Positions 1 to 64,000 of a DNA stretch of 64,000 nucleotides are shown in pieces. Both the position numbers and the translations under genes were made by a program. The stretch's first letter is position 1. Each line of letters begins with the position of its first letter. Origin of the DNA: Neoarius graeffei (lineage: Eukaryota > Chordata > Actinopteri > Siluriformes > Ariidae); assembly GCF_027579695.1 (NCBI RefSeq), contig NC_083572.1, positions 13,104,915-13,168,914 on the forward strand. The letters run 5' to 3'. The notes under the pieces were generated by a model. That model had not been told where the DNA came from and made no database searches. It saw only the letters and a list, made by a program, of their open reading frames with translations.

Positions 1-259
1 GCTCTGATTTTAAAGTGGGGGGTGGGGTCGGTCTGTGCACCCAGGTCACTCTTTTACAGTTTGAAAGCTCAGGTTATGAATCAGCTCGAAGCCCCACAGT
101 ACTTGTGCTGATATTTCTTTGGGGTTATCATTATGCTGTTCTGCTACCGTGTTCTAATTTTAGGGTGGAATCATGTACAGCACACGACGGATATACACAC
201 TTCTAGTCTGCAACTGTTCTTTAAATAAACGGTTCTGCCTAAATATTGTACATACATAC
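1..259. other. no recognised feature
   Basis: Unique-looking sequence. A polyA-like TTAAATAAA occurs near 222. No repeat or gene was identified. It may be intron or UTR of the gene proposed at 260-379. Confidence 0.3.
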
Positions 260-379
260 CTGCATCAAAAACACACCCAGGTCTTCGTCGCTGTCAAACA
301 TGCCAGCAGTGAGTTTTTCCTTGCCACTCCCACCTCTGGCTTGCTCATTGCTATCCAACCCATTCTCAGGTGATGGGAG
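260..379 (-). CDS. possible internal coding exon of an unrecognised gene
   Basis: On the minus strand an open 40-codon stretch is bounded by an AG after a pyrimidine-rich run (TTGCTTTTTCC) and by a good donor CAG|GTATGT. It reads LPSPENGLDSNEQA through LTAGMFDSDEDLGVF. Both this acceptor and an alternative 12 bp in give phase-0 exons. The acidic DSDED composition looks coding rather than random, but no partner exon was found in the window and I do not recognise the protein. It could be a chance frame. Confidence 0.3.
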
Positions 380-555
380 CTCCACGGAAAAAGCAAGGTC
401 AGATTATTACATATGCACTTGTGTAGTGGTTTAAGAGGCTGTAGATTATTTGGCCAAACTTTGGTGCATACTTGACCATGTCACAATCCAAAAGTGTTGC
501 CATAAAGCACATAACTGTATAGAATATATTTCTTTGCATGTAGTTGCATTACAGG

Positions 556-632
556 TTTACCTTGACTGGAACGAAGGGCCCCAAACATGTTCCAGCATGA
601 CAGTGGTCCTGTGCACAAAGTGAAAAAGTATA
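556..632 (+). mobile_element. short Tc1-like transposase remnant
   Basis: The text around CCCAAACATGTTCCAGCATGAC and CCTGTGCACAAAG reads like the FQHDNAPVHK catalytic block of a Tc1-like transposase common in fish. The piece at 7270-7440 looks like the next block ([14 protein letters not shown]) of the same family. Only a fragment remains. Confidence 0.4.
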
Positions 633-684
633 TGGTACCTGTTATATTCACTATAACATGCTATACACACACACACTATATAAT

Positions 685-2154
685 CACGGGCGATTGCTCT
701 AAGACAACGAGGGAGGCTCAGCCTCCTCTAAAAATGACGAACATCGTGTAGGATGAATTGCGCTAGGCTTATGTTATAGCCGACCTTATAACATTGCTAT
801 TTCAGATCCAGAATCATAGAAATATATATGTGCTCAACCCACTACAGTGCGAAATCATTCCCTTATAACTTTAATGTGTGCGTGAGTTTTTCAGCCTCGT
901 GACAGCGCGATGCAGCCCAGCCTCAGTGGACTTCAATGGCATTGGGAGCTATGCGCTTTTCAATCTCAAAATGCAAGACGGTTATTGGACAAATACTGCG
1001 AAAATGCCCGCCCACGGACTCCCAGCCTCACATGGGAGGGACATGGCAGTTTCCGCGAGGAGACTGGTGATTGGTGAAAGCGGCCGGATATTTTCTTTGA
1101 TTGACAGCTCGTTTCAACTATAGACAGGCAGCGGTGAATTTCAGTTCAGTCCCATGCGGATTCGCAAGTGCTGTGGTGTATTGTAAGAGATCAGCTTACA
1201 TTTCGATTTCATTCATTACATACGGTTTCTACCAGCTTTTTTAGTTTGTATATATTTTCATTGTAAATATAGTGTTGTCAAGTTTGCTATCTTAGTTCCA
1301 GAAATTTCATTTATTTGAGTGACTGAACTTGAGGGGGCTAGTCAGCTAGCAAGAAAGCTGCGCACGGATGCCGAGCATTGCTGATTTAATTTTGGCGAAG
1401 CCATTTGCCAGTCTTCCTTTCGAGGAAAGAATTAAAATTAAAGAGGAGGGTAGACCAACGCCTCAAACTGACTTGGTGAAAAAGGTAGGGAATAATACTC
1501 GTTCCTTTCAGTTCTCCTGGTATGAGAAAGTGAATTGGCTAACAGCAAGTGACCCACATCAACAACAGTAAATAGGCTACTTTAGTAATATGTCATGGAT
1601 GGACCAAAAATATAGAATCTATTTAAAATGTTGATGCTGAGTATATTATATTGGAATATATATTTCTCTGGATATGAATTAAAGACAGCTACAATTTGGA
1701 AAACATTTAAAAAAAAAAAAAAAACACAGCCGAGAACATTTCACACTACAGACCTGGATTAAAAGTGAAGGGTTATCAAAATTGTCAATAAAACATTTCT
1801 CAGTCAAAATAAGTAAAATATAGGGAAAGTGTCATTGAATGAAATGTGTGGCACCCAGCTCTACTGCTGAGGTTCCTGACAAAGAGCTGCTTTCAGTAAT
1901 GATCAATTTTTAAACAACATGCCACAATTTTAAAATATAAAATGTTAAAATATACCCCTCCCGCCCACCATCATGTATATTGGACAGTAGGCTAATGGGC
2001 CAAAAGAACCTGTTATTTCACAGTTTGTGACACTGCCAACAATCAGCCAGATCAGAGGCAAGAGTATGGGCAAAATTGATGTGTTTTCTTTTAAAATCTG
2101 GAAATATCGTAACCGACCAGCCTCCCCTGTTTGAAAGACTACCAGCCGCCACTG
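685..2154 (+). mobile_element. hAT-like DNA transposon, deleted derivative
   Basis: The left end begins CACGGGCG and runs into GAGGGAGGCTCAGCCTCC. The right end, read inverted, begins CAGTGGCGGCTGG and runs into GGGGAGGCTGG, giving an imperfect terminal inverted repeat. Flanks are AT-rich, so an 8-bp duplication (tatataat versus atatatat) cannot be shown. The interior holds a TTF-domain remnant (next entry) and a polyA tract near 1710. Confidence 0.5.
1368..1571 (+). pseudogene. TTF-type zinc-finger / hAT (ZMYM1-like) N-terminal fragment
   Basis: The 67-codon frame MPSIADLILAKPF ... RSFQFSWYEKVNWLTAS resembles the start of fish hAT-family proteins with a TTF domain, where RxFQxSWYxxxxWL precedes the cysteine-rich part. 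The frame stops just where the CxxC part should follow, so the domain is incomplete. It sits inside the hAT-like element. Confidence 0.5.
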
Positions 2155-2224
2155 ATATATATTTTAGAATACTAAACTATACCAATTTTTGGCACTATTA
2201 CCATAACTGCTTTATTTACTAGCC

Positions 2225-2530
2225 TCCGGTCACACCTTTGGAGTGTGACTGAACAAAAATAAGCACACTCTGGTGTTGGTCTTGACCGCTGTTGTAGATG
2301 TGAGGACAAATTTTTGATCCGCAAAAAACGTTCTCCAATCTTCATCAAATTCACCACTCGTGTTGTGAAGGCCAGGACTAAAAACATGGACAGCACAACT
2401 TGCCTAAAAAGTGAAGTAACCACATGTTTAGTGCCCCTGCTGGCTGGCTGCAGTAGAACGTGTAGCCCCTCCCATCTCATGTGCTTCAATGACAAAATAG
2501 CCCATTTTCCAGGTCGCATTTCATTTGCTT
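2225..2530 (+). repeat. dispersed repeat, copy 1 (same family as 6946-7262)
   Basis: Shares order and wording with 6946-7140: 'agtgtgactgaac..aagcacactctggtgttggtcttga', then 'ttctccaatcttcatcaaattcacca'. Part of this family seems to resume at 3310-3480 ('cgtcattcctaatacatta'), suggesting that the intervening DNA was inserted. Confidence 0.5.
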
Positions 2531-2599
2531 TGTACCTGTACTCTGCACTGCCACCCCCAAGAAAACTAGATAGAACTCGACGCCAACGGCGTCGATGGG

Positions 2600-3068
2600 G
2601 ATGCCTCCGTCCGGTAGACTACACGCCTTATTAAGTTGTGATTTGGGGATGGACATTTGACCTCACAGTAATCGTGACCTGGTGAAATTACTTGTAGCAG
2701 CCTTGGAGATATTGTGTTCATAAGGTTTCAGACAGACATGTGAACTTAGACCTTTTGATCTCAAATCAGTTTATCTTTGTCCCCAAATCCACAAATGGTG
2801 AAAGTTTGGTGAAGTTCCTTTCATTCGCCTTGGAGATATTGTGTTCACAAGGTTTTCGGACAGACATTTGACCTCACAGCGACCTTGACCTTAGACCTTT
2901 TGATCTCAAATCAGTTTATCTTTGTCCCCAAATCCACAAATGGTGAAAGTTTGGTGAAATTCCTTTCATTAGCCTTTGAGATATCGTGTTCACAAGGTTG
3001 CGGGACGGACGCACGCACGGACAACCCGAAAACATAATGCCTCCTGCACCTTACGGTGGTGGAGGCAT
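2600..3068. repeat. MITE-like repeat with 145-bp tandem units
   Basis: Bounded by the inverted ends GATGCCTCCGTCC and GGTGGTGGAGGCAT. Inside, a unit starting ccttttgatctcaaatcag occurs at 2751 and again at 2896 (period 145 bp), and a third, degraded partial unit lies before 2700. The two full units differ at only a few bases. Confidence 0.7.
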
Positions 3069-3492
3069 AAAAAAAAAAAAAGTTTTTAAAACTTTAAAAT
3101 CATAAGAAGGCATGGATGCACTTGGGAATGAAGTGATAGCCTCGGCAACACGATGGACCTTGGTACTGGGAGAACGGGGTGGGCCTAGCAAATGAGTAGG
3201 TGTACCAGACTTTGCCTTTCGTCCCTGTTGCGCAAACGGACTTCAAATTTGACAACATGGTCTACAGAACGGAAGGGTATGGAGCCACACTGTTCAAGAC
3301 CAATACAGCAGTGCAATTAATATCTGATCATGCTCTAGCAGTGGGGTCCGAATCCGTCATTCCTAATACATTACAAATCAATTCCATATACCTTGCACCG
3401 CAAGCCTGTAAATGGAAAGTATATTGTGCCCATTTTGTGTACTATACCCTACTATATGACACTACACTAATTTTATCTGCTATAGCATACTT

Positions 3493-3708
3493 ATTACCTC
3501 CACCAAGGAGGTTATGTTTTCGGTAGCGTTGGTTTGTCTGTTAGCAACATTATGGAAAAAGTAATGAACGGATTGCTCTGAAATTTTTTCCAGAGGCGTG
3601 ACTGGGCACAAGTAACAATCCGTTAAATTTTGGCAGTGATCCGGATCACCTTCTGGATCCCGGATTTTTTTAAAGGATTCTTGGCGGAGGTCTGCGCTCT
3701 GAGTGCTT
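3493..3708. repeat. MITE-like element with CCTCC(A/G)CCAAG ends
   Basis: Left end ACCTCCACCAAGGAGGTTATG and right end CTTGGCGGAGGTCTGCGC form inverted termini around about 200 bp that contain the familiar fish repeat text GATCCGGATCACCTTCTGGAT. A related end lies at 49100-49236. Confidence 0.6.
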
Positions 3709-3909
3709 TTCTAGTTGTAACTAATTTGTTTATTTCGGACATGTGAAAAAAGGACAGCAAGACACAATGACTTACTTTACAAATTCGAAAAGGAGGGGGA
3801 AGAAGTATAAACTTATTTAATCCCACCCCCCATCCATAAATCAATACGAGTTATGCATTATATATTTAGCTTCCTGATTACAAGACTTGTTTATACTATT
3901 TAACTACAT

Positions 3910-4275
3910 CACATCACATCACATTATCTCTAGCCGCTTTATCCTTCTACAGGGTCGCAGGCAAGCTGGAGCCTATCCCAGCTGACTACGGGCGAAAGGC
4001 AGGGTACACCCTGGACAAGTCGCCAGGTCATCACAGGGCTGACACATAGACACAGACAACCATTCACACCTACGGTCAATTTAGAGTCACCAGTTAACCT
4101 AACCTGCATGTCTTTGGACTGTGGGGGAAACCGGAGCACCCGGAGGAAACCCACGCGGACACGGGGAGAACATGCAAACTCCACACAGAAAGGCCCTCGC
4201 CGGCCCTGGGGCTCGAACCCAGGACCTTCTTGCTGTGAGGCGACAGCGCTAACCACTACACCACCGTGCCGCCCT
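3910..4275 (-). mobile_element. tRNA-derived SINE (V-SINE/Mermaid/AFC type), full length
   Basis: On the minus strand the head carries an A box TGGTGTAGTGG and a B-box-like GGTTCGAGCCC, then the core with TTTGCATGTTCTCCCCGTG and CCAAAGACATGCAGG, and a (GATGT)n tail. A perfect 14-bp target duplication, ctatttaactacat, flanks it at 3896-3909 and 4276-4289. Open frames reading through it ([17 protein letters not shown] and similar) are not genes. Confidence 0.93.
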
Positions 4276-4363
4276 CTATTTAACTACATATTTCTCACAA
4301 ACAATTTGCTCATTCAAAATGTGAAATCTCATATAAATAAGGTATATTCCGTATGAACATACA

Positions 4364-4741
4364 GGGGCGGCACGGTGGTGTAGTGGTTAGCACTGTCGCC
4401 TCACAGCAAGAAGGTCCGGGTTTGAGCCCCGTGGCCGGCGAGGGCCTTTCTGTGCGGAGTTTGCATGTTCTCCCCGTGTCCGCGTGGGTTTCCTCCGGGT
4501 GCTCCGGTTTCCCCCACAGTCCAAAGACATGCAGGTTAGGTTAACTGGTGACTCTAAATTGACCGTAGGTGTGAATGTGAGTGTGAATGGTTGTCTGTAT
4601 CTATGTGTCAGCCCTGTGATGACCTGGCGACTTGTCCAGGGTGTACCCCGCCTTTCACCCGTAGTCAGCTGGGATAGGCTCCAGCTTGCCTGCGACCCTG
4701 TAGAACAGGATAAAGCAGCTAGAGATAATGAGATGAGATGA
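4364..4741 (+). mobile_element. tRNA-derived SINE, full length
   Basis: Head GGGGCGGCACGGTGGTGTAG with A and B boxes, full core, and tail ATGAGATGAG, followed by a (CATA)n stretch. The flanks 'gaacata' and 'gagcata' hint at a short target duplication. It sits in the 3' part of the minus-strand LINE. Confidence 0.9.
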
Positions 4742-5927
4742 GCATACATACATACATACATACATACCACAAGGCAAACATAAAAATCAGTAACAATGAC
4801 GTAAAAAAACAAGCAAACAGTGAACACCTGTGATACTTAAAACACCCTCTTCAGTCTTATACTTCATAAAAACCATTTCTTTGTATTTCTTCTTAAATTG
4901 TTTCAGGTTTGGACCATTCTTTCAGCTCTACATTCAGACCGTCCCAAAAGCTTCACTGCATATACAGAAACACAAACCTTTCTTTTTGTTGTGCACACAC
5001 AAGGTTTGAAAAGTTAACCTTCCCTCTGAAACGATAACCCCCTTCCCTTTCAGTGAGTCATTTCTGAATATTGCCTGCTAACAAATACCTGTGCAGTTTG
5101 AAATGCCACCAGGTCTGTGAATTTTAGTAGTTTTGACCGTAAGAATAGTGAATTAGTATGATCCCGATGTCCCGCCTAAGGAACGGCTTTCTTTCGAAGT
5201 AGGAGTAGTGAGCGTAACCTATTTTTGTAGTTATTGCCCCAAACCTCCGCACAGTGAGACAGATACGGAAGAACTAGTGAACAGTAAAGAAAAGAACGTA
5301 GAGTGTTTTATGATCCCAAACCTGTTTTGCTCTGTTTAATACTGGAATGCTCCTTGAAACTTTGTGTACATGTTTAACATGCGAATTCCAGCTAATTTGA
5401 TCATCTATCGTCACCCCAAGAAATCTGGGTTTCATTTACTTTAGCAATATCAACACCATCCAGTGAAACTTTTATCTGTATATTACTTCTCCAGTTTCCA
5501 AAATGCATCATTTTTGTTTTCGTTAAGTTTCAAGATAATTTGTTTGCATCAAACCATAATTTTAATTTATTCAATTCTGTCATGGCATCTTTTGTATTAG
5601 TTTTTGTAAATCGGTACCAGAGCAAAACAGATTTGTATCGTCAGAAAATAAAACGGTTTTTAATACCTAGCATAAAGTCATTAATATAAAAAAAAATAAT
5701 AATTTAGGTCCCAGCACTGACCCCTGGGGGACACTACAAGTCATGTCCAAGCATTCTGAACAATACCCCCCCCCCCCCAGCTGCACAAATTGTTTCCTGT
5801 CTGTTAGAGAACTCCTCAGGGATTGTAAAACCATACCCCTGATGCCATACCGTTCTTTTTGAGTAAAATGCCATGATGTACTGTATGAAAATGCACAAAT
5901 GCTCCAAGTACATGCCGTTTCTGATCT

Positions 5928-6281
5928 CATCATCTCTAGCCGCTTTAACCTGTTCTACAGGGTTGCAAGCAAGCTGGAGCCTATCCCAGCTGACTACGGG
6001 CGAAAGGCGGGGTACACCCTGGACAAGTCGCCAGGTCATCACAGGGCTGACACATAGACACAGACAACCATTCACACCTACAGTCAATTTAGAGTCACCA
6101 GTTAACCTAACCCGCATGTCTTTGGACTGTGGGGGAAACCGGAGCACCCGGAGGAAACCCACGCGGACACGGGGAGAATATGCAAACTCCGCACAGAAAG
6201 GCCCTCGCCGGCCACGGGGCTCGAACCCGGACCTTCTTGCTGTGAGGCGACAGCGCTAACCACTACACCACCGTGCCGCCC
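5928..6281 (-). mobile_element. tRNA-derived SINE splitting the LINE reverse transcriptase
   Basis: Full-length copy flanked by a perfect 13-bp duplication, ccgtttctgatct (5915-5927 and 6282-6294). It cuts the RT reading frame between GFRAKRST...ISSID and the YGIRG block, so it arrived after the LINE. Confidence 0.93.
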
Positions 6282-6945
6282 CCGTTTCTGATCTATAGAA
6301 CTTATTTCCTCAACCGAATCTATTCGTGCCAGTGAAGTTGATCTTTTTGCCCTGAATCCATACTGATAGTCTGCGAATAGTTTGTGTTCATCAATGAATT
6401 TATCCAGACGGCTATTGAAAAGCTTCGACGATAATTTCGGAGAATTGCAGAAGTAAAGAGACAGGTCTGTAATTTGTGAAATGGTGTGCGTTTCTAGATT
6501 TACACAGAGGTACTGTATAACTTTTGGCATTTTCATTTTGTTTGGGAATGTACCAGTCCTGAATGATAACAGTTTTGAAATACCCTCGGTTACCCTTTTT
6601 ACTATAGTCATATCGATATCGTCACAGTCCGTAGATTTTTTTTGTTTGTTTTTACATTTGACAGTATCTATAATTTCTTTCACTGCTGTAACAAATATTG
6701 AGCTTAGATTTCTATCAATAAAATTATCCTTCCATCCACCCGATATTGCTGGATCAGGGATTTTACCTGCTCTATCAGGTCCAATATTGAAAAAAATTTA
6801 TTGAAATTATTGCCGACATCATTCGTATTATAATTTTATTTGTTGTCCACATAATATTTTGGGTAATTATCTTTTCATGACTATAACCATTTAATCTACT
6901 AAACCATTCTATCTCCAATCCTGACATTTACTGTAACGTGTCACA

Positions 6946-7262
6946 GTTTTGGAGCATGAGGAGTATAAAATTAAGCACGCTCCCGTGTTGGTCTTGAACT
7001 CTAACGCATGCTGTCGATCTGAAGACATCAAATTTTTTTGACCAAATAAAATGATAATTTTTTTTTTTTTGGGGGGGGGAAACATTCAGCATTCTCCAGT
7101 TTTCACCAAGTGCACCATGTAGGTCATGGAGGTCAAGACCAGTCCAATAGCGCTCTTAAATTTCATTTGATCGTGCCCCAGAGCTGAGATTGGAGTCGGT
7201 CATTTCCAATACATTAGAAATCAATTAAATATCCAGGCTTGCTGTGTGCTGTGCTATATTCT
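6946..7262 (+). repeat. dispersed repeat, copy 2 (same family as 2225-2530)
   Basis: Matches the copy at 2225 over 'taagcacgctcccgtgttggtcttga' and 'cattctccagttttcaccaagt', and the piece near 3345 over 'tccaatacattagaaatcaatt'. Contains a poly-T/G tract at about 7060. Confidence 0.5.
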
Positions 7263-7269
7263 ATTATGC

Positions 7270-7440
7270 GATAGTCCACAAAAGACATGGTTTGCCAAGT
7301 TTGGTGTCGAAGCATGCACAGAGACCTGACCTCAACCACACTGGACACCTTTGGGATGAATTGGAATGCTGACTGCACTCCAGGCCTTTTTGCCTGACCT
7401 TACTAATGCTCTTGTGAAATCCCCACAGCCATGTTCCATC
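7270..7440 (+). mobile_element. Tc1-like transposase 3' remnant
   Basis: The text gacctgacctcaaccacactggac and ctttgggatgaattggaa encodes a decayed PDLN..HLWDELE motif carrying the catalytic Glu region. Stops interrupt the rest. Confidence 0.45.
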
Positions 7441-7773
7441 TGGCATGGGATGTTCAAAACGCACGTATGGGTCCACCAAACTTTGGCCACATAGCGTGCA
7501 AAATGCAAGCAGGGACTAGCTTTGGTGGCATAAATGGAAGAGGCAGAAGGTAACGGGGACGAGAGCACATTGGAACATAAAGCGTTCCACAAAAGCTTTA
7601 TACTGCCTGCTGTAGTCTTCATTATTCTAGGTACTAATAAAGAACCGGCACCTTTTGATTGAGACAGACATGGTGACGTTCAGTTGCTTGATCGAGTTCT
7701 GCGGGGTCAGCGGGTGAACCAATCTCAGTCGGCAACGAGGAGATTTTTAATAAAACTTGATCGTAAACATCGT

Positions 7774-7905
7774 GTCTCTCTACGTATCAGCCCTGCAATG
7801 ATCTGGAAACTTGTCCAGGGTGTACCCGGCCTCTGGTCCATAGTCACCTGGGATAGGCTCCAGCTTACCCGTGACCCTGCACAGGATGAGCGGTTATAGA
7901 TAATT
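7774..7905 (+). mobile_element. SINE 3' fragment
   Basis: Matches the distal half of the V-SINE-like family (cttgtccagggtgtaccc, tgggataggctccagctta) and ends with GGTTATAGATAAT. The head is missing. Confidence 0.75.
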
Positions 7906-7989
7906 GTAAACGTAATACACGGCAAAGTGCATATATTATAACCAAAACGTATTTAAAATGAAATAAAAAGTAGTGATCTGAGAACTTCA

Positions 7990-8840
7990 GCCTGTGGTTA
8001 TGAGACTGTATTTTCTATATTTAATTCAAATATCCGTATCCAAATCAAGGGCGTCTCCGCTGTAACAAGTGGGTCCAATTATATTCCGACTGATCCCTGA
8101 GGAGTAAAAAAAAAAAAAAAAAACATGGATTAATCCTGTAGTTAGCGAGAACAATTAAGAGCTGGAAAGTCATTATATTACAGGTGGGCAATACTGCATG
8201 TAACTTTAATGCCAGAAACTGTTTTTAAGGAACCCAGTTAGGCTGACTATTATTTATTTTATTTTTTCAGGGAAAAGTTTTGACGAAATCTAATCCATAC
8301 CAGCTGCTAGCATCCTGAGGGCCCTTTTCCCCCCCCTTTTTCAACCATGCACAATCATTGTTTATTTAAAGTGTTGTCTTATCTGTATATGGTTAAGTAG
8401 GCAAGGAAACTTGATGGGGAGTGCAGTCATCGGAATATAATTAAAGCTGGAGTGGCCCAACCTGAAATGTTACCACCCAAAGTGGATTAATTTCCAATAA
8501 CATCCTGTCCTAAAGTATTTTATTCCTCTTACATTACAGCAGTTAGCCAATGATTTGAATTTTTATTTTTTAAAGAACGTCATACTTTAACTATAATTTT
8601 TATGTTGTGGAATGTCCATGAAATAAAGGAGGTCCTGTTATCACTTGAGTTACAGCAGCCTCACCAACCTCTTAAGTTAATAAGACCCCCCCCCCCCCCC
8701 CAAAAAAAAAAAAAAACGTTTGCCATGTTATCAAGAAACTGAAAAGCCCTCTGTTTTTAATACTTTGTGTCCCCCCCAACCACCATTTAGATAGATAAAA
8801 TTCTTTTAACCCTAACTGATGCAGTGAGTAGTTTCTCATT
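7990..8840. other. no gene recognised
   Basis: AT-rich intergenic DNA with homopolymer runs (poly-A at 8107, poly-C/poly-A at 8685-8716). No domain, inverted ends or family was recognised. Confidence 0.4.
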
Positions 8841-8869
8841 TCTTAAAACGACCATGTCTTAAGACAGAT

Positions 8870-9790
8870 TCCGTGATGATGGAAAAAGAGGTTACTGTGT
8901 TTCAGAAGGGTCACATTATTGACCTGCATCAAGCAAAGAAAACAACCAAAAGAGAATGCTGAAATGACTGGAATTGGGTTAAGAACTGTCCGACACATTA
9001 ATAAAACCTGGAAGGATAGTGGTGAACCATCAACTTCGCAGAAGAAAATGTGGTCAGAAACCACCCCCCCCAAAAAAAAAAAAAAAAAAAAAGACAGGCT
9101 ATGTTTAATAGTGAAAGTAAGATCATTCCCACATTCACAATGTGCTGAGAACTCACAAGGTTGGGACTAAACAGCTGTGCGTCCATAAGAAAACCACTTG
9201 TTTGGGAGACTAATCAGGGGAAAAGACTCCAGTTTGCTAGGGAGCATAAAGATTGGACTCTGGAGCAATGGAAAAAGGTCATGTGGTCTAATGAGTCCAG
9301 ATTGACGGGCGTGTCAGGGTAAGGAAAGCCCATGAAGCGATGCACCCATCATGCATAGTGGCCACTGTACAAGCCTCTGGAGGAAGTGTTATGATCTGGG
9401 ATTGTCTCAGTTGGTCAGGTCGAGGCTCAGCAACGTTATGGGGCAATAAAATGAGGTCAGCTGAATATTTGAAATGTGATAACCTGGTCATTCAGTACAT
9501 CAAATGGATTTCTTCTTCCCTGATGGCACAGGTATAAAATTAGGGCTTAGATTGTGAGAGTGGTTCAGGGAACAAGAGGAATCATTTTTCACACACGAAC
9601 GAATTGGCCACCACAGAGTCCTGAACTTAACCCCGCTGAAGGTCTTTGGGATGTGCCGGGGAAGAATTTACAGAGTGGTTGGACTATCCCATCGTCAAGA
9701 CAAGATCTCGGTGAAAGATTAATGCAACTCTGGCTGGAAATAGTGACATTGCATAAGGTTGCTGAAACAAAGCCATGGTGAATGCACGCC
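8870..9790 (+). pseudogene. decayed Tc1-like transposase
   Basis: From about 8877 the frame reads MEKEVTVFQKGHIIDLH and TVRHINKTWKDSG, a Tc1 helix-turn-helix. Later blocks LEQWKKVMWSNES (near 9260) and a PPQSPELNPAEGLWDVPGK block (near 9608) correspond to the first Asp region and the Glu region of the DDE core. Many stops and shifts are present and no terminal repeats are clear. Confidence 0.65.
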
Positions 9791-9829
9791 CTAATCAAGG
9801 TCGAACAAAATAATCAAGTGTGCGGCCTT

Positions 9830-10745
9830 TTTTTTTTTTTTTGACCAGGCAGTTGGCATTGTAAGGGAGTTGCTGTTATAGAAAGTGAATCAACACCTTC
9901 TGACCAATCAGAATCGAGAATTCAATATTTCAATAGAACATTCAACTTTTCCATTAACTACATTTGGGTGTTAAAGTGATCCGAGTGCCGTCTTCTACTT
10001 GATGTCTCGTAGGTTTGGTCAGGTGTAACCTAGGAATCCAAGGAACATGATTCACGCAGGTGGCAGAATGCAGTCTCACCTCCACCCACACGCAGAATGT
10101 GTGGAAGCTGATGAACAATCATTGTTGTGGATCCAGTTTTGTGAGAGTGTGCGCGCGTATGCGTTTGATAGGAGAAAGAATGAAGATGGGAGGGGATAAG
10201 CAGGAGCTCCTTCGAAGGAGGTTAAGGAGAGAGACGTAGGTTGGGAGACCAGCAGAAGACTAAAACTGCTGCTCCAGTCAAATCAGAAGGACAGACCATT
10301 TGTGGAATTGAGACGTACTGGCTGCTAAGGTTCACGAAACATGGATACGGTTAGTCGAGGTATGCTGACTAACTACTTGTTTAGATGACTGTCACAGGAC
10401 GTGTGTCGTATTCATTTGTTACGGACTAATATTTTTGTCCAATAGCTACCAAATGCATGCAGTAGTTGTAGAAAACACATGAATAAGTCTTAATTCATTA
10501 ATGAAATGTCTTCATAATAATGTCTAAAATGTTATGATCACAGACAAAATTTTATAGCGCTTCATTGTTTCAAACTATTACAAACCTGCTGCTGTTTAAT
10601 TTTAAAATGCAAAATATATGAAAAATAGGATCATGGTTGTGCAACTAATAGGCTGTTACAGTATGCAAAGAAATACCCCCCACACACACGAATGGGAAGT
10701 TCATAATTCAATACAAGAAACGCGAGTGTATTTTGATTTGCAATC
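9830..10745. other. no gene recognised
   Basis: Contains ctgaccaatcagaatcgag near 9900, a text shared by several hairpin elements in this window, and a GTGTGCGCGCGTATG stretch near 10147. Otherwise unassigned. Confidence 0.35.
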
Positions 10746-10747
10746 TA

Positions 10748-12673
10748 CAGTTGTGGTCAGAAGTTTACATACAGGGACATGAAAGTCATCTTGGATATGA
10801 ACATCATGGCAGTATTTGGGCTTTCAGTAATTTCTTTGAACTGGGTGGCACGGTCACCTCATAGCAAGAAGGTTCTGGGTTCGAGCCCAGCGGCCAGCGG
10901 GGGCCTTTCTGTGCGAAGTTTGCATGCTCCCTGTGTCTGCGTGGGTTTGCTCTGGTTTCCCCCACAGTCCAAAGACATGCGGTTAGGTTAACATGGGACG
11001 GCCTTGGGCTGAGGTGCCCTTGAGTGAGGCACCTAACTCCCAACTGCTCCCCGGGCACTGTTAATATGGCTGCCCACTGCTCTGGGTATGTGTATTTGCT
11101 CATTGCTCACGTGTGCGCGTGTGCGTTCACTGCTTCAGATGGGTTAAATGCAGGAGAGGAATTTCACAAGTGTGTGATAAAAGTTGTGCTTTTTCATTTT
11201 TCTGTGGCAGAATAATTGTACAGCATACATCTTTAATTTAAAAAAAAAAACCACTAGAATTCAGTGCACAATTTTCTTTGGGTTTTCTGAACTCAAGAAG
11301 AGGGTCAAAAGTTTACATACAGCACACCTAATATTTGGGTAAAACTGTCTCTTCGCAAGAATCACTTTCACCTAACATTTTTGTTTACCATGAACAAACT
11401 TCTGGCAGAATTCTGGTTGGATATTTCATGACTCTTCATGGTAGAACTGGTAAAGTTCAATTATTATTCATTTTTCTTGGCATGGACTCTACTTATAAGC
11501 ACGATCCATATATTTTCCAATAGTGTTGAAGTCGGGACTTGTTTTAAGCTTAATGTTAGCCTACTTTATCCTCCACAACCAGCTCTGATGCGTGTTTGGG
11601 TTCATTGTCCTGTTGTAACTCCCAAGTCATGTTCAAGTTTCTGATGGTTTATGCTGAAGAATTCTGAGGTAGTCCTCCTTCCATCCACTTTGTGCAATGA
11701 ACCAGGTCCACTGGCAGCAAAACAGCCCCACAGCATGATGATCCTACCGCCACCACCAGCTGGTACAGTGTCCCTCTGTGCATGGTCGTCATTGTGGCCA
11801 AACAACTCAATATTTGTCTCATCTGACCATACAGCTATCGTCCAGAAGGCTTTTTTCTTTGTCCTTGTGGTCAGTTGCAAACTTTAGTTAAGCTTGAAGG
11901 TGTCAATTTTGGAGCAGGGGGTCATTTCTTGGATAGCAGCCTCTTAGTCCATGGTGATCTGAACTGTAGACAGTGATCCATCAGCTTCCAGTTCATAGCA
12001 GGGCTGTGCCATGGAGGTTCCCAGGTTGTTCCTGACCATCCAAACCAATTTCCTTTCAGCCGAGGGTGACAGTTTGGGTTTTCTTGAAGCAAAGTGGCTT
12101 GGCAAAGTGATTACACCGCACAATAACTTGCATACAATTGTTGAACTAATCTTGGAGTTTGCAGTCGTTTAGAAATGGCTCCAAGAGACATTCCGGAGTC
12201 GTGTATATCTGCGATCCTCTTTCTCAGATCTGCACTGAGCTCCTTGGACTTTCCCATTTTACAGTACTGTGTGTTGGTCAATCCGATGAATGCTGTAAAC
12301 AAACCCTTTTTACGAAGGCACAGAGAAGCTACCAGCTGTAGTCGGTCAATCACGATCACTAAAAGGAAGAGACCTTGGCAAGATAAGAGACAGTCTGGAA
12401 GTCTCAGCACCTCTGAATTAATAATCTAAGTGAGCGTATGTACAGTAAATATTTTGACACTGTATGTATACTTTTGACCCTGTGTTGATTTCAGAAAACC
12501 CAAAAAGAAAATTGTGTACCGAATTGTATTTTTTTTTTTTTAAGATGTATGCTGGACATTCTGCCACAGAAAAAGAACAGTTCACAGAGATCACTGAAAG
12601 CCCAAATATTGCCATGACGTTCATATCCAAGATGACAGTCATGTCACTGTATGTAAACGTCTGACCACAACTG
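10748..12673 (-). mobile_element. Tc1-like transposon, inactive, carrying a SINE
   Basis: Terminal inverted repeats beginning CAGTTGTGGTCAGA, more than 90 bp long and similar to each other, are flanked by TA at 10746-10747 and 12674-12675. The transposase remnant on the minus strand starts near 12257 (MGKSKELSADLRKRIADIH) and includes VWSDETNIELFGHN and IIMLWGCFAASGPG near 11830-11690, then decays. A SINE at 10845-11180 interrupts the left arm between text that is contiguous in the right arm. Confidence 0.9.
10845..11180 (+). mobile_element. chimeric-tail SINE inside the Tc1 left arm
   Basis: The head (GGTTCTGGGTTCGAGCCC) and core match the abundant V-SINE-like family up to GGTTAGGTTAACATGG. 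The 3' half is different: CCCTTGAGTGAGGCACCTAA, CTGCCCACTGCTCTGGGTA, TTCACTGCTTCAGATGGG. The same tail occurs at 52160-52587 and 52905-53240. Confidence 0.8.
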
Positions 12674-12679
12674 TATAGT

Positions 12680-13379
12680 TAAGTGAAACCTTTATGTTTG
12701 TATTTGATACGTGTTGGAACATTTTCAAATTACTTCCAGTATTGTCCAAACATTACAAACAAACAGAAATTAGGAGAGTAATGTTACTTGGTGCTTATGA
12801 TAAGCTCAGGAAATGGTCAGATGAGATAAAGTGAGGCTTTGTAGATGGATAAGTTCATTCCAGTGAAGAACAACGTGTAACGGGTATCGGTGTGTGTGTG
12901 AGAATGTGTGCGTGCAGGTGTGAATACATGCAGCACAACCTTGTTGAATGCTGTTAAACAAGTTGGACTGGGTGTATAATCTGGGAGTGTGTGTTCTTGG
13001 AAGAGCAACAGATGAAACATTCAGATTCCGAATGCTTAAAAAAACAAAAAAGACACACCCTTGCCTGAAGTTTTATACAAACCTACACATCAGTGTGAAC
13101 CCCACATGAATCAGTCAGCATTCATTACTCAGTAGAAAGGAATAGGAATGAAGGGAATCTCCTCGTCAAGCCTTGTGGATCACAAGACGAGCATTATTTA
13201 CACGTCCCAGTAATGCCATAACATTAAGGTTGGAGGTTCTCAGACTGCGCAGCTAATGAACGAGTTTAGCTGCAGCCCAAATATTTTAATAAGCTCTTAT
13301 ATTACACACAGATGATTAGGCCTATAGGTTAGGATGGAAAATGCTTTCTCAGCAGGATCTGTTCTGTTGAATACTTTTG
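12680..13379. other. no gene recognised
   Basis: Intergenic sequence with a GTGTGTGTG stretch near 12890. No element ends or domains seen. Confidence 0.4.
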
Positions 13380-13391
13380 TACAGGAAATCT

Positions 13392-13766
13392 CATCTCATC
13401 TCATTATCTCTAGCTGCTTCATCCTTCTACAGGGTCGCAGGCAAGCTGGAGCCTATCCCAGCTGACTACGGGCGAAAGGCGGGGTACACCCTGGACAAGT
13501 CGCCAGGTCATCACAGGTCTGACACATAGACACAGACAACCATTCACACTCACATTCACACCTACGGTCAATTTAGAGTCACCAGTTAACCTAACCTGCA
13601 TGTCTTTGGACTGTGGGGGAAACCGGAGCACCCGGAGGAAACCCACGCGGACACGGGGAGAACATGCAAACTCCACACAGAAAGGCCCTCGTAGGCCATG
13701 GGGCTCGAACCCGGACCTTCTTGCTGTGAGGCGACAGCGCTAACCACTACACCACCGTGCCGCCCC
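13392..13766 (-). mobile_element. tRNA-derived SINE, full length
   Basis: Full-length copy flanked by a perfect 12-bp target duplication, tacaggaaatct (13380-13391 and 13767-13778). Confidence 0.93.
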
Positions 13767-13984
13767 TACAGGAAATCTATTTTAAAAAAAATAAAATAGT
13801 ATATCGCAGTGCTGTTGAATTCATGATTTGGTTACTTTTCTACAACAGCAGCAATAACCGTCATGCCAGCTGTAATTCAAAATCACAGTTTTATATTAAT
13901 ACGCTCGTTTTAGTATCTTTATCATCGGATCCATCCGTAAAGAACGTCAAGGACGTAGCGGCTCATCTAGCCTGGCATCAAAAC

Positions 13985-14940
13985 CATGACTCCCAAAACA
14001 ACAAACAGAACTGAAATGTGACAAATGTGAGAGAGAACCAACCTCCACGACAAATTGTTTAACAACAGGAAAACCAACAAAGGACTAAATTGTTCCCCAA
14101 AGGAAGACTGACCCAAAACATCGACCAGAACTGAATTTGCATGATGAGAGAGGAGATACAATTCTAGTCAGAAGAAAATTTGTTCAGTTGACCCAAGTAC
14201 TACTTTGTGGACCAAAAAAAAAAAAAAATTGACAATACAGTGACCACATTTTGTACAGAAGGACTAGTTTTTTTTCCAGACAGAACAATCAGAACCGAAA
14301 TCCACTGAGAACTGAGGGAGGAGACTCGATTTAACTGAAAATAAACAAAAGTCGTAAACAAGAAAATCAACCAACCAAATTTTGTTCCCCGAGGGCAGAT
14401 CTACCCAAAATGTCAATCAGAACCGAAATTGGGTGAGAACTGTGAGAGGAGATACAATTCTAATGAGATGTCCCAAAACTCATTAAGTTGACCTAATTAG
14501 CAGCTCATTAGCCCCCCCCAAAAAAAAATGCAATGACAAAATTTTATACAGAAGGACTAGTTTTGTTTTGTTTCTCCCCGCCAAACAAATCAGAACTGAA
14601 ATCCATTGAGAACTGGAGGAGATATGATTTAACTGAAAATAAACAAAAAGTTGTAAACAAATTGTTTACAACAGGAAAAAATCAAACAAAGTTTTGTTCT
14701 TCATGGGAAGAGCTACCCAAAACATCTAGCAAAACTGAAATCGGATGAGAAACGAGAGAAAATTCTAGTGAGCGGCCTGGAAAATTAGTTACTTTGGCCT
14801 AATTACTAACTCATTAGCCAAAAAAAACCCCAACCAACAGCCAAGTTTTGTGCAGAGTGAGTTCTTTCAAGCAAAACAATTAGAACGGAAATCTGTGGAG
14901 AACTGACAGACGAGATACGATTTAACCGAATTGCGGATGA
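13985..14940. repeat. tandem array of ~293-304 bp units (about three units)
   Basis: The text tacagaaggactagttt occurs at 14254 and 14547, with a degraded version (gtgcagagtgagttc) near 14850. Each unit also carries 'cagaac(t/c)gaaat..gagaactg', 'gattta.actgaaaataaac', a 'ctacccaaaa..tc' piece and an A-rich block. Within a unit the aaccgaaat/gagaactg text appears twice, so the unit itself arose by duplication. Confidence 0.8.
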
Positions 14941-14944
14941 CTGA

Positions 14945-15585
14945 CACCACACCATGGCAATAACTCATCTGCCTTATGATCAGAGGAGCTAAAAATATAG
15001 AAATTGTCGTCATGGTGAGGCTTTCTGTAAAAGAGACATGGGTAACACTTTCAGGAGTCTCCAGCTTCGGCGCTTTCTAACACACTGTGTTAAAGCTTTA
15101 ACAAAGTTTTCGATGTTGCACTTTGTGGATTCTCTGAAACATGACAATTTTCTCTTGAAGTTAATGAGACAGAAGTAAGGAAATGGCCGTTTAAGACTGC
15201 TATAAAAACCATCAGTCATGACAGGAATTTGTTTCGTGGATGCTCCACAACTATAAATAGATTTAAAAAAGTATGCCAGTTATTCTTGTACAGATACTTT
15301 TCAGCTTGTCTATATAAACGTTCATATCTGTATCAGGTTTATAACTCCCAACTCATATACACGTCACTTTTATAAATCCATTGAATCTTATAGTATTTCT
15401 CATTTTATAACTAAGGCCCAACTGGAACGATACCAAAAATGATGCTAGGTTCAAAAGTGACGGCTCGAGTACAAAACTAAAGAAACAAACCCAAGACGCC
15501 AACATTTATGTTTTCTTGCCAAACTATTCCAAGGCTAGCTCAAGGATCCATGAGTCACCGTCTCATAGTTCTTGTATTTTGTTCA
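14945..15585. other. upstream region of GIMAP-like gene A, no exon identified
   Basis: Contains a TATA-like CTATAAATAG at about 15250 but no frame that would supply the missing first exon with confidence. The 5' exon of gene A may lie here or further upstream. Confidence 0.3.
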
Positions 15586-15589
15586 GAAT

Positions 15590-15880
15590 CTTAACTGTTA
15601 CTACTCCGGGTTTGCGTTGTAGTCAAGACCAAGACTTTGAGGGGTTGAGACCAAGTCAAGACCAAGACCAGACCAGTGGGTGTAAAGGGGCAGGGAGGAT
15701 ACACAGACAATTTAGTGAAATCCCCACAGTTGTGGTCTTCACCGGTCTTGAAATAAAATCCCCCAAGTCCTCCATGTCCAAGACTGAGAAAAGACTGAAT
15801 AAAAACGCGGTAGATTCCGAGACCTTTAAAAAGTGGTCTCGAGACCGGTCTCGAGTACTACGACACTACTTCGAGTATCT
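15590..15880. repeat. MITE-like 'GACCAAGAC/GTCTCGAGACC' element
   Basis: Left part GTAGTCAAGACCAAGACTT and right part GTCTCGAGACCGGTCTCGAG followed by TACTACGACACTACT form rough inverted ends typical of an abundant fish MITE. It ends about 30 bp before the GIMAP gene A exon acceptor. Confidence 0.6.
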
Positions 15881-15908
15881 TTTGAGCTCACTTTCTCTCC
15901 ATTTCCAG

Positions 15909-16462
15909 ACTCATCTGGCAGCCATGCCGGCATTCCAGAGGTGCGCATCATCCTGGTTGGCAACATAGGCTGTGGGAAGACCCTGACGGCTGACACGCTG
16001 CTGAAGGACAGCTCGAGTGCGAGCGCCCTAGCGCAATCACGGTTGAGTGAGGTTCGGCAAGGGGTGTCAGAGGGACGGCACCTCAGATTGGTCGAGACGC
16101 CACGCTGGTACTGGAAAGGCAAGCACATTGACTCCAACGTGCAGAAAGAGACAGAGAAGGCTCTCAGCTTGGTGGCACCGGGGCCGCACGCCTTCCTCAT
16201 CCTGGTGCCCGTAGGACAGTTCACCGAGATGGAGGGCCGAATTCCTGCTGAGCTGGAGCGGGTGTTCGGTAAGGGTGCACTGGAACACTCCCTGGTGCTG
16301 CTCACCTGCGGAGATTATTTGACAGGCCGAGACCATGATCGCTACGTGAGGCTGGACGAGCCTGGACTCAGCACCATGGTGAACGAGTGTGGAGGACACT
16401 GGCACGTGATCAATAACCGCAGACCAGAGGACAGACAGCAGGTCATATCACTGCTGGAGAAG
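15909..16462 (+). CDS. GIMAP-like gene A, AIG1-domain exon
   Basis: A 554-bp exon with acceptor TTTCCAG|AC and donor AAG|GTGAGC. It encodes nearly the whole AIG1 GTPase domain, from VRIILVGNIGCGKT to NNRRPEDRQQVISLLEK. A MITE ends roughly 30 bp upstream of the acceptor, so the polypyrimidine and branch region is squeezed against repeat sequence. An ATG at 15924 is in another frame and is not the start. Confidence 0.85.
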
Positions 16463-19222
16463 GTGAGCCTTCTCAAACCATTTCATAAACCTAACTCATT
16501 TTAATACCAAAGCACTGTTGAAATGACAGATTCTGATTAGTTCGGAGGTGTTGACCAATTTTCTATAACACCAGCTCGGATAGTAGTTCAAACTGCAAAG
16601 CTCGAATACGTTTCGGTTTCTATAGTAACGCGTTACACAGGGATTTGCATAGCAGACACTCCAAACACTTCAGAGTATTACAACACTTAGTAATACATAA
16701 ATATATTCCAACTAGTGTAATAGCTGTGAGGTGTTTAACATTTTTTGGAAGGAGTCTCCAGGGTCAGTGAATTTTCTGTCTGAGGGAATGAGTGTTTATA
16801 GCTGCTATAACGTAAGTGATAAAGGAACTGACTAATTTCCAAGACATTCCACCATGAAATGTTGCTATAAAAGGAAAAACATACAAGCCTGATTCCAAAA
16901 AAGTTGGGACTCTAGGTAAAACGTAAAAACAGAACGCAATGATCTGCAAATCCTTTTTGACCTAGATTTCATTGAATACAATAAAGAGAAGGATATTTAA
17001 ACTGGTAAACTTTTTTTTAAAAATAAAAACATACATACATCCATTCTGAATTTGATGCCCGCAACATGTTCCAAAAAGTTGGGACAGGGGCATGTTTACC
17101 ACGGTGTTATATCACCTTTTAACAACACTTGGGAAGCATTTAAGAACTGAGGACAGGAACTGAGGAATTGTTGAAGTTTTCAACATGAAGTTCTTTCCCA
17201 TTCTTGTTTGATATCTGCTCAACAGTCCGGGGTCTCTGTTGTCGTTTTGCATTTCATAACGTGCCACACATTTTCACTGGGAGGCAGGCAGGCCAGTTTA
17301 GCACCCCCACTCTTATTATGATACCACACTGTTGTAACATGTGCAGAATATGGCTTAGCATTGTCTTGCTGGAATAAGCAAGCACGTCCCTGAAATAGTC
17401 GTCTAGATGGCAGCATATGTTGCTCCAAAACCTGTATGTACCTTTCAATATTAAATGGAGCCCAGATTCGGATGGTCCATTTTCTCTTTAGCCTGGAGAA
17501 CACAACGTCTATGATTTCTTAAAAAAAAAAGTCAACTTGTTAGGCCACACCACATTTTTCCACCTTGCATCAGTCCATCTCACGTGAGCTCAGGCCCAGA
17601 GAATTTGCCAGGGTTTCTGGGTGTTCTTGATATGTGGCTTACTCTTTGCATGGTAGATGCAGCGACAAACAGTTTTCTGAAGTGTTCCCAAGCCCATGTA
17701 GGAATATCGTTTATACAATCATGTTAGTTTTTAAATGCAGCGTCACCTGAGGGATCAAAGGTCATGGGTGTTCGATGTTGGCTTTCGGCCTTGCCCCTTA
17801 CGTGCAGAGATTTCTCTGGATTCTCTGAATCTTTTGCTGATATTATGGATTGCAGATGAAATTAAATTTCTTGCAATTGTACGTTGAGAAATGTTCTTAA
17901 ACCATTGGACTATTTGTCCACACAGTTTTTACACAAAAGTGGTGAACCTCGTCCCATCCTTGCTTGTGAACGACTGAGCCTTTCCGATTAACCTGGAAAA
18001 CGTTCCAAACAGGTGTTTAAGCATTCCACAACCTTCCCAGTCTTTTGCTGCTCCTGTACCAACTTCTTCGGAACGTGTTGCAGGCATCAAATTCAGAAGG
18101 AGTGTATATTTACAAGAAAAAAAAAGTTTATCCCTCGCTTTTTTCATTAAATATTTTGTATTTGTATTGAATCTATAATGAAAATGGTTTGAAAATAAAT
18201 TGTCCTAACTTTTTTGGAATGGGGGGGGGGGGGTGTACAATGTGTCACTTTATAAACGAATAATAATTTGTAATATTTGCAAAATTGCTGCGATGAATAA
18301 AGATAAATAAAATGATGTGGGGTCTGTTGTTTGAAGCACGTTGGCAGCATCATAACCCCCCGGTCCATCGTTTTCCTAGAACAGCACACCATGATTTGTT
18401 TTGTTCCTTTTGTGACCGATCATTCATAGAACATGCGGCATTATGAAAATAAATATCAATTAGGGATCATTTTTTATTCTTGAATGAAAGAACGAAATCT
18501 GGCGACACTGCTAAAATGCACATTTGAAACATTTTGTGGCTGTGCCTGCCAGTTTCATTTGGGAGGCATGGTCAAAGCTCACTTTTTTTTGGATTAAAAT
18601 GGAACAGCTTTCAGAATAGCATTATGTTGTGTAAAATGTTGCTTTTATCCATCAGATCATTGGTAATGGAGAAACCATATGGTGCAACCCAAGACTATTT
18701 AGCACAGACTCACATTTACCCTCCCATTACTTGCTAAATGAAGTTCGTGTGTCTCCTCAACTTTGAGAATGACTCATTAGAGGAACGACCAGGACTTGTT
18801 TGGTTGTAATGAATGGAACGTGTGGAACTCAATTAAACACCACTCTCTGCCAGGTGGAGCAGCTGACCGAGAGCTCCGGTGGCTGTTACCGGCCAAGCGC
18901 CATGCAGAGAGAGGTAGATGAACAAGTGCATGAGAAGGACCTTGAGCTCCAGAGAAGGTACAGCCTGCGGGAGGAGGAGTTGGTGCGCCCAGATCACAGC
19001 ACGCTGACCCAGACAACATGGAGCAAAGAGGAGACGTGGGACGAGTCCGGGAAGAGAGTGAAGATTAGGGTCAGGAGTCTGGGGCCATCGAAAGGGAGGA
19101 TGGTATCACAGCTGGTCAATGGGCTTCAATCTCAGTCGTCCTACGATGACTCGCCTACAGGACTCCAGAAGAAGAGTTCCAGTTTCAAACTGAATAAAGG
19201 TGCCACACCTCAGTTCTTTTGA
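15909..19222 (+). CDS. AIG1/GIMAP-type GTPase gene A (5' exon not found)
   Basis: Exons 15909-16462 and 18854-19222. Exon one follows acceptor TTTCCAG, needs 1 nt from an unseen upstream exon, and ends in phase 0 at LLEK|GTGAGC. Exon two follows TGCCAG, continues VEQLTES and ends with TGA at 19220-19222. The fused LLEK-VEQ junction matches LLEKVEQ in gene B exactly. AIG1 features: G1 loop GNIGCGKT, G3-like VETPRWYW, conserved box APGPHAFLILVPVGQFT, and LLTCGDYL at the G4 position. GIMAP family members are membrane-associated GTPases of immune cells. The switch region between G1 and G3 is shorter than in gene B and lacks the Thr-rich G2, so GTP binding or hydrolysis may differ. The tail is charged (YSLREEELVRP) with no membrane segment. 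The start codon is unknown. Confidence 0.82.
16887..18231 (-). mobile_element. Tc1/mariner-superfamily transposon remnant
   Basis: Ends read ATTCCAAAAAAGTTGGGAC at left and GTCCTAACTTTTTTGGAAT at right, an inverted pair. Minus-strand coding pieces near 17500-17230 include LEQHMLPSRRLFQGRACLFQ and QQDNAKPYSAH (second Asp region). Numerous stops are present. It lies in the intron of GIMAP-like gene A. Confidence 0.75.
18240..18850. other. distal intron of GIMAP-like gene A
   Basis: No repeat family recognised apart from a poly-G run at 18221-18232. It leads into the terminal exon acceptor at 18853. Confidence 0.4.
18854..19222 (+). CDS. GIMAP-like gene A, terminal exon
   Basis: Encodes about 122 residues, VEQLTESSGG to GATPQFF, rich in Glu, Lys and Ser. 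The segment YSLREEELVRP resembles HSLREEEEFEQ in gene B, supporting tandem paralogy. Acceptor is CTCTGCCAG|GTG. An AATAAA inside the coding end (about 19193) is not taken as the polyA signal. Confidence 0.78.
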   Translation: MEQLTESSGGCYRPSAMQREVDEQVHEKDLELQRRYSLREEELVRPDHSTLTQTTWSKEETWDESGKRVKIRVRSLGPSKGRMVSQLVNGLQSQSSYDDSPTGLQKKSSSFKLNKGATPQFF

Positions 19223-19643
19223 GATCATAGTGGTTTCACTTCATGGACCAGATTCAAGTTAGTTTTTATAAGTTAAGATTAATTACAACCCAACTACCCC
19301 CGACAACCTGATTTCCCCAGACCACCATCAATACATAGAACACACCTCACACTACCTATCCATACACAAACGAATGCTTAGAAGAGCCTACATATGATCA
19401 TTGCATCCAGTAAGCTTAAGAATATACGATTCCTTACTTAAAATCCAAATTTTACTGGTCCTTATTTCAAAACACATAAAATCTGCAGTACGTTTTCCCC
19501 TTTACTGTTGACATGAATGACAGATTAATGGTATTCCACTGATTCTTTTTAACAAATGTAGTTCCCTTTATCCTGCTTTTTTTTTTAGTAACATTGCTTC
19601 ATCTCCATACTTTTCCATTGTACCATTTACAGTAATGAGATTT

Positions 19644-20022
19644 CTCATCTCTCATCTCATTATCTCTAGCTGCTTTATCCTGTTCTACAGGGTCGCAGGC
19701 AAGCTGGAGCCTATCCCAGCTGACTACGGGTGAAAGGCGGGGTACACCCTGGACAAGTCGCCAGGTCATCACAGGGCTGACACATAGACACAGACAACCA
19801 TTCACACTCACATTCACACCTACGGTCAATTTAGTGTCACCAGTTAACCTAACCTGCATGTCTTTGGACTGTGGGGGAAACCGGAGCACCTGGAGGAAAC
19901 CCACGCAGACACGGGGAGAACATGCAAACTCTGCACAGAAAGGCCCTCGCCGGCCACGGGGCTCGAACCCGGACCTTCTTGTTGTGAGGCGACAGCGCTA
20001 ACCACTACACCACCGTGCCGCC
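19644..20022 (-). mobile_element. tRNA-derived SINE, full length
   Basis: Full-length copy flanked by a perfect 12-bp duplication, gtaatgagattt (19632-19643 and 20023-20034). It sits just after gene A. Confidence 0.93.
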
Positions 20023-20596
20023 GTAATGAGATTTAAAGAAAAAAATAATAATAAAAACCATCAAACCCTATAAAACAGACTAGTCCAGATCTCAGAAAGG
20101 TCCAACAGAAACAACTGGAATTTATCTTTTCTTTTAGTTACACTACAAGATAGGTTTTATATTCTGACGTTGCTTGATATGTTTTTCATACTTGACTATT
20201 TCCTCTCATCACCAGAGGGCGCCATTCTCAGTCAAATGTCAGAAACGGAACAACCAGATAGAAACCAGAATAACCAGAACTTCATTAACACCAGTGAGTC
20301 ACCCTGCACCACCTACTTTTACTGTTGAGCTTGTAGTCACAGTTTTGGTCATTAGTCTTAAAAAGCACTGATGCTGGAGATTCCTTCCAAAAATGATAAA
20401 CACCACCTTACAGAAATTTGTCAAGGATTTATTTATTTAAACTCAGTTTATGTGGAGCATCAGGTCACACACAGAGGTGGACAAAATACCCAACTTCATT
20501 GCTTACGTCAAAGTACAGATCCCACTGGCCAAATGTTACTCCAATACAAGTGAAAGCTGTACAGTCAAATTTTTACTTCAAAGTACTGAAGTACTT

Positions 20597-21481
20597 TAGC
20601 CTGGCAAGCCAGACTAAATGTGAATATTTAGTCTGGCCTCGGTCCATAGACATTTCCGAAGCGGGTAGGAGGAACAAACCGCTGTCTTTCAAACTGTCTC
20701 TGTGCGTATAGGCCAACGCTCTGATCAATCAGCGCAACAGTGACTGTGACGTAGTCAGAGCGACAGAAAGCAGTGGGGGAGGCCTTGAAATTAAATAATT
20801 TTTCAAAATGCGTATTAATTAATAAACAGGTTCTAGATATTAAGAAGTTTGGAGATAATGACCACAAGTTTGGAGTCTGTACCACATACACATTTTTTTC
20901 CAAGTGTTTTTCAAGGGTTTGCTTAAACTGTTTTTGAGAGTTTTTATTTAGTGGTGTTTGGTGAAATAATTTCCCTTAAATTTAAAATAACGGGAAAATA
21001 AGAAACAATCAAAAAGTAATGTTTCAAAGCTGTTTATTAATTCTTCGTACTGCACAAACTAGCCCCATCCTTTTGGCTACGAGCGGAGCCAGCTGGTAGA
21101 TCAGACTTTTGCCATAGCCGGTCGGCAAAACAGCGAAAACGTCCTTCTTGAAAAGGAATGAGCGGAGAGCCTCTTCCTGCTCATGTTTCAACGAAAACTC
21201 CAAGTCTAATTCTTCTAAAATTGATTCCAAAGCGGAGTCAAACGCGCGCTGTTCACTAGCCGTAGCCATCTTTCCTGTTGTGCTTTCTCCAGCGTCGCGC
21301 AGCTTTGTCGTCACTCCTGCAAAAGCCCGCCCAAAGAATCCAAACAAAAACCTTGCGTTGTGATTGGCGGGCACGATTTGATGCCCGGGGTGTTTTTGTT
21401 TATATGGTGCGAGGCTAGACCCACTCGCTAGGCAAAAAATATTTTTGGCCGCTAGGCAGTTGGGTCTAGTTTACTAGGCTA
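20597..21481 (-). mobile_element. TIR element carrying a RecQ-like helicase N-terminus
   Basis: Termini TAGCCTGGCAAGCCAGAC and, inverted, TAGCCTAGTAAACTAGAC are similar, and each is followed by its own internal inverted piece (GTCTGGCCTCGG / GGGTCTAGCCTCG). The 9-bp direct repeat gaagtactt flanks it exactly (20588-20596 and 21482-21490). Superfamily unresolved: a 9-bp duplication suggests a MuDR- or P-like mechanism, while RecQ cargo is known from other superfamilies. Confidence 0.75.
21024..21374 (-). pseudogene. RecQ-like helicase N-terminal fragment in transposon
   Basis: The minus frame has a leader, then (from an internal Met at about 21269) MATASEQRAFDSALESIL, LEFSLKHEQEEALRSFLF, and the Walker A motif VLPTGYGKSLIYQLAPLV. 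It stops soon after with a divergent end (RRINKQL). This is the motif 0-I part of a RecQ/DEAH helicase. Motifs Ia to VI are missing, so no helicase activity is possible. The upstream Met at 21374 would add 35 residues. Confidence 0.7.
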
Positions 21482-22535
21482 GAAGTACTTGCTTTTAAAA
21501 ATACATTTTCTGTCAACGCTTACAAAACCTAATGCCTCTGAAACAACCGACTGGATTTACTAACTAGCTTGTAGAACCTGTAGAATAAACGCCTGGTAGA
21601 ATGTTACAGAATGAAACAACTGAACTGAAAAAGAGCCCTTTTTCTTTTTAAATTGTAACACTCCTCTCCACCTCCACAAATCAGCATGGTAGTGTTCTGA
21701 CCCAGCTCTGGCAGTGTGTGCACATGTGCATGTGTAACAGCCAAAAAAAAAAAAGATTCCAGCAATTTGTTGGGACTGACTAGTACAATACTGTCCATCT
21801 CACAGGTCTCGTGTGTGCATACAGTAAGTGCATGTATTCATGCACGTATGAATCTGCCTGTGGAATCCTGGTGGTTTAGTCAGTGAAGCTCCACCTGACA
21901 TGCTAGCAAAATCTTTTCAAACTCCAAATCACATTGGATAGCTCACGCTACTAGAAAAGAAAGATTACTACATTTTGTTTGTTTAGCAAGATTATGCTAA
22001 AACATTTCTGAAAGAACTTCAGAAAAGTTATTCATGTTAGCGTAACTCCGTTTTTACATGCTAACTAGCAGTGTCCAAGTTAACTAGCTATGTGTTATCG
22101 TTAGCCGTGGACAAGGCTACGGCAACTTGGCGGGAAAAATCCATCGAAAGTCCTTTGACTAACCAGACTGCATAGCTATTGCGATGTTATCGCTAGCTCT
22201 AAAAGCACAGACAGCTTTATTGCAAGCTTTCTCTTGGAATAAAACATTTAGATACCTCAATATGCTTCCACAGGTCAAACTTTTTTTGTAGGCTGTGATG
22301 TGCTCCGTTTTAGGCAAATAAAGCAAATATTTAAAACAAAATGACTCTATTCCTTTCAGAAAACTGAAACATGGGTTCTCGGTAAAGCCATGTGTGTGCG
22401 TTCCCCAGAAGAACCGCCTCCTTCCATTCTGCCATCAACTGAACGTGTTAAAAAAAATGCTGCTGAGAAATCACTGATCTTGATTTCATCCAGTCTATGG
22501 ACGTGACCCTAGTGATTACTGATGGGCCATCTCAG

Positions 22536-23233
22536 TCAGTACGTTTACATGCACATCCAAATCGAGCTGCTGTCGGTAATCGAGCAAAGGGTCCCAGCAG
22601 GGGTGCCAGAGAAATCCAATCCTACATGCACACAAGGAAATCGAGCTATTGTGTGAGGCACATTGTGCACCCGAGCCACAGGTGGCGCTACACGCCCCAT
22701 CGTGTTGGTACACTTCCGGTTGTCGTCATGAAGAAGAGCTATTCAAGAGTGTAAACAAAGTTTTCAGTTCCATGTTCTCCATTGCGCATTTTTCTCCCAT
22801 CCATGAATTTTAATATATTCAACTCCTTAAGCTGAATGAGCATGAACTCTGTCTCCTCATTGCTCCAGAAGTGCACGTTTCTGCTCGCCATTTTCTCTTC
22901 TTCGTTTGTTCCTCCTGACCTCTTCTGCTGCTCGCTACTACTGTTGTCATGCCGACCGAGGCTGTCGTGTTTCCCGCTTGTGGTCTCGTCACTCGTCACT
23001 TCCGGAAGGGGCAGTGCTGAAGTAAGTAGCTGGACTACGTAGCTCGATAGGGTATACATGCACTAAGTAGCTCGGCAAAAATCGCATAATCTAGGTCGTG
23101 TAGCTCGATTACGAGAAATCAAGTTTGGTTCAATTTCAGCCGAGCTAAGGTGTTTCCATGGCATTTAGAACTTCGATTTCAGTCGAGCAACGGCAGAAAT
23201 TCGATTTTCTCTATGTGCATGTAAACGCACTGA
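22536..23233 (-). mobile_element. PIF/Harbinger-like element with Myb-type ORF fragment
   Basis: Ends TCAGTACGTTTACATGCACAT and (inverted) TCAGTGCGTTTACATGCACAT match closely. A 3-bp duplication is not clear (cag versus gag). On the minus strand from 22891 the frame MASRNVHFWSNEETEFMLIQ and LKELNILKFMDGRKMRNG is the Myb/SANT-like DNA-binding start of the accessory protein of Harbinger elements. The rest is deleted. Confidence 0.7.
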
Positions 23234-23724
23234 GAGTCACCTGTGAAAAAAAACAATCGTTTTAGAAAAGAAAAGGAAAAAGACATCCCCTTTCAAAGCC
23301 ACTTCATAGTAACGAGTAACAAGGACCTTGATAGAAATGGGCAATTCCATGTAAATGTCAACCTCACCATGCAAAAATAAAGCAACATGTAATACATCAA
23401 AACCACTCCCAGAGATATCACCTAGGCCTGTATTTTACAGATGTGAATAAGTTGAACCAATTTGTAACCAACCTAATATGTCACTGTCAGTCTTTCTTTC
23501 TTATAATGTAAACCCCAAGCTAAAATCAACTTTGATCATGTACAATTCTATATTATTGCCACAAGCCACAGAAATGTATGCTAAAATCCACAAAACAGCA
23601 AAACAATAGCCAGCCTAAATATTATTTAAGAACTTTGATAGTTTTAGCTGATATTTAGAGTTTTTCAAAGGGTTATGGTGGTTAAATTGCTGATTTTCTA
23701 AACATATGCCATGTCTATTTCAGA

Positions 23725-24136
23725 CGCGTCACATCCATAACGGAATTTCGTCACATCCATAACACTGACTTTTCCTTCCGAAACTCTGCATGAAATACAA
23801 AATATTTTAAACAAAGATTTTTTAATATTCACCTTGGACCCCTCTATCAAATGGATATCTCCATTTCGACATTAGGTTTACAATTTCACAGAGTTTGATA
23901 AAAATGTACAGTCACCCAAGAAAAGTGATACTTTTTCTGTCACATCCATAACGCATCTTTTATTGGCATTTTCTGGCATGCCCTAGATGTACTATGGGAA
24001 TTGTTCTTGTTCTATCACTTCTCCAGTATGGTACAGCCTTAAAATATGCAACACCTGTTTAAATACTGGGAGACAATAAAACATGCACTGGGTCATTTGT
24101 TGCCATTTTGAGGTCAAGTGTCACGTCCATAACGCT
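23725..24136 (+). repeat. dispersed short repeats of cgtcacatccataac
   Basis: Four occurrences (near 23727, 23751, 23940 and 24121) of (c/t)gtcac(a/g)tccataac at uneven spacing inside the hAT-like element. Purpose unknown; they could be sub-terminal transposase-binding repeats. Confidence 0.5.
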
Positions 24137-24312
24137 GGAATTGCTCATATGTAGTGGAGTAAAAAGTATGATATTTGTCTTTCAAATGTAGTGAAGTTAG
24201 TCATAAGTTGCCAAAAAAAAAAACTCCAAGTAAAATACAGATACTCAAAAAGGAGTACTGTACTTAAGTACAAAGTAAATGTACTTCGTTACTGTCCACC
24301 TCTGCTCACACA

Positions 24313-25460
24313 AGTCCTGGTGTTAGCTGTTACTATAGAAGTTATAACATATTAGAAGCAGAGCATTAAAGGTAGACTGCCTTTCAGATTTTCCAAGTTG
24401 AGGTCATATATATATAAAAATAAAATTCCGACATCCAATTACTTTTGTTTAATGGACCGAAAGCTACAGAATTTGAATCACAGACTCCCAATTTTATTCG
24501 ATTTTTTTTTAAATAGAACAATTAATGAATTTAGAGCCACATGTCCCTAAATTCTCCACTATTTTTTCTTGCTTTACCATGACCCAATTCAAGATACTAC
24601 GTCGCGCAAGGCATTGTGGGATACAAATTTGAAACCGGAGAGAAAAATGGAGGATGCGAATGAAACGTGAAAGACCGACTACAGTAACAGGAAGTGAGAA
24701 GACGACATTATGTTGCGAAGGAAAGCAAACGCAAGACCAAACTAATAAATATCGGCGGTCATCGAGCACCTCGGTGTGATCAGCTGTTCGTTTAGCGACA
24801 GAATGTCAGTGCACTATCAAAGGTAGACCTGTAGATGGCAGTAATGCAACACTGGGTGCCAGCTACCATAAAACCCAAAAGATAAGCGTGCACATGCGCA
24901 CACGGACTTCCTCAGTCTGCTCAAATTAAATAACTTCCCAGCCACAGAATGGCTTTTTTTTTTTAATATATAGATATTACAGAAATAAACAATCACAATG
25001 ACCAAATTTCAGAAGGAACTAAATTTCACCGAGTTTATGAAATCAAAAGGCCGTATAGTTTTAACTAGAACCACAGTCTGAGCTGCTATTACAGAAAATC
25101 AAATCAATCAATACCTTACACGTGACCAATCAGAATGAAGCACTCAGCAGCACTGTGGATTAATTTCTGATCAACAACCAAGTGTTACTGATTTTTGCAT
25201 CATTTTTTTAGATGAATATTTCAGGTCAACTGAAACTTGAGCTTGCAAACGTGCAGCTTTTTTCTTCTTGATGTTGATTGTCATGTTGTAAACACCCATT
25301 ACTCAAATCTCGTTATTTGCGCGATACGCATTTCATTTTCACATTTGCCTATATCTTTTTGAAAGGTGTCTTCTCCAATTCTCAGCCATGAAAAGCACTT
25401 GCCTGAAAGAACTTTTAAAATGTGAATAATGCATGGAAATTTCTCTCATTCTCTTTTCTT
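24313..25460. other. upstream region / first intron of GIMAP-like gene B
   Basis: No exon recognised. It includes the common element text gaccaatcagaatgaagcactc near 25125 and ends in a polypyrimidine tract and acceptor at 25462, which implies an upstream non-coding exon. Confidence 0.4.
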
Positions 25461-25482
25461 AGTCCGTTACCACATCGGAACC

Positions 25483-26109
25483 ATGAGGGACGCCAGCTCT
25501 ACTCCACCTTCCATCCCATCACCGACAGCTGCCACTGCTTCTTCCTCTAATGCTTTGTCCTCTAGGTCTTCCACTACCTCCTCCTCTTCATCATCTTCTG
25601 CTTTTGCACCTTCATCCACCACTAACTTCTCCAACTCATCCACTACCTTTTCCTATTCCCCCACCAATGCCTCCTTCTCTCCCTTTTCTAATGCCTCGTC
25701 CTCTTCCCCCACCAGTGCCTCCTTCCCATCCTCCTCCTCCAGTACCAATACCTCATTCTTGTCCTCCTCCACTGCCTTTTCCTCTTCTTCTCCCAGCACC
25801 AATAACTCCTCCACTACCATCTCCTCTTCTCCTCCCAGCACCAATACCTCATTCTTGTCCTCCTCCACTGCCATCTCTTCTTCTCCCAGGACCAATGCTG
25901 CCTCCTTATCTTCCTCCACTGCCTCATCATCTCTCAATGGTTCCTCAAATGAACTGAGACTGGTCCTGCTGGGTCGGTCTGGATCTGGGAAGAGTGCAGC
26001 TGGGAACGCCATTCTGGGTCGAGATGAGTTTAAGCTGCGTGGAAATGATGCCACTGGTGCCACCACACAGTCATGCATGAAAGGAACAGCTGTGATTGGA
26101 CAGAAACGG
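25483..26109 (+). CDS. GIMAP-like gene B, exon with Ser-rich region and G1 loop
   Basis: 209 codons from ATG 25483. The first ~155 residues are low complexity with imperfect repeats (SSSPSTN and NTSFLSSSTA recur). The GTPase domain then begins at NELRLVLLGRSGSGKS and the exon ends at VIGQKR. The reverse-strand acidic frame and the +1 proline-rich frame over 25550-26129 are by-products of the repetitive composition. Confidence 0.85.
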
Positions 26110-27024
26110 GTCAGTACTGTCTGATTCATATTGCATTCATAGCCTTACACCACATATTCCCATTTTCACCCAATGACTAGGCCAAGTTAGTAACGAGTGT
26201 ATGTGTTGCTGTCTCAGGTGGCAGTGGTGGACACTCCAGACTGGTTCTGGCCCAGCTGTCCCCCCGAGAAGTTGGCAAGCAATTTGTCCTCCTGTATGGA
26301 TCTGTGTGCCCCAGGCCCTCATGCCTTTCTACTGTGCATTCCTGTCACCCTGCCTGGCCGCTCAAACTTGCATGACCTGGGCTCTATAAGGAATTCCTTT
26401 GGTCACAACGCCATCCTGCGCCGTACCTTGGTCCTCTTTACACACTCGGACATGCTGAAGGACGTAGACGTGGAGGAATACATCGCAGCCAAACGACCAG
26501 AGTTGCTCGAGTTGGTGGAGAAGTGTGGTGACAACTACCATGTGCTGAAGCAAGGAGGGAATGGAGAGAATATTGAGGCGCTACTGGAGAAGGTGGAGCA
26601 GGTGGTGAAAGAAAGTGGAGGAGGCCATTACGGCTACCAGGGACAGGTGGAGTTTGGCAGAGAAAGGACGACACCATCGCGGAGAGGCCGAGGGGGAGAG
26701 GACGATGTGGACCGAGCCATCTCAGCCACTCTACATTCTCTGAGAGAAGAAGAGGAATTTGAGCAAGAAGAGAAAAATGCAAAACCAGCAGGATCCACAG
26801 TCTCATCGGTCACTTCTGTGCTTGGCTCCATCCTTCGATTTCTTGGGCAGAAGGCAGGCCAAGGTGCCAAGCAAGTGCCTAAGCTGGTGGCTGGAGGGGC
26901 AGTGCTAGGAGGTGTGCTTGGGCTGTATGTCGGAGGACCTGTAGGGGGTGCTGTTGGGGCTACAGCAGGAAGTGTAGCTGCAGAGTACGGAAGACGAAAA
27001 TACAGCAAACCCAAAACAGACTGA
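25483..27024 (+). CDS. AIG1/GIMAP-type GTPase gene B with Ser-rich N-terminus and glycine-zipper tail
   Basis: Exons 25483-26109 and 26218-27024 join in phase 0 (donor CGG|GTCAGT, acceptor TCTCAG|GTG), predicting 477 residues. The ATG at 25483 is chosen because it follows an apparent acceptor (TTTTCTTAG, ending 25462). An in-frame ATG at 25429 would lie in the upstream intron. Residues about 4-155 are almost entirely Ser, Thr, Pro, Ala and Asn. The AIG1 domain follows: G1 GRSGSGKS at 164-171, GATTQSC near G2, VVDTPDWFW at G3, APGPHAFLLCIPV and LFTHSDML. After a charged Glu-rich segment, residues about 434-462 form repeated GG/GxxxG steps (AVLGGVLGLYVGGPVGG), a glycine zipper likely to insert in membranes. 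Expected role: membrane-associated immune GTPase. The variant donor GTCAGT is weak but fits. AATAAA at 27236-27241 is a fitting polyA signal. Confidence 0.88.
26218..27024 (+). CDS. GIMAP-like gene B, terminal exon
   Basis: 268 codons from VAVVDTPDWFW to YSKPKTD and TGA. Contains the rest of the AIG1 domain, a Glu/Arg-rich linker (residues about 365-410 of the protein) and the glycine-zipper membrane segment. The frame is intact throughout. Confidence 0.87.
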   Translation: MAVVDTPDWFWPSCPPEKLASNLSSCMDLCAPGPHAFLLCIPVTLPGRSNLHDLGSIRNSFGHNAILRRTLVLFTHSDMLKDVDVEEYIAAKRPELLELVEKCGDNYHVLKQGGNGENIEALLEKVEQVVKESGGGHYGYQGQVEFGRERTTPSRRGRGGEDDVDRAISATLHSLREEEEFEQEEKNAKPAGSTVSSVTSVLGSILRFLGQKAGQGAKQVPKLVAGGAVLGGVLGLYVGGPVGGAVGATAGSVAAEYGRRKYSKPKTD

Positions 27025-27235
27025 TTGATAGTAAGGGACAAATTACTGCTGCAATAATGCTCATAGCCTCTGCAATCTATAAATAACTAAACAAATGCTA
27101 AAGCTTTTCTTTGTCAACAAGAGTTAGCAATACAACTAAAATGAACAGTTTCTTACATACCGAACTAATGCGCAGGTTTGCACTATACAAATTAGTTATT
27201 TTAGTGGTTTGTTCAATTGTGTTTTACTGACAGAA

Positions 27236-27241
27236 AATAAA
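27236..27241 (+). terminator. polyA signal AATAAA for GIMAP-like gene B
   Basis: AATAAA lies 212 bp after the stop codon, with A-rich and GT-containing sequence downstream. It is the first canonical signal after the stop. Confidence 0.55.
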
Positions 27242-27329
27242 GACAGCTGATGGAGTAAGGATTTTAAGAGGGTGAAAACACAGGTACAAGGAAGTGAAGA
27301 AAAACATGCAATTCTGAAACTCAGTACTT

Positions 27330-28140
27330 CATTGTACCCAAGGACGCGTTATCCTAATGGGCTTCATGGGCAGCTGCCCAGGGCCTCGGCCACTAGGGGG
27401 ACTCGGAGGTAGTGAGATCGGAAAATATGAAACGATATTTTCAGAAGTTTTGATCATATTGATAAAATTTTTGATGCATTTCGTCACCCGTAAGGAAGCC
27501 CACCTTGTCCCGTCGCATAAATCACCCGTCATTGTCAATATGATCACTGTCCACCATGTCTTCACACGCTACGCCAGCTTGAGTTCAATGATTTAAATAA
27601 TGACTTCGCTTTCCAGAAAAGTAGGAAAGTGCCCTTGTAAGTTGACCCATGGCTGTCAAACTGAATGCGCAAAGCTGTGTGCCACTGCTGTTTGGGACAT
27701 TACGTGTGTGAAAGGATGAAATGTTTCACATAGCCTAACATTTTGAGATTTAGTTCTGAGAAGCAAGATATTTTTCTCTCTGTTATCGCTCTTTGTTTTC
27801 ACAAGTTAAAAGTCGCCTGGATTCCAAAATGAAAACGAATGGTTATATACCAAATGAATGTTCTTGTTCTGAATACTAAAGAAACTGTTGTCAGCCTAGG
27901 TTATGTTCTTGACATGTTCATTGACTCACTCATTCAAAGGCTTCTTGAGGCTAAACTTTAGTTAACCAGACTTGTTAACCGTGATGTCTGATGGATTTTT
28001 TCACCATGCAATTGCCTATTTCACCATTGCTTTTTCTCGATTAAATAGGTGTTGATGGAATTAAAGTTTTATCGTTCAATAGTATTTCTAATTGTGCCAC
28101 TGTCATTATTTAAGTTTCTGTGTCTAGTTAGACAGGCATG
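27330..28140. other. unassigned region, possible hAT-like element left part
   Basis: The text gcagctgcccagggcctcgg at about 27371 recurs as gtctgcccagggcctcggc at about 28587, in direct rather than inverted order, and the right side ends with tggccctg. This suggests a larger repeat interrupted by the MITE at 28145-28538, but ends and family are not settled. Confidence 0.3.
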
Positions 28141-28144
28141 TCTG

Positions 28145-28538
28145 AGGTGGTGTTTACATTAGACCGTGTCCGTATCGTTGTCATTGCAGATGCACTGTCC
28201 GTGCACATTAAAACGCCGGAAAACGACTCCACAAGCGGAACAATTTGAATCCACCAGGGCCCACGTATTCAACCCAGTACGTATCTGATCCGGTGCTGTG
28301 TAAACATTGAGGAACGAGGATACGCAGTGCTGAGCTCTAGCTGACGTCGTCATTGGACAACGTCACTGTGACATCCACCTTCCTGATTCGCTGGCGTTGG
28401 TCATGCCACGTTGGTCATGTGACGCGACTGCTGAAAAACGGCGCGGACTTCACTTCCTGCTATTTGTGTGTGTACGCGAATCGTTTTAAAAACGTTAATC
28501 TGATGATCCGCTGATACGGTCTAATGTAAACACCACCT
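28145..28538. mobile_element. MITE with 23-bp inverted ends
   Basis: AGGTGGTGTTTACATTAGAC at the left and GTCTAATGTAAACACCACCT at the right are perfect inverted repeats. The interior is CpG-rich (cattaaaacgccggaaaacg). No coding frame; superfamily undetermined. Confidence 0.85.
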
Positions 28539-28539
28539 G

Positions 28540-29270
28540 AGGGGGTGAATTTGCTGAGCGCAGTTGACAACAGGCGGGGGTGGGTCTGCCCAGGGCCTCG
28601 GCAAGGGTTAACCTGGCCCTGATTGTACCAAGTCAAAAGATATTTCTACTCAAAGTTCCGCTATTAAATCTTTTGAAGACTTTATCTTTGCTGAACAGTT
28701 TGGGATTCACCATTAGTGTAGCATCTATCATTAAACTAATATTATAAAATACATACAAGCTTTGCAAAGCAGTGGTCTGTTATCTTATAATTATGCTCTT
28801 TAAATTAAGGTGGGGCTCTTTTTTTTTTTGGCTCGAACGAAGCTTGTAGCCATACCTGCAGCCCTTTTAAAAAAATAAAACTAAAAACTTCTGGTGTAAA
28901 GCGTCTTTATCAGAATCTCCGATCATGGTTTTGGTGCCGAGCGTGGCAAAATCTTGAAAACCACTTCACTGCAAATGGAGTCACTTGACTTCCAGCAAAC
29001 ATCCTGGTTACACAAAATTACATTTCTAAATTAGAAACAAGGAGATGTTCTTCCTTGTTCTGTGCTGCCAGATAAGGAAAAATTTATCTAAATTTACTGA
29101 GACAAAACTTACTTTTGTTTTACACGAAAAGTTCCTCAATTTGTGAGCTGAGTTGCAGTTTTATCTTGATTCAGACCCTCAATTAATTGTGTAATCTTGT
29201 GCAGGAATAGGTTCCGTTACAGTATTTGGCAAGTTGAGATGCGATTGTGAATGCAAGAGGAATTTCTAAC
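28540..29270. other. no gene recognised
   Basis: Intergenic sequence. No domain or inverted termini seen. Confidence 0.35.
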
Positions 29271-29577
29271 ACACAGCCAGGTCCATAAGTATTTGGACAG
29301 TTACGGTTTTTCATTACTTTTCCTCTGTAGTGGATTTGAAATGAATCAACATGTGACTGAAGTGTAGAATTTCACCTTCAATCCAAGACATTTAACAAAA
29401 ATAAAACACCACATTAACCATTTAAGAATTTTAGCCTTTAAAAAAAAAAAAAAAAAGTCCCTCCATTTTCACAGGCTCAAAAGTAATCGGACAATTGCCT
29501 GATAAGCAATTTCATGGTCAGGTGTGGTCCGTTTCCTCATTATTTCATGACAGATTAAGGAGTTAAAAAGGTATGTA

Positions 29578-31161
<1,584 letters not shown>

Positions 31162-31338
31162 TAGTTGATTCCAAATGCTGAATTTGCATTTGAAAACTGT
31201 TCATGAGAACTCTCAGTTGCTGGGTTTCACGTGACATCACATCCACCTCATTAGTTATTCAAAACTTTAGCTGGTGGTCTACCAAAGCTCAGTTGACTAA
31301 GCTTTTGTACGGAGAAGGTGCATTGCTCGTGTGTAATA

Positions 31339-31555
31339 ATGCCTGAGGCTTGCATTGTTTTAGGTTGTTTGAATCGATCAAACCACAAAACTGATAAACG
31401 TTTCTTCAGGGTTCCTCGTGAACTAATAAAAAAGGGTGAACGAACACAGAATTTCACAAAAAGATGTTGAGAAAGGTGGCTTTTGAACCTCTCACTAAAA
31501 TCGAAGGGAGCCGAGTCGAAGCATGCTCGAGTTTGCAGTGATCACTTGGTGAAAG
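31339..31555 (+). pseudogene. THAP zinc-finger exon (transposase N-terminus), stop-interrupted
   Basis: Frame from ATG 31339: MPEACIVLGCLNRSN, KRFFRVPRELIKKG, then an in-frame TGA where the Trp-containing WLLNL segment begins, and RVCSDHLVKG. The C-x4-C, Trp and C-x2-H pattern of a THAP finger is visible. A donor (AAAG|GTTTGT) follows. Confidence 0.7.
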
Positions 31556-31949
31556 GTTTGTATCTCCCTCTCAGCTCTGTCCTTAGTGTTTTCCAAGTAC
31601 TTTTCTTGCTACGCGTCATTATTTTATGGTACTTTTTTTTATAGTTACGAAGCGCTAAAGTCCCCAGCTGTTTCTTTGTTTACTCCTCACAAAAGTTCAT
31701 ATGCATGAAGGTCGCGACAAAATTCTTACCCAGCCGTACAGTTAAAATGCGCCGTGATCACTTCTCCGTCTTGTTTAACTAAGATCCAGGTGTTTAAAGG
31801 GGTTCCTGATGATCTTTGTGAATGATTTACCTGAGAGATAAGAGCCAACACAAGCGAATTGTTGTTTGTTTACACTTCAACTTGCAGCACTTTGTTGTAA
31901 AGATGCGAATGAAAAGCTTAAAAAACAAAACTACTTACACAGGCAAAAA

Positions 31950-32274
31950 CAATACAGGATTAATTCAGCAGTGACTTGATACTGAGGTCCTTTACCCAGC
32001 AACATACAAAAAAAAAAAAAAATTTGTAAGCCTCCATACTCTTCCACACTTTCATCTGTTTTGCAGTGTAGAAGGACGTCTGCAACACCAGATAGTTCGA
32101 GATGTCGGGGAACTCGACTGAAGGGTAGTTTTCGAGATCGTATGACAAATCCTTCTTTCCCAGACTGTAGGGGTCGATTCCATTGCACATAGCAATCTTC
32201 TGAATATATCGAAAGCGAGCAGTGGCTTCTAGATTACGAGCATACTCCGATAAATTATCGCTAGTCGTTTGCAC
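31950..32274 (-). pseudogene. ISL2EU second-protein first exon (copy A)
   Basis: Frame from ATG 32274: ATARFRYIQKIAMCNGIDPY, YPSVEFPDISNYLV, KSMEAYKFFFFF. It aligns by eye with the exon at 38497-38820 (RYAAKLALIGGIDPYEVDKD, PSISYPDIVNYFV, YKSLESYNYFVCGWV). A poly-T expansion and a stop spoil it. Confidence 0.6.
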
Positions 32275-33081
32275 TACGGTAGCTGTTTAGACCACCAGCT
32301 ATTTCACTTCTGGTAAAACCGCTAAGAAAAGTCATGTGACTGAAATCCAGCAATAGGTGCTCCAGAGGTATTGATGCAAGTGAAGAGGCCATCATTAGGC
32401 TGAAAAAACAAAAAGGGACACATCAGAGAGATAGCAGAAACTTTTGGTGTGGTCAAATCAACATTCATAAAAAGAAGGAATACACTGGCAACACCAAAAG
32501 GTCTGGAAGACCACAGAAAACAACTAAAGTGGATGAGTGTAGAATTCAATCCTTGGTGAAGAAAAACCACTTCACAACATCTAGTCAAGTCAAGAACAGC
32601 CTTGAAGAGGTAGAACTGCCTTTGTCAGAGTCTACAATCAAGAGATGCCTTAATGAATGGAAATAATCGCTAGTTAACCACAAGGTGCGACCCACTGGTA
32701 ACACTCAAGGAAAGGCGGCCAGATTAGACTTTGTTAGAATTCCGGAACCAGATTCTTTGGACAGATGAAACCACTTATACCAGAATGATGGGAAGAGAAG
32801 AGTATGGAGAAGGAAAGGAAGGGCTCATGATCCAAAGCATGGCAGACACGGGCATGTACAGCTGCCAATGGAACTTCATTGAGGAATTGGAATTCATGCC
32901 CCTTGATAACTTAAAACTTACTTTGTTCAATTTCTAATTCAATCAGTACATGAGATGACGAGTATGATGGTGGTATTAGCATAAGACTTGAAGCTTTAGA
33001 AGCTGATTTGTTTGAGTAGATTGTAAAGATGAGGAGATGAACAGACTAAAGGACTAAAGCGCTGCTGCATCAGTCTACTTA

Positions 33082-34691
33082 CAGTGGTGCTTGAAAGTTT
33101 GTGAACCCTTTAGAATTTTCTATATTTCTGCATAAATATGACCTAAAACATCATCAGATTTTCACACATGTCCTAAATGTAGAAAAATAGAACCCAGTTA
33201 AACAAATGAGACAAAAATATTATACTTGGTAATTTATTTATTGAGGAAAATGATCCAATATTACATATCTGTGAATGGCAAAAGTATATGAACCTCTAGG
33301 ATTAGCAGTTAATTTGAAGGTGAAATTAGAGTCAGGTGTTTTCAATCAATGGGATGACAATCAGGTGTGAGTGGGCACCCTGTTTTATTTAAAGAACAGG
33401 GATCTATCAAAGTCTGATTTTCACAACACATGTTTGTGGAAGTGTATCATGGCACGAACAAAGGAGATTTCTGAGGACCTCAGAAAAAGCGTTGTTAATG
33501 CTCATCAGGCTGGAAAAGGTGACAAAACCATCTCTAAAGAGTTTGGACTCCACCAATCCACAGTCCGACAGATTGTGTACAAATGGAGGAAATTCAAGAC
33601 CATTGTTACCCTCCCCAGGAGTGGTCGACCAACAAAAATCACTCCAAGAGCAAGGCGTGTAATAGTCGGCAAGGCCACAAAGGACCCCAAGGTAACTTCT
33701 AAGCAACTGAAGGCATCTCTCAAATTGGCTAATGTTCATGTTCATGACCACCATCAGGAGAACACTGAACAACAATGGTGTGCATGGCAGGGTTGCAAGG
33801 AGAAAGCCACTGCTCTCCAAAAAGAACATTGCTGCTTGTCTGCAGTTTGCTAAAGATCATGTGAACAAGCCAGAAGGCTATTGGAAAAATGTTTTGTGGA
33901 TGGATGAGACCAAAACAGAACTTTTTGGTTTAAATGAGAAGCGTTATGTTTGGAGAAAGGAAAACACTGCATTCCAGCATAGGAACCTTATCCCATCTGT
34001 GAAACATGATGGTGGTAGTATCATGGTTTGGGCCTGTTTTGCTGCATCTGGGCCAGGACGGCTTGCCATCATTGATGGAACAATGAATTCTGAATTATAC
34101 CGGCGAGTTCTAAAGGAAAATGTCAGGACATCTGTCCATGAACTGAATCTCAAGAGAAGGTGGGTCATGCAGCAAGACAACAACCCTAAGCACACAAGTC
34201 ATTCTACCAAAGAATGGTTAAAGAAGAATAAAGTGAATGTTTTGGAATGGCCAAGTCAAAGTCCTGACCTTAATCCAATCGAAATGTTGTGGAAGGACCT
34301 GAAGCAAGGAGTTCAATGTGAGGAAGCCCACTGGCATCCCAGAGTTGAAGCTGTTCTGTACGGAGGAATGGGCTAAAATTCCTCCAATCCGGTGTGCAGG
34401 ACTGATCAACAGTTACCGGAAACGTTTAGTTGCAGTTATTGCTGCACAAAGGGGTCACACCAGATACTGAAAAGCAAAGGTTCATATACTTTTGCCACTC
34501 ACAGATATGTAATATTGGCTCATTTTCCTCAATAAATAAATGACCAAGGATAATATTTTTCACTCATTTGTTTAACTGAGTTTTCTTTATCTACTTGTAG
34601 GACTTGTGTGAAAATCTGATGTTGTTTTAGGTCATATTTATGCAGAAATATAGAAAATTCTAAAGGGTTTACAAACTTTCAAGCACCACTG
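33082..34691 (+). mobile_element. Tc1-like transposon (CAGTGGTGCTTGAAAG ends)
   Basis: Ends CAGTGGTGCTTGAAAGTTTG are inverted with CAAACTTTCAAGCACCACTG and flanked by TA (33080-33081, 34692-34693). Inverted arms reach about 130 bp or more. 1610 bp long. Confidence 0.95.
33449..34470 (+). pseudogene. Tc1 transposase with about two frameshifts
   Basis: ATG 33449 (MARTKEISEDLRKSVVNAHQ) gives both DNA-binding helices. Frame shifts near 33740-33760 move to the frame holding NVLWMDETKTELFGL, GSIMVWACFAASGPGRL, MQQDNNPKHTSHSTKEWL and [17 protein letters not shown], so all three DDE residues are encoded. A second shift near 34310 precedes the end at TGA 34468-34470. Confidence 0.9.
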
Positions 34692-34798
34692 TAGGTAGAG
34701 ATGATGCAAGGGTTAAAGCCCACTGGCGACACCATCAGCAGGCAAACAAATGGCATCGTGGGTACTGTAGGAAACCGTTAACCAAAGTTACTGTAGAC

Positions 34799-35607
34799 AA
34801 GAGATGGACAAAATACCCAACTTCATTGCTTAAGTCAAAGTACAGATCCCACTGGTCAAATGTTACTCCAATACAAGTGAAAGTTGTACAGTCAAATTTT
34901 TACTTAAAGTACTTGCTTTTAAAAATACATTTTCTGTCAACACATCGTTGTATTATTGCCACAATGCTTATGAAACCTAACGCCTCTGAAACAACTGACT
35001 GGATTTACTGACTAGCTTGTAGAACCTGTAGAATAAACGCCTGGTAGAACATTACAACATGAAACAACTGAAATGAAAAAGAGCCATTGTTATTTTCGAT
35101 TTTATAATTGTAACACTCCTCCCCACCTCCACAAAGCAGCATGGTAGTGTTCTGACCCAGCTCTGGCAGTGTGCACACACACACACGTATATGCATGTTA
35201 ATCAGGAAGACAGTGGAATAGCTGTAAATGCAGCTTGCTCAGAAAATAAAAATGACAATCCAACCTGCTTAAAACCCAGGTCCACCCCTCAAGTTTAATA
35301 ACTGCCGAAACAAAAGACCACCATTTGACATCAAAACAAAAAATTCCAGCAATTTGTTGTGACTGACTAGTACAATACTGTCCATCTCACAGGTCTCGTG
35401 TGTGCATAAGTGTATGTATTCATGCACATATGAATCTGCCTGTGCCATTATCATGATGGTTTAATGTTAAGCTAGCTAGTCGGTGAAGCGCCACCTGACA
35501 TGCTAGCAAAATCTTTTCAAACTCAATCATATTGGGTAGCTAACATTACTAGAAAAGAAAGATTTCTACATTTTATTTGGCAAGATTATGCCAAAACATT
35601 CCTGAAA
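34799..35607 (+). mobile_element. truncated copy of the hAT-like element of 20472-24304
   Basis: Matches 20474-20590 and then 21482-22015 almost base for base (acaaaatacccaacttcatt; cattttctgtcaacac; ctgacatgctagcaaaatc). It lacks the RecQ element, so it is the empty site for that insertion. It ends at the SINE at 35608. Confidence 0.85.
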
Positions 35608-35986
35608 GGGGGCGGCACGGTGGTGTAGTGGTTAGCGCTGTCGCCTCACAGCAAGAAGGTCCTGGGTTCAAGCCCCGGGGCCGGCGAGGGCCTTTCTGTG
35701 TGGAGTTTGCATGTTCTCCCCGTGTCCGCGTGGGTTTCCTCCGGGTGCTCCGGTTTCCCCCACAGTCCAAAGACATGCAGGTTAGGTTAACTGGTGACTC
35801 TAAATTGACCGTAGGTATGAATGTGAGTGTGAATGGTTGTCTGTGTCTATGTGTCAGCCCTGTGATGACCTGGCGACTTGTCCAGGGTGTACCCCGCCTT
35901 TCGCCCATAGTCAGCTGGGATAGGCTCCAGCTTGCCTGCGACCCTGTAGAAGGATAAAGCGGCTAGAGATAATGAGATGAGATGAG
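35608..35986 (+). mobile_element. tRNA-derived SINE, full length
   Basis: Head GGGCGGCACGGTGGTGTAG, A and B boxes, core and (GATGA)n tail. A target duplication was not evident. It sits at the broken end of the hAT-like copy. Confidence 0.9.
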
Positions 35987-36265
35987 ATGACTATAAGGTT
36001 GCAAAATTGTTGCATAAAAAAAAAGCTTCATGATGTGCTTAGAGATTCGCACCCTGACACTGCATTGCATTTATTGCACTTGTATCAGATTCAGTGGTCA
36101 GTGACTTTAAATACATTTTCAGTTACACCGAATATCGGATTGCTGAACTACACCAAATGCAATTCGTTTCATTTGTGTTGTCTGGGATGCGATGTATTAA
36201 AAACACAAACAGCTGACCCTTTGACCCTGTTTTTCCAGCTCTGTTTGACTGTGTTTTTCCAGTGT

Positions 36266-36269
36266 AGTG

Positions 36270-36303
<34 letters not shown>
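36266..36303 (+). repeat. (GT)n microsatellite
   Basis: About 18 GT repeats. Confidence 0.97.
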
Positions 36304-36305
<2 letters not shown>

Positions 36306-37300
36306 CTCTTTGTGGCATGTGACCCTGGCCAGAGGAAGTTCTCCATGTCATCAGGGATGTCGTAACTGCGGTAACCACAGCAGGAATGATGAAATATAGC
36401 AGGTGGCCCAGCACTGTGCCAGCAACGAGGGTGTGGTGCCCACAATGCTTTGCTCCAGGACATGGAGGGCACCAGCAGGGAGGTTTATCTCTGCGGTACA
36501 GACAACTCTAATGCCCCCACTACAGCCCCCCTAGGGCTTCTCGTATCAGAGTTGAGAGATGGAGGGGTAAACACTGTCCACATTGCTAACCTAACAACTG
36601 AGCTAAAATGACAACATCCCATCTAAAATGATACTCAGGATGAGAAACAAAGAAAGACTGTGGCTCTCTTGCGGCCTGTGTTACACACTTATGCAAGTTT
36701 CCCTTCCTTGTGGGATGTGGTGTGTGTTGTTACAGAAACCGCTTGGTGGTGATTTTCATTTTTAATTTTTTTTTCCGTAAGCTCCTTCCCATGATCTGTG
36801 CCAGGAAGTGGGCTGGCTGCTGATGAGACAGCACCAACTGAACACCGCTTCCTGGACACCTGATAGAGGAGAAGAAAGGGCAGTAAGGAACACCAAGTAT
36901 TGTCACCAGTATAGTTGTGTAACCTTTTCTGACCTCCCAGGGTACCTGACCACAGACATGACTCCCAGCAACCGTGTGAAAAAACCCAAATCCTCAAAAG
37001 CTAATGCTTCCCCCCCCCGCCGTGGTCGATTCTCACACCACGGTCATGGATCAACTATGTCCGGTTCCAGGACGCAGTTTAGCGATTTCCCCCAACTCTT
37101 ATTTCATCTCGGGTTGCTAATTTCCCTGTTGTTTTGTAAAGTTTGCCAGTTTACAGTAATAAATCTTTCAACTGGTCACTTAACACCTAGATATCATCTA
37201 ACAAAGACAATAGCATGTATGCAGCCTGCTCTGAGAAAGCTGAGATCGGGGTGCGACAATATACTCGTATGGTTTTATACCATACCATAAACATATATGG
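36304..37300. other. no gene recognised
   Basis: Less repetitive than its surroundings. A minus frame at 36470-36300 (YRSYDIPDDMENFLWPG) looks mildly protein-like, but no splice-bounded exon or known domain was established. Confidence 0.3.
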
Positions 37301-37301
37301 G

Positions 37302-37512
37302 TGAAGCCATGGCCTAATGGTTAGAGAAGCAGCTTTGGGACCAAAAGTTGCTGGTTCAATTCCCTGGACCAGCAGGAATGGCTGAAATGCCCTTGAGCAA
37401 GGCACCTGACCCCCAACCGCTCCCCAGGCTGCTCTGGGTATATTGTACGTTGCTCTGGATAAGAGCGTTTGCTAAATGCCTGTAATGTAATGTAATGTAA
37501 TGTAATGTAATA
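37302..37512 (+). mobile_element. tRNA-derived SINE of UnaSINE/HAmo-like type
   Basis: Head CCATGGCCTAATGGTTAG with B-box-like GGTTCAATTCC, middle CCCTTGAGCAAGGCACC, tail GGATAAGAGCGTTTGC and TGCCTGTAATGTAATG, followed by (TAATG)n. This tail type is shared with L2-family LINEs of ray-finned fish. Confidence 0.8.
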
Positions 37513-37544
37513 TGGGTGTATATATAGGTGTCGCATCACTATTC

Positions 37545-37735
37545 ATTACAGGCATTTAGCAGACAGACATTCTTATCCACAGCAACGTACAACATACCTG
37601 GAGCGGTTGGGGGTTAGGTGCCTTGCTCAAGGGTACTTCAGCCATTCCTGCTGGTCCAGGGAATCGAGCCGGCAACTTTTTGGTCCCAAAGCTGCTTTCC
37701 TAACCATTTGGCCATGGCTTTATCTAAAAGTTTAT
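37545..37735 (-). mobile_element. tRNA-derived SINE, second copy facing the first
   Basis: Inverted text of the same family (ATTACAGGCATTTAGCAGAC ... AACCATTTGGCCATGGC). The two copies are tail to tail, 32 bp apart. Confidence 0.8.
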
Positions 37736-38090
37736 TATTTGTGCAGGGGGCACCTCTATTAGCAGCACAAAAGCTCGTTATAGCTTAATGATGAATGGAG
37801 GATCCAATATCTACAGTCGCATCCAGGAGGTTTCTCTGACATTTTCAACTCCGTAGAAGTCTGAATACAAGTCTGGTTCATTCCTTCTTTGAGCTGGCGG
37901 GCATTCTGACTCTAAACTGGATGAACGGGAGTCCACTCCTATAGATAGTTTCACATGACGTCACAGTCGGGGATTCCCTAGTGGCGGCCATCTTGCGGGT
38001 CAAGCTCACCGTATGGGTCACTGACCACACATTGTAACGCGCGAGTACAAAGTCTTCAAAAGAACCCAAGCAGGCTATTTAAAGCTAGCA

Positions 38091-38304
38091 ATGGTGCACA
38101 CCTGTTGTATTCACGGCTGTCATAATAGGTCAGATGATGACGTCAAGCGGAGCTTTTATGGAATTCCCACTGTACGGGAGCACGAAGGCGAGCAAACAAA
38201 GAAACTCAGCATACAAAGGAGAAATCTATGGCTTGCAAGAATCAACCGCAAGGATTATCAGCCTTCCAAACACAGCAAAGTCTGCTCCGATCATTTTATA
38301 AGTG
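38091..38304 (+). CDS. THAP-domain exon of ISL2EU-like transposase (intact exon)
   Basis: ATG 38091: MVHTCCIHGCHNRSDDDVKR, SFYGIPTVREHEGE, NLWLARINRKDYQPSKHSKV, CSDHFISG, then donor AGTG|GTAAGT. The Cys/Cys...Trp...Cys-x2-His THAP pattern is complete and no stop intervenes. The protein would stop seven residues into the intron if unspliced. The transposase body is absent in this copy. Confidence 0.72.
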
Positions 38305-38496
38305 GTAAGTTGTTTAAATAAACAATTGTGTTTAAGTTTGTTTTTGGAAACCAAAACATCGTGTAAACAATCTCTGGAGGATGCCTAACTATAATACCAC
38401 TAATGGATGTAAAATTTGTCTTAAATCAACTCGATATTATACACACACATATTTGTATGCAGTGTTGAGAGCTCTAAAATTCCAATGTTTACATAC

Positions 38497-38820
38497 CTTG
38501 GCTGTAATTAGGACACGACTGTCACTTGGTTTTATATGGTGGACTTCATGGACCCAGCCACAGACAAAATAATTGTATGACTCCAGCGACTTGTATGCTT
38601 TGAGGTCGTCAAGTGTGTAGGCACTTTTACTATTCACGAAATAGTTCACAATATCAGGGTACGATATGGATGGCAGCCCTGCATAGTCACTTGAAAATGC
38701 ATCTTTGTCCACTTCGTAGGGGTCAATTCCCCCAATCAAGGCCAGTTTGGCTGCATACCGTTGTCGTGAAATGTCGTCCAATGTATCCATATACTTCCGT
38801 TTGCTTGATTTTGCCGACAT
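38497..38820 (-). CDS. ISL2EU-like second protein, first exon (108 codons, open)
   Basis: ATG 38820: MSAKSSKRKYMDTLDDIS, RYAAKLALIGGIDPYEVDKD, YPDIVNYFVNSKSAYTLDDL, KAYKSLESYNYFVCGWV, ending ITAK|GTATGT. In related fish proteins this segment precedes SWIM and YqaJ-nuclease parts (recalled, not searched). Only the first exon survives. Confidence 0.6.
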
Positions 38821-39029
38821 TGATCTTTATTTTAGAAAACTGACTATATAACTTTATAAATTCATCCGAGATAACGTAGCCGGTAATAGCGATGATCCAT
38901 TTTGTTAGCCCCACAAGATGGCGGCTGGAGGGCGTTCCCCGGAATGCCGTGGCGTCAGTGAAAACTATCTATAGAGACAAATGTTTTCCAAGGCAGTCTT
39001 GTCTACTTTACTGTAGAATTGGCTTCATC

Positions 39030-39882
39030 TACACTGTTAGAAATAAGCCTACAGTAGGAGACCATTTCTGTCCCCTAAGGTACAACCTACACTAATGTAC
39101 CTCTTATGGCTCATTAGTAGACCTCAAGGTAACCATTGCCGCTTTTCCACTACAAACGCGGCTGAACCGTGCTGGCTGGAAGTGGGTGGACACATTGGGT
39201 GGAGTTAGCGAAAGTGGGTGGACGTCACGTGATGTCGTTAAGCAGCGCAAACAGTGACATCAGTGAGCTTTTAAGCGGTAGTCTCACGACCCGAATAGTA
39301 AACAATAAACATGGAGGACATGGAGTCGTTAGTGTTGCTGGTCTTGGTGCTGTGGCTTGTTGTCACCGACAACGCCAACAGATACTGGCAAGAGCGTATA
39401 GATGAGGCGAGGCGCATAAGGCTTCAGAAATTCTCGTAATTCGTAATTATTCTTCTTCCGGGTTTGCGGTGTTTACAGATCCCAGCGTGCTCGCGGGGCG
39501 TGTGTGGGCATGTGAGGACACTCCTCCTCACCAATCAGTGCACAGGGGAGTGTCTGCTCACGCCCCCAGCCTCACTCGGCACGGTTTGGCTCGCTTCAGC
39601 CCCACTCCAAAACCGTGCGAGTTTTAGGGGCTAAGCAGGGCTGAAGCGAGCCGAGTCGTGCTGTTTTTTGGTAGTCGAAACGCGAGCCGTGTCGGGCTGA
39701 AGCGAGCTGAAAAAGGGTAGTGGAAAAGGGCCACATGTGTACCTTTTTAGGGCCAAAAAGGTACATATATCTTCCCAATCAGTCTATAAAGGGTACAAAT
39801 AAGTGCCTTAGAAGGTACTGCCCCAGCGACAAGCCATTGTACATCTAAAAAGGTACAATAATGTACTTTATGTTCTGAGTGT
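39030..39882. mobile_element. MITE (outer) with ACACTGTTAGAA / TTCTGAGTGT ends
   Basis: Left TACACTGTTAGAAATAAG and right TTCTGAGTGTA are inverted ends. The interior is made of repeated GGTACA/TGTACC words (aggtacaacctacactaatgt; aaaaaggtacaataatgtac). The element is split by a second MITE at 39137-39733. Confidence 0.6.
39137..39733 (+). mobile_element. MITE (inner) with CTTTTCCACTAC ends
   Basis: TGCCGCTTTTCCACTAC and (inverted) TGGCCCTTTTCCACTAC, flanked by CAT on each side, so a 3-bp duplication like PIF/Harbinger elements. An internal inverted pair GGGGCTGAAGCGAGCC-like text repeats in both orientations. A 42-codon open frame (39311-39439, MEDMESLVLLVLVLWL ... RIDEARRIRLQKFS) may be a transposase start. 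Confidence 0.6.
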
Positions 39883-39889
39883 AGCCTGA

Positions 39890-40670
39890 AATTATTTCAG
39901 CCTTTCCACATGCCATACCACCTCTAATAAACAAACAGATTATTGTTAAATCTTTAACCTCTTAAACTCCCTAGACCCAGTATTAATAAACATATAAGCT
40001 AGGCTTCACCAATCATGGATTACAAGTGCTGCCAAAAAACTCAAAGAATCCATTTTACTTGAGGTCAGAAGGCAACAAAATGGCTCCCATTCGCTTAGAT
40101 ACTACACAAAATTAACTCTCACTGAAATAATTTACCTCAGAATTTTAAAATAATAGTATCAGAAAAGCTAAAAGACTAAGAAATAATGAAAATATCAAGC
40201 AATGAAGGTTGATGGCTATCTTCTTAAACAATATTTTGAAGATTAAAAACCTACCATGTTTGCAGCTCTAGACAGGCAGCCATCTTGGATAGCCTATAAC
40301 CTTTGGCCTAAAATCAGCATTTGGACTAGCCTAGCATGTGTTGTGTTGTTTAAAATGTGCAAGGTTGAATTAAGAATTAGATTTTTTTTAAACCAAAAAA
40401 AAAAAAAAACCTTTCCAGGGCTGTAGACTCCAGTACTAGTTGATAATCCAAAATAATGTTACACAGGAAACACAAGGTAATTTTATCTAGTTAGAGCTAA
40501 TGCTAATACTTATGTAGCAGCCAAAAAAAAAGTAACCCAATATTAACTCTAAATATACTGTAATTATGTACAAATTTAATCCAATCCTTTAGATTGTCAT
40601 ACAAAAATTACTAAGCCAGCTTCAGCCATATTTTCCACTCAGATAAAGTTAGCTAACGTTTTTTTTTTTT
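39890..40670. other. no gene recognised
   Basis: AT-rich intergenic DNA. No domain or inverted ends identified. Confidence 0.35.
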
Positions 40671-40678
40671 GGTCATCA

Positions 40679-41337
40679 GGCTAACGTCATGCCTACGGAA
40701 GCCGCGAGAGGCCCTTCATATAATCTTTTTTTATTCACCTTGTTATCCCGAGATAACAACATAATTAATTCAGGATCTCGAGAAAACAACACAACTAATT
40801 CGAGATCTCGAGAAAACAAAACAATTATTTCATGATCTCAGCTGGATCACTGTATCTCCGTCGGTAGAGACGAAGCCGGGCCAGTCTTCTGCGGAGGTGC
40901 CGCGGACTAATTTTGAAATTATCTCTTATTAAAAGACTTAATGCAATCTCTCCCTGTGTCAACCCCTGATCAAAATATTGCCTTATTAGGTGATCAATTA
41001 TTCCAGACATTCTAATGACCAAAGTTGCGTCTATACAGAATGAGAAATAGCCCCAAAGTCAGCATATCACAAGTCTCTTGGCGCACCTGAATGAACCATT
41101 TCTCAGCTGTTTACTCGAGATCATGAAATAATTGTTTTGTTTTCTCGAGATCACGGAATAATTTTGTTTTCTCGAGATCTCGAAATAACGGTTTTGTTTT
41201 CTCGAGATCTCGAATTAGTTGTGTTGTTTTCTCGAGATCCTGAATTAATTATGTCGTTATCTCTGGATAACAAGGTGAATAAAAAAAAGGATTATATGAA
41301 GGGCCTCTCTCGGCTTCCGTACATGCCATTAAGCCAA
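40679..41337. mobile_element. palindromic element with CTCGAGAT sub-repeats and an integrase-like HTH ORF
   Basis: Outer ends GCCTACGGAAGCCGCGAGAG and (inverted) GTACGGAAGCCGAGAGAG are followed by TTCATATAATC, TTATCCCGAGATAAC and tandem ~25-bp units built on GATCTCGAGAAAACAA(C/A). The left arm has about three units; the right arm has about five. Between the arms lies one small minus-strand frame (next entry). No flanking duplication was seen. Confidence 0.75.
40825..41022 (-). pseudogene. integrase-like protein N-terminus (helix-turn-helix)
   Basis: 65 residues: MSGIIDHLIRQYFDQGLTQG, EIALSLLIRDNFKISPRHLR, RRLARLRLYRRRYSDPAEIM. It looks like the N-terminal HTH of the DDE integrase-core proteins widespread in fish and invertebrates, which continue with a region ahead of the catalytic core. 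Here the frame ends (AAATAA) exactly where the tandem inverted arm begins, so the core is deleted. Confidence 0.55.
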
Positions 41338-41339
41338 GC

Positions 41340-43040
41340 TACACGTTAAAAAAGTTATGACCTGAACAACATCTAGATGACGTAAAAATATAACTTCAGC
41401 TAAATTATACACCGAGTTAAATGTGAGCAAAAACATTTTCTGGTTGTGGCTGTGTCTTGTAGTGGAATTTTCTGGCAAAATGAATCTTGCCACAGTGCAC
41501 CTGTTTACTTTCACGTCTGCATCTCGAACCTACCAGAGTCTTAAAAACTACTCAGTTTTTATTTCATGTAAATAAAATCTTATTTCATCAGCTATTAGCA
41601 TTATTTTATGGTAGATATTTGCTAGTTTAGTCCTTCTGTATAACATCCAATGAAGCAAGAAGCTAAGTTAGCATGCTAATGTTAGGATAGTCACATAAAG
41701 CATAAACACACAAATTAGTATTTCTTTATAGACTGGTTTATATTAAAGATGGACTTTAATAAATGTAATTGCTATTTTGGTTCTCAACAGTCCTGAAATG
41801 TGATGCAAAGTTTTCAAAACTTTCACAAATATGATGCAAGGTTTACTAAAGGAAATAGATGGAATTCAGAGGAAACAGTACTTCTGCATTGTTATGATCA
41901 ACTACTGAAACCTAAAGGAAATCTTTTTTGACAATTCATTCTTTACAAATGCGAGATTGTTAAGTTAAAATACCAGAAAAAGAACCAGTCATCATTCCAG
42001 GAATGTATTATGTTTCAGGAAGTGCTTGCATCTATTTTTAAGAATAATGGATTTCTAAGTGGTGCTATAAAAAAAAAAAAAAACTCACTCCAGATGCTAA
42101 TTTTGCTAATAGTAAAGGATAGCTTGTGGGCGCTAACTAGCCTTCTTAGCTGTTTCTGAGATACTGAATGCTGGGAAACTCCCTGGCATTTAAACATAGT
42201 GTATGAGTCACACTTACGGTATAGTGTGATAAAACTTACATATAACTTATACCAGAAGAATGGAAATTTTAAGAGTTCTTTCACACTTGTGTTTTTATTT
42301 TTACAGAAAAAGCGCTGGCCTGAGCCAGAACAATGCTCTTATCAGTCCGAGCTAGTATCAGTAAACTAACTAGCCTAGCTTTCTGTGTTTATTAGCTTTA
42401 TTATTATCAGCACTAAAGGTTTGTTTCTGGTGACGAAGAGGTTGTTTGCATTCGCTGTGGCTTTAGAGACAGAAATTCAAGAGAATTTGAGATGTGTAAA
42501 ACTGTGACTTGACTCATGCTCTGTCACAGGGCAGCGTAACACACTCAAACAAAAAGTGCCAACATGCACAAGCTCACAGACGTCCATGATTCAGGGTCAG
42601 ATTTAGCAAAGGGGGGGAAAAAAAGAGTGGCCTGATTGTAAGCAGCCACGTTTATCGATTGCACTGCATTTGGAATCTGGAAAAAATCTGGCTCAATTTC
42701 AACAGAGACTTTGACTTCAGAAGTAGCGAGGGCACTAAATTTTCATCTCATTGCTTGAGGCTTGATGAAAACCTTCCAAACGTTTCCACAAGCCTGATTA
42801 GAAATCTGTATCATTGCGATACACAGTAGTCTCCAGATACACAGCGTGTTTATTTTTCCTTGAAGGGAACCCATATGAAGAGCTTCAAAGTGCCACAACA
42901 TGACAATGACAACACGTGTGAGTCAAACGTGATTACCTCTCAGATGCTAATAATTAATCTGTACACACTCAAACTATCAAAATATTAAAACATCTCAGTT
43001 TAAACATTGTTATGGAGGGAAGGAACCAACATCTAAATTC
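41340..43040. other. region downstream of lyl1, no gene recognised
   Basis: AT-rich, few obvious repeats. Contains the putative lyl1 polyA signal at 42849-42854 (minus strand). Confidence 0.4.
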
Positions 43041-43045
43041 AAACA

Positions 43046-43047
43046 TC

Positions 43048-43088
<41 letters not shown>
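43046..43088 (+). repeat. (AAT)n microsatellite
   Basis: About 14 AAT repeats, in the predicted lyl1 3' UTR. Confidence 0.95.
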
Positions 43089-43206
43089 CGCACAATTCCA
43101 TTTAAAAAAAAACCACACACACATATGCACTATATATATTTTGACCAGTTGTTTCTCTTTTTGTCAGTTTGTGCTCCAGTGTTTGAACATGATGTCACAG
43201 GTGATG

Positions 43207-43748
43207 TCACCGGTGGTATCCGGACGCCATAACAGTTTGTATCTGTTCCTTCATCTTTTCCATCATCCCTTCACTGACACTCGTCTTAACAATCCCTAAA
43301 TTCTGTGAGCCTAAAGTTTCCTCGCTGTCCGTGTCGCCGTAGCAACTGGAGCTGGGTGACGTGGTCAAAGCGATGACTGAATCCATGGAGTCTCTGTTAC
43401 GGTGAGAAGTGACTAATGCCAGGTGAACAGCAGGAAGTGGCGAAGTGCTCTCTGTGGGACATGCTGGGTGCAGGGCATGACTGTCGCCATTGCCCATTGT
43501 TTCGTTTGTGCCTTTCATCTTGCTCTTGTCCTCCTCCGTGCTGTCGTTGGCCTGGTCATTCAGCAACTTCACCAGAAAGTTGATGTACTTCATGGCAAGC
43601 CGCAGGATCTCATTCTTGCTCAGCTTCTTGTCTGGTGGGTGTGTGGGGATGAGCTTTCGGAGCTCCGAGAAAGCACCGTTGACATTCTGCTGACGCCAGC
43701 GCTCACGGCTGTTCGTGAAAACACGCCTGGCCAGCTTCTGAGGAGGAC
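43207..43748 (-). CDS. lyl1: lyl1 coding exon 3 (bHLH and C-terminus)
   Basis: Follows acceptor CTCTCAG|GTCC and ends with TGA at 43209-43207. It encodes [17 protein letters not shown], the full basic helix-loop-helix including the loop [16 protein letters not shown], and a ~115-residue acidic/Ser-rich tail ending VMASGYHR. The basic-region Glu-Arg pair of NSRERW, used for E-box contact, is present. The upstream 24 codons open in this frame are intron. Confidence 0.93.
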
Positions 43749-46700
43749 CTGAGAGAGAAACACAAACACATGTCACATGAACAGCTATGGTATACATGTT
43801 ATCCATAATCCACAGAAACATGACTTCATGTTATGTGATAATCAAACCATGATCAAAACCATGACACACATTGCAGCCAGGAGCGGCTGGTCTAAATGAC
43901 CAAAGATAGATAAAAAGACAAAAATAGACAGAAAGTTTCTTTTTTGGAATCAATAATAGTTTTCCCCATATTATTCTTATTGTGCCATCAATTTGATCTT
44001 GTGACTGAATGCAATAGTCTAATTGTTCCATTGTCAATATTGGCTGGCGTTGGGTGGTGTAGTGGTTAGCACTGTCATCTCATAGCTAGAAGGTTCTGGG
44101 TTCGAGCCCAGTGGCTGACGGGGGCCTTTCTGTGTGGAATTTGCATGTTCTCCCCGTGTCTGCGTGGGTTTCCTCCACAGTCCAAAGACATGCAGGTTAG
44201 GCTAATTGGTGGCTCTAAATTGACCGTAGGTGTGAACGTGAGTGTGAATGGTTGTTTGTCTCTGTGTCAGCTCTGCGATGATCTGGCGACTTGTCCAGGG
44301 TGTACCCCGCCTCTCACCCATAGTCAGCTGGGATAGGCTCCAGCTTGCGTGCAACTCTGCCCAGGATAAGCGGTTATAGATAATGGATGGACGGCACTGA
44401 GTGGTATATCATATTCCATTCACCTAGCATGATATTAGACGAGTAGCTGAATGGAATATATCTGATATACCACAAAAAAAAGCCAGCCAATATCTCATCT
44501 CATCTCATTATCTGTAGCCGCTTTATCCTGTTCTACAGGGTCGCAGGCAAGCTGGAGCCTATCCCAGCTGACTACGGGCGAAAGGCGGGGTACACCCTGG
44601 ACAAGTCGCCAGGTCATCACAGGGCTGACACATAGACACAGACAACCATTCACACTCACATTCACAGCTACGGTCAATTTAGAGTCACCAGTTAACCTAA
44701 CCTGCATGTCTTTGGACTGTGGGGGAAACCGGAGCACCCGGAGGAAACCCACATGGACACGGGGAGAACATGCAAACTCCACACAGAAAGGCCCTCGCCG
44801 GCCACGGGGCTCGAACCCGGACTTTTTTACTGTGAGGCGACAGCGCTAACCACTACACCACCATGCCGCCCCAGCCAATATTGTTATTATTATTATCTAT
44901 ACACATTCCTTTCAGGTGTTCAACGCGTCTTTCAAAATTCTCTCAAAATTTTCCATATTTAACGAAGCAAACCCGGCAGCCATGTTTGTTTACAAATTGT
45001 CACAGTCACTCGCTAGTAGGGAAGTTTTACATCTCCGATATGTGACATCATGTTGTCTTGACAACCATGCAATATCATAAACTATATTCAACGCTCATTC
45101 TCCATCGGGTACAGTGGTGTAATACATGTAAGATAAGCGATATGCTAACAATATTGCATGCTATCAAACCAAATGAATGAAACCTGCTAGAAGGGAATAG
45201 AACACATGTTTTTATTCCATCGAAAAAGTGTCTCTGGATGTATAATTAGATTTTAGCCGAAGACAAGCATACAGGCTACATCTTCAGCCAACAGTGCTAA
45301 GAGGAGTGATTGTGAAACTGTACAAGTTGAGGGAACTACTGAAGCAGTATTGGTGCTGTGCTGATTCAGGGAAACAGCAAACCTTTTTAAGAACTGAACC
45401 ATGTTTCTACCAGTTTAAGCTCTTACATAATTATGTGTGCCAGTAATGGATGATAAACAAAAATGTTACAGATGATTGATTGTACAAGTTAACTTTCAGA
45501 CTTTAAGAATCATTAAAGTTAGCGTCCTTCTTCAGACTACTGATTCACAAGTGTTTATTATATATATCTTTTTTTTTTTAAAAAAACCCTCACATATTGT
45601 CATTTCAATGATGGCGATTAAAAGTAGCTCGAGTTTAAATTTCATGGTGACAAAACACCAGGTCAAAGTGTGTGATGTGCCACAGAGCTGGTCGCCGGTT
45701 CCAGACGAGGCAGCATTCTGGTGGTGGAACCGAATTCAATTTTACGCTGTGAATCAGTTCTTTGGGATAGAAGAGCTTTGAACAAGACTGAAACTACCAC
45801 TCTGTGTATACTGTGCATTAAATAGTTATTCAATCTCATGGTTCCATTGGATATCCTATGTCTATGATGACTAACTCTGTCTTTCACCTTAATCTAAACC
45901 GTTAATGACAGCATGAACATTAAAGTGGACTAGAACATGGGTTCTCAAATTTTTCCAGTCAAGGAAACAAAAAATGAATGGTTGTGCTTCACAGATCCCT
46001 GGGGTTCCCAAGACCCCACTTCGAGAACCGTTGGAGTAGAGAGGCCAGTGGAATGTTCTAACTTACAATCAGTGAGATCCAATTCAAAATGGGATGACGG
46101 TCTTCTCTTAACACGGTTGTTGCTGAAGAAACCATAACTACTGGAGGGACTAAGGAAAGAGCTGCAAGAGATAAAACCAAAACAGATTAACTTAACACAC
46201 ACAAAAAAAAAAAAAAAACAACAACATATTTTAAAGATGGTCATTAATGTGGTCATTTGTAATCTTGTAATCTGCTCCCAAGAAACAAAAACAGGTTTCT
46301 GTAACAAATTACACAGTTTAACCACTGTTTCATGGAAGGGGAAAGAAATCCATAAAAAGCAATTATCTTGGGTTTAATGAGTTCCTGTGTTTTGATTGAG
46401 ATGATGTGACCAGTCAAGACCTGACTTCATTACATCTGTATAGCGAATGATTGATAGAGTCGATGTAGATCTTTACCCGTTCCAGACACAGGACCGTGCG
46501 ACAGTTTGTGAAATTCAGGCTGCTTGTTAAATTAGAACCTTTTCAACATCTCTGTTTTTCTTGAAGTGTTTCGAGGAACTTGACCTCATTATACACTACC
46601 GTTCAAAAGTTTGGGGTCACCCAGACAATTTTGTGTTTTCCATGAAAAGTCACACTTTTATTTACCACCATAAGTTGTAAAATGAATAGAAAATATAGTC

Positions 46701-49700
46701 AAGACATTTTTCTGGCCATTTTGAGCATTTAATCGACCCCACAAATGTGATGCTCCAGAAACTCAATCTGCTCAAAGGACGGTCAGTTTTATAGCTTCTC
46801 TAAAGAGCTCAAATGTTTTCAGCTGTGCTAACATGATTGTACAAGGGTTTTCTAATCATCCATTAGCCTTCTGAGGCAATGAGCAAACACATTGTACCAT
46901 TAGAACACTGGAGTGAGAGTTGCTGGAAATGGGCCTCTATACACCTATGGAGATATTGCACCAAAAACCACACATTTGCAGCTAGAATAGTCATTTACCA
47001 CATTAGCAATGTATAGAGTGGATTTCTGATTAGTTTAAAGTGATCTTCATTGAAAAGAACAGTGCTTTTCTTTCAAAAATAAGGACATTTCAAAGTGACC
47101 CTAAAATTTTGAACGGTAGTGTATCTAGTGAATCATGGAGGTGAAAGAGATCATATTCACATGTTTGGTCTTCTTCACTGTCCAAACGAGCAGTTTAAAG
47201 CTCTTCATATGCTTCAGAAGCACTTTATGTAGGACATTTGTATATCATGCATATACCAATATATATATATGGGAACGAGTGTTTTATTGGGAAATACGCC
47301 ACTCGTATTTTTTATACGAACACCATCTGGGACATGGAGAACCAAAACCGTGATGTAAATCTCGATATGTCACTCATGAGGAAATTGATGAACTGTTTTG
47401 ATAAATTTGGGTACTTTTTGTTTGTGAATGTGTTGATATAATAAAAAGAAATTCACACGTTGGCTTGAAGATATGAAGTTTATCTTCTCGTGTTGAAAAA
47501 CTCGCATTTTTCATACGAAATACATCACGGATCCGATTGACATATTTAAATAATATTGGCTGGTGTTGAGTGGTATATCAGATATATTCCATTCAGCTAG
47601 CGTGATATTGAACAAGTCGAAGGTCTCATCTCATTATCTGTAGCCGCTTTATCCTGTTCTACAGGGTCGCAGGCAAGCTGGAGCCTATCCCAGCTGACTA
47701 CGGGCGAAAGGCGGGGTACACCCTGGACAAGTCGCCAGGTCATCACAGGGCTGACACATAGACACAGACAACCATTCACACTCACATTCACACCTACGGT
47801 CAATTTAGAGTCACCAGTTAACCTAACCTGCATGTCTTTGGACTGTGGGGGAAACCGGAGCACCCGGAGGAAACCCACGCGGACACGGGGAGAACATGCA
47901 AACTCCGCACAGAAAGGCCCTCGCCGGCCACGGGGCTTGAACCCGGACCTTCTTGCTGTGAGGCGACAGTGATAACCACTACACCACCGTGCCGCCCCAA
48001 GTCGAAGGTGAGTAGCTGAATGGAATATATCTGATATACCACGAAAAAAAGCCAGCCAATATTATTATTATTATTATTATTATTATTATGTATACACATT
48101 CCTTTCGGGTGTTCAACATGTCTTTCTCTTTCAAAATTCTCTCAAAATCTTCCGTATTTAACCAAGCAAACCTGGTGGCCATATTTGTTGACAAATCGTC
48201 CCAGTTGTTCGCTAGCACAGAAGTTTTATGTCTCCGACGTGTGACATCATGTTGTCTTGACAACCATGCGATATTGTAAACTGTATTCAACGCTCATTCT
48301 CCATTGGATAGAGTGACGTAATACACATAGGATAAGCGATATGCTAACAATATTGCATGCTATCGAACCAAATGAATGAAACCGGCTAGAAAGGAATAGA
48401 ACACGTGTTTTTATTCCATCGAAAAAGTGTCCTGTTTGTATAATAATCCCCAATATTTTACTCCGATGACATCACTCACAGTGTTTTCCCGCTGAATTGA
48501 AGCACGTTGTCAAAATGGTGAACCAGTTCAAAATTAAAATTGTTTTGATTAACGTGCATTTTTTTGTGTGTGTGGATGTGTCCATATAATATAAAGAACA
48601 TTACACGGTGATGCTAAGATATGAAGTTTATCTTCTCGTGTTGAAAAATATTTCACTTGTTTGCTTTGCTCATTCATGAATATGTTCACCACTTTGCGCA
48701 ACCGTGTAATATCCTCTATAGATAGATGTTGCAAAATATTTACAAAAGGTTTTCTAAATTGTAATCTTCCTACAGCCTCAGAAACACTTTGCATGTACAG
48801 CTGATGGTCCCAAACATCCTGTTTCTCTGCAACTTTGTGAATTACATTTATTTTTTAAAAAAAACTACATCTACATATATAGATGTCATTTGTGAAGCCT
48901 ATTAGATGCCAACGACAGAAAAAAAGTGGGGTTTATTGCCTATTTTTTGAAACCTTGATTTTAGCAAACCATAAAAACATTTCACTGGTATTATGTGTGT
49001 GTATGTATCACACACTTAAAAAAAAAAAAATCTTTCCTAGGCTTCCTATAAAGATCTTCCTGCAAAGATCATGTTTGTATTTGCATGAAATCTAATCAAT
49101 TGTTCCTTTGCCCATGGATCACCTTTCCACCACATTTCATCCAAATCCGTTCACTACTTTTTGAGTTATGTTGGGAACAGGCAAACAAATGGGGGCAAAA
49201 ACATAACCTCCTCCAACAAAGTTAGTGGAGGTAACTAAGCATGATCTTTTCACACATTAAATGTCATGCATTGATCAAATTGTTGCATAGTGTTGTGATG
49301 CTTATCTGCTCGCCATGGTTGTAAAGAGTGTTTTTTGGAGTTATCGTAGCCTCCCAGATCTCTCCGTCAGTTCCTAAATATGAAATGGTGGCAGTGTGTG
49401 ATCAACACTGAAATGCTGCAATGGGCAAAAACAACAAGGATAGAGAGCATTCTCAGAGGCAACAGGATCCGATGGCTCGGCCACGTATCCTGGATGGATG
49501 ACAATAGAATTCCCAAGCAATTGCTGTTTGGAGAATTGAGACACGGCATACCTTCTAGGGGAAGACCAAGGAAGAGATGGAAAGACTGCGCTAAGGAAAA
49601 TCTCAAAATCTTTGGATTTGACAGCCAGTCCTTGGACCACCAGGCCTGGAGATCGCAGGTCTATAAGGGAAAGCAGTTCTGCGAAGCCGGGTTGACGTCT

Positions 49701-52700
49701 ATGGCAGAAGAGAGACGCAAGAAGTGCCACGAAAGGGCTACACGGGTCCCCCATTTTCGAACTGACAGGGACCATTGATGATGATGATGATAGCCTCCCA
49801 GTCAGGTTGAACAAATCTGGCCATTCTCCTCTGATCTCTGTCATCAACAAGGTATTTCCACTGAATACTTTTTTGTTTTGTGCAAACTTTTAAGACTGTC
49901 GTACATAAAATCCAAGGAGATCAGCCGTTTCTGAAATACTCAAACCATGTGGCACCAACAAGTCACTGAACTCATGTTTTTTTTTTCCCCCTTTCTGATA
50001 TATATGCAGAGAAACAGGACACTTTGTACGATGGTCCTTCAATCAGCCTGCACACTTTTCTTGCACAATATAGAAATTGTATCAGAGAATTGCAGTGTTT
50101 ACATAACAGCAGTAGAAAGAAATTTGTAGCACGGCACTGCAAGGGAACCAAAGAAGGCAGACAAAGGCTTGTGCAATAAGTCACGGGTTGTTGTTGTAGT
50201 AATCAGTTGCTGGTTTTTTTTCCCCCCTCCCTAATGTCCAGAAAATATTGTAAGAACAAAGATCAAGAGAAGATCATTCTGAATGGTGAAAAGCCAATTT
50301 GGCACCCCTGAAAACAGCCAATGTTGGATCAACATCAGTCTAATATGTTCCTGCCTTGTTTATAGGGTGGTGTCAATAAATGAGGCTTCGTCAATAACAT
50401 CTGAACCAAAGCCAATTCAAACTGTAGTTGGTTGTAGCAGGAGAGCAGAGTTTGCCTCGGGTTTGTCACACAGCATCAGTAGTTACAAGAGTATATTTTG
50501 TTGTGCAGCAGTACTCGATTTAATTCCATAGGTGATAAATGGTTAAAGAAATACTTTCAGATACCCTAAAGGCACTATAAGAGATAAAAAGTAGGGGTAG
50601 GTTAAGCCTAAACAAATTAAATAATGCTAGTTCATGGACTTTAGTATGAATATAGTTCACAACAGCAATATTCTTCTTCTTAGGTTTTCATGGGTATTTG
50701 ACCATGTGATGATGCACACCTCCTGGCATGCCAATCTGATATAATTATACCAAACATACGTAAAATATCTGGAAAAAGTTATTTAACAGTTATTCCACAA
50801 AATCGAGTCGTACATGAGCTGATAGCCGACGAGGCACGTAGCACCGAGTCGGCTATAAGCCATGTACGACGAGATTGAGTGGAATAACTGTTTTATTCTC
50901 TCCACATTCACTGGATTTTGAGAAACGGAGCATTTTTCTTTTTTCCAAATTCAATCAATAAAAACTTTATACAAAACATCCGACAAAATCATTTCCGCTT
51001 AACAAACCGGCAAAATGACAGGAGCAATTTATGAAAAATGCTATAATAATAATAATTCTTGAAAATAAAAAAGATACGTTCTTACCATCAAATACTTTTA
51101 TTCCGTATTTTGTTGCTTTTTTTTTGTATTTTTGTGGTTTTGTTTTCAAGTAGAGTTTTTATTTCGTCCTCGGTTGGTTCAGCAACATGCTCCGCCATTT
51201 TGTTTTTCTCTACTCACGGTATATGAGCTGATATCCTCATAGCAGAGTAGCCAATCAGAGCATGCGATTGCTCATATCCAGTGAAAGTGGATAGAATAAA
51301 AACTAATATCCCATCCAGAGCTGTTTAAACATTTCTCACATGCTGATGATGAATATTATCTCATCTCATTATCTCTAGCCGCTTTATTCTGTTCTACAGG
51401 GTCGCAGGCAAGCTGGAGCCTATCCCAGCTGACTACGGGCGAAAGGCGGGGTACACCCTGGACAAGTCGCCAGGTCATCACAGGGCTGACACATAGACAC
51501 AGACAACCATTCACACTCACATTCACACCTACGGTCAATTTAGAGTCACCAGTTAACCTAACCTGCATGTCTTTGGACTGTGGGGGAAACCGGAGCACCC
51601 GGAGGAAACCCACGCGGACACGGGGAGAACATGCAAACTCCACAAAGAAAGGCCCTCGCAATACAACAAATTGTTGTGGACTCATATTTTTTTTCTTACT
51701 AGAGACACATTAGTCTCAACATAATATGTAATATGTGATTAATAATTTATGACTGCTTATCTTATAACTCGTATATAATTGTTTGTTGGACATTTCTTCC
51801 TATTATGTACAGTATTCTATTATTTCTATGGCATACTTATTCTCTGCAACATATGTAAACCTAATTTCACTGTATTAGTTTGATAAAACACTATTCTACT
51901 CAATTCTATTGTATTTACTTTGTAACTGTACAAGAACCTCAAAGGTCCAGAATTTTTAATCTGTTTAAACCAGTTTCTTCGCACAATTAGTCTGCACTGT
52001 GGGTGAAAAAGCTTGTGTGCAATCTTATGTAGAAATGCTAGGTATGAAACGATATATCGTGCAACGATTAATCGTGATACAAATTTATGACAATTTGAAT
52101 TGATGAAATTAAAAAAATTAATCGTGAATATTGTCAAGCTGTTAGTTTTTCCAAGCTATAATTGCACCGTTTCAAGCCAAGAAACACATGTGCACGTACA
52201 CTCAAGAACAGACTTAAGCACACAGTGAAATTCTTTCTCTGCATTTCACCCATCTGAAGCAGTGAACACACACAAGTGAGCAATAAGCACACACACACAC
52301 ACCCAGAGCAGTGGGCAGCTACGCTACAGCACCCGGGGAGCAGTTGTGGGTTAGGTGCCTTGCTCAAAGGCACTTCAGTCCAACCTCAGGCCATGGCTGC
52401 TCCATGTTAACCTAACTTGCATGTCTTTGGACTGTGGGGGAAACCGGAGCACCCGGAGGAAACCCACGTAGACACGGGGAGAACATGCAAACTCCACAGA
52501 GAAAGGCCTTCGTTGGCCGCTGGGCTCGAACCCAGAACCTTCTTGCTGTGAGGCAACAGTTCTAACCACTACACCATTGTGCAGAGAGTGCAAGAATGTA
52601 CAATAGCAGGAATGCATGTGGCTTCACCACAGCTGGAAGTGACACAGCTTTAATGCTACAAAAACACACAAACAAACACACACACACAAAACAGATCTAA

Positions 52701-55144
52701 AATGGGAAAGAAAAATCGAAGCTCTCGTTTTACAGACTGCTGAAAGCGAAAGAAAAGAAAAGCAAATGGAGGGAGTATAAATGTTGATAAATGTTCATTA
52801 AGATTTTTGTTATTGACTTTTTTTTAATAAAAGGAATATTTTAGTTAACAGGCTATTATATTTTACTCCAACCTTTAGGAATGTGGGTAAATAATTATTG
52901 CTGGTTAGAGAAGAAGAAGAGGCTTTTATTTGTCAGATGTACATGCAATCACAGTGAAATTCCTCCTCTGCATTTAACCCATCTGAAGCAGTGAACACAC
53001 ACAAGTGAGCAATGAGCACACACACATACCCAGAGCAGTGGGCAGCCATGCTACAGCACCCAGGGAGCAGTTAGGGGTTAGGTGCCTTGCTCAAGGGCAC
53101 TTCAGGCATGATACAGAGGGAGGGGAAAGTGCTGTTCATTCACTCAACTCTCCTCATATTTTCCCTGCCGGTCCCAGGAATCAAACCGGCGACCCCCTGG
53201 GCCTAAGGTTGCTTCTCTGACCTTCAGGCCATGTTATTATAACATGAAACATTTTTTAAAATTATTATGAATATTTAAGTTAACAAAGAATAGGAAAATT
53301 TACTTTAGCTTTTTTTTTGCCAATAACATTTTCCGAACTGAACTTTTTTTTTTTTCAAAAATATCGTGAATCGAATTGAACCGTGAATTGTTATATGCCT
53401 AGCAAACGCTTATGGTCAAGCTCTTCTACTTCACATACAAATAAATAAGAGGATGGATCTTGTAAACAGTGAAAAGTCAGTGAAAAAAAGAAGAGTGTAG
53501 AAATGGAACGTGCGACTGATTACAGATTGCATTCAATTTTGGAAATTTTGCGTTGGCCAGATTTGCTTGTGATTTTGTTCGCCTCCTAAAACCAACCAAG
53601 TGAAAACTGAATGTTTATTGCTTTAAGTTGTGTTTTGTGCTGTGTCTCCTGCTATATACTAGTGCATCTCAAAAAATTAGAATACCATGAAAAAGTTCCT
53701 TTTTTTCATAATTTAATTCAGAAAGGTAAACTTTCATATATTCTATATTCATTACATGTAAAGTGAAATATTTAAAGCCTTTTTTGTTTTAATTTTGATG
53801 ATTATGGCTTATAGCTCATGCAAATCAGAAATCCAGTATCTCAAATTATTAGAATATTCCCTAAGATCAATCAAAAAAAGGATTTACAATACAGAAATGT
53901 CCAACTTCTGAAAAGTATATTCATTTATACACTCAATACGTGGTTGGGGCTCCTTTACCATGAATTACTGTATCAATGCGGTGTGGCATGGAGGTGATCA
54001 GTCTGTGGCACTGCTGAGGTGTTATTGAAGCCCAGGTTGCTTTGATAGTGGCCTTCAGCGTATCTGTATTTTTGGGTCGGGTGTTTCTCATCTTCCTCTT
54101 GACAATACCCCATAGATTCTCTATGGGGTTCAGGTCAGGCAAGTTGGCTGGCCAATCAAACACAGTAATATCATGGTCAGCAAACCATTTGGTAGTAGTT
54201 TTGGCACTGTGGGTAGGTGCTAAGTCCTGCTGGAAAAGGAAATCAGCATTTCCAAAAAGCTCGTCAGCAGATGGAAGCATGAAGTGCTCTAAAATCTCCT
54301 GGTAGATGGCTGTGTTGACTTTGGACTTGATAAAATACAGTGGACCAACACCAGCAGATGACATGGCACCCCAAATCATCACAGACTGTGGAAACTTCAC
54401 ACTGGGCTTCAAACACCTTGGATTCTGTGCCTCTCCACTCTTCCTCCAGACTCTAGAACCGTGATTTCCAAATTAAATGCAAAATGTACTTTCATCTGAA
54501 AAGAGGACTTTGGACCACTGAGCAACAATCCATTTCTTTCTCTCCTTAGCCCAGATAAGACACTTCTGACATTGTCTCTGGCTCAGGAGTAGCTCGATAT
54601 TAGGAATGCGAAAGTTGTATTCCCTTTCTTGAAGATGTCTGTTCGTGATGGGTCTTGATACACTGACACCAGCCTCAGTCCACTCCTTGTGAAGCTCTCC
54701 CAAGTTCTTGAATCAACTTTCTTGACAATCCTCTCAAGACTGCGGCCATCCCTGTTGCTTGTGCACCTTTTCCAGCCACCCTTTTCAGCAATGATCTTTT
54801 GTGGCTTACCCTCCTTGTGGAGGGCATCAGTGATCATCTTCTGGACAACAGTCAAGTCAGCAGTCTTCCCCATGATTGTGGTTGTGTGTACTGAACTAGA
54901 CCGAGAGATACACTGTGTTCATACTGTTTTACTCAAACTCGAAATGAAATATTCTAATATTTTGAGATGGGTTTTTAATGTTTTTGTACTGTATGCCATA
55001 CTGATTAAAATTAAAATAGAAAAATGCTTGAAACATTTTAGTTTATGTGTAATGAGTCTATAATATATAACATTTTCACTTTCTTAAATAACTGATGGAA
55101 AATATTGAACTTTTTCACAATATTCTAATTTTTTGAGATGCACT

Positions 55145-55188
<44 letters not shown>

Positions 55189-57880
55189 GCCCATAGTGTT
55201 TAATTAGAGTAATTCTTTGATGACACACAATGTATAACGATTCAACAGTACAGTACAGTACAGTGTAGTTCTCCTTAAGTGACAATAGTTACCCCGGAGC
55301 CAGGCCAAAACATGTCTCAATGAGTTTCCTAAACTCAAGTTTGGACTGCGTGGCCCTCTTTGCCTGTTTGGTCATGATCCCCAACAGGTTGCCGATCTTT
55401 AGCCAGGGTTCTCTGTAGAATTTTCTTGTCAGCAATGCAAATAAGACCTTTTACGTGAGTCTTGCATTTTCTTCTCTACACACATCAGCAATCCATTTAC
55501 GATACTGCACAGTAATGATATCTCTGATGGCCACAGTCTTTGTTATTTCCAAGATGTCTTCTTTTGAGTAAACGAAGCGAAATGCTTCATCCTTCCGGCG
55601 CCACCCACCCTTCACCATACTACGCAGATATTGTCCCCAGCAAGCCGCAAGCTTGGCCATTTGACGCTCACTTACAGTAGAAGCCACGCTTGCGTGCTGT
55701 AGATAAATCGCGAACGAATGTACGCTTCCACAATCTTTCTTCTAGTGGCCATGGACACTCTAAAGTCTGTTAACACAATTCTCGACTCATTAAATTTCGC
55801 TGTCGCACTAGCCGCACGGTGTATCTTCCGTATTGCTTACAACCTGCCCAAGATATCTAAATTCTCTCACATTCTCGATGGTCTGGCCGTCCATACTAAG
55901 CACTGTTTGCTCCTGCGCAAGGGATTGGTCATTCAACACCTGCGTTTTTGTTTTCTTGAAGGATATCGTCAGCCCAAAACGCTTACAGGTCTCACTGAGT
56001 ATGCTCAAAACTTTTTCGGCTTCGTACACGGATTTAGCGAAAAGAACATCATCATCATCATCTGCATACAAAATCCACTTGACTAAGATAACTGATAGAT
56101 GAAGACTATCTTGAGTGTTTTTCCTCTGCATTTAGAAGTCAGGCAATCCCAAAACATCACCGAGCACAGAAAAAGACATGCATAATCAGTGTTTTGTGAC
56201 ACATAACATAATTATGTTTTAATGACGGACGACACTGCTGGTCTGATTAATAATGGCTCTGAATTATAAAGCGCATATACAGTGGGGCAAAAAAATATTT
56301 AGTCAGCCACCAATTGTGCAAGTTCTCCCACTTAAATAGATGAGAGAGGCCTGTAATTTTCATCATAGGTACACTTCAACTATGAGAGACAGAATGGGGG
56401 GAAAGCATCCAGGAAATCACATTGTAGGATTTTTAATGAATTAATTGGTAAATTCCTCTGTAAAATAAGTATTTGGTCACCTACAAACAAGCAAGATTTC
56501 TGGCTCTCACAGACCTGTAACAACTTCTTTAAGAGGCTCCTCTGTCCTCCACTCGTTACCTGTATTAATGGCACCTGTTTGAACTTGTTATCAGTATAAA
56601 AGACACCTGTCCACAACCTCAAACAGTCACACTCCAAACTCCACTATGGCCAAGACCAAAGAGCTGTCAAAGGACACCAGAAACAAAATTGTAGACCTGC
56701 CGCAGGCTGGGAAGACTGAATCTGCAATAGGTAAGCAGCTTGGTGTTAAGAAATCAACTAGCAATTATTAGAAAATGGAAGACATACAAGACCACTGATA
56801 ATCTCCCTCGATCTGGGGCTCCACACAAGATCTCACCCCGTGGGGTCAAAATGATCACAAGAACGGTGAGCAAAAATCCCAGAACCACACGGGGGGACCT
56901 AGTGAATGACCTGCAGAGAGCTGGGACCAAAGTAACAAAGGCTACCATCAGTAACACACTACGCCGCCAGGGACTCAAATCCTGCAGTGCCAGACGTGTC
57001 CCCCTGCTTAAGCCAGTACGTGTCCAGGCCCGTCTGAAGTTTGCTAGAGAGCATTTGGATGATCCAGAAGAGGATTGGGAGAATGTCATATGGTCAGATG
57101 AAACCAAAATAGAACTTTTTGGTAAAAACTCAACTTGTCGTGTTTGGAGGAGAAAGAATGCTGAGTTGCATCCAAAGAACACCATACCTACTGTGAAGCA
57201 TGGGGGTGGAAACATCATGCTTTGGGGCTGTTTTTCTGCAAAGGGACCAGGACGACTGATCCGTGTAAAGGAAAGAATGAATGGGGCCATGTATCGTGAG
57301 ATTTTGAGTGAAAACCTCCTTCCATCAGCAAGGGCATTGAAGATGAAACGTGGCTGGGTCTTTCAGCATGACAATGATCCCAAACACACCGCCCGGGCAA
57401 CGAAGGAGTGGCTTTGTAAGAAGCATTTCAAGGTCCTGGAGTGGCCCAGCCAATCTCCAGATCTCAACCCCATAGAAAATCTTTGGAGGGAGTTGAAAGT
57501 CCGTGTTGCCCAGCGACAGCCCCAAAACATCACTGCTCTAGAGGAGATCTGCATGGAGGAATGGGCCAAAATACCAGCAACAGTGTGTGAAAACCTTGTG
57601 AAGACTTACAGAAAACGTTTGACCTCTGTCATTGCCAACAAAGGGTATATAACAAAGTATTGAGATGAATTTTTGTTATTGACCAAATACTTATTTTCCA
57701 CCATAATTTGCAAATAAATTCTTTAAAAATCAGACAATGTGATTTTCTGGATTTTTTTTTTCTCATTTTGTCTCTCATAGTTGAGGTATACCTATGATGA
57801 AAATTACAGGCCTCTCTCATCTTTTTAAGTGGGAGAACTTGCACAATTGGTGACTGACTAAATACTTTTTTGCCCCACTG

Positions 57881-57927
<47 letters not shown>

Positions 57928-59260
57928 CAATGTGCATGTGTAAAGAAAGGCTGTAGACCAAAAATGGCTTAAAAATATTGAAGCATTTCATTTCATCATT
58001 AAAAAAATACTGTAAACAGTAATCAGTAAGCCATAACAAATGAAACAAAGTCAATATTTGGTGTGAGACGACCCTTTGCTTTAAAAAAAAAAATAGTAGT
58101 CTCAGGTATAATGAGTGCAGTTTTATAAGGAAATGAGCTGTAGGTTTTATTGAGCATCTTCCAGAACCAGACACAGTTCTTCTGGACACTTTGACTGTCA
58201 CACTCGCTTCTTCATTTTGCACCAAAACCCAGCAGCCTTCATTATGTTTTCTTTTTTTAATCTGAAAAGTGGTCTCATGTAGGTAATATGCAGCTCAGAT
58301 ACAAAATTTAATTTTGTGCTGGAAAATGAACGTTTGGAACGCTAAAGTGTTTTTGTACCGAATCAATAATGTAGACGTCAAAAAACAGAAATCTGTAGCA
58401 AAGTTTGTATGCAAAAAAAAGGGTGTCCAAGGCTTTTTATTTTTTACAGTACTGTGTGGATGTGATAATACTTCGAATTACTCTTTATACGTGATATACA
58501 GTTTAAAATTCCAACCAAAGCCTTTTATGATGCTTTTTAGCTGGGCAAATGACATCAGGAACCAGAGACTGTAAGATTTCTTCGTATCTCACTATGGTCT
58601 GAGAGGTGTGCATGTGAGATTCCTTGACTAAAGAAGCCAATTTCAGTCTTGGTTGATTGACAACGTTTGTGATATTAGTATAGGTAATCGTATGGAGCCG
58701 AGTAAAATTAAGGATTAATTTCACGAGTGATTTCAAAGTCGACGAGGGCAATTTCAAAACTTTGAAATCACGAGTGAAATTGATCCTTAATTTTACGAGG
58801 AACCATACGATTACTTGTTTATAATATACAGAGCCAAATTCATACTTCGGAGGCCATTCAAGTTCACAACATTTGTCATTCACGTTTTCTGAACCAATCA
58901 GGGCGCGAGACTATCTTGCATGTTTGAATCAGTTTCTAAAGCGTCTTTCATCATGACACAAAAAAACTGCGATAGCACCTTGTCTAACTCACAGCATTCA
59001 TATGCCACTAGAGAGTCGTTTATTTGTCTTTCTGCGGCCCATTTCTTTTTTTTTGTGATCAACATTTTTCTTTTTATTGGTAGATTTGATAATTCAAACA
59101 GACATTGTAATCTTTAGATGTAAGATAACACAGTACAGTACGTCAACTGTCATTGGACAACACTAAACAAAAGACAAAAAAGACAAAAAACCTAACAAAC
59201 AAGTAGAAAAAAACAAAACAAAAAACATTCCCCTTTTACAAAACACAAAATTAAAATGAA

Positions 59261-59301
<41 letters not shown>

Positions 59302-60918
59302 GACAGAAATTAATCAAGGGTCTTGGTTTCTTTTAAGAGGTCTTGAATAGATCTAGTCATGCTTGACCATGCCTGAACAGTTCTTGGTTTGGCCTTGTTG
59401 AAGCGCGCAGTTGTGCGCTCCAGAGAGGTTACGTGCTGGTATGAAGTGAGCCAGTATTCTTTTAGGGGTAGAGTGGGGAGATACCAGTGTTTTAAAATTG
59501 CCTTTTTTGCGGGGCGGCCCGTTTCTTAAACACGGAAAGCCAAAAATGCGTCCTTTTTTTGGTATTTTCATTTTCGCTTGCAGCTTTCAATTGGTTTATC
59601 ATTTCTTCGTCAAATATAGCGAAACACGGCATTGCTGAGTCAGCAGAGTCGGCCATTTTGTTGACGGAATTTGCTCATCTTTGTAACCGTAACCAAGCAA
59701 CGAACTAGCCAATAGCATTTCAGAAATATGGCCCCGTGTTAAGGAAAAAAGCCCTCCTTGATTGACCAATCAGAATTGAGTAATTTAGCCCTATGTATTA
59801 TAATGATACACTACCGTTCAAAAGTTTGGGGTCACCCAGACAATTTAGTGTTTTCCATGAAAAGTCACACTTTTATTTCCCACCATAAGTTGTAAAATGA
59901 ATAGAAAATATAGTCAAGCCATTTTTCTGGCCATTTTGAGCATTTAATCGACCCCACAAATGTGATGCTCCAGAAACTCAATCTGCTCAAAGGAAGGTCA
60001 GTTTTATAGCTTCTCTAAAGAGCTCAACTGTTTTCAGCTGTGCTAACATGATTGTACAAGGGTTTTCTAATCATCCATTAGCCTTCTGAGGCAATGAGCA
60101 AACACATTGTACCATTAGAACACTGGAGTGATAGTTGCTGGAAATGGGCCTCTATACACCTATGGAGATATTGCACCAAAAACCAGACATTTGCAGCTAG
60201 AATAGTCATTTACCACATTAGCAATGTATAGAGTGCATTTCTGATTAGTTTAAAGTGATCTTCATTGAAAAGAGCAGTGCTTTTCTTTCAAAAATAAGGA
60301 CATTTCAAAGTGACCCCAAACTTTTGAACGGTAGTGTATATAAAGAAAATCTTGCACTCTAAGCCCTTACCTGTTGAGTAAAGGGTGTCCAGGCAGGTAT
60401 TGGTGAGGCAGGAGAGCTCTAGTTGGAGGCACCGTTGCTGTCGAACCCCCAGAGAGGGCGGCTAGCTGTGCCAGTCGGAATTCTCCGGGTCCGTGTGGCA
60501 CTGTGGGTATGGGGTGGAGGGTGGTGAGCTGAGTAGCAGGCATGGGGATTGGGGGCAGAGGGGGTTTACTGTGAGCCAGACTGATCACAGGGATGTTAGG
60601 GGGCAACGGAGCAGGGGATGAAGAGGGAGGAGACGGAAGGACGATGGTGGAACTGGATGTTGACGTGGAAGTGGAAACGGAAGAGATGCTTGTGTTTGGG
60701 GGTGAGGTAGCAGGTTCAACTGCTGTCGCTTTCTCTGCATCAGTAAGTTGCGATGTAGCAGGAGTGCTCGGGTTTGTGCTCGCGCTGCTCTCGGCACCAT
60801 TAGCCTCGTTAGCTGCAGGGCTGCTGGTGCACGGAGAGTGAGTGTGTGGAGGAGTTAAGGGGTCAGTCATTGACAGAGCACGGGAGGGGGATACACTGGA
60901 GTCCAACTTCTCCATCAT
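43207..60918 (-). CDS. lyl1: lyl1, bHLH haematopoietic transcription factor (three coding exons)
   Basis: Joined exons 60918-60371, 46161-46067 and 43748-43207 give 1185 bp, i.e. 394 residues plus TGA. Junction phases agree (2 nt carried over, then 1 nt) and introns use GTAAGG/TTGCAG and GTAAGT/CTCTCAG. The bHLH domain lies at about residues 222-275, with basic motif [12 protein letters not shown] and helix motif [19 protein letters not shown] call lyl1 rather than tal1 because exon 1 carries [11 protein letters not shown] and MPATQLTTL, matching the proline-rich N-terminus of LYL1, and because of FELDL and FLVKLL next to the bHLH. Known family role: nuclear class II bHLH factor that dimerises with E proteins, binds E-boxes and works with LMO2/GATA in blood and endothelial progenitors. 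Intron 1 (14.2 kb) is packed with transposons; intron 2 is 2.3 kb. A possible AATAAA (minus strand) lies at 42849-42854. No damage to the reading frame was seen. Confidence 0.93.
44050..44392 (+). mobile_element. older, diverged SINE
   Basis: V-SINE-like head (GTGGTGTAGTGGTTAGCAC), core and a tail TTATAGATAATGGATGG different from the GATGA tail of younger copies. Imperfect flanks ggcgttgggtgg / ggcactgagtgg (9 of 12) look like an aged target duplication. Confidence 0.8.
44494..44870 (-). mobile_element. tRNA-derived SINE, full length
   Basis: Flanked by a perfect 11-bp duplication, ccagccaatat (44483-44493 and 44871-44881), the inverted end of the host hairpin element. Confidence 0.93.
45240..46060. 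other. lyl1 intron 2, no other feature recognised
   Basis: No recognised element. A poly-T/poly-A pair is at about 45570-45586. Confidence 0.4.
46067..46161 (-). CDS. lyl1: lyl1 coding exon 2 (95 bp)
   Basis: A short exon, bounded on the minus strand by acceptor CTCTTGCAG|C and donor GATT|GTAAGT. It encodes the stretch containing [20 protein letters not shown], the conserved NRVKRRP segment just before the bHLH in the TAL/LYL family. It takes 2 nt from exon 1 and leaves 1 nt, so the junction reads [12 protein letters not shown] across into exon 3. No ATG-initiated frame of its own is expected. Confidence 0.9.
46594..47121. mobile_element. 528-bp Tc1-type MITE, copy 1
   Basis: Ends CACTACCGTTCAAAAGTTTG and (inverted) CACTACCGTTCAAAATTTTA, flanked by TA (46592-46593, 47122-47123). 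No coding sequence. In lyl1 intron 1, about 430 bp upstream of exon 2. Same length as 59809-60336, with about eleven differences. Confidence 0.95.
47625..47997 (-). mobile_element. tRNA-derived SINE, full length
   Basis: Flanked by a perfect 12-bp duplication, caagtcgaaggt (47613-47624 and 47998-48009), in the loop of the host hairpin. Confidence 0.93.
48061..48090 (+). repeat. (ATT)n microsatellite
   Basis: About ten ATT units, inside hairpin element copy 2. Copy 1 has a shorter tract at the same place (44881-44896). Confidence 0.95.
49100..49236. repeat. fragment of MITE family seen at 3493-3708
   Basis: The end reads AACATAACCTCCTCCAACAAAG and TTAGTGGAGGTAA, the inverted form of the ACCTCC(A/G)CCAAG terminus, preceded by 'ccaaatccgttcactacttttt'. 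Confidence 0.5.
49370..49780 (+). pseudogene. LINE ORF2 C-terminal fragment
   Basis: Open frame with the retrotransposon C-terminal motif [40 protein letters not shown], and [16 protein letters not shown]. It is the end of a non-LTR reverse transcriptase protein, followed by (GAT)n. The RT core is missing. Confidence 0.8.
50785..51302 (-). mobile_element. hairpin element with Crypton-like N-terminal ORF, copy 3 (another family)
   Basis: A near-perfect hairpin at 50785-50892 (arms AACAGTTATTCCAC ... TCGTACATG ... ATAGCCGAC) is followed by TTTTATTCTCTCCAC and, inverted at the other end, TTTTATTCTATCCAC. The minus frame from ATG 51198 ([18 protein letters not shown], then after a poly-A slip [13 protein letters not shown]) ends at a donor GATG|GTAAGA. 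E-I-x-x-L-L-E ... KKATKYGxxVF is typical of the first exon of Crypton/KIAA1958-type tyrosine recombinases (recalled). Confidence 0.55.
51355..51660 (-). mobile_element. tRNA-derived SINE, 5'-truncated
   Basis: Has the tail and core but lacks the tRNA-like head, ending at GAAAGGCCCTCG. 5' truncation is typical of incomplete retrotransposition. Confidence 0.88.
52160..52587 (-). mobile_element. SINE with V-SINE-like head and alternative tail
   Basis: Minus strand: head ATGGTGTAGTGGTTAGAAC, B box GGTTCGAGCCC, core to GGTTAACATGG, then CCTTTGAGCAAGGCACCTAA, CTGCCCACTGCTCTGGGTG and TTCACTGCTTCAGATGGG. Same mosaic as 10845-11180. Confidence 0.82.
52905..53240 (-). mobile_element. SINE with a different tRNA-like head and the alternative tail
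   Basis: Minus strand: head CCATGGCCTGAAGGTCAG and GGTTTGATTCC, then CCCTTGAGCAAGGCACC, the CTGCCCACTGCTCTGGG block, and a tail ACAAATAAAAGCC ending in (TTC)n. The head is related to the SINEs near 37.3-37.7 kb, the tail to 52160-52587. Confidence 0.78.
53659..55146 (-). mobile_element. Tc1-like transposon (CTAGTGCATCTCAAAA ends)
   Basis: Ends CTAGTGCATCTCAAAAAATT are perfect inverted repeats flanked by TA (53657-53658, 55147-55148). 1488 bp. Abuts a (CA)n microsatellite on the right. Confidence 0.95.
53933..54873 (-). pseudogene. Tc1/mariner-type transposase, frameshifted
   Basis: ATG 54873 ([20 protein letters not shown]) gives the DNA-binding part. Frame changes occur near 54740-54480; [12 protein letters not shown] at about 54510 holds the first Asp. 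The long frame 54412-53933 holds [30 protein letters not shown] (second Asp) and [18 protein letters not shown] (Glu) to the end GAPTTY. The [10 protein letters not shown] variant is typical of this fish lineage. Confidence 0.9.
55149..55184 (+). repeat. (CA)n microsatellite
   Basis: About 18 CA units. Also the 3' terminus of the LINE at 55190-56135 when read on the minus strand. Confidence 0.97.
55190..56135 (-). pseudogene. LINE reverse-transcriptase fragment
   Basis: The minus frame 56131-55808 contains [20 protein letters not shown], the RT catalytic YADD motif, and [10 protein letters not shown]. 55687-55451 contains [20 protein letters not shown] and [20 protein letters not shown]. The 3' part reaches the (TG)n tract. 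Frames are broken between blocks. Clade not determined. Confidence 0.8.
56280..57880 (+). mobile_element. Tc1-like transposon (CAGTGGGGCAAAAAAATA ends)
   Basis: Ends CAGTGGGGCAAAAAAATATT, inverted with AATACTTTTTTGCCCCACTG, flanked by TA (56278-56279, 57881-57882). Inverted arms extend past 100 bp (aattgtgcaagttctcccac in both). 1601 bp. Least damaged Tc1 in the window. Confidence 0.96.
56646..57663 (+). pseudogene. Tc1 transposase with a single apparent frameshift
   Basis: ATG 56646 ([20 protein letters not shown]) is open for about 41 codons and shifts at about 56758 (AAATCAACT|AGCAATT), where about 5 bases look missing. From there 300 codons are open: the second [71 protein letters not shown] and the terminal [12 protein letters not shown]. 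All three DDE residues are present. QHDND replaces the usual QQDND. Confidence 0.92.
57888..57927 (+). repeat. (TA)n microsatellite
   Basis: About 20 TA units, directly downstream of the Tc1 insertion; the element may have used a TA of this tract as target. Confidence 0.95.
57930..58660. other. lyl1 intron 1, no other feature recognised
   Basis: No domain or termini recognised. Confidence 0.35.
58684..59805 (-). mobile_element. hairpin element with Crypton-like N-terminal ORF, copy 4 (another family)
   Basis: A hairpin at 58684-58814 with arms of about 60 bp (GTAATCGTATGG ... TAAAATTAAGGAT ... TCACGAGTGATTTCAAAG). Further right, the minus frame from ATG 59656 reads [40 protein letters not shown] and SVFKKR. 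The pattern [23 protein letters not shown] is characteristic of fish Crypton-type recombinase starts (recalled). The frame stops soon after. The outer end contains ttgaccaatcagaattgag, shared in spirit with the other hairpin elements. Extent is approximate. Confidence 0.5.
59264..59301 (+). repeat. (AAT)n microsatellite
   Basis: About 12 AAT units within hairpin element copy 4. Confidence 0.95.
59809..60336. mobile_element. 528-bp Tc1-type MITE, copy 2
   Basis: Ends CACTACCGTTCAAAAGTTTG are inverted, with TA at 59807-59808 and 60337-60338. Nearly identical to 46594-47121. Lies in lyl1 intron 1, 34 bp from the exon 1 donor. Confidence 0.96.
60371..60918 (-). CDS. lyl1: lyl1 coding exon 1
   Basis: Starts with tandem ATGs (MMEKL) at 60918 and 60915 and ends at the donor CAG|GTAAGG. 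Its 182 codons plus 2 nt encode a Ser/Thr/Pro-rich low-complexity N-terminus followed by the LYL1-like segment [16 protein letters not shown] and MPATQLTTL, ending with LPGHPLLN. Open frames on the other strand and in the +1 frame here are by-products of the Pro/Ser composition. A (CT)n tract lies just upstream of the ATG, probably in the 5' UTR. A 528-bp MITE begins 34 bp inside the intron from the donor. Confidence 0.92.
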
Positions 60919-60930
60919 GGTCTTCTTCTC

Positions 60931-60968
60931 TCTGTCTCTCTCTCTCTCTCTCTCTTTCTCTCACTACA
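60931..60968 (+). repeat. (CT)n tract just upstream of the lyl1 start codon
   Basis: A run of CTCTCT units on the plus strand (GA-rich on the coding strand) lies 13-50 bp 5' of the lyl1 ATG, so it probably sits in the 5' UTR or core promoter. Confidence 0.85.
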
Positions 60969-61077
60969 GAGCTCCAAGTCCGTGCTTCAGGTGTGTTCTT
61001 TGCCGTCACACACTCTAAAGTCCTGGCTTGTATGGCTCAGTGCATGTTGATGACATCTCTCAGAATATTTCTTAATT

Positions 61078-61099
61078 CTTCCTGGTGAATACTCTTATC
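61078..61099 (-). promoter_or_regulatory. candidate ETS-GATA composite site upstream of lyl1
   Basis: On the minus strand GATAAG (61099-61094) is followed by AGGAAG (61083-61078), about 160-180 bp upstream of the lyl1 start codon. Regulation of mammalian LYL1 and TAL1 by ETS and GATA factors is established knowledge. The pairing, spacing (10 bp) and distance to the ATG are what I see; function is inferred. Short motifs like these are common by chance. Confidence 0.35.
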
Positions 61100-61854
61100 G
61101 GATGCCTCAGCCAGGCAATCTGCGGTGTTTAGTCTGCAGATCCCTTGTTGTCAGTCTCACCAGGGTGCATTTAGTTTTATTTTCAGTTCAAACGCCACTC
61201 TAAACAAACAAAAAAGATCAACAGAAGTTGCAGAAATGTGAGACTTAAAATTGGCGTCCATGGCCTGCAGGAGTATAGACATGGGTCTGTAGTTTTATTA
61301 ATTATGTAGGTCAATGTGTATTACTATTGCTATAGTTTATTTATACTACAGGTGTATAGGGTTCATTTAAAAAATAAAAAAATCACAATCAGTCTTAGCC
61401 ACTGGATTGCTCATATTCTTACAAGTATTTTTTATGCAAATACAACCATGTCTAATTAAATATGAGTACACTTGGATAATTTATTCAACTGAAAATCTAT
61501 CACAAATTCAACAATTATCAACATTTTCCATTATCAACTCCTGTATATATAATAAGCGATAAATGTGCACACATGCAAAATATCACACATGCAAGCCATG
61601 AAATAAATAATTATTGTTCAGCAGTGAGATTTTTTTATCTGTACAGTTTAAGTAGATGCAATGGACCCAAGATTGTCATTTCTAACTACAGGTATTAGTG
61701 TCTCGACTGCTGAGTTCAACTGAATGAGTGCATGAATCTACATATACTGTACGCCAACACGACTCTATGGATTTCAATTGTAATAAAACAGGAAAAGGGC
61801 TGTTTATGTGATACAGATATTTATATGATCTACATGTTACAGGGTTCTGTATGT

Positions 61855-62048
61855 GGAAAGATCAGGAAGAAAAATCTCTAAAGACATCATTAAAGGAATG
61901 AATGAATGAATAAATAAATAAATAAATAAATAAATAAATATTACAGGACACAATTGCCTGATTTTTTAAAATTAATTCATTATCTATTATATTTACTTTT
62001 TTTCATTGAAAGGGGTCACTGGATGCAAAACTCAATAATAATAATCAC

Positions 62049-62091
<43 letters not shown>

Positions 62092-62459
62092 TGGAATGAT
62101 CAGGAAGAAAAATCTCTAAAGCCACCAATAAAGGAATAAATAAAGAAATAAGGAATAAATAAATATACATCATAGTACACAATTGCTTAATTTTTTAAAT
62201 TTATTTATTATCTATTATATTTCCAACATGTTTTTAATTGAAAGGGGTCACTGGATGCAAAACATTTGATAATAATAATAATAATAATAATAATAATTGG
62301 AATGATCAGGAAGAAAACTCTCTAAAGCCATCAATAAATGAATAAACAAACAAACAAACATACATCACAGTACACAATTGCCTAATTTTTAAAATTAATT
62401 TATTATTTATTATATTTGCTTTTTTTTTTCATTGAAAGGGGTCACTGGATGCAAAACTC

Positions 62460-62490
<31 letters not shown>

Positions 62491-62533
62491 TGTGGAATGA
62501 TCAGGAAAAAATCTCTAAAGCCACCAATAAAGG

Positions 62534-62565
<32 letters not shown>

Positions 62566-62650
62566 TACACAATTGCTTACTTTTTAAAATTAATTTATTA
62601 TCTATTATATTTCCAACATTTTTTTATTGAAAGGGGTCACTGGATGTAAA
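61855..62650. repeat. four-unit tandem array with embedded (AAT)n and (AAAT)n microsatellites
   Basis: ggaa(a/t)gatcaggaagaaaa starts units near 61856, 62093, 62299 and 62496. gaaaggggtcactggatg occurs near 62008, 62240, 62436 and 62629. Each unit has an AAAT-type run, 'acaattgc(c/t)t', 'attatctattatattt', the ggggtcactgg block and an AAT run. Units of about 195-235 bp differ mostly in microsatellite length. About 0.9-1.7 kb upstream of the lyl1 ATG. Confidence 0.9.
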
Positions 62651-62654
62651 ACAT

Positions 62655-64000
62655 ATGCAGTTTATTTGTTATATCATTTTTGGTATTTGGGTCTTGCATG
62701 CTTCAACCATTTTTGTCTCTCTTTTTTTTTCTACAAAAGCGACATTTTCTAAGAGTGGATTTGATCATTTGCAACCATATTTCAATATTTTTGGACAAAT
62801 CAAGCGACAACACAAAACTATTTACTTGGGCCCATGCTGATTAACGAGTTCAATTTAACACACATCTACTTTCCCTGATGAACGTGAAAATAAATCAAGG
62901 CAAAGGGACTTATTCACTTTCGTCACCCGCAAAAAACAAAACAATGCGCCGCCGATGACATCTGTTTCGGACCGAATAAATACGCGAGGACTGGTGACGG
63001 ATAAATTCGGCCGGCCTTGAATGATTCATGATTTGCTTTTGCAATCGAGATCCTTCCCCTTTTTCCTCCCTCGTCCTCTTTCTCAGATGCCTGCTTCCAT
63101 TCACCGAGTGTGTTTCCCCTTTCTGCTTAAGCACATAAATATATCTCTTATTATTCTGGAGTTTTTAGTTCAACAGAAAACTGTAAAAGTGTGTTTAAGG
63201 AAAGTCACCGTCATGTATGATGTCATATTCGAACTTAACACTATCAAGATTTACAGTACATCAGGCAACGGTGCCAGTGTGTGCCAGTGTGTTTATTTAC
63301 AATCATTGCATGAAATTCATTGGTAATTATTATCGAATTATATGCTGTTATATAGAGTTAAGTCGATGGATTAATTCCTGTCTGAACTGATTGACAGCTT
63401 TTTAATGAATTATCGAGTCTCTGCTGGCGTTAATGCTACATTTAGCCGAAGATGTATCTGCTCGTGTATGCCTTTACATCTGGATGCTATTTTCAGTCTC
63501 AACACGACATTGTAATATGTTGATCGTTTTCAGGACTGCAGATACAGAAGAATAAAAGATACTCATGATTTATTTCATGTTATAATGTAATCTCCTGACA
63601 CATACAGAAAGGGTACTAATAGTAAAATTAAATTCCATGTTTGGATTTATATCTAGATAGAATATTGCATGGATTATTCTGCTTGAAGATGTAATGTAGA
63701 AAAGAGTGTGCAGTTCAGTACACGTCAAGTCCTTATTTCTAATTAGTACTAAAGATGCCTATGTTGTTGCTGTCATTATTATTATTATTATGCATATAAA
63801 TAAAATTTTTATGACATTTTGTATGTTTTAACAACATAAAAGGCCTGAAAACTATGATCGTGATTGTAGTATTGCCTTCCAGTTTCGATTTAACAAGATT
63901 AAGGTGACAAAGTGTGTTTTAAGCTGGATTTAGAAACATCTATACAGCTTACTTTCTCTAAAACACCATATAGTTCCTCAAGAACATGTCCGTTTATGCG
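62655..64000. other. repeat-poor upstream region, no gene recognised
   Basis: No transposon signatures apart from a short TTA run at 63776-63790. A CpG-containing patch at 62930-63020 (cgccgccgatgacatctg; gacggataaattcggccggc) stands out. Could be regulatory sequence; no coding exon found. Confidence 0.35.

Follow-up and report, generated by a model that had tools for sequence, protein, structure and literature searches.

Architecture of the element and its surroundings

The window, meaning the whole 64,000-nt stretch of DNA analysed here, contains AIG1 (GIMAP-type) frames at 15833-16501, 25429-26121 and 26197-27021, with tandem-repeat stretches at 25615-25923 among them. Tc1-type transposase frames are present at 29960-30586, 33732-34373 and 56740-57660. 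A 204-aa minus-strand frame at 43210-43821 carries a helix-loop-helix domain (E 1.1e-19), and a 195-bp tandem repeat (2.7 copies) occupies 62139-62656.

The feature of interest is a 628-bp palindromic element read from the sequence at 40694-41321. The first-pass annotation had recognised the palindrome, which is real, but had set its bounds at 40679-41337; these are corrected here. The element runs from TACGGAAGCCGCGAGAGG.. on the left to ..CCTCTCTCGGCTTCCGTA on the right, giving inverted TA..TA ends. Its 5' letters are TACGGAAGCC and its 3' letters GGCTTCCGTA, with a copy of CATGCC immediately outside each (40688-40693 and 41322-41327), forming the target-site duplication. The very ends constitute a 39-nt terminal inverted repeat (I7; 95% complementarity). 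Its left member (TACGGAAGCCGCGAGAGGCCCTTCATATAATC.., plus strand, 40694-40732) corresponds to the 3' end of the long copies described below, and its right member (ending CCGTA, minus strand, 41283-41321) to their 5' end. At up to three mismatches, the terminus CGGAAGCCGMGAGAG matches the window twice, at both element ends and with no mismatches. Because 11 of 100 shuffles also gave two matches at this threshold, this count proves little, and it is the genome-wide count of a longer end that carries the argument.

Inside these ends, the two arms are inverted copies of each other (114 nt, 95% complementarity), and the inverted repeats including the array extend over 146/148 bp at 94% identity. 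TRF and pattern matches delimit: a left arm (40740-40839, plus strand) that opens with the near-palindrome TTGTTATCCCGAGATAACAA and continues with about three 30-bp units with the core GATCTCGAGAAAACAA; and a right arm (41108-41271, minus strand) of about five 30-bp units followed by a near-palindromic outermost site. TRF counts 3.2 copies at 40745-40839 and 4.9 at 41108-41250, in agreement with the unequal copy numbers (about 3 versus 5) first noticed. The unit length proposed at that stage, about 25 bp, gives way to a spacing of 30 bp, with one step of 27. The 16-mer GATCTCGAGAAAACAA has 10 window matches at up to three mismatches, against 0.68 expected, and none of 100 shuffles reached 10. 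Nine lie inside the element, two of them overlapping on one palindrome; the other is a three-mismatch match at 23107.

Between the arms, a 61-aa minus-strand frame running from 41010 to 40825 translates as MSGIIDHLIRQYFDQGLTQGEIALSLLIRDNFKISPRHLRRRLARLRLYRRRYSDPAEIMK*. By translation, comparison with rva_4 loci and a structure model, this is the N-terminal HTH of an IS3EU transposase, followed by last codons and a stop codon that derive from the arm. The frame enters the left arm at 40839/40840, as expected from the earlier observation that the coding remnant stops at the arm boundary. A single-sequence prediction folds the HTH into three helices (3-14, 19-29 and 36-53) with a mean pLDDT of 77. 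The stretch preceding the ATG (41011-41107, minus strand) has been kept from the long element, as the same sequence lies upstream of the ATG in the long copy L097, where it probably represents the 5' untranslated region.

Genomic copies and the origin of the short form

Besides folding the HTH, the first-pass annotation had proposed collecting copies by their terminus, comparing target duplications and arm unit counts, and seeking full-length copies with a DDE core. Copies were sought by a DNA search of the 2.34-Gb genome (38 contigs), in which 40 of 810 candidates were scored and 40 of 40 matched. This is a non-random sample of the closest copies: one (L001) is the window copy, and the other 39 were read with their flanks. 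Bearing on whether the arrays occur alone, these best 40 matches are element copies, 26 with both ends read; the end scan found no true match at one end in 14 of the 40. All six short copies that lie at independent sites and have both ends are flanked by exact 6-bp duplications (CATGCC, AACAAT, CTGTTG, GGATTT, TGTATG and AAATAG). The window copy has TACGG..CCGTA ends, and TAYGG..CCRTA fits most copies with both ends read; in L015, L016 and L033, the right end departs from CCRTA by one base. Individual copies among the 40 differ in unit count, with 1 to 4 on the left and 4 to 9 on the right, and between close relatives the difference comes in 30-bp steps. Unit types with differing spacers have the 16-bp core in common in the window family, a core that the method favours since it served as the search word.

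Genome-wide, a 32-bp end with one free base occurs 2327 times (1159 forward and 1168 reverse), against 0 for the reversed control. Among the 100 ends that head the listing, all from a single contig, are 24 facing pairs. Twenty of these are 496-877 bp apart; the remaining four are separated by 1306, 1590, 2921 and 8274 bp, and the 2921-bp pair holds the transposase.

One flank is common to 20 of the 40 closest copies (L003, L004, L006-L017, L019, L021, L023, L030, L033 and L034). The 1.5-kb flanks of five of the 20 show it to be a larger repeat, whose inverted ends are TAGGGTGACCAGA..TCTGGTCACCCTA; in L006 this larger inverted-repeat element is surrounded by an 8-bp duplication, CATATGAA. The TAGGGTGACCAGA-ended repeat resembles a hAT-type element and appears to have swallowed the short element and multiplied with it as cargo. 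At the site common to these 20 nested copies, no exact 6-bp duplication is present: GTATAT stands on the right, and on the left these letters are shifted by one base. Copies without the left end lie in a second repeat (TATGCTGTGTTCACACTTATACYGGTACG.., in L022 and L025), and L024 and L037 share its flanks.

A family search with Pfam rva_4 (PF24764, integrase core), in which 150 of 752 candidates were scored, returned at least 156 matches. The window HTH, with 0-2 residue changes, appears in five of 20 short stretches around rva_4 matches (L083, L084, L086, L087 and L089), and in each it runs on into the rest of the transposase. This identifies the frame as the N-terminal HTH of a DDE/integrase-type transposase, in keeping with its original description as integrase-like; the protein with which it aligns is a transposon protein, and full-length copies exist in which the rva_4 core continues from the same HTH.

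Eight longer stretches around HTH loci were then read, of which four were extended and L096, L100 and L102 were not; both ends were read in four of the eight. The long copies span 2.9-5.8 kb and share ends, arms and HTH with the window element. Three of the four with both ends read have a 6-bp target duplication: L095 (2921 bp, CCAATC on both sides), the C6 copy, which is L097 (4211 bp, TTCTCC), and the C11 copy (5585 bp, TGAAAC). The fourth, the C9 copy (5837 bp), shows no target duplication, and TAYGG..CCRTA fits the ends of all four. For the C4 copy, no 3' end was found in the extended stretch read. Both ends bear an array in the window copy, as they do in C6, C9 and C11, the extended long copies for which both ends were read. 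L095 contains an inverted piece of its 5' part within its 3' part, resembling a fold-back rearrangement, yet has an exact duplication. Exon 1 of L097 codes for the HTH and the rva_4 core (E=3.1e-26; rve, E=6.9e-5), with no other Pfam family at E<=1. By position, D132, D191 and E232 are likely the catalytic residues. Read by eye, this copy appears to continue through a GT..AG intron into a second exon of about 116 codons.

Comparison with this long copy locates the deletion junction of the short form at 40837-40839 (minus strand). Here the transposase exon passes into the innermost unit of the 3' arm through a 3-bp microhomology, GAG as read on the minus strand. The C6 copy has GATCCAGCTGAGGTC in the exon and TTCTCGAGATCATGAAATAA in that innermost unit, and the window junction reads GATCCAGCT-GAG-ATCATGAAATAA. 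One deletion from GAG to GAG, about 3.4 kb relative to C6, accounts for the short form and for the stop of the coding frame at the arm.

Arrays upstream of related transposase genes

Other rva_4 loci with the same HTH type have tandem arrays directly upstream of the gene. By family (the letters A-K are our own labels), the unit measures 30 bp in A, the window family, 11/57 in B, 22-23 in C, 21 in D, 24 in E and 21 in G; no array was found upstream of the gene in family F. The prediction of an array was recorded before 10 further stretches were examined, and nine of the 10 have one. Eight of these stretches represent four new families, H (21-22 bp), I (21), J (21) and K (20-21), with seven of the eight positive; the other two belong to families C and E. 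Under a fixed rule requiring an array in the 600 bp that precede the HTH, 22 of 24 loci score, against 7 of 600 random overlapping window segments; this count omits L095, whose HTH word the script did not locate, and its loci are non-independent, seven being of the window family and others coming as pairs or triples of a single family. At the family level, an array is present in 10 of 11, or in nine if the odd period of B is set aside.

Unit sequences differ between families, and the units are palindromic in families D and H. TAYGG starts are seen in A, C, D, E, G, H, I and K, and were not seen in B, F and J, the ends of which perhaps lie outside the stretches read. The longer predicted end, TAYGGAAGC, occurs in none of the four new families, three of which (H, I and K) have the looser TAYGG. 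The families other than A are provisionally assigned to IS3EU, on the rva_4 core, the HTH and, where seen, TAYGG.

The proposed shared half-site YGAGWWA, derived from A, C, D, E and G, held in two of the four later families (J and K) but not in H or I. Family B also lacks it, and one of the two C loci counted shows no enrichment. Coevolution of the HTH with the arrays is not supported by the divergence comparison, in which the HTH was not found to diverge faster than the next stretch of protein (identity across families 0.43 vs 0.48). Separately, L071 joined with L109 (C1:60396162-60405080) contains a 424-bp perfect inverted duplication that includes the start of the HTH gene, as well as a separate 20-bp array (TCGACATGTCGAGTTTAATG, 7.3 copies).

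Proposed mobilisation and array function, and known systems

Taken as a whole, the data are best explained by an internally deleted, non-autonomous (MITE-like) copy of an IS3EU cut-and-paste transposon, mobilised in trans by a transposase whose HTH reads the arms; we place the probability of this reading at about 0.82. The transposase of a long copy, made elsewhere in the genome, would have acted in trans to mobilise the short copies. The N-terminal HTH of this enzyme would bind the arm units (core TTTTCTCGAGATC), with several molecules per arm on the repeated sites, and its catalytic DDE core would cut beside the conserved TAYGG end. The arms would lengthen and shorten by 30 bp at a time, as units are gained and lost. 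The HTH frame of the short copies would be a passenger, the peptide of which, if translated, could compete for the arms. That the arms are arrays of sites for the encoded HTH is plausible from the comparison between families. By analogy with CACTA and Galileo, in which conserved ends accompany divergent arrays, the HTH would read the array and the DDE core would cut at TAYGG. In most families the units, at about 21 bp, approximate two helical turns, and successive sites would then face the same side of the helix; units of 30 and 24 bp match this spacing less closely.

The first-pass annotation suggested that the element may hold its protein and the binding site together. On this idea the short form would be an HTH-only element kept by selection, encoding a repressor or competitor and carrying its own operator. 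An intact frame (codons 1-57) in 29 of the 40 copies, a count that scores trimmed alignment ends as broken (30 of 41 rows with the window present twice), and a modelled HTH of three helices both fit this idea. At a divergence from consensus of only 1.6% in the frame (1.3% in the part before it), however, open frames are expected from youth alone. Per occurrence, the changed codons comprise 43 synonymous, 63 nonsynonymous and 5 nonsense, and the synonymous share (43/111, 39%) exceeds the 23% expected under no selection (with 73% nonsynonymous and 4% nonsense, using our transition and CpG weights). Much of this excess, which would favour selection, is supplied by two shared synonymous variants, in 19 and 6 copies; distinct changes counted once are 16 synonymous, 42 nonsynonymous and 3 nonsense, or 26% synonymous. 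Codon-change counts in the 40 copies thus reveal no clear selection on the frame. The distinct changes look near neutral and one microhomology deletion explains the boundary, so the proposed union of protein and site is not supported, and a selected HTH-only element is considered very improbable. The copies look young and the frame a passenger, with weak past selection possible.

The arms could instead serve the transposase gene as promoter or regulatory arrays, to which a host factor or the transposase itself, acting as autorepressor, would bind; their part in transposition would then be secondary. In the related families the array adjoins the 5' end of the gene, and the joined 8-9 kb stretches of L071-L074 contain no matching 3' array, although their 3' ends were perhaps unreached. 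The window family, in contrast, has an array at both ends, in the window copy and three long copies, including a 3' end without a known gene to drive. We regard a primarily regulatory function as unlikely, while the arrays may have a dual role in regulation and transposition. Less probable still is that the arrays are neutral by-products of replication slippage at the ends, micro-satellites read by no protein. Slippage would accommodate the 30-bp steps among close copies, the differing unit sequences between families and the failure of the half-site idea in several of them. It sits poorly with arrays that recur at a constant position in 10 of 11 families (or nine without B), with the palindromic units of D and H, and with the retention of the window-family 16-bp core across differing spacers, the last of these being favoured by the method.

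A puzzling palindrome can now be filed as an ordinary deletion derivative with its helper family named. About ten IS3EU-like families coexist in this genome; their ends are similar and their HTH domains related, but their arrays differ. Together they form a natural experiment on how each transposase knows its own ends, and offer a testable rule. Somewhat short of an even chance, in our estimate, is the broader proposal that subterminal, roughly helix-phased operator arrays are general in animal IS3EU elements, with TAYGG fixed and each family evolving an array and a matching HTH, thereby preventing cross-mobilisation of related transposons in one genome. The helix phasing in this proposal is based on most units being 20-24 bp, with 11/57 and 30 bp in two families.

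The first impression of what may be a poorly described class yields to a known superfamily: by its ends, duplication length and transposase type, the element fits a non-autonomous member of IS3EU. Passages on this superfamily (with GingerRoot) describe: TA..TA ends, given as TAYGG..CCRTA for fungal families; a usually 6-bp target duplication; inverted repeats >30 bp; and an integrase-like DDE transposase, the N-terminal region of which may replace the integrase N-terminal domain (PMC10045372, PMC12730594). The window element is alike in its ends, its target duplication and its inverted repeats (146/148 bp at 94% and 39 bp at 95%), and L097 encodes a DDE integrase-like transposase with an N-terminal HTH-like region and no HHCC motif. 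Subterminal tandem arrays, a feature of the window element, go unmentioned in those passages. The IS3EU passages on two oyster satellites (129 and 690 bp) annotated as IS3EU-related (PMC8268682), and on a beetle repeat of which half resembles an IS3EU element (PMC5844308), likewise do not describe arrays inside IS3EU elements. No description of such arrays was found in the literature searched; Repbase and Dfam entries, outside this comparison, may show them.

The closest parallels in design come from other superfamilies. CACTA (En/Spm) elements combine conserved short ends with family-specific subterminal repeats read by the element-encoded TNPA, and deletion derivatives are common (PMC2613891). 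The window family resembles them in its ends, repeats and deletion derivatives, with the HTH as the putative reader. It differs in that CACTA elements have their own CACTA termini and a target duplication of 3 bp, and in that two proteins share the tasks of binding and cutting there, whereas the HTH and DDE core here form one chain. In Galileo, of the P-element superfamily, the N-terminal domain of the transposase is described as binding sites repeated within the long inverted repeats (PMC3688188). The window element has in common with Galileo and Foldback-like elements that its long inverted repeats contain tandem repeats; Galileo, however, uses a THAP domain rather than an HTH and belongs to another transposase superfamily. 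Compared with a Foldback element, the arms are repetitive but short (~150-210 bp), and the transposase places the window element elsewhere. Ds of the Ac/Ds system and KP of the P element arose by internal deletions that keep both ends and part of the transposase gene. The window element has the same construction, in a different superfamily, the regulatory role being a feature of KP.
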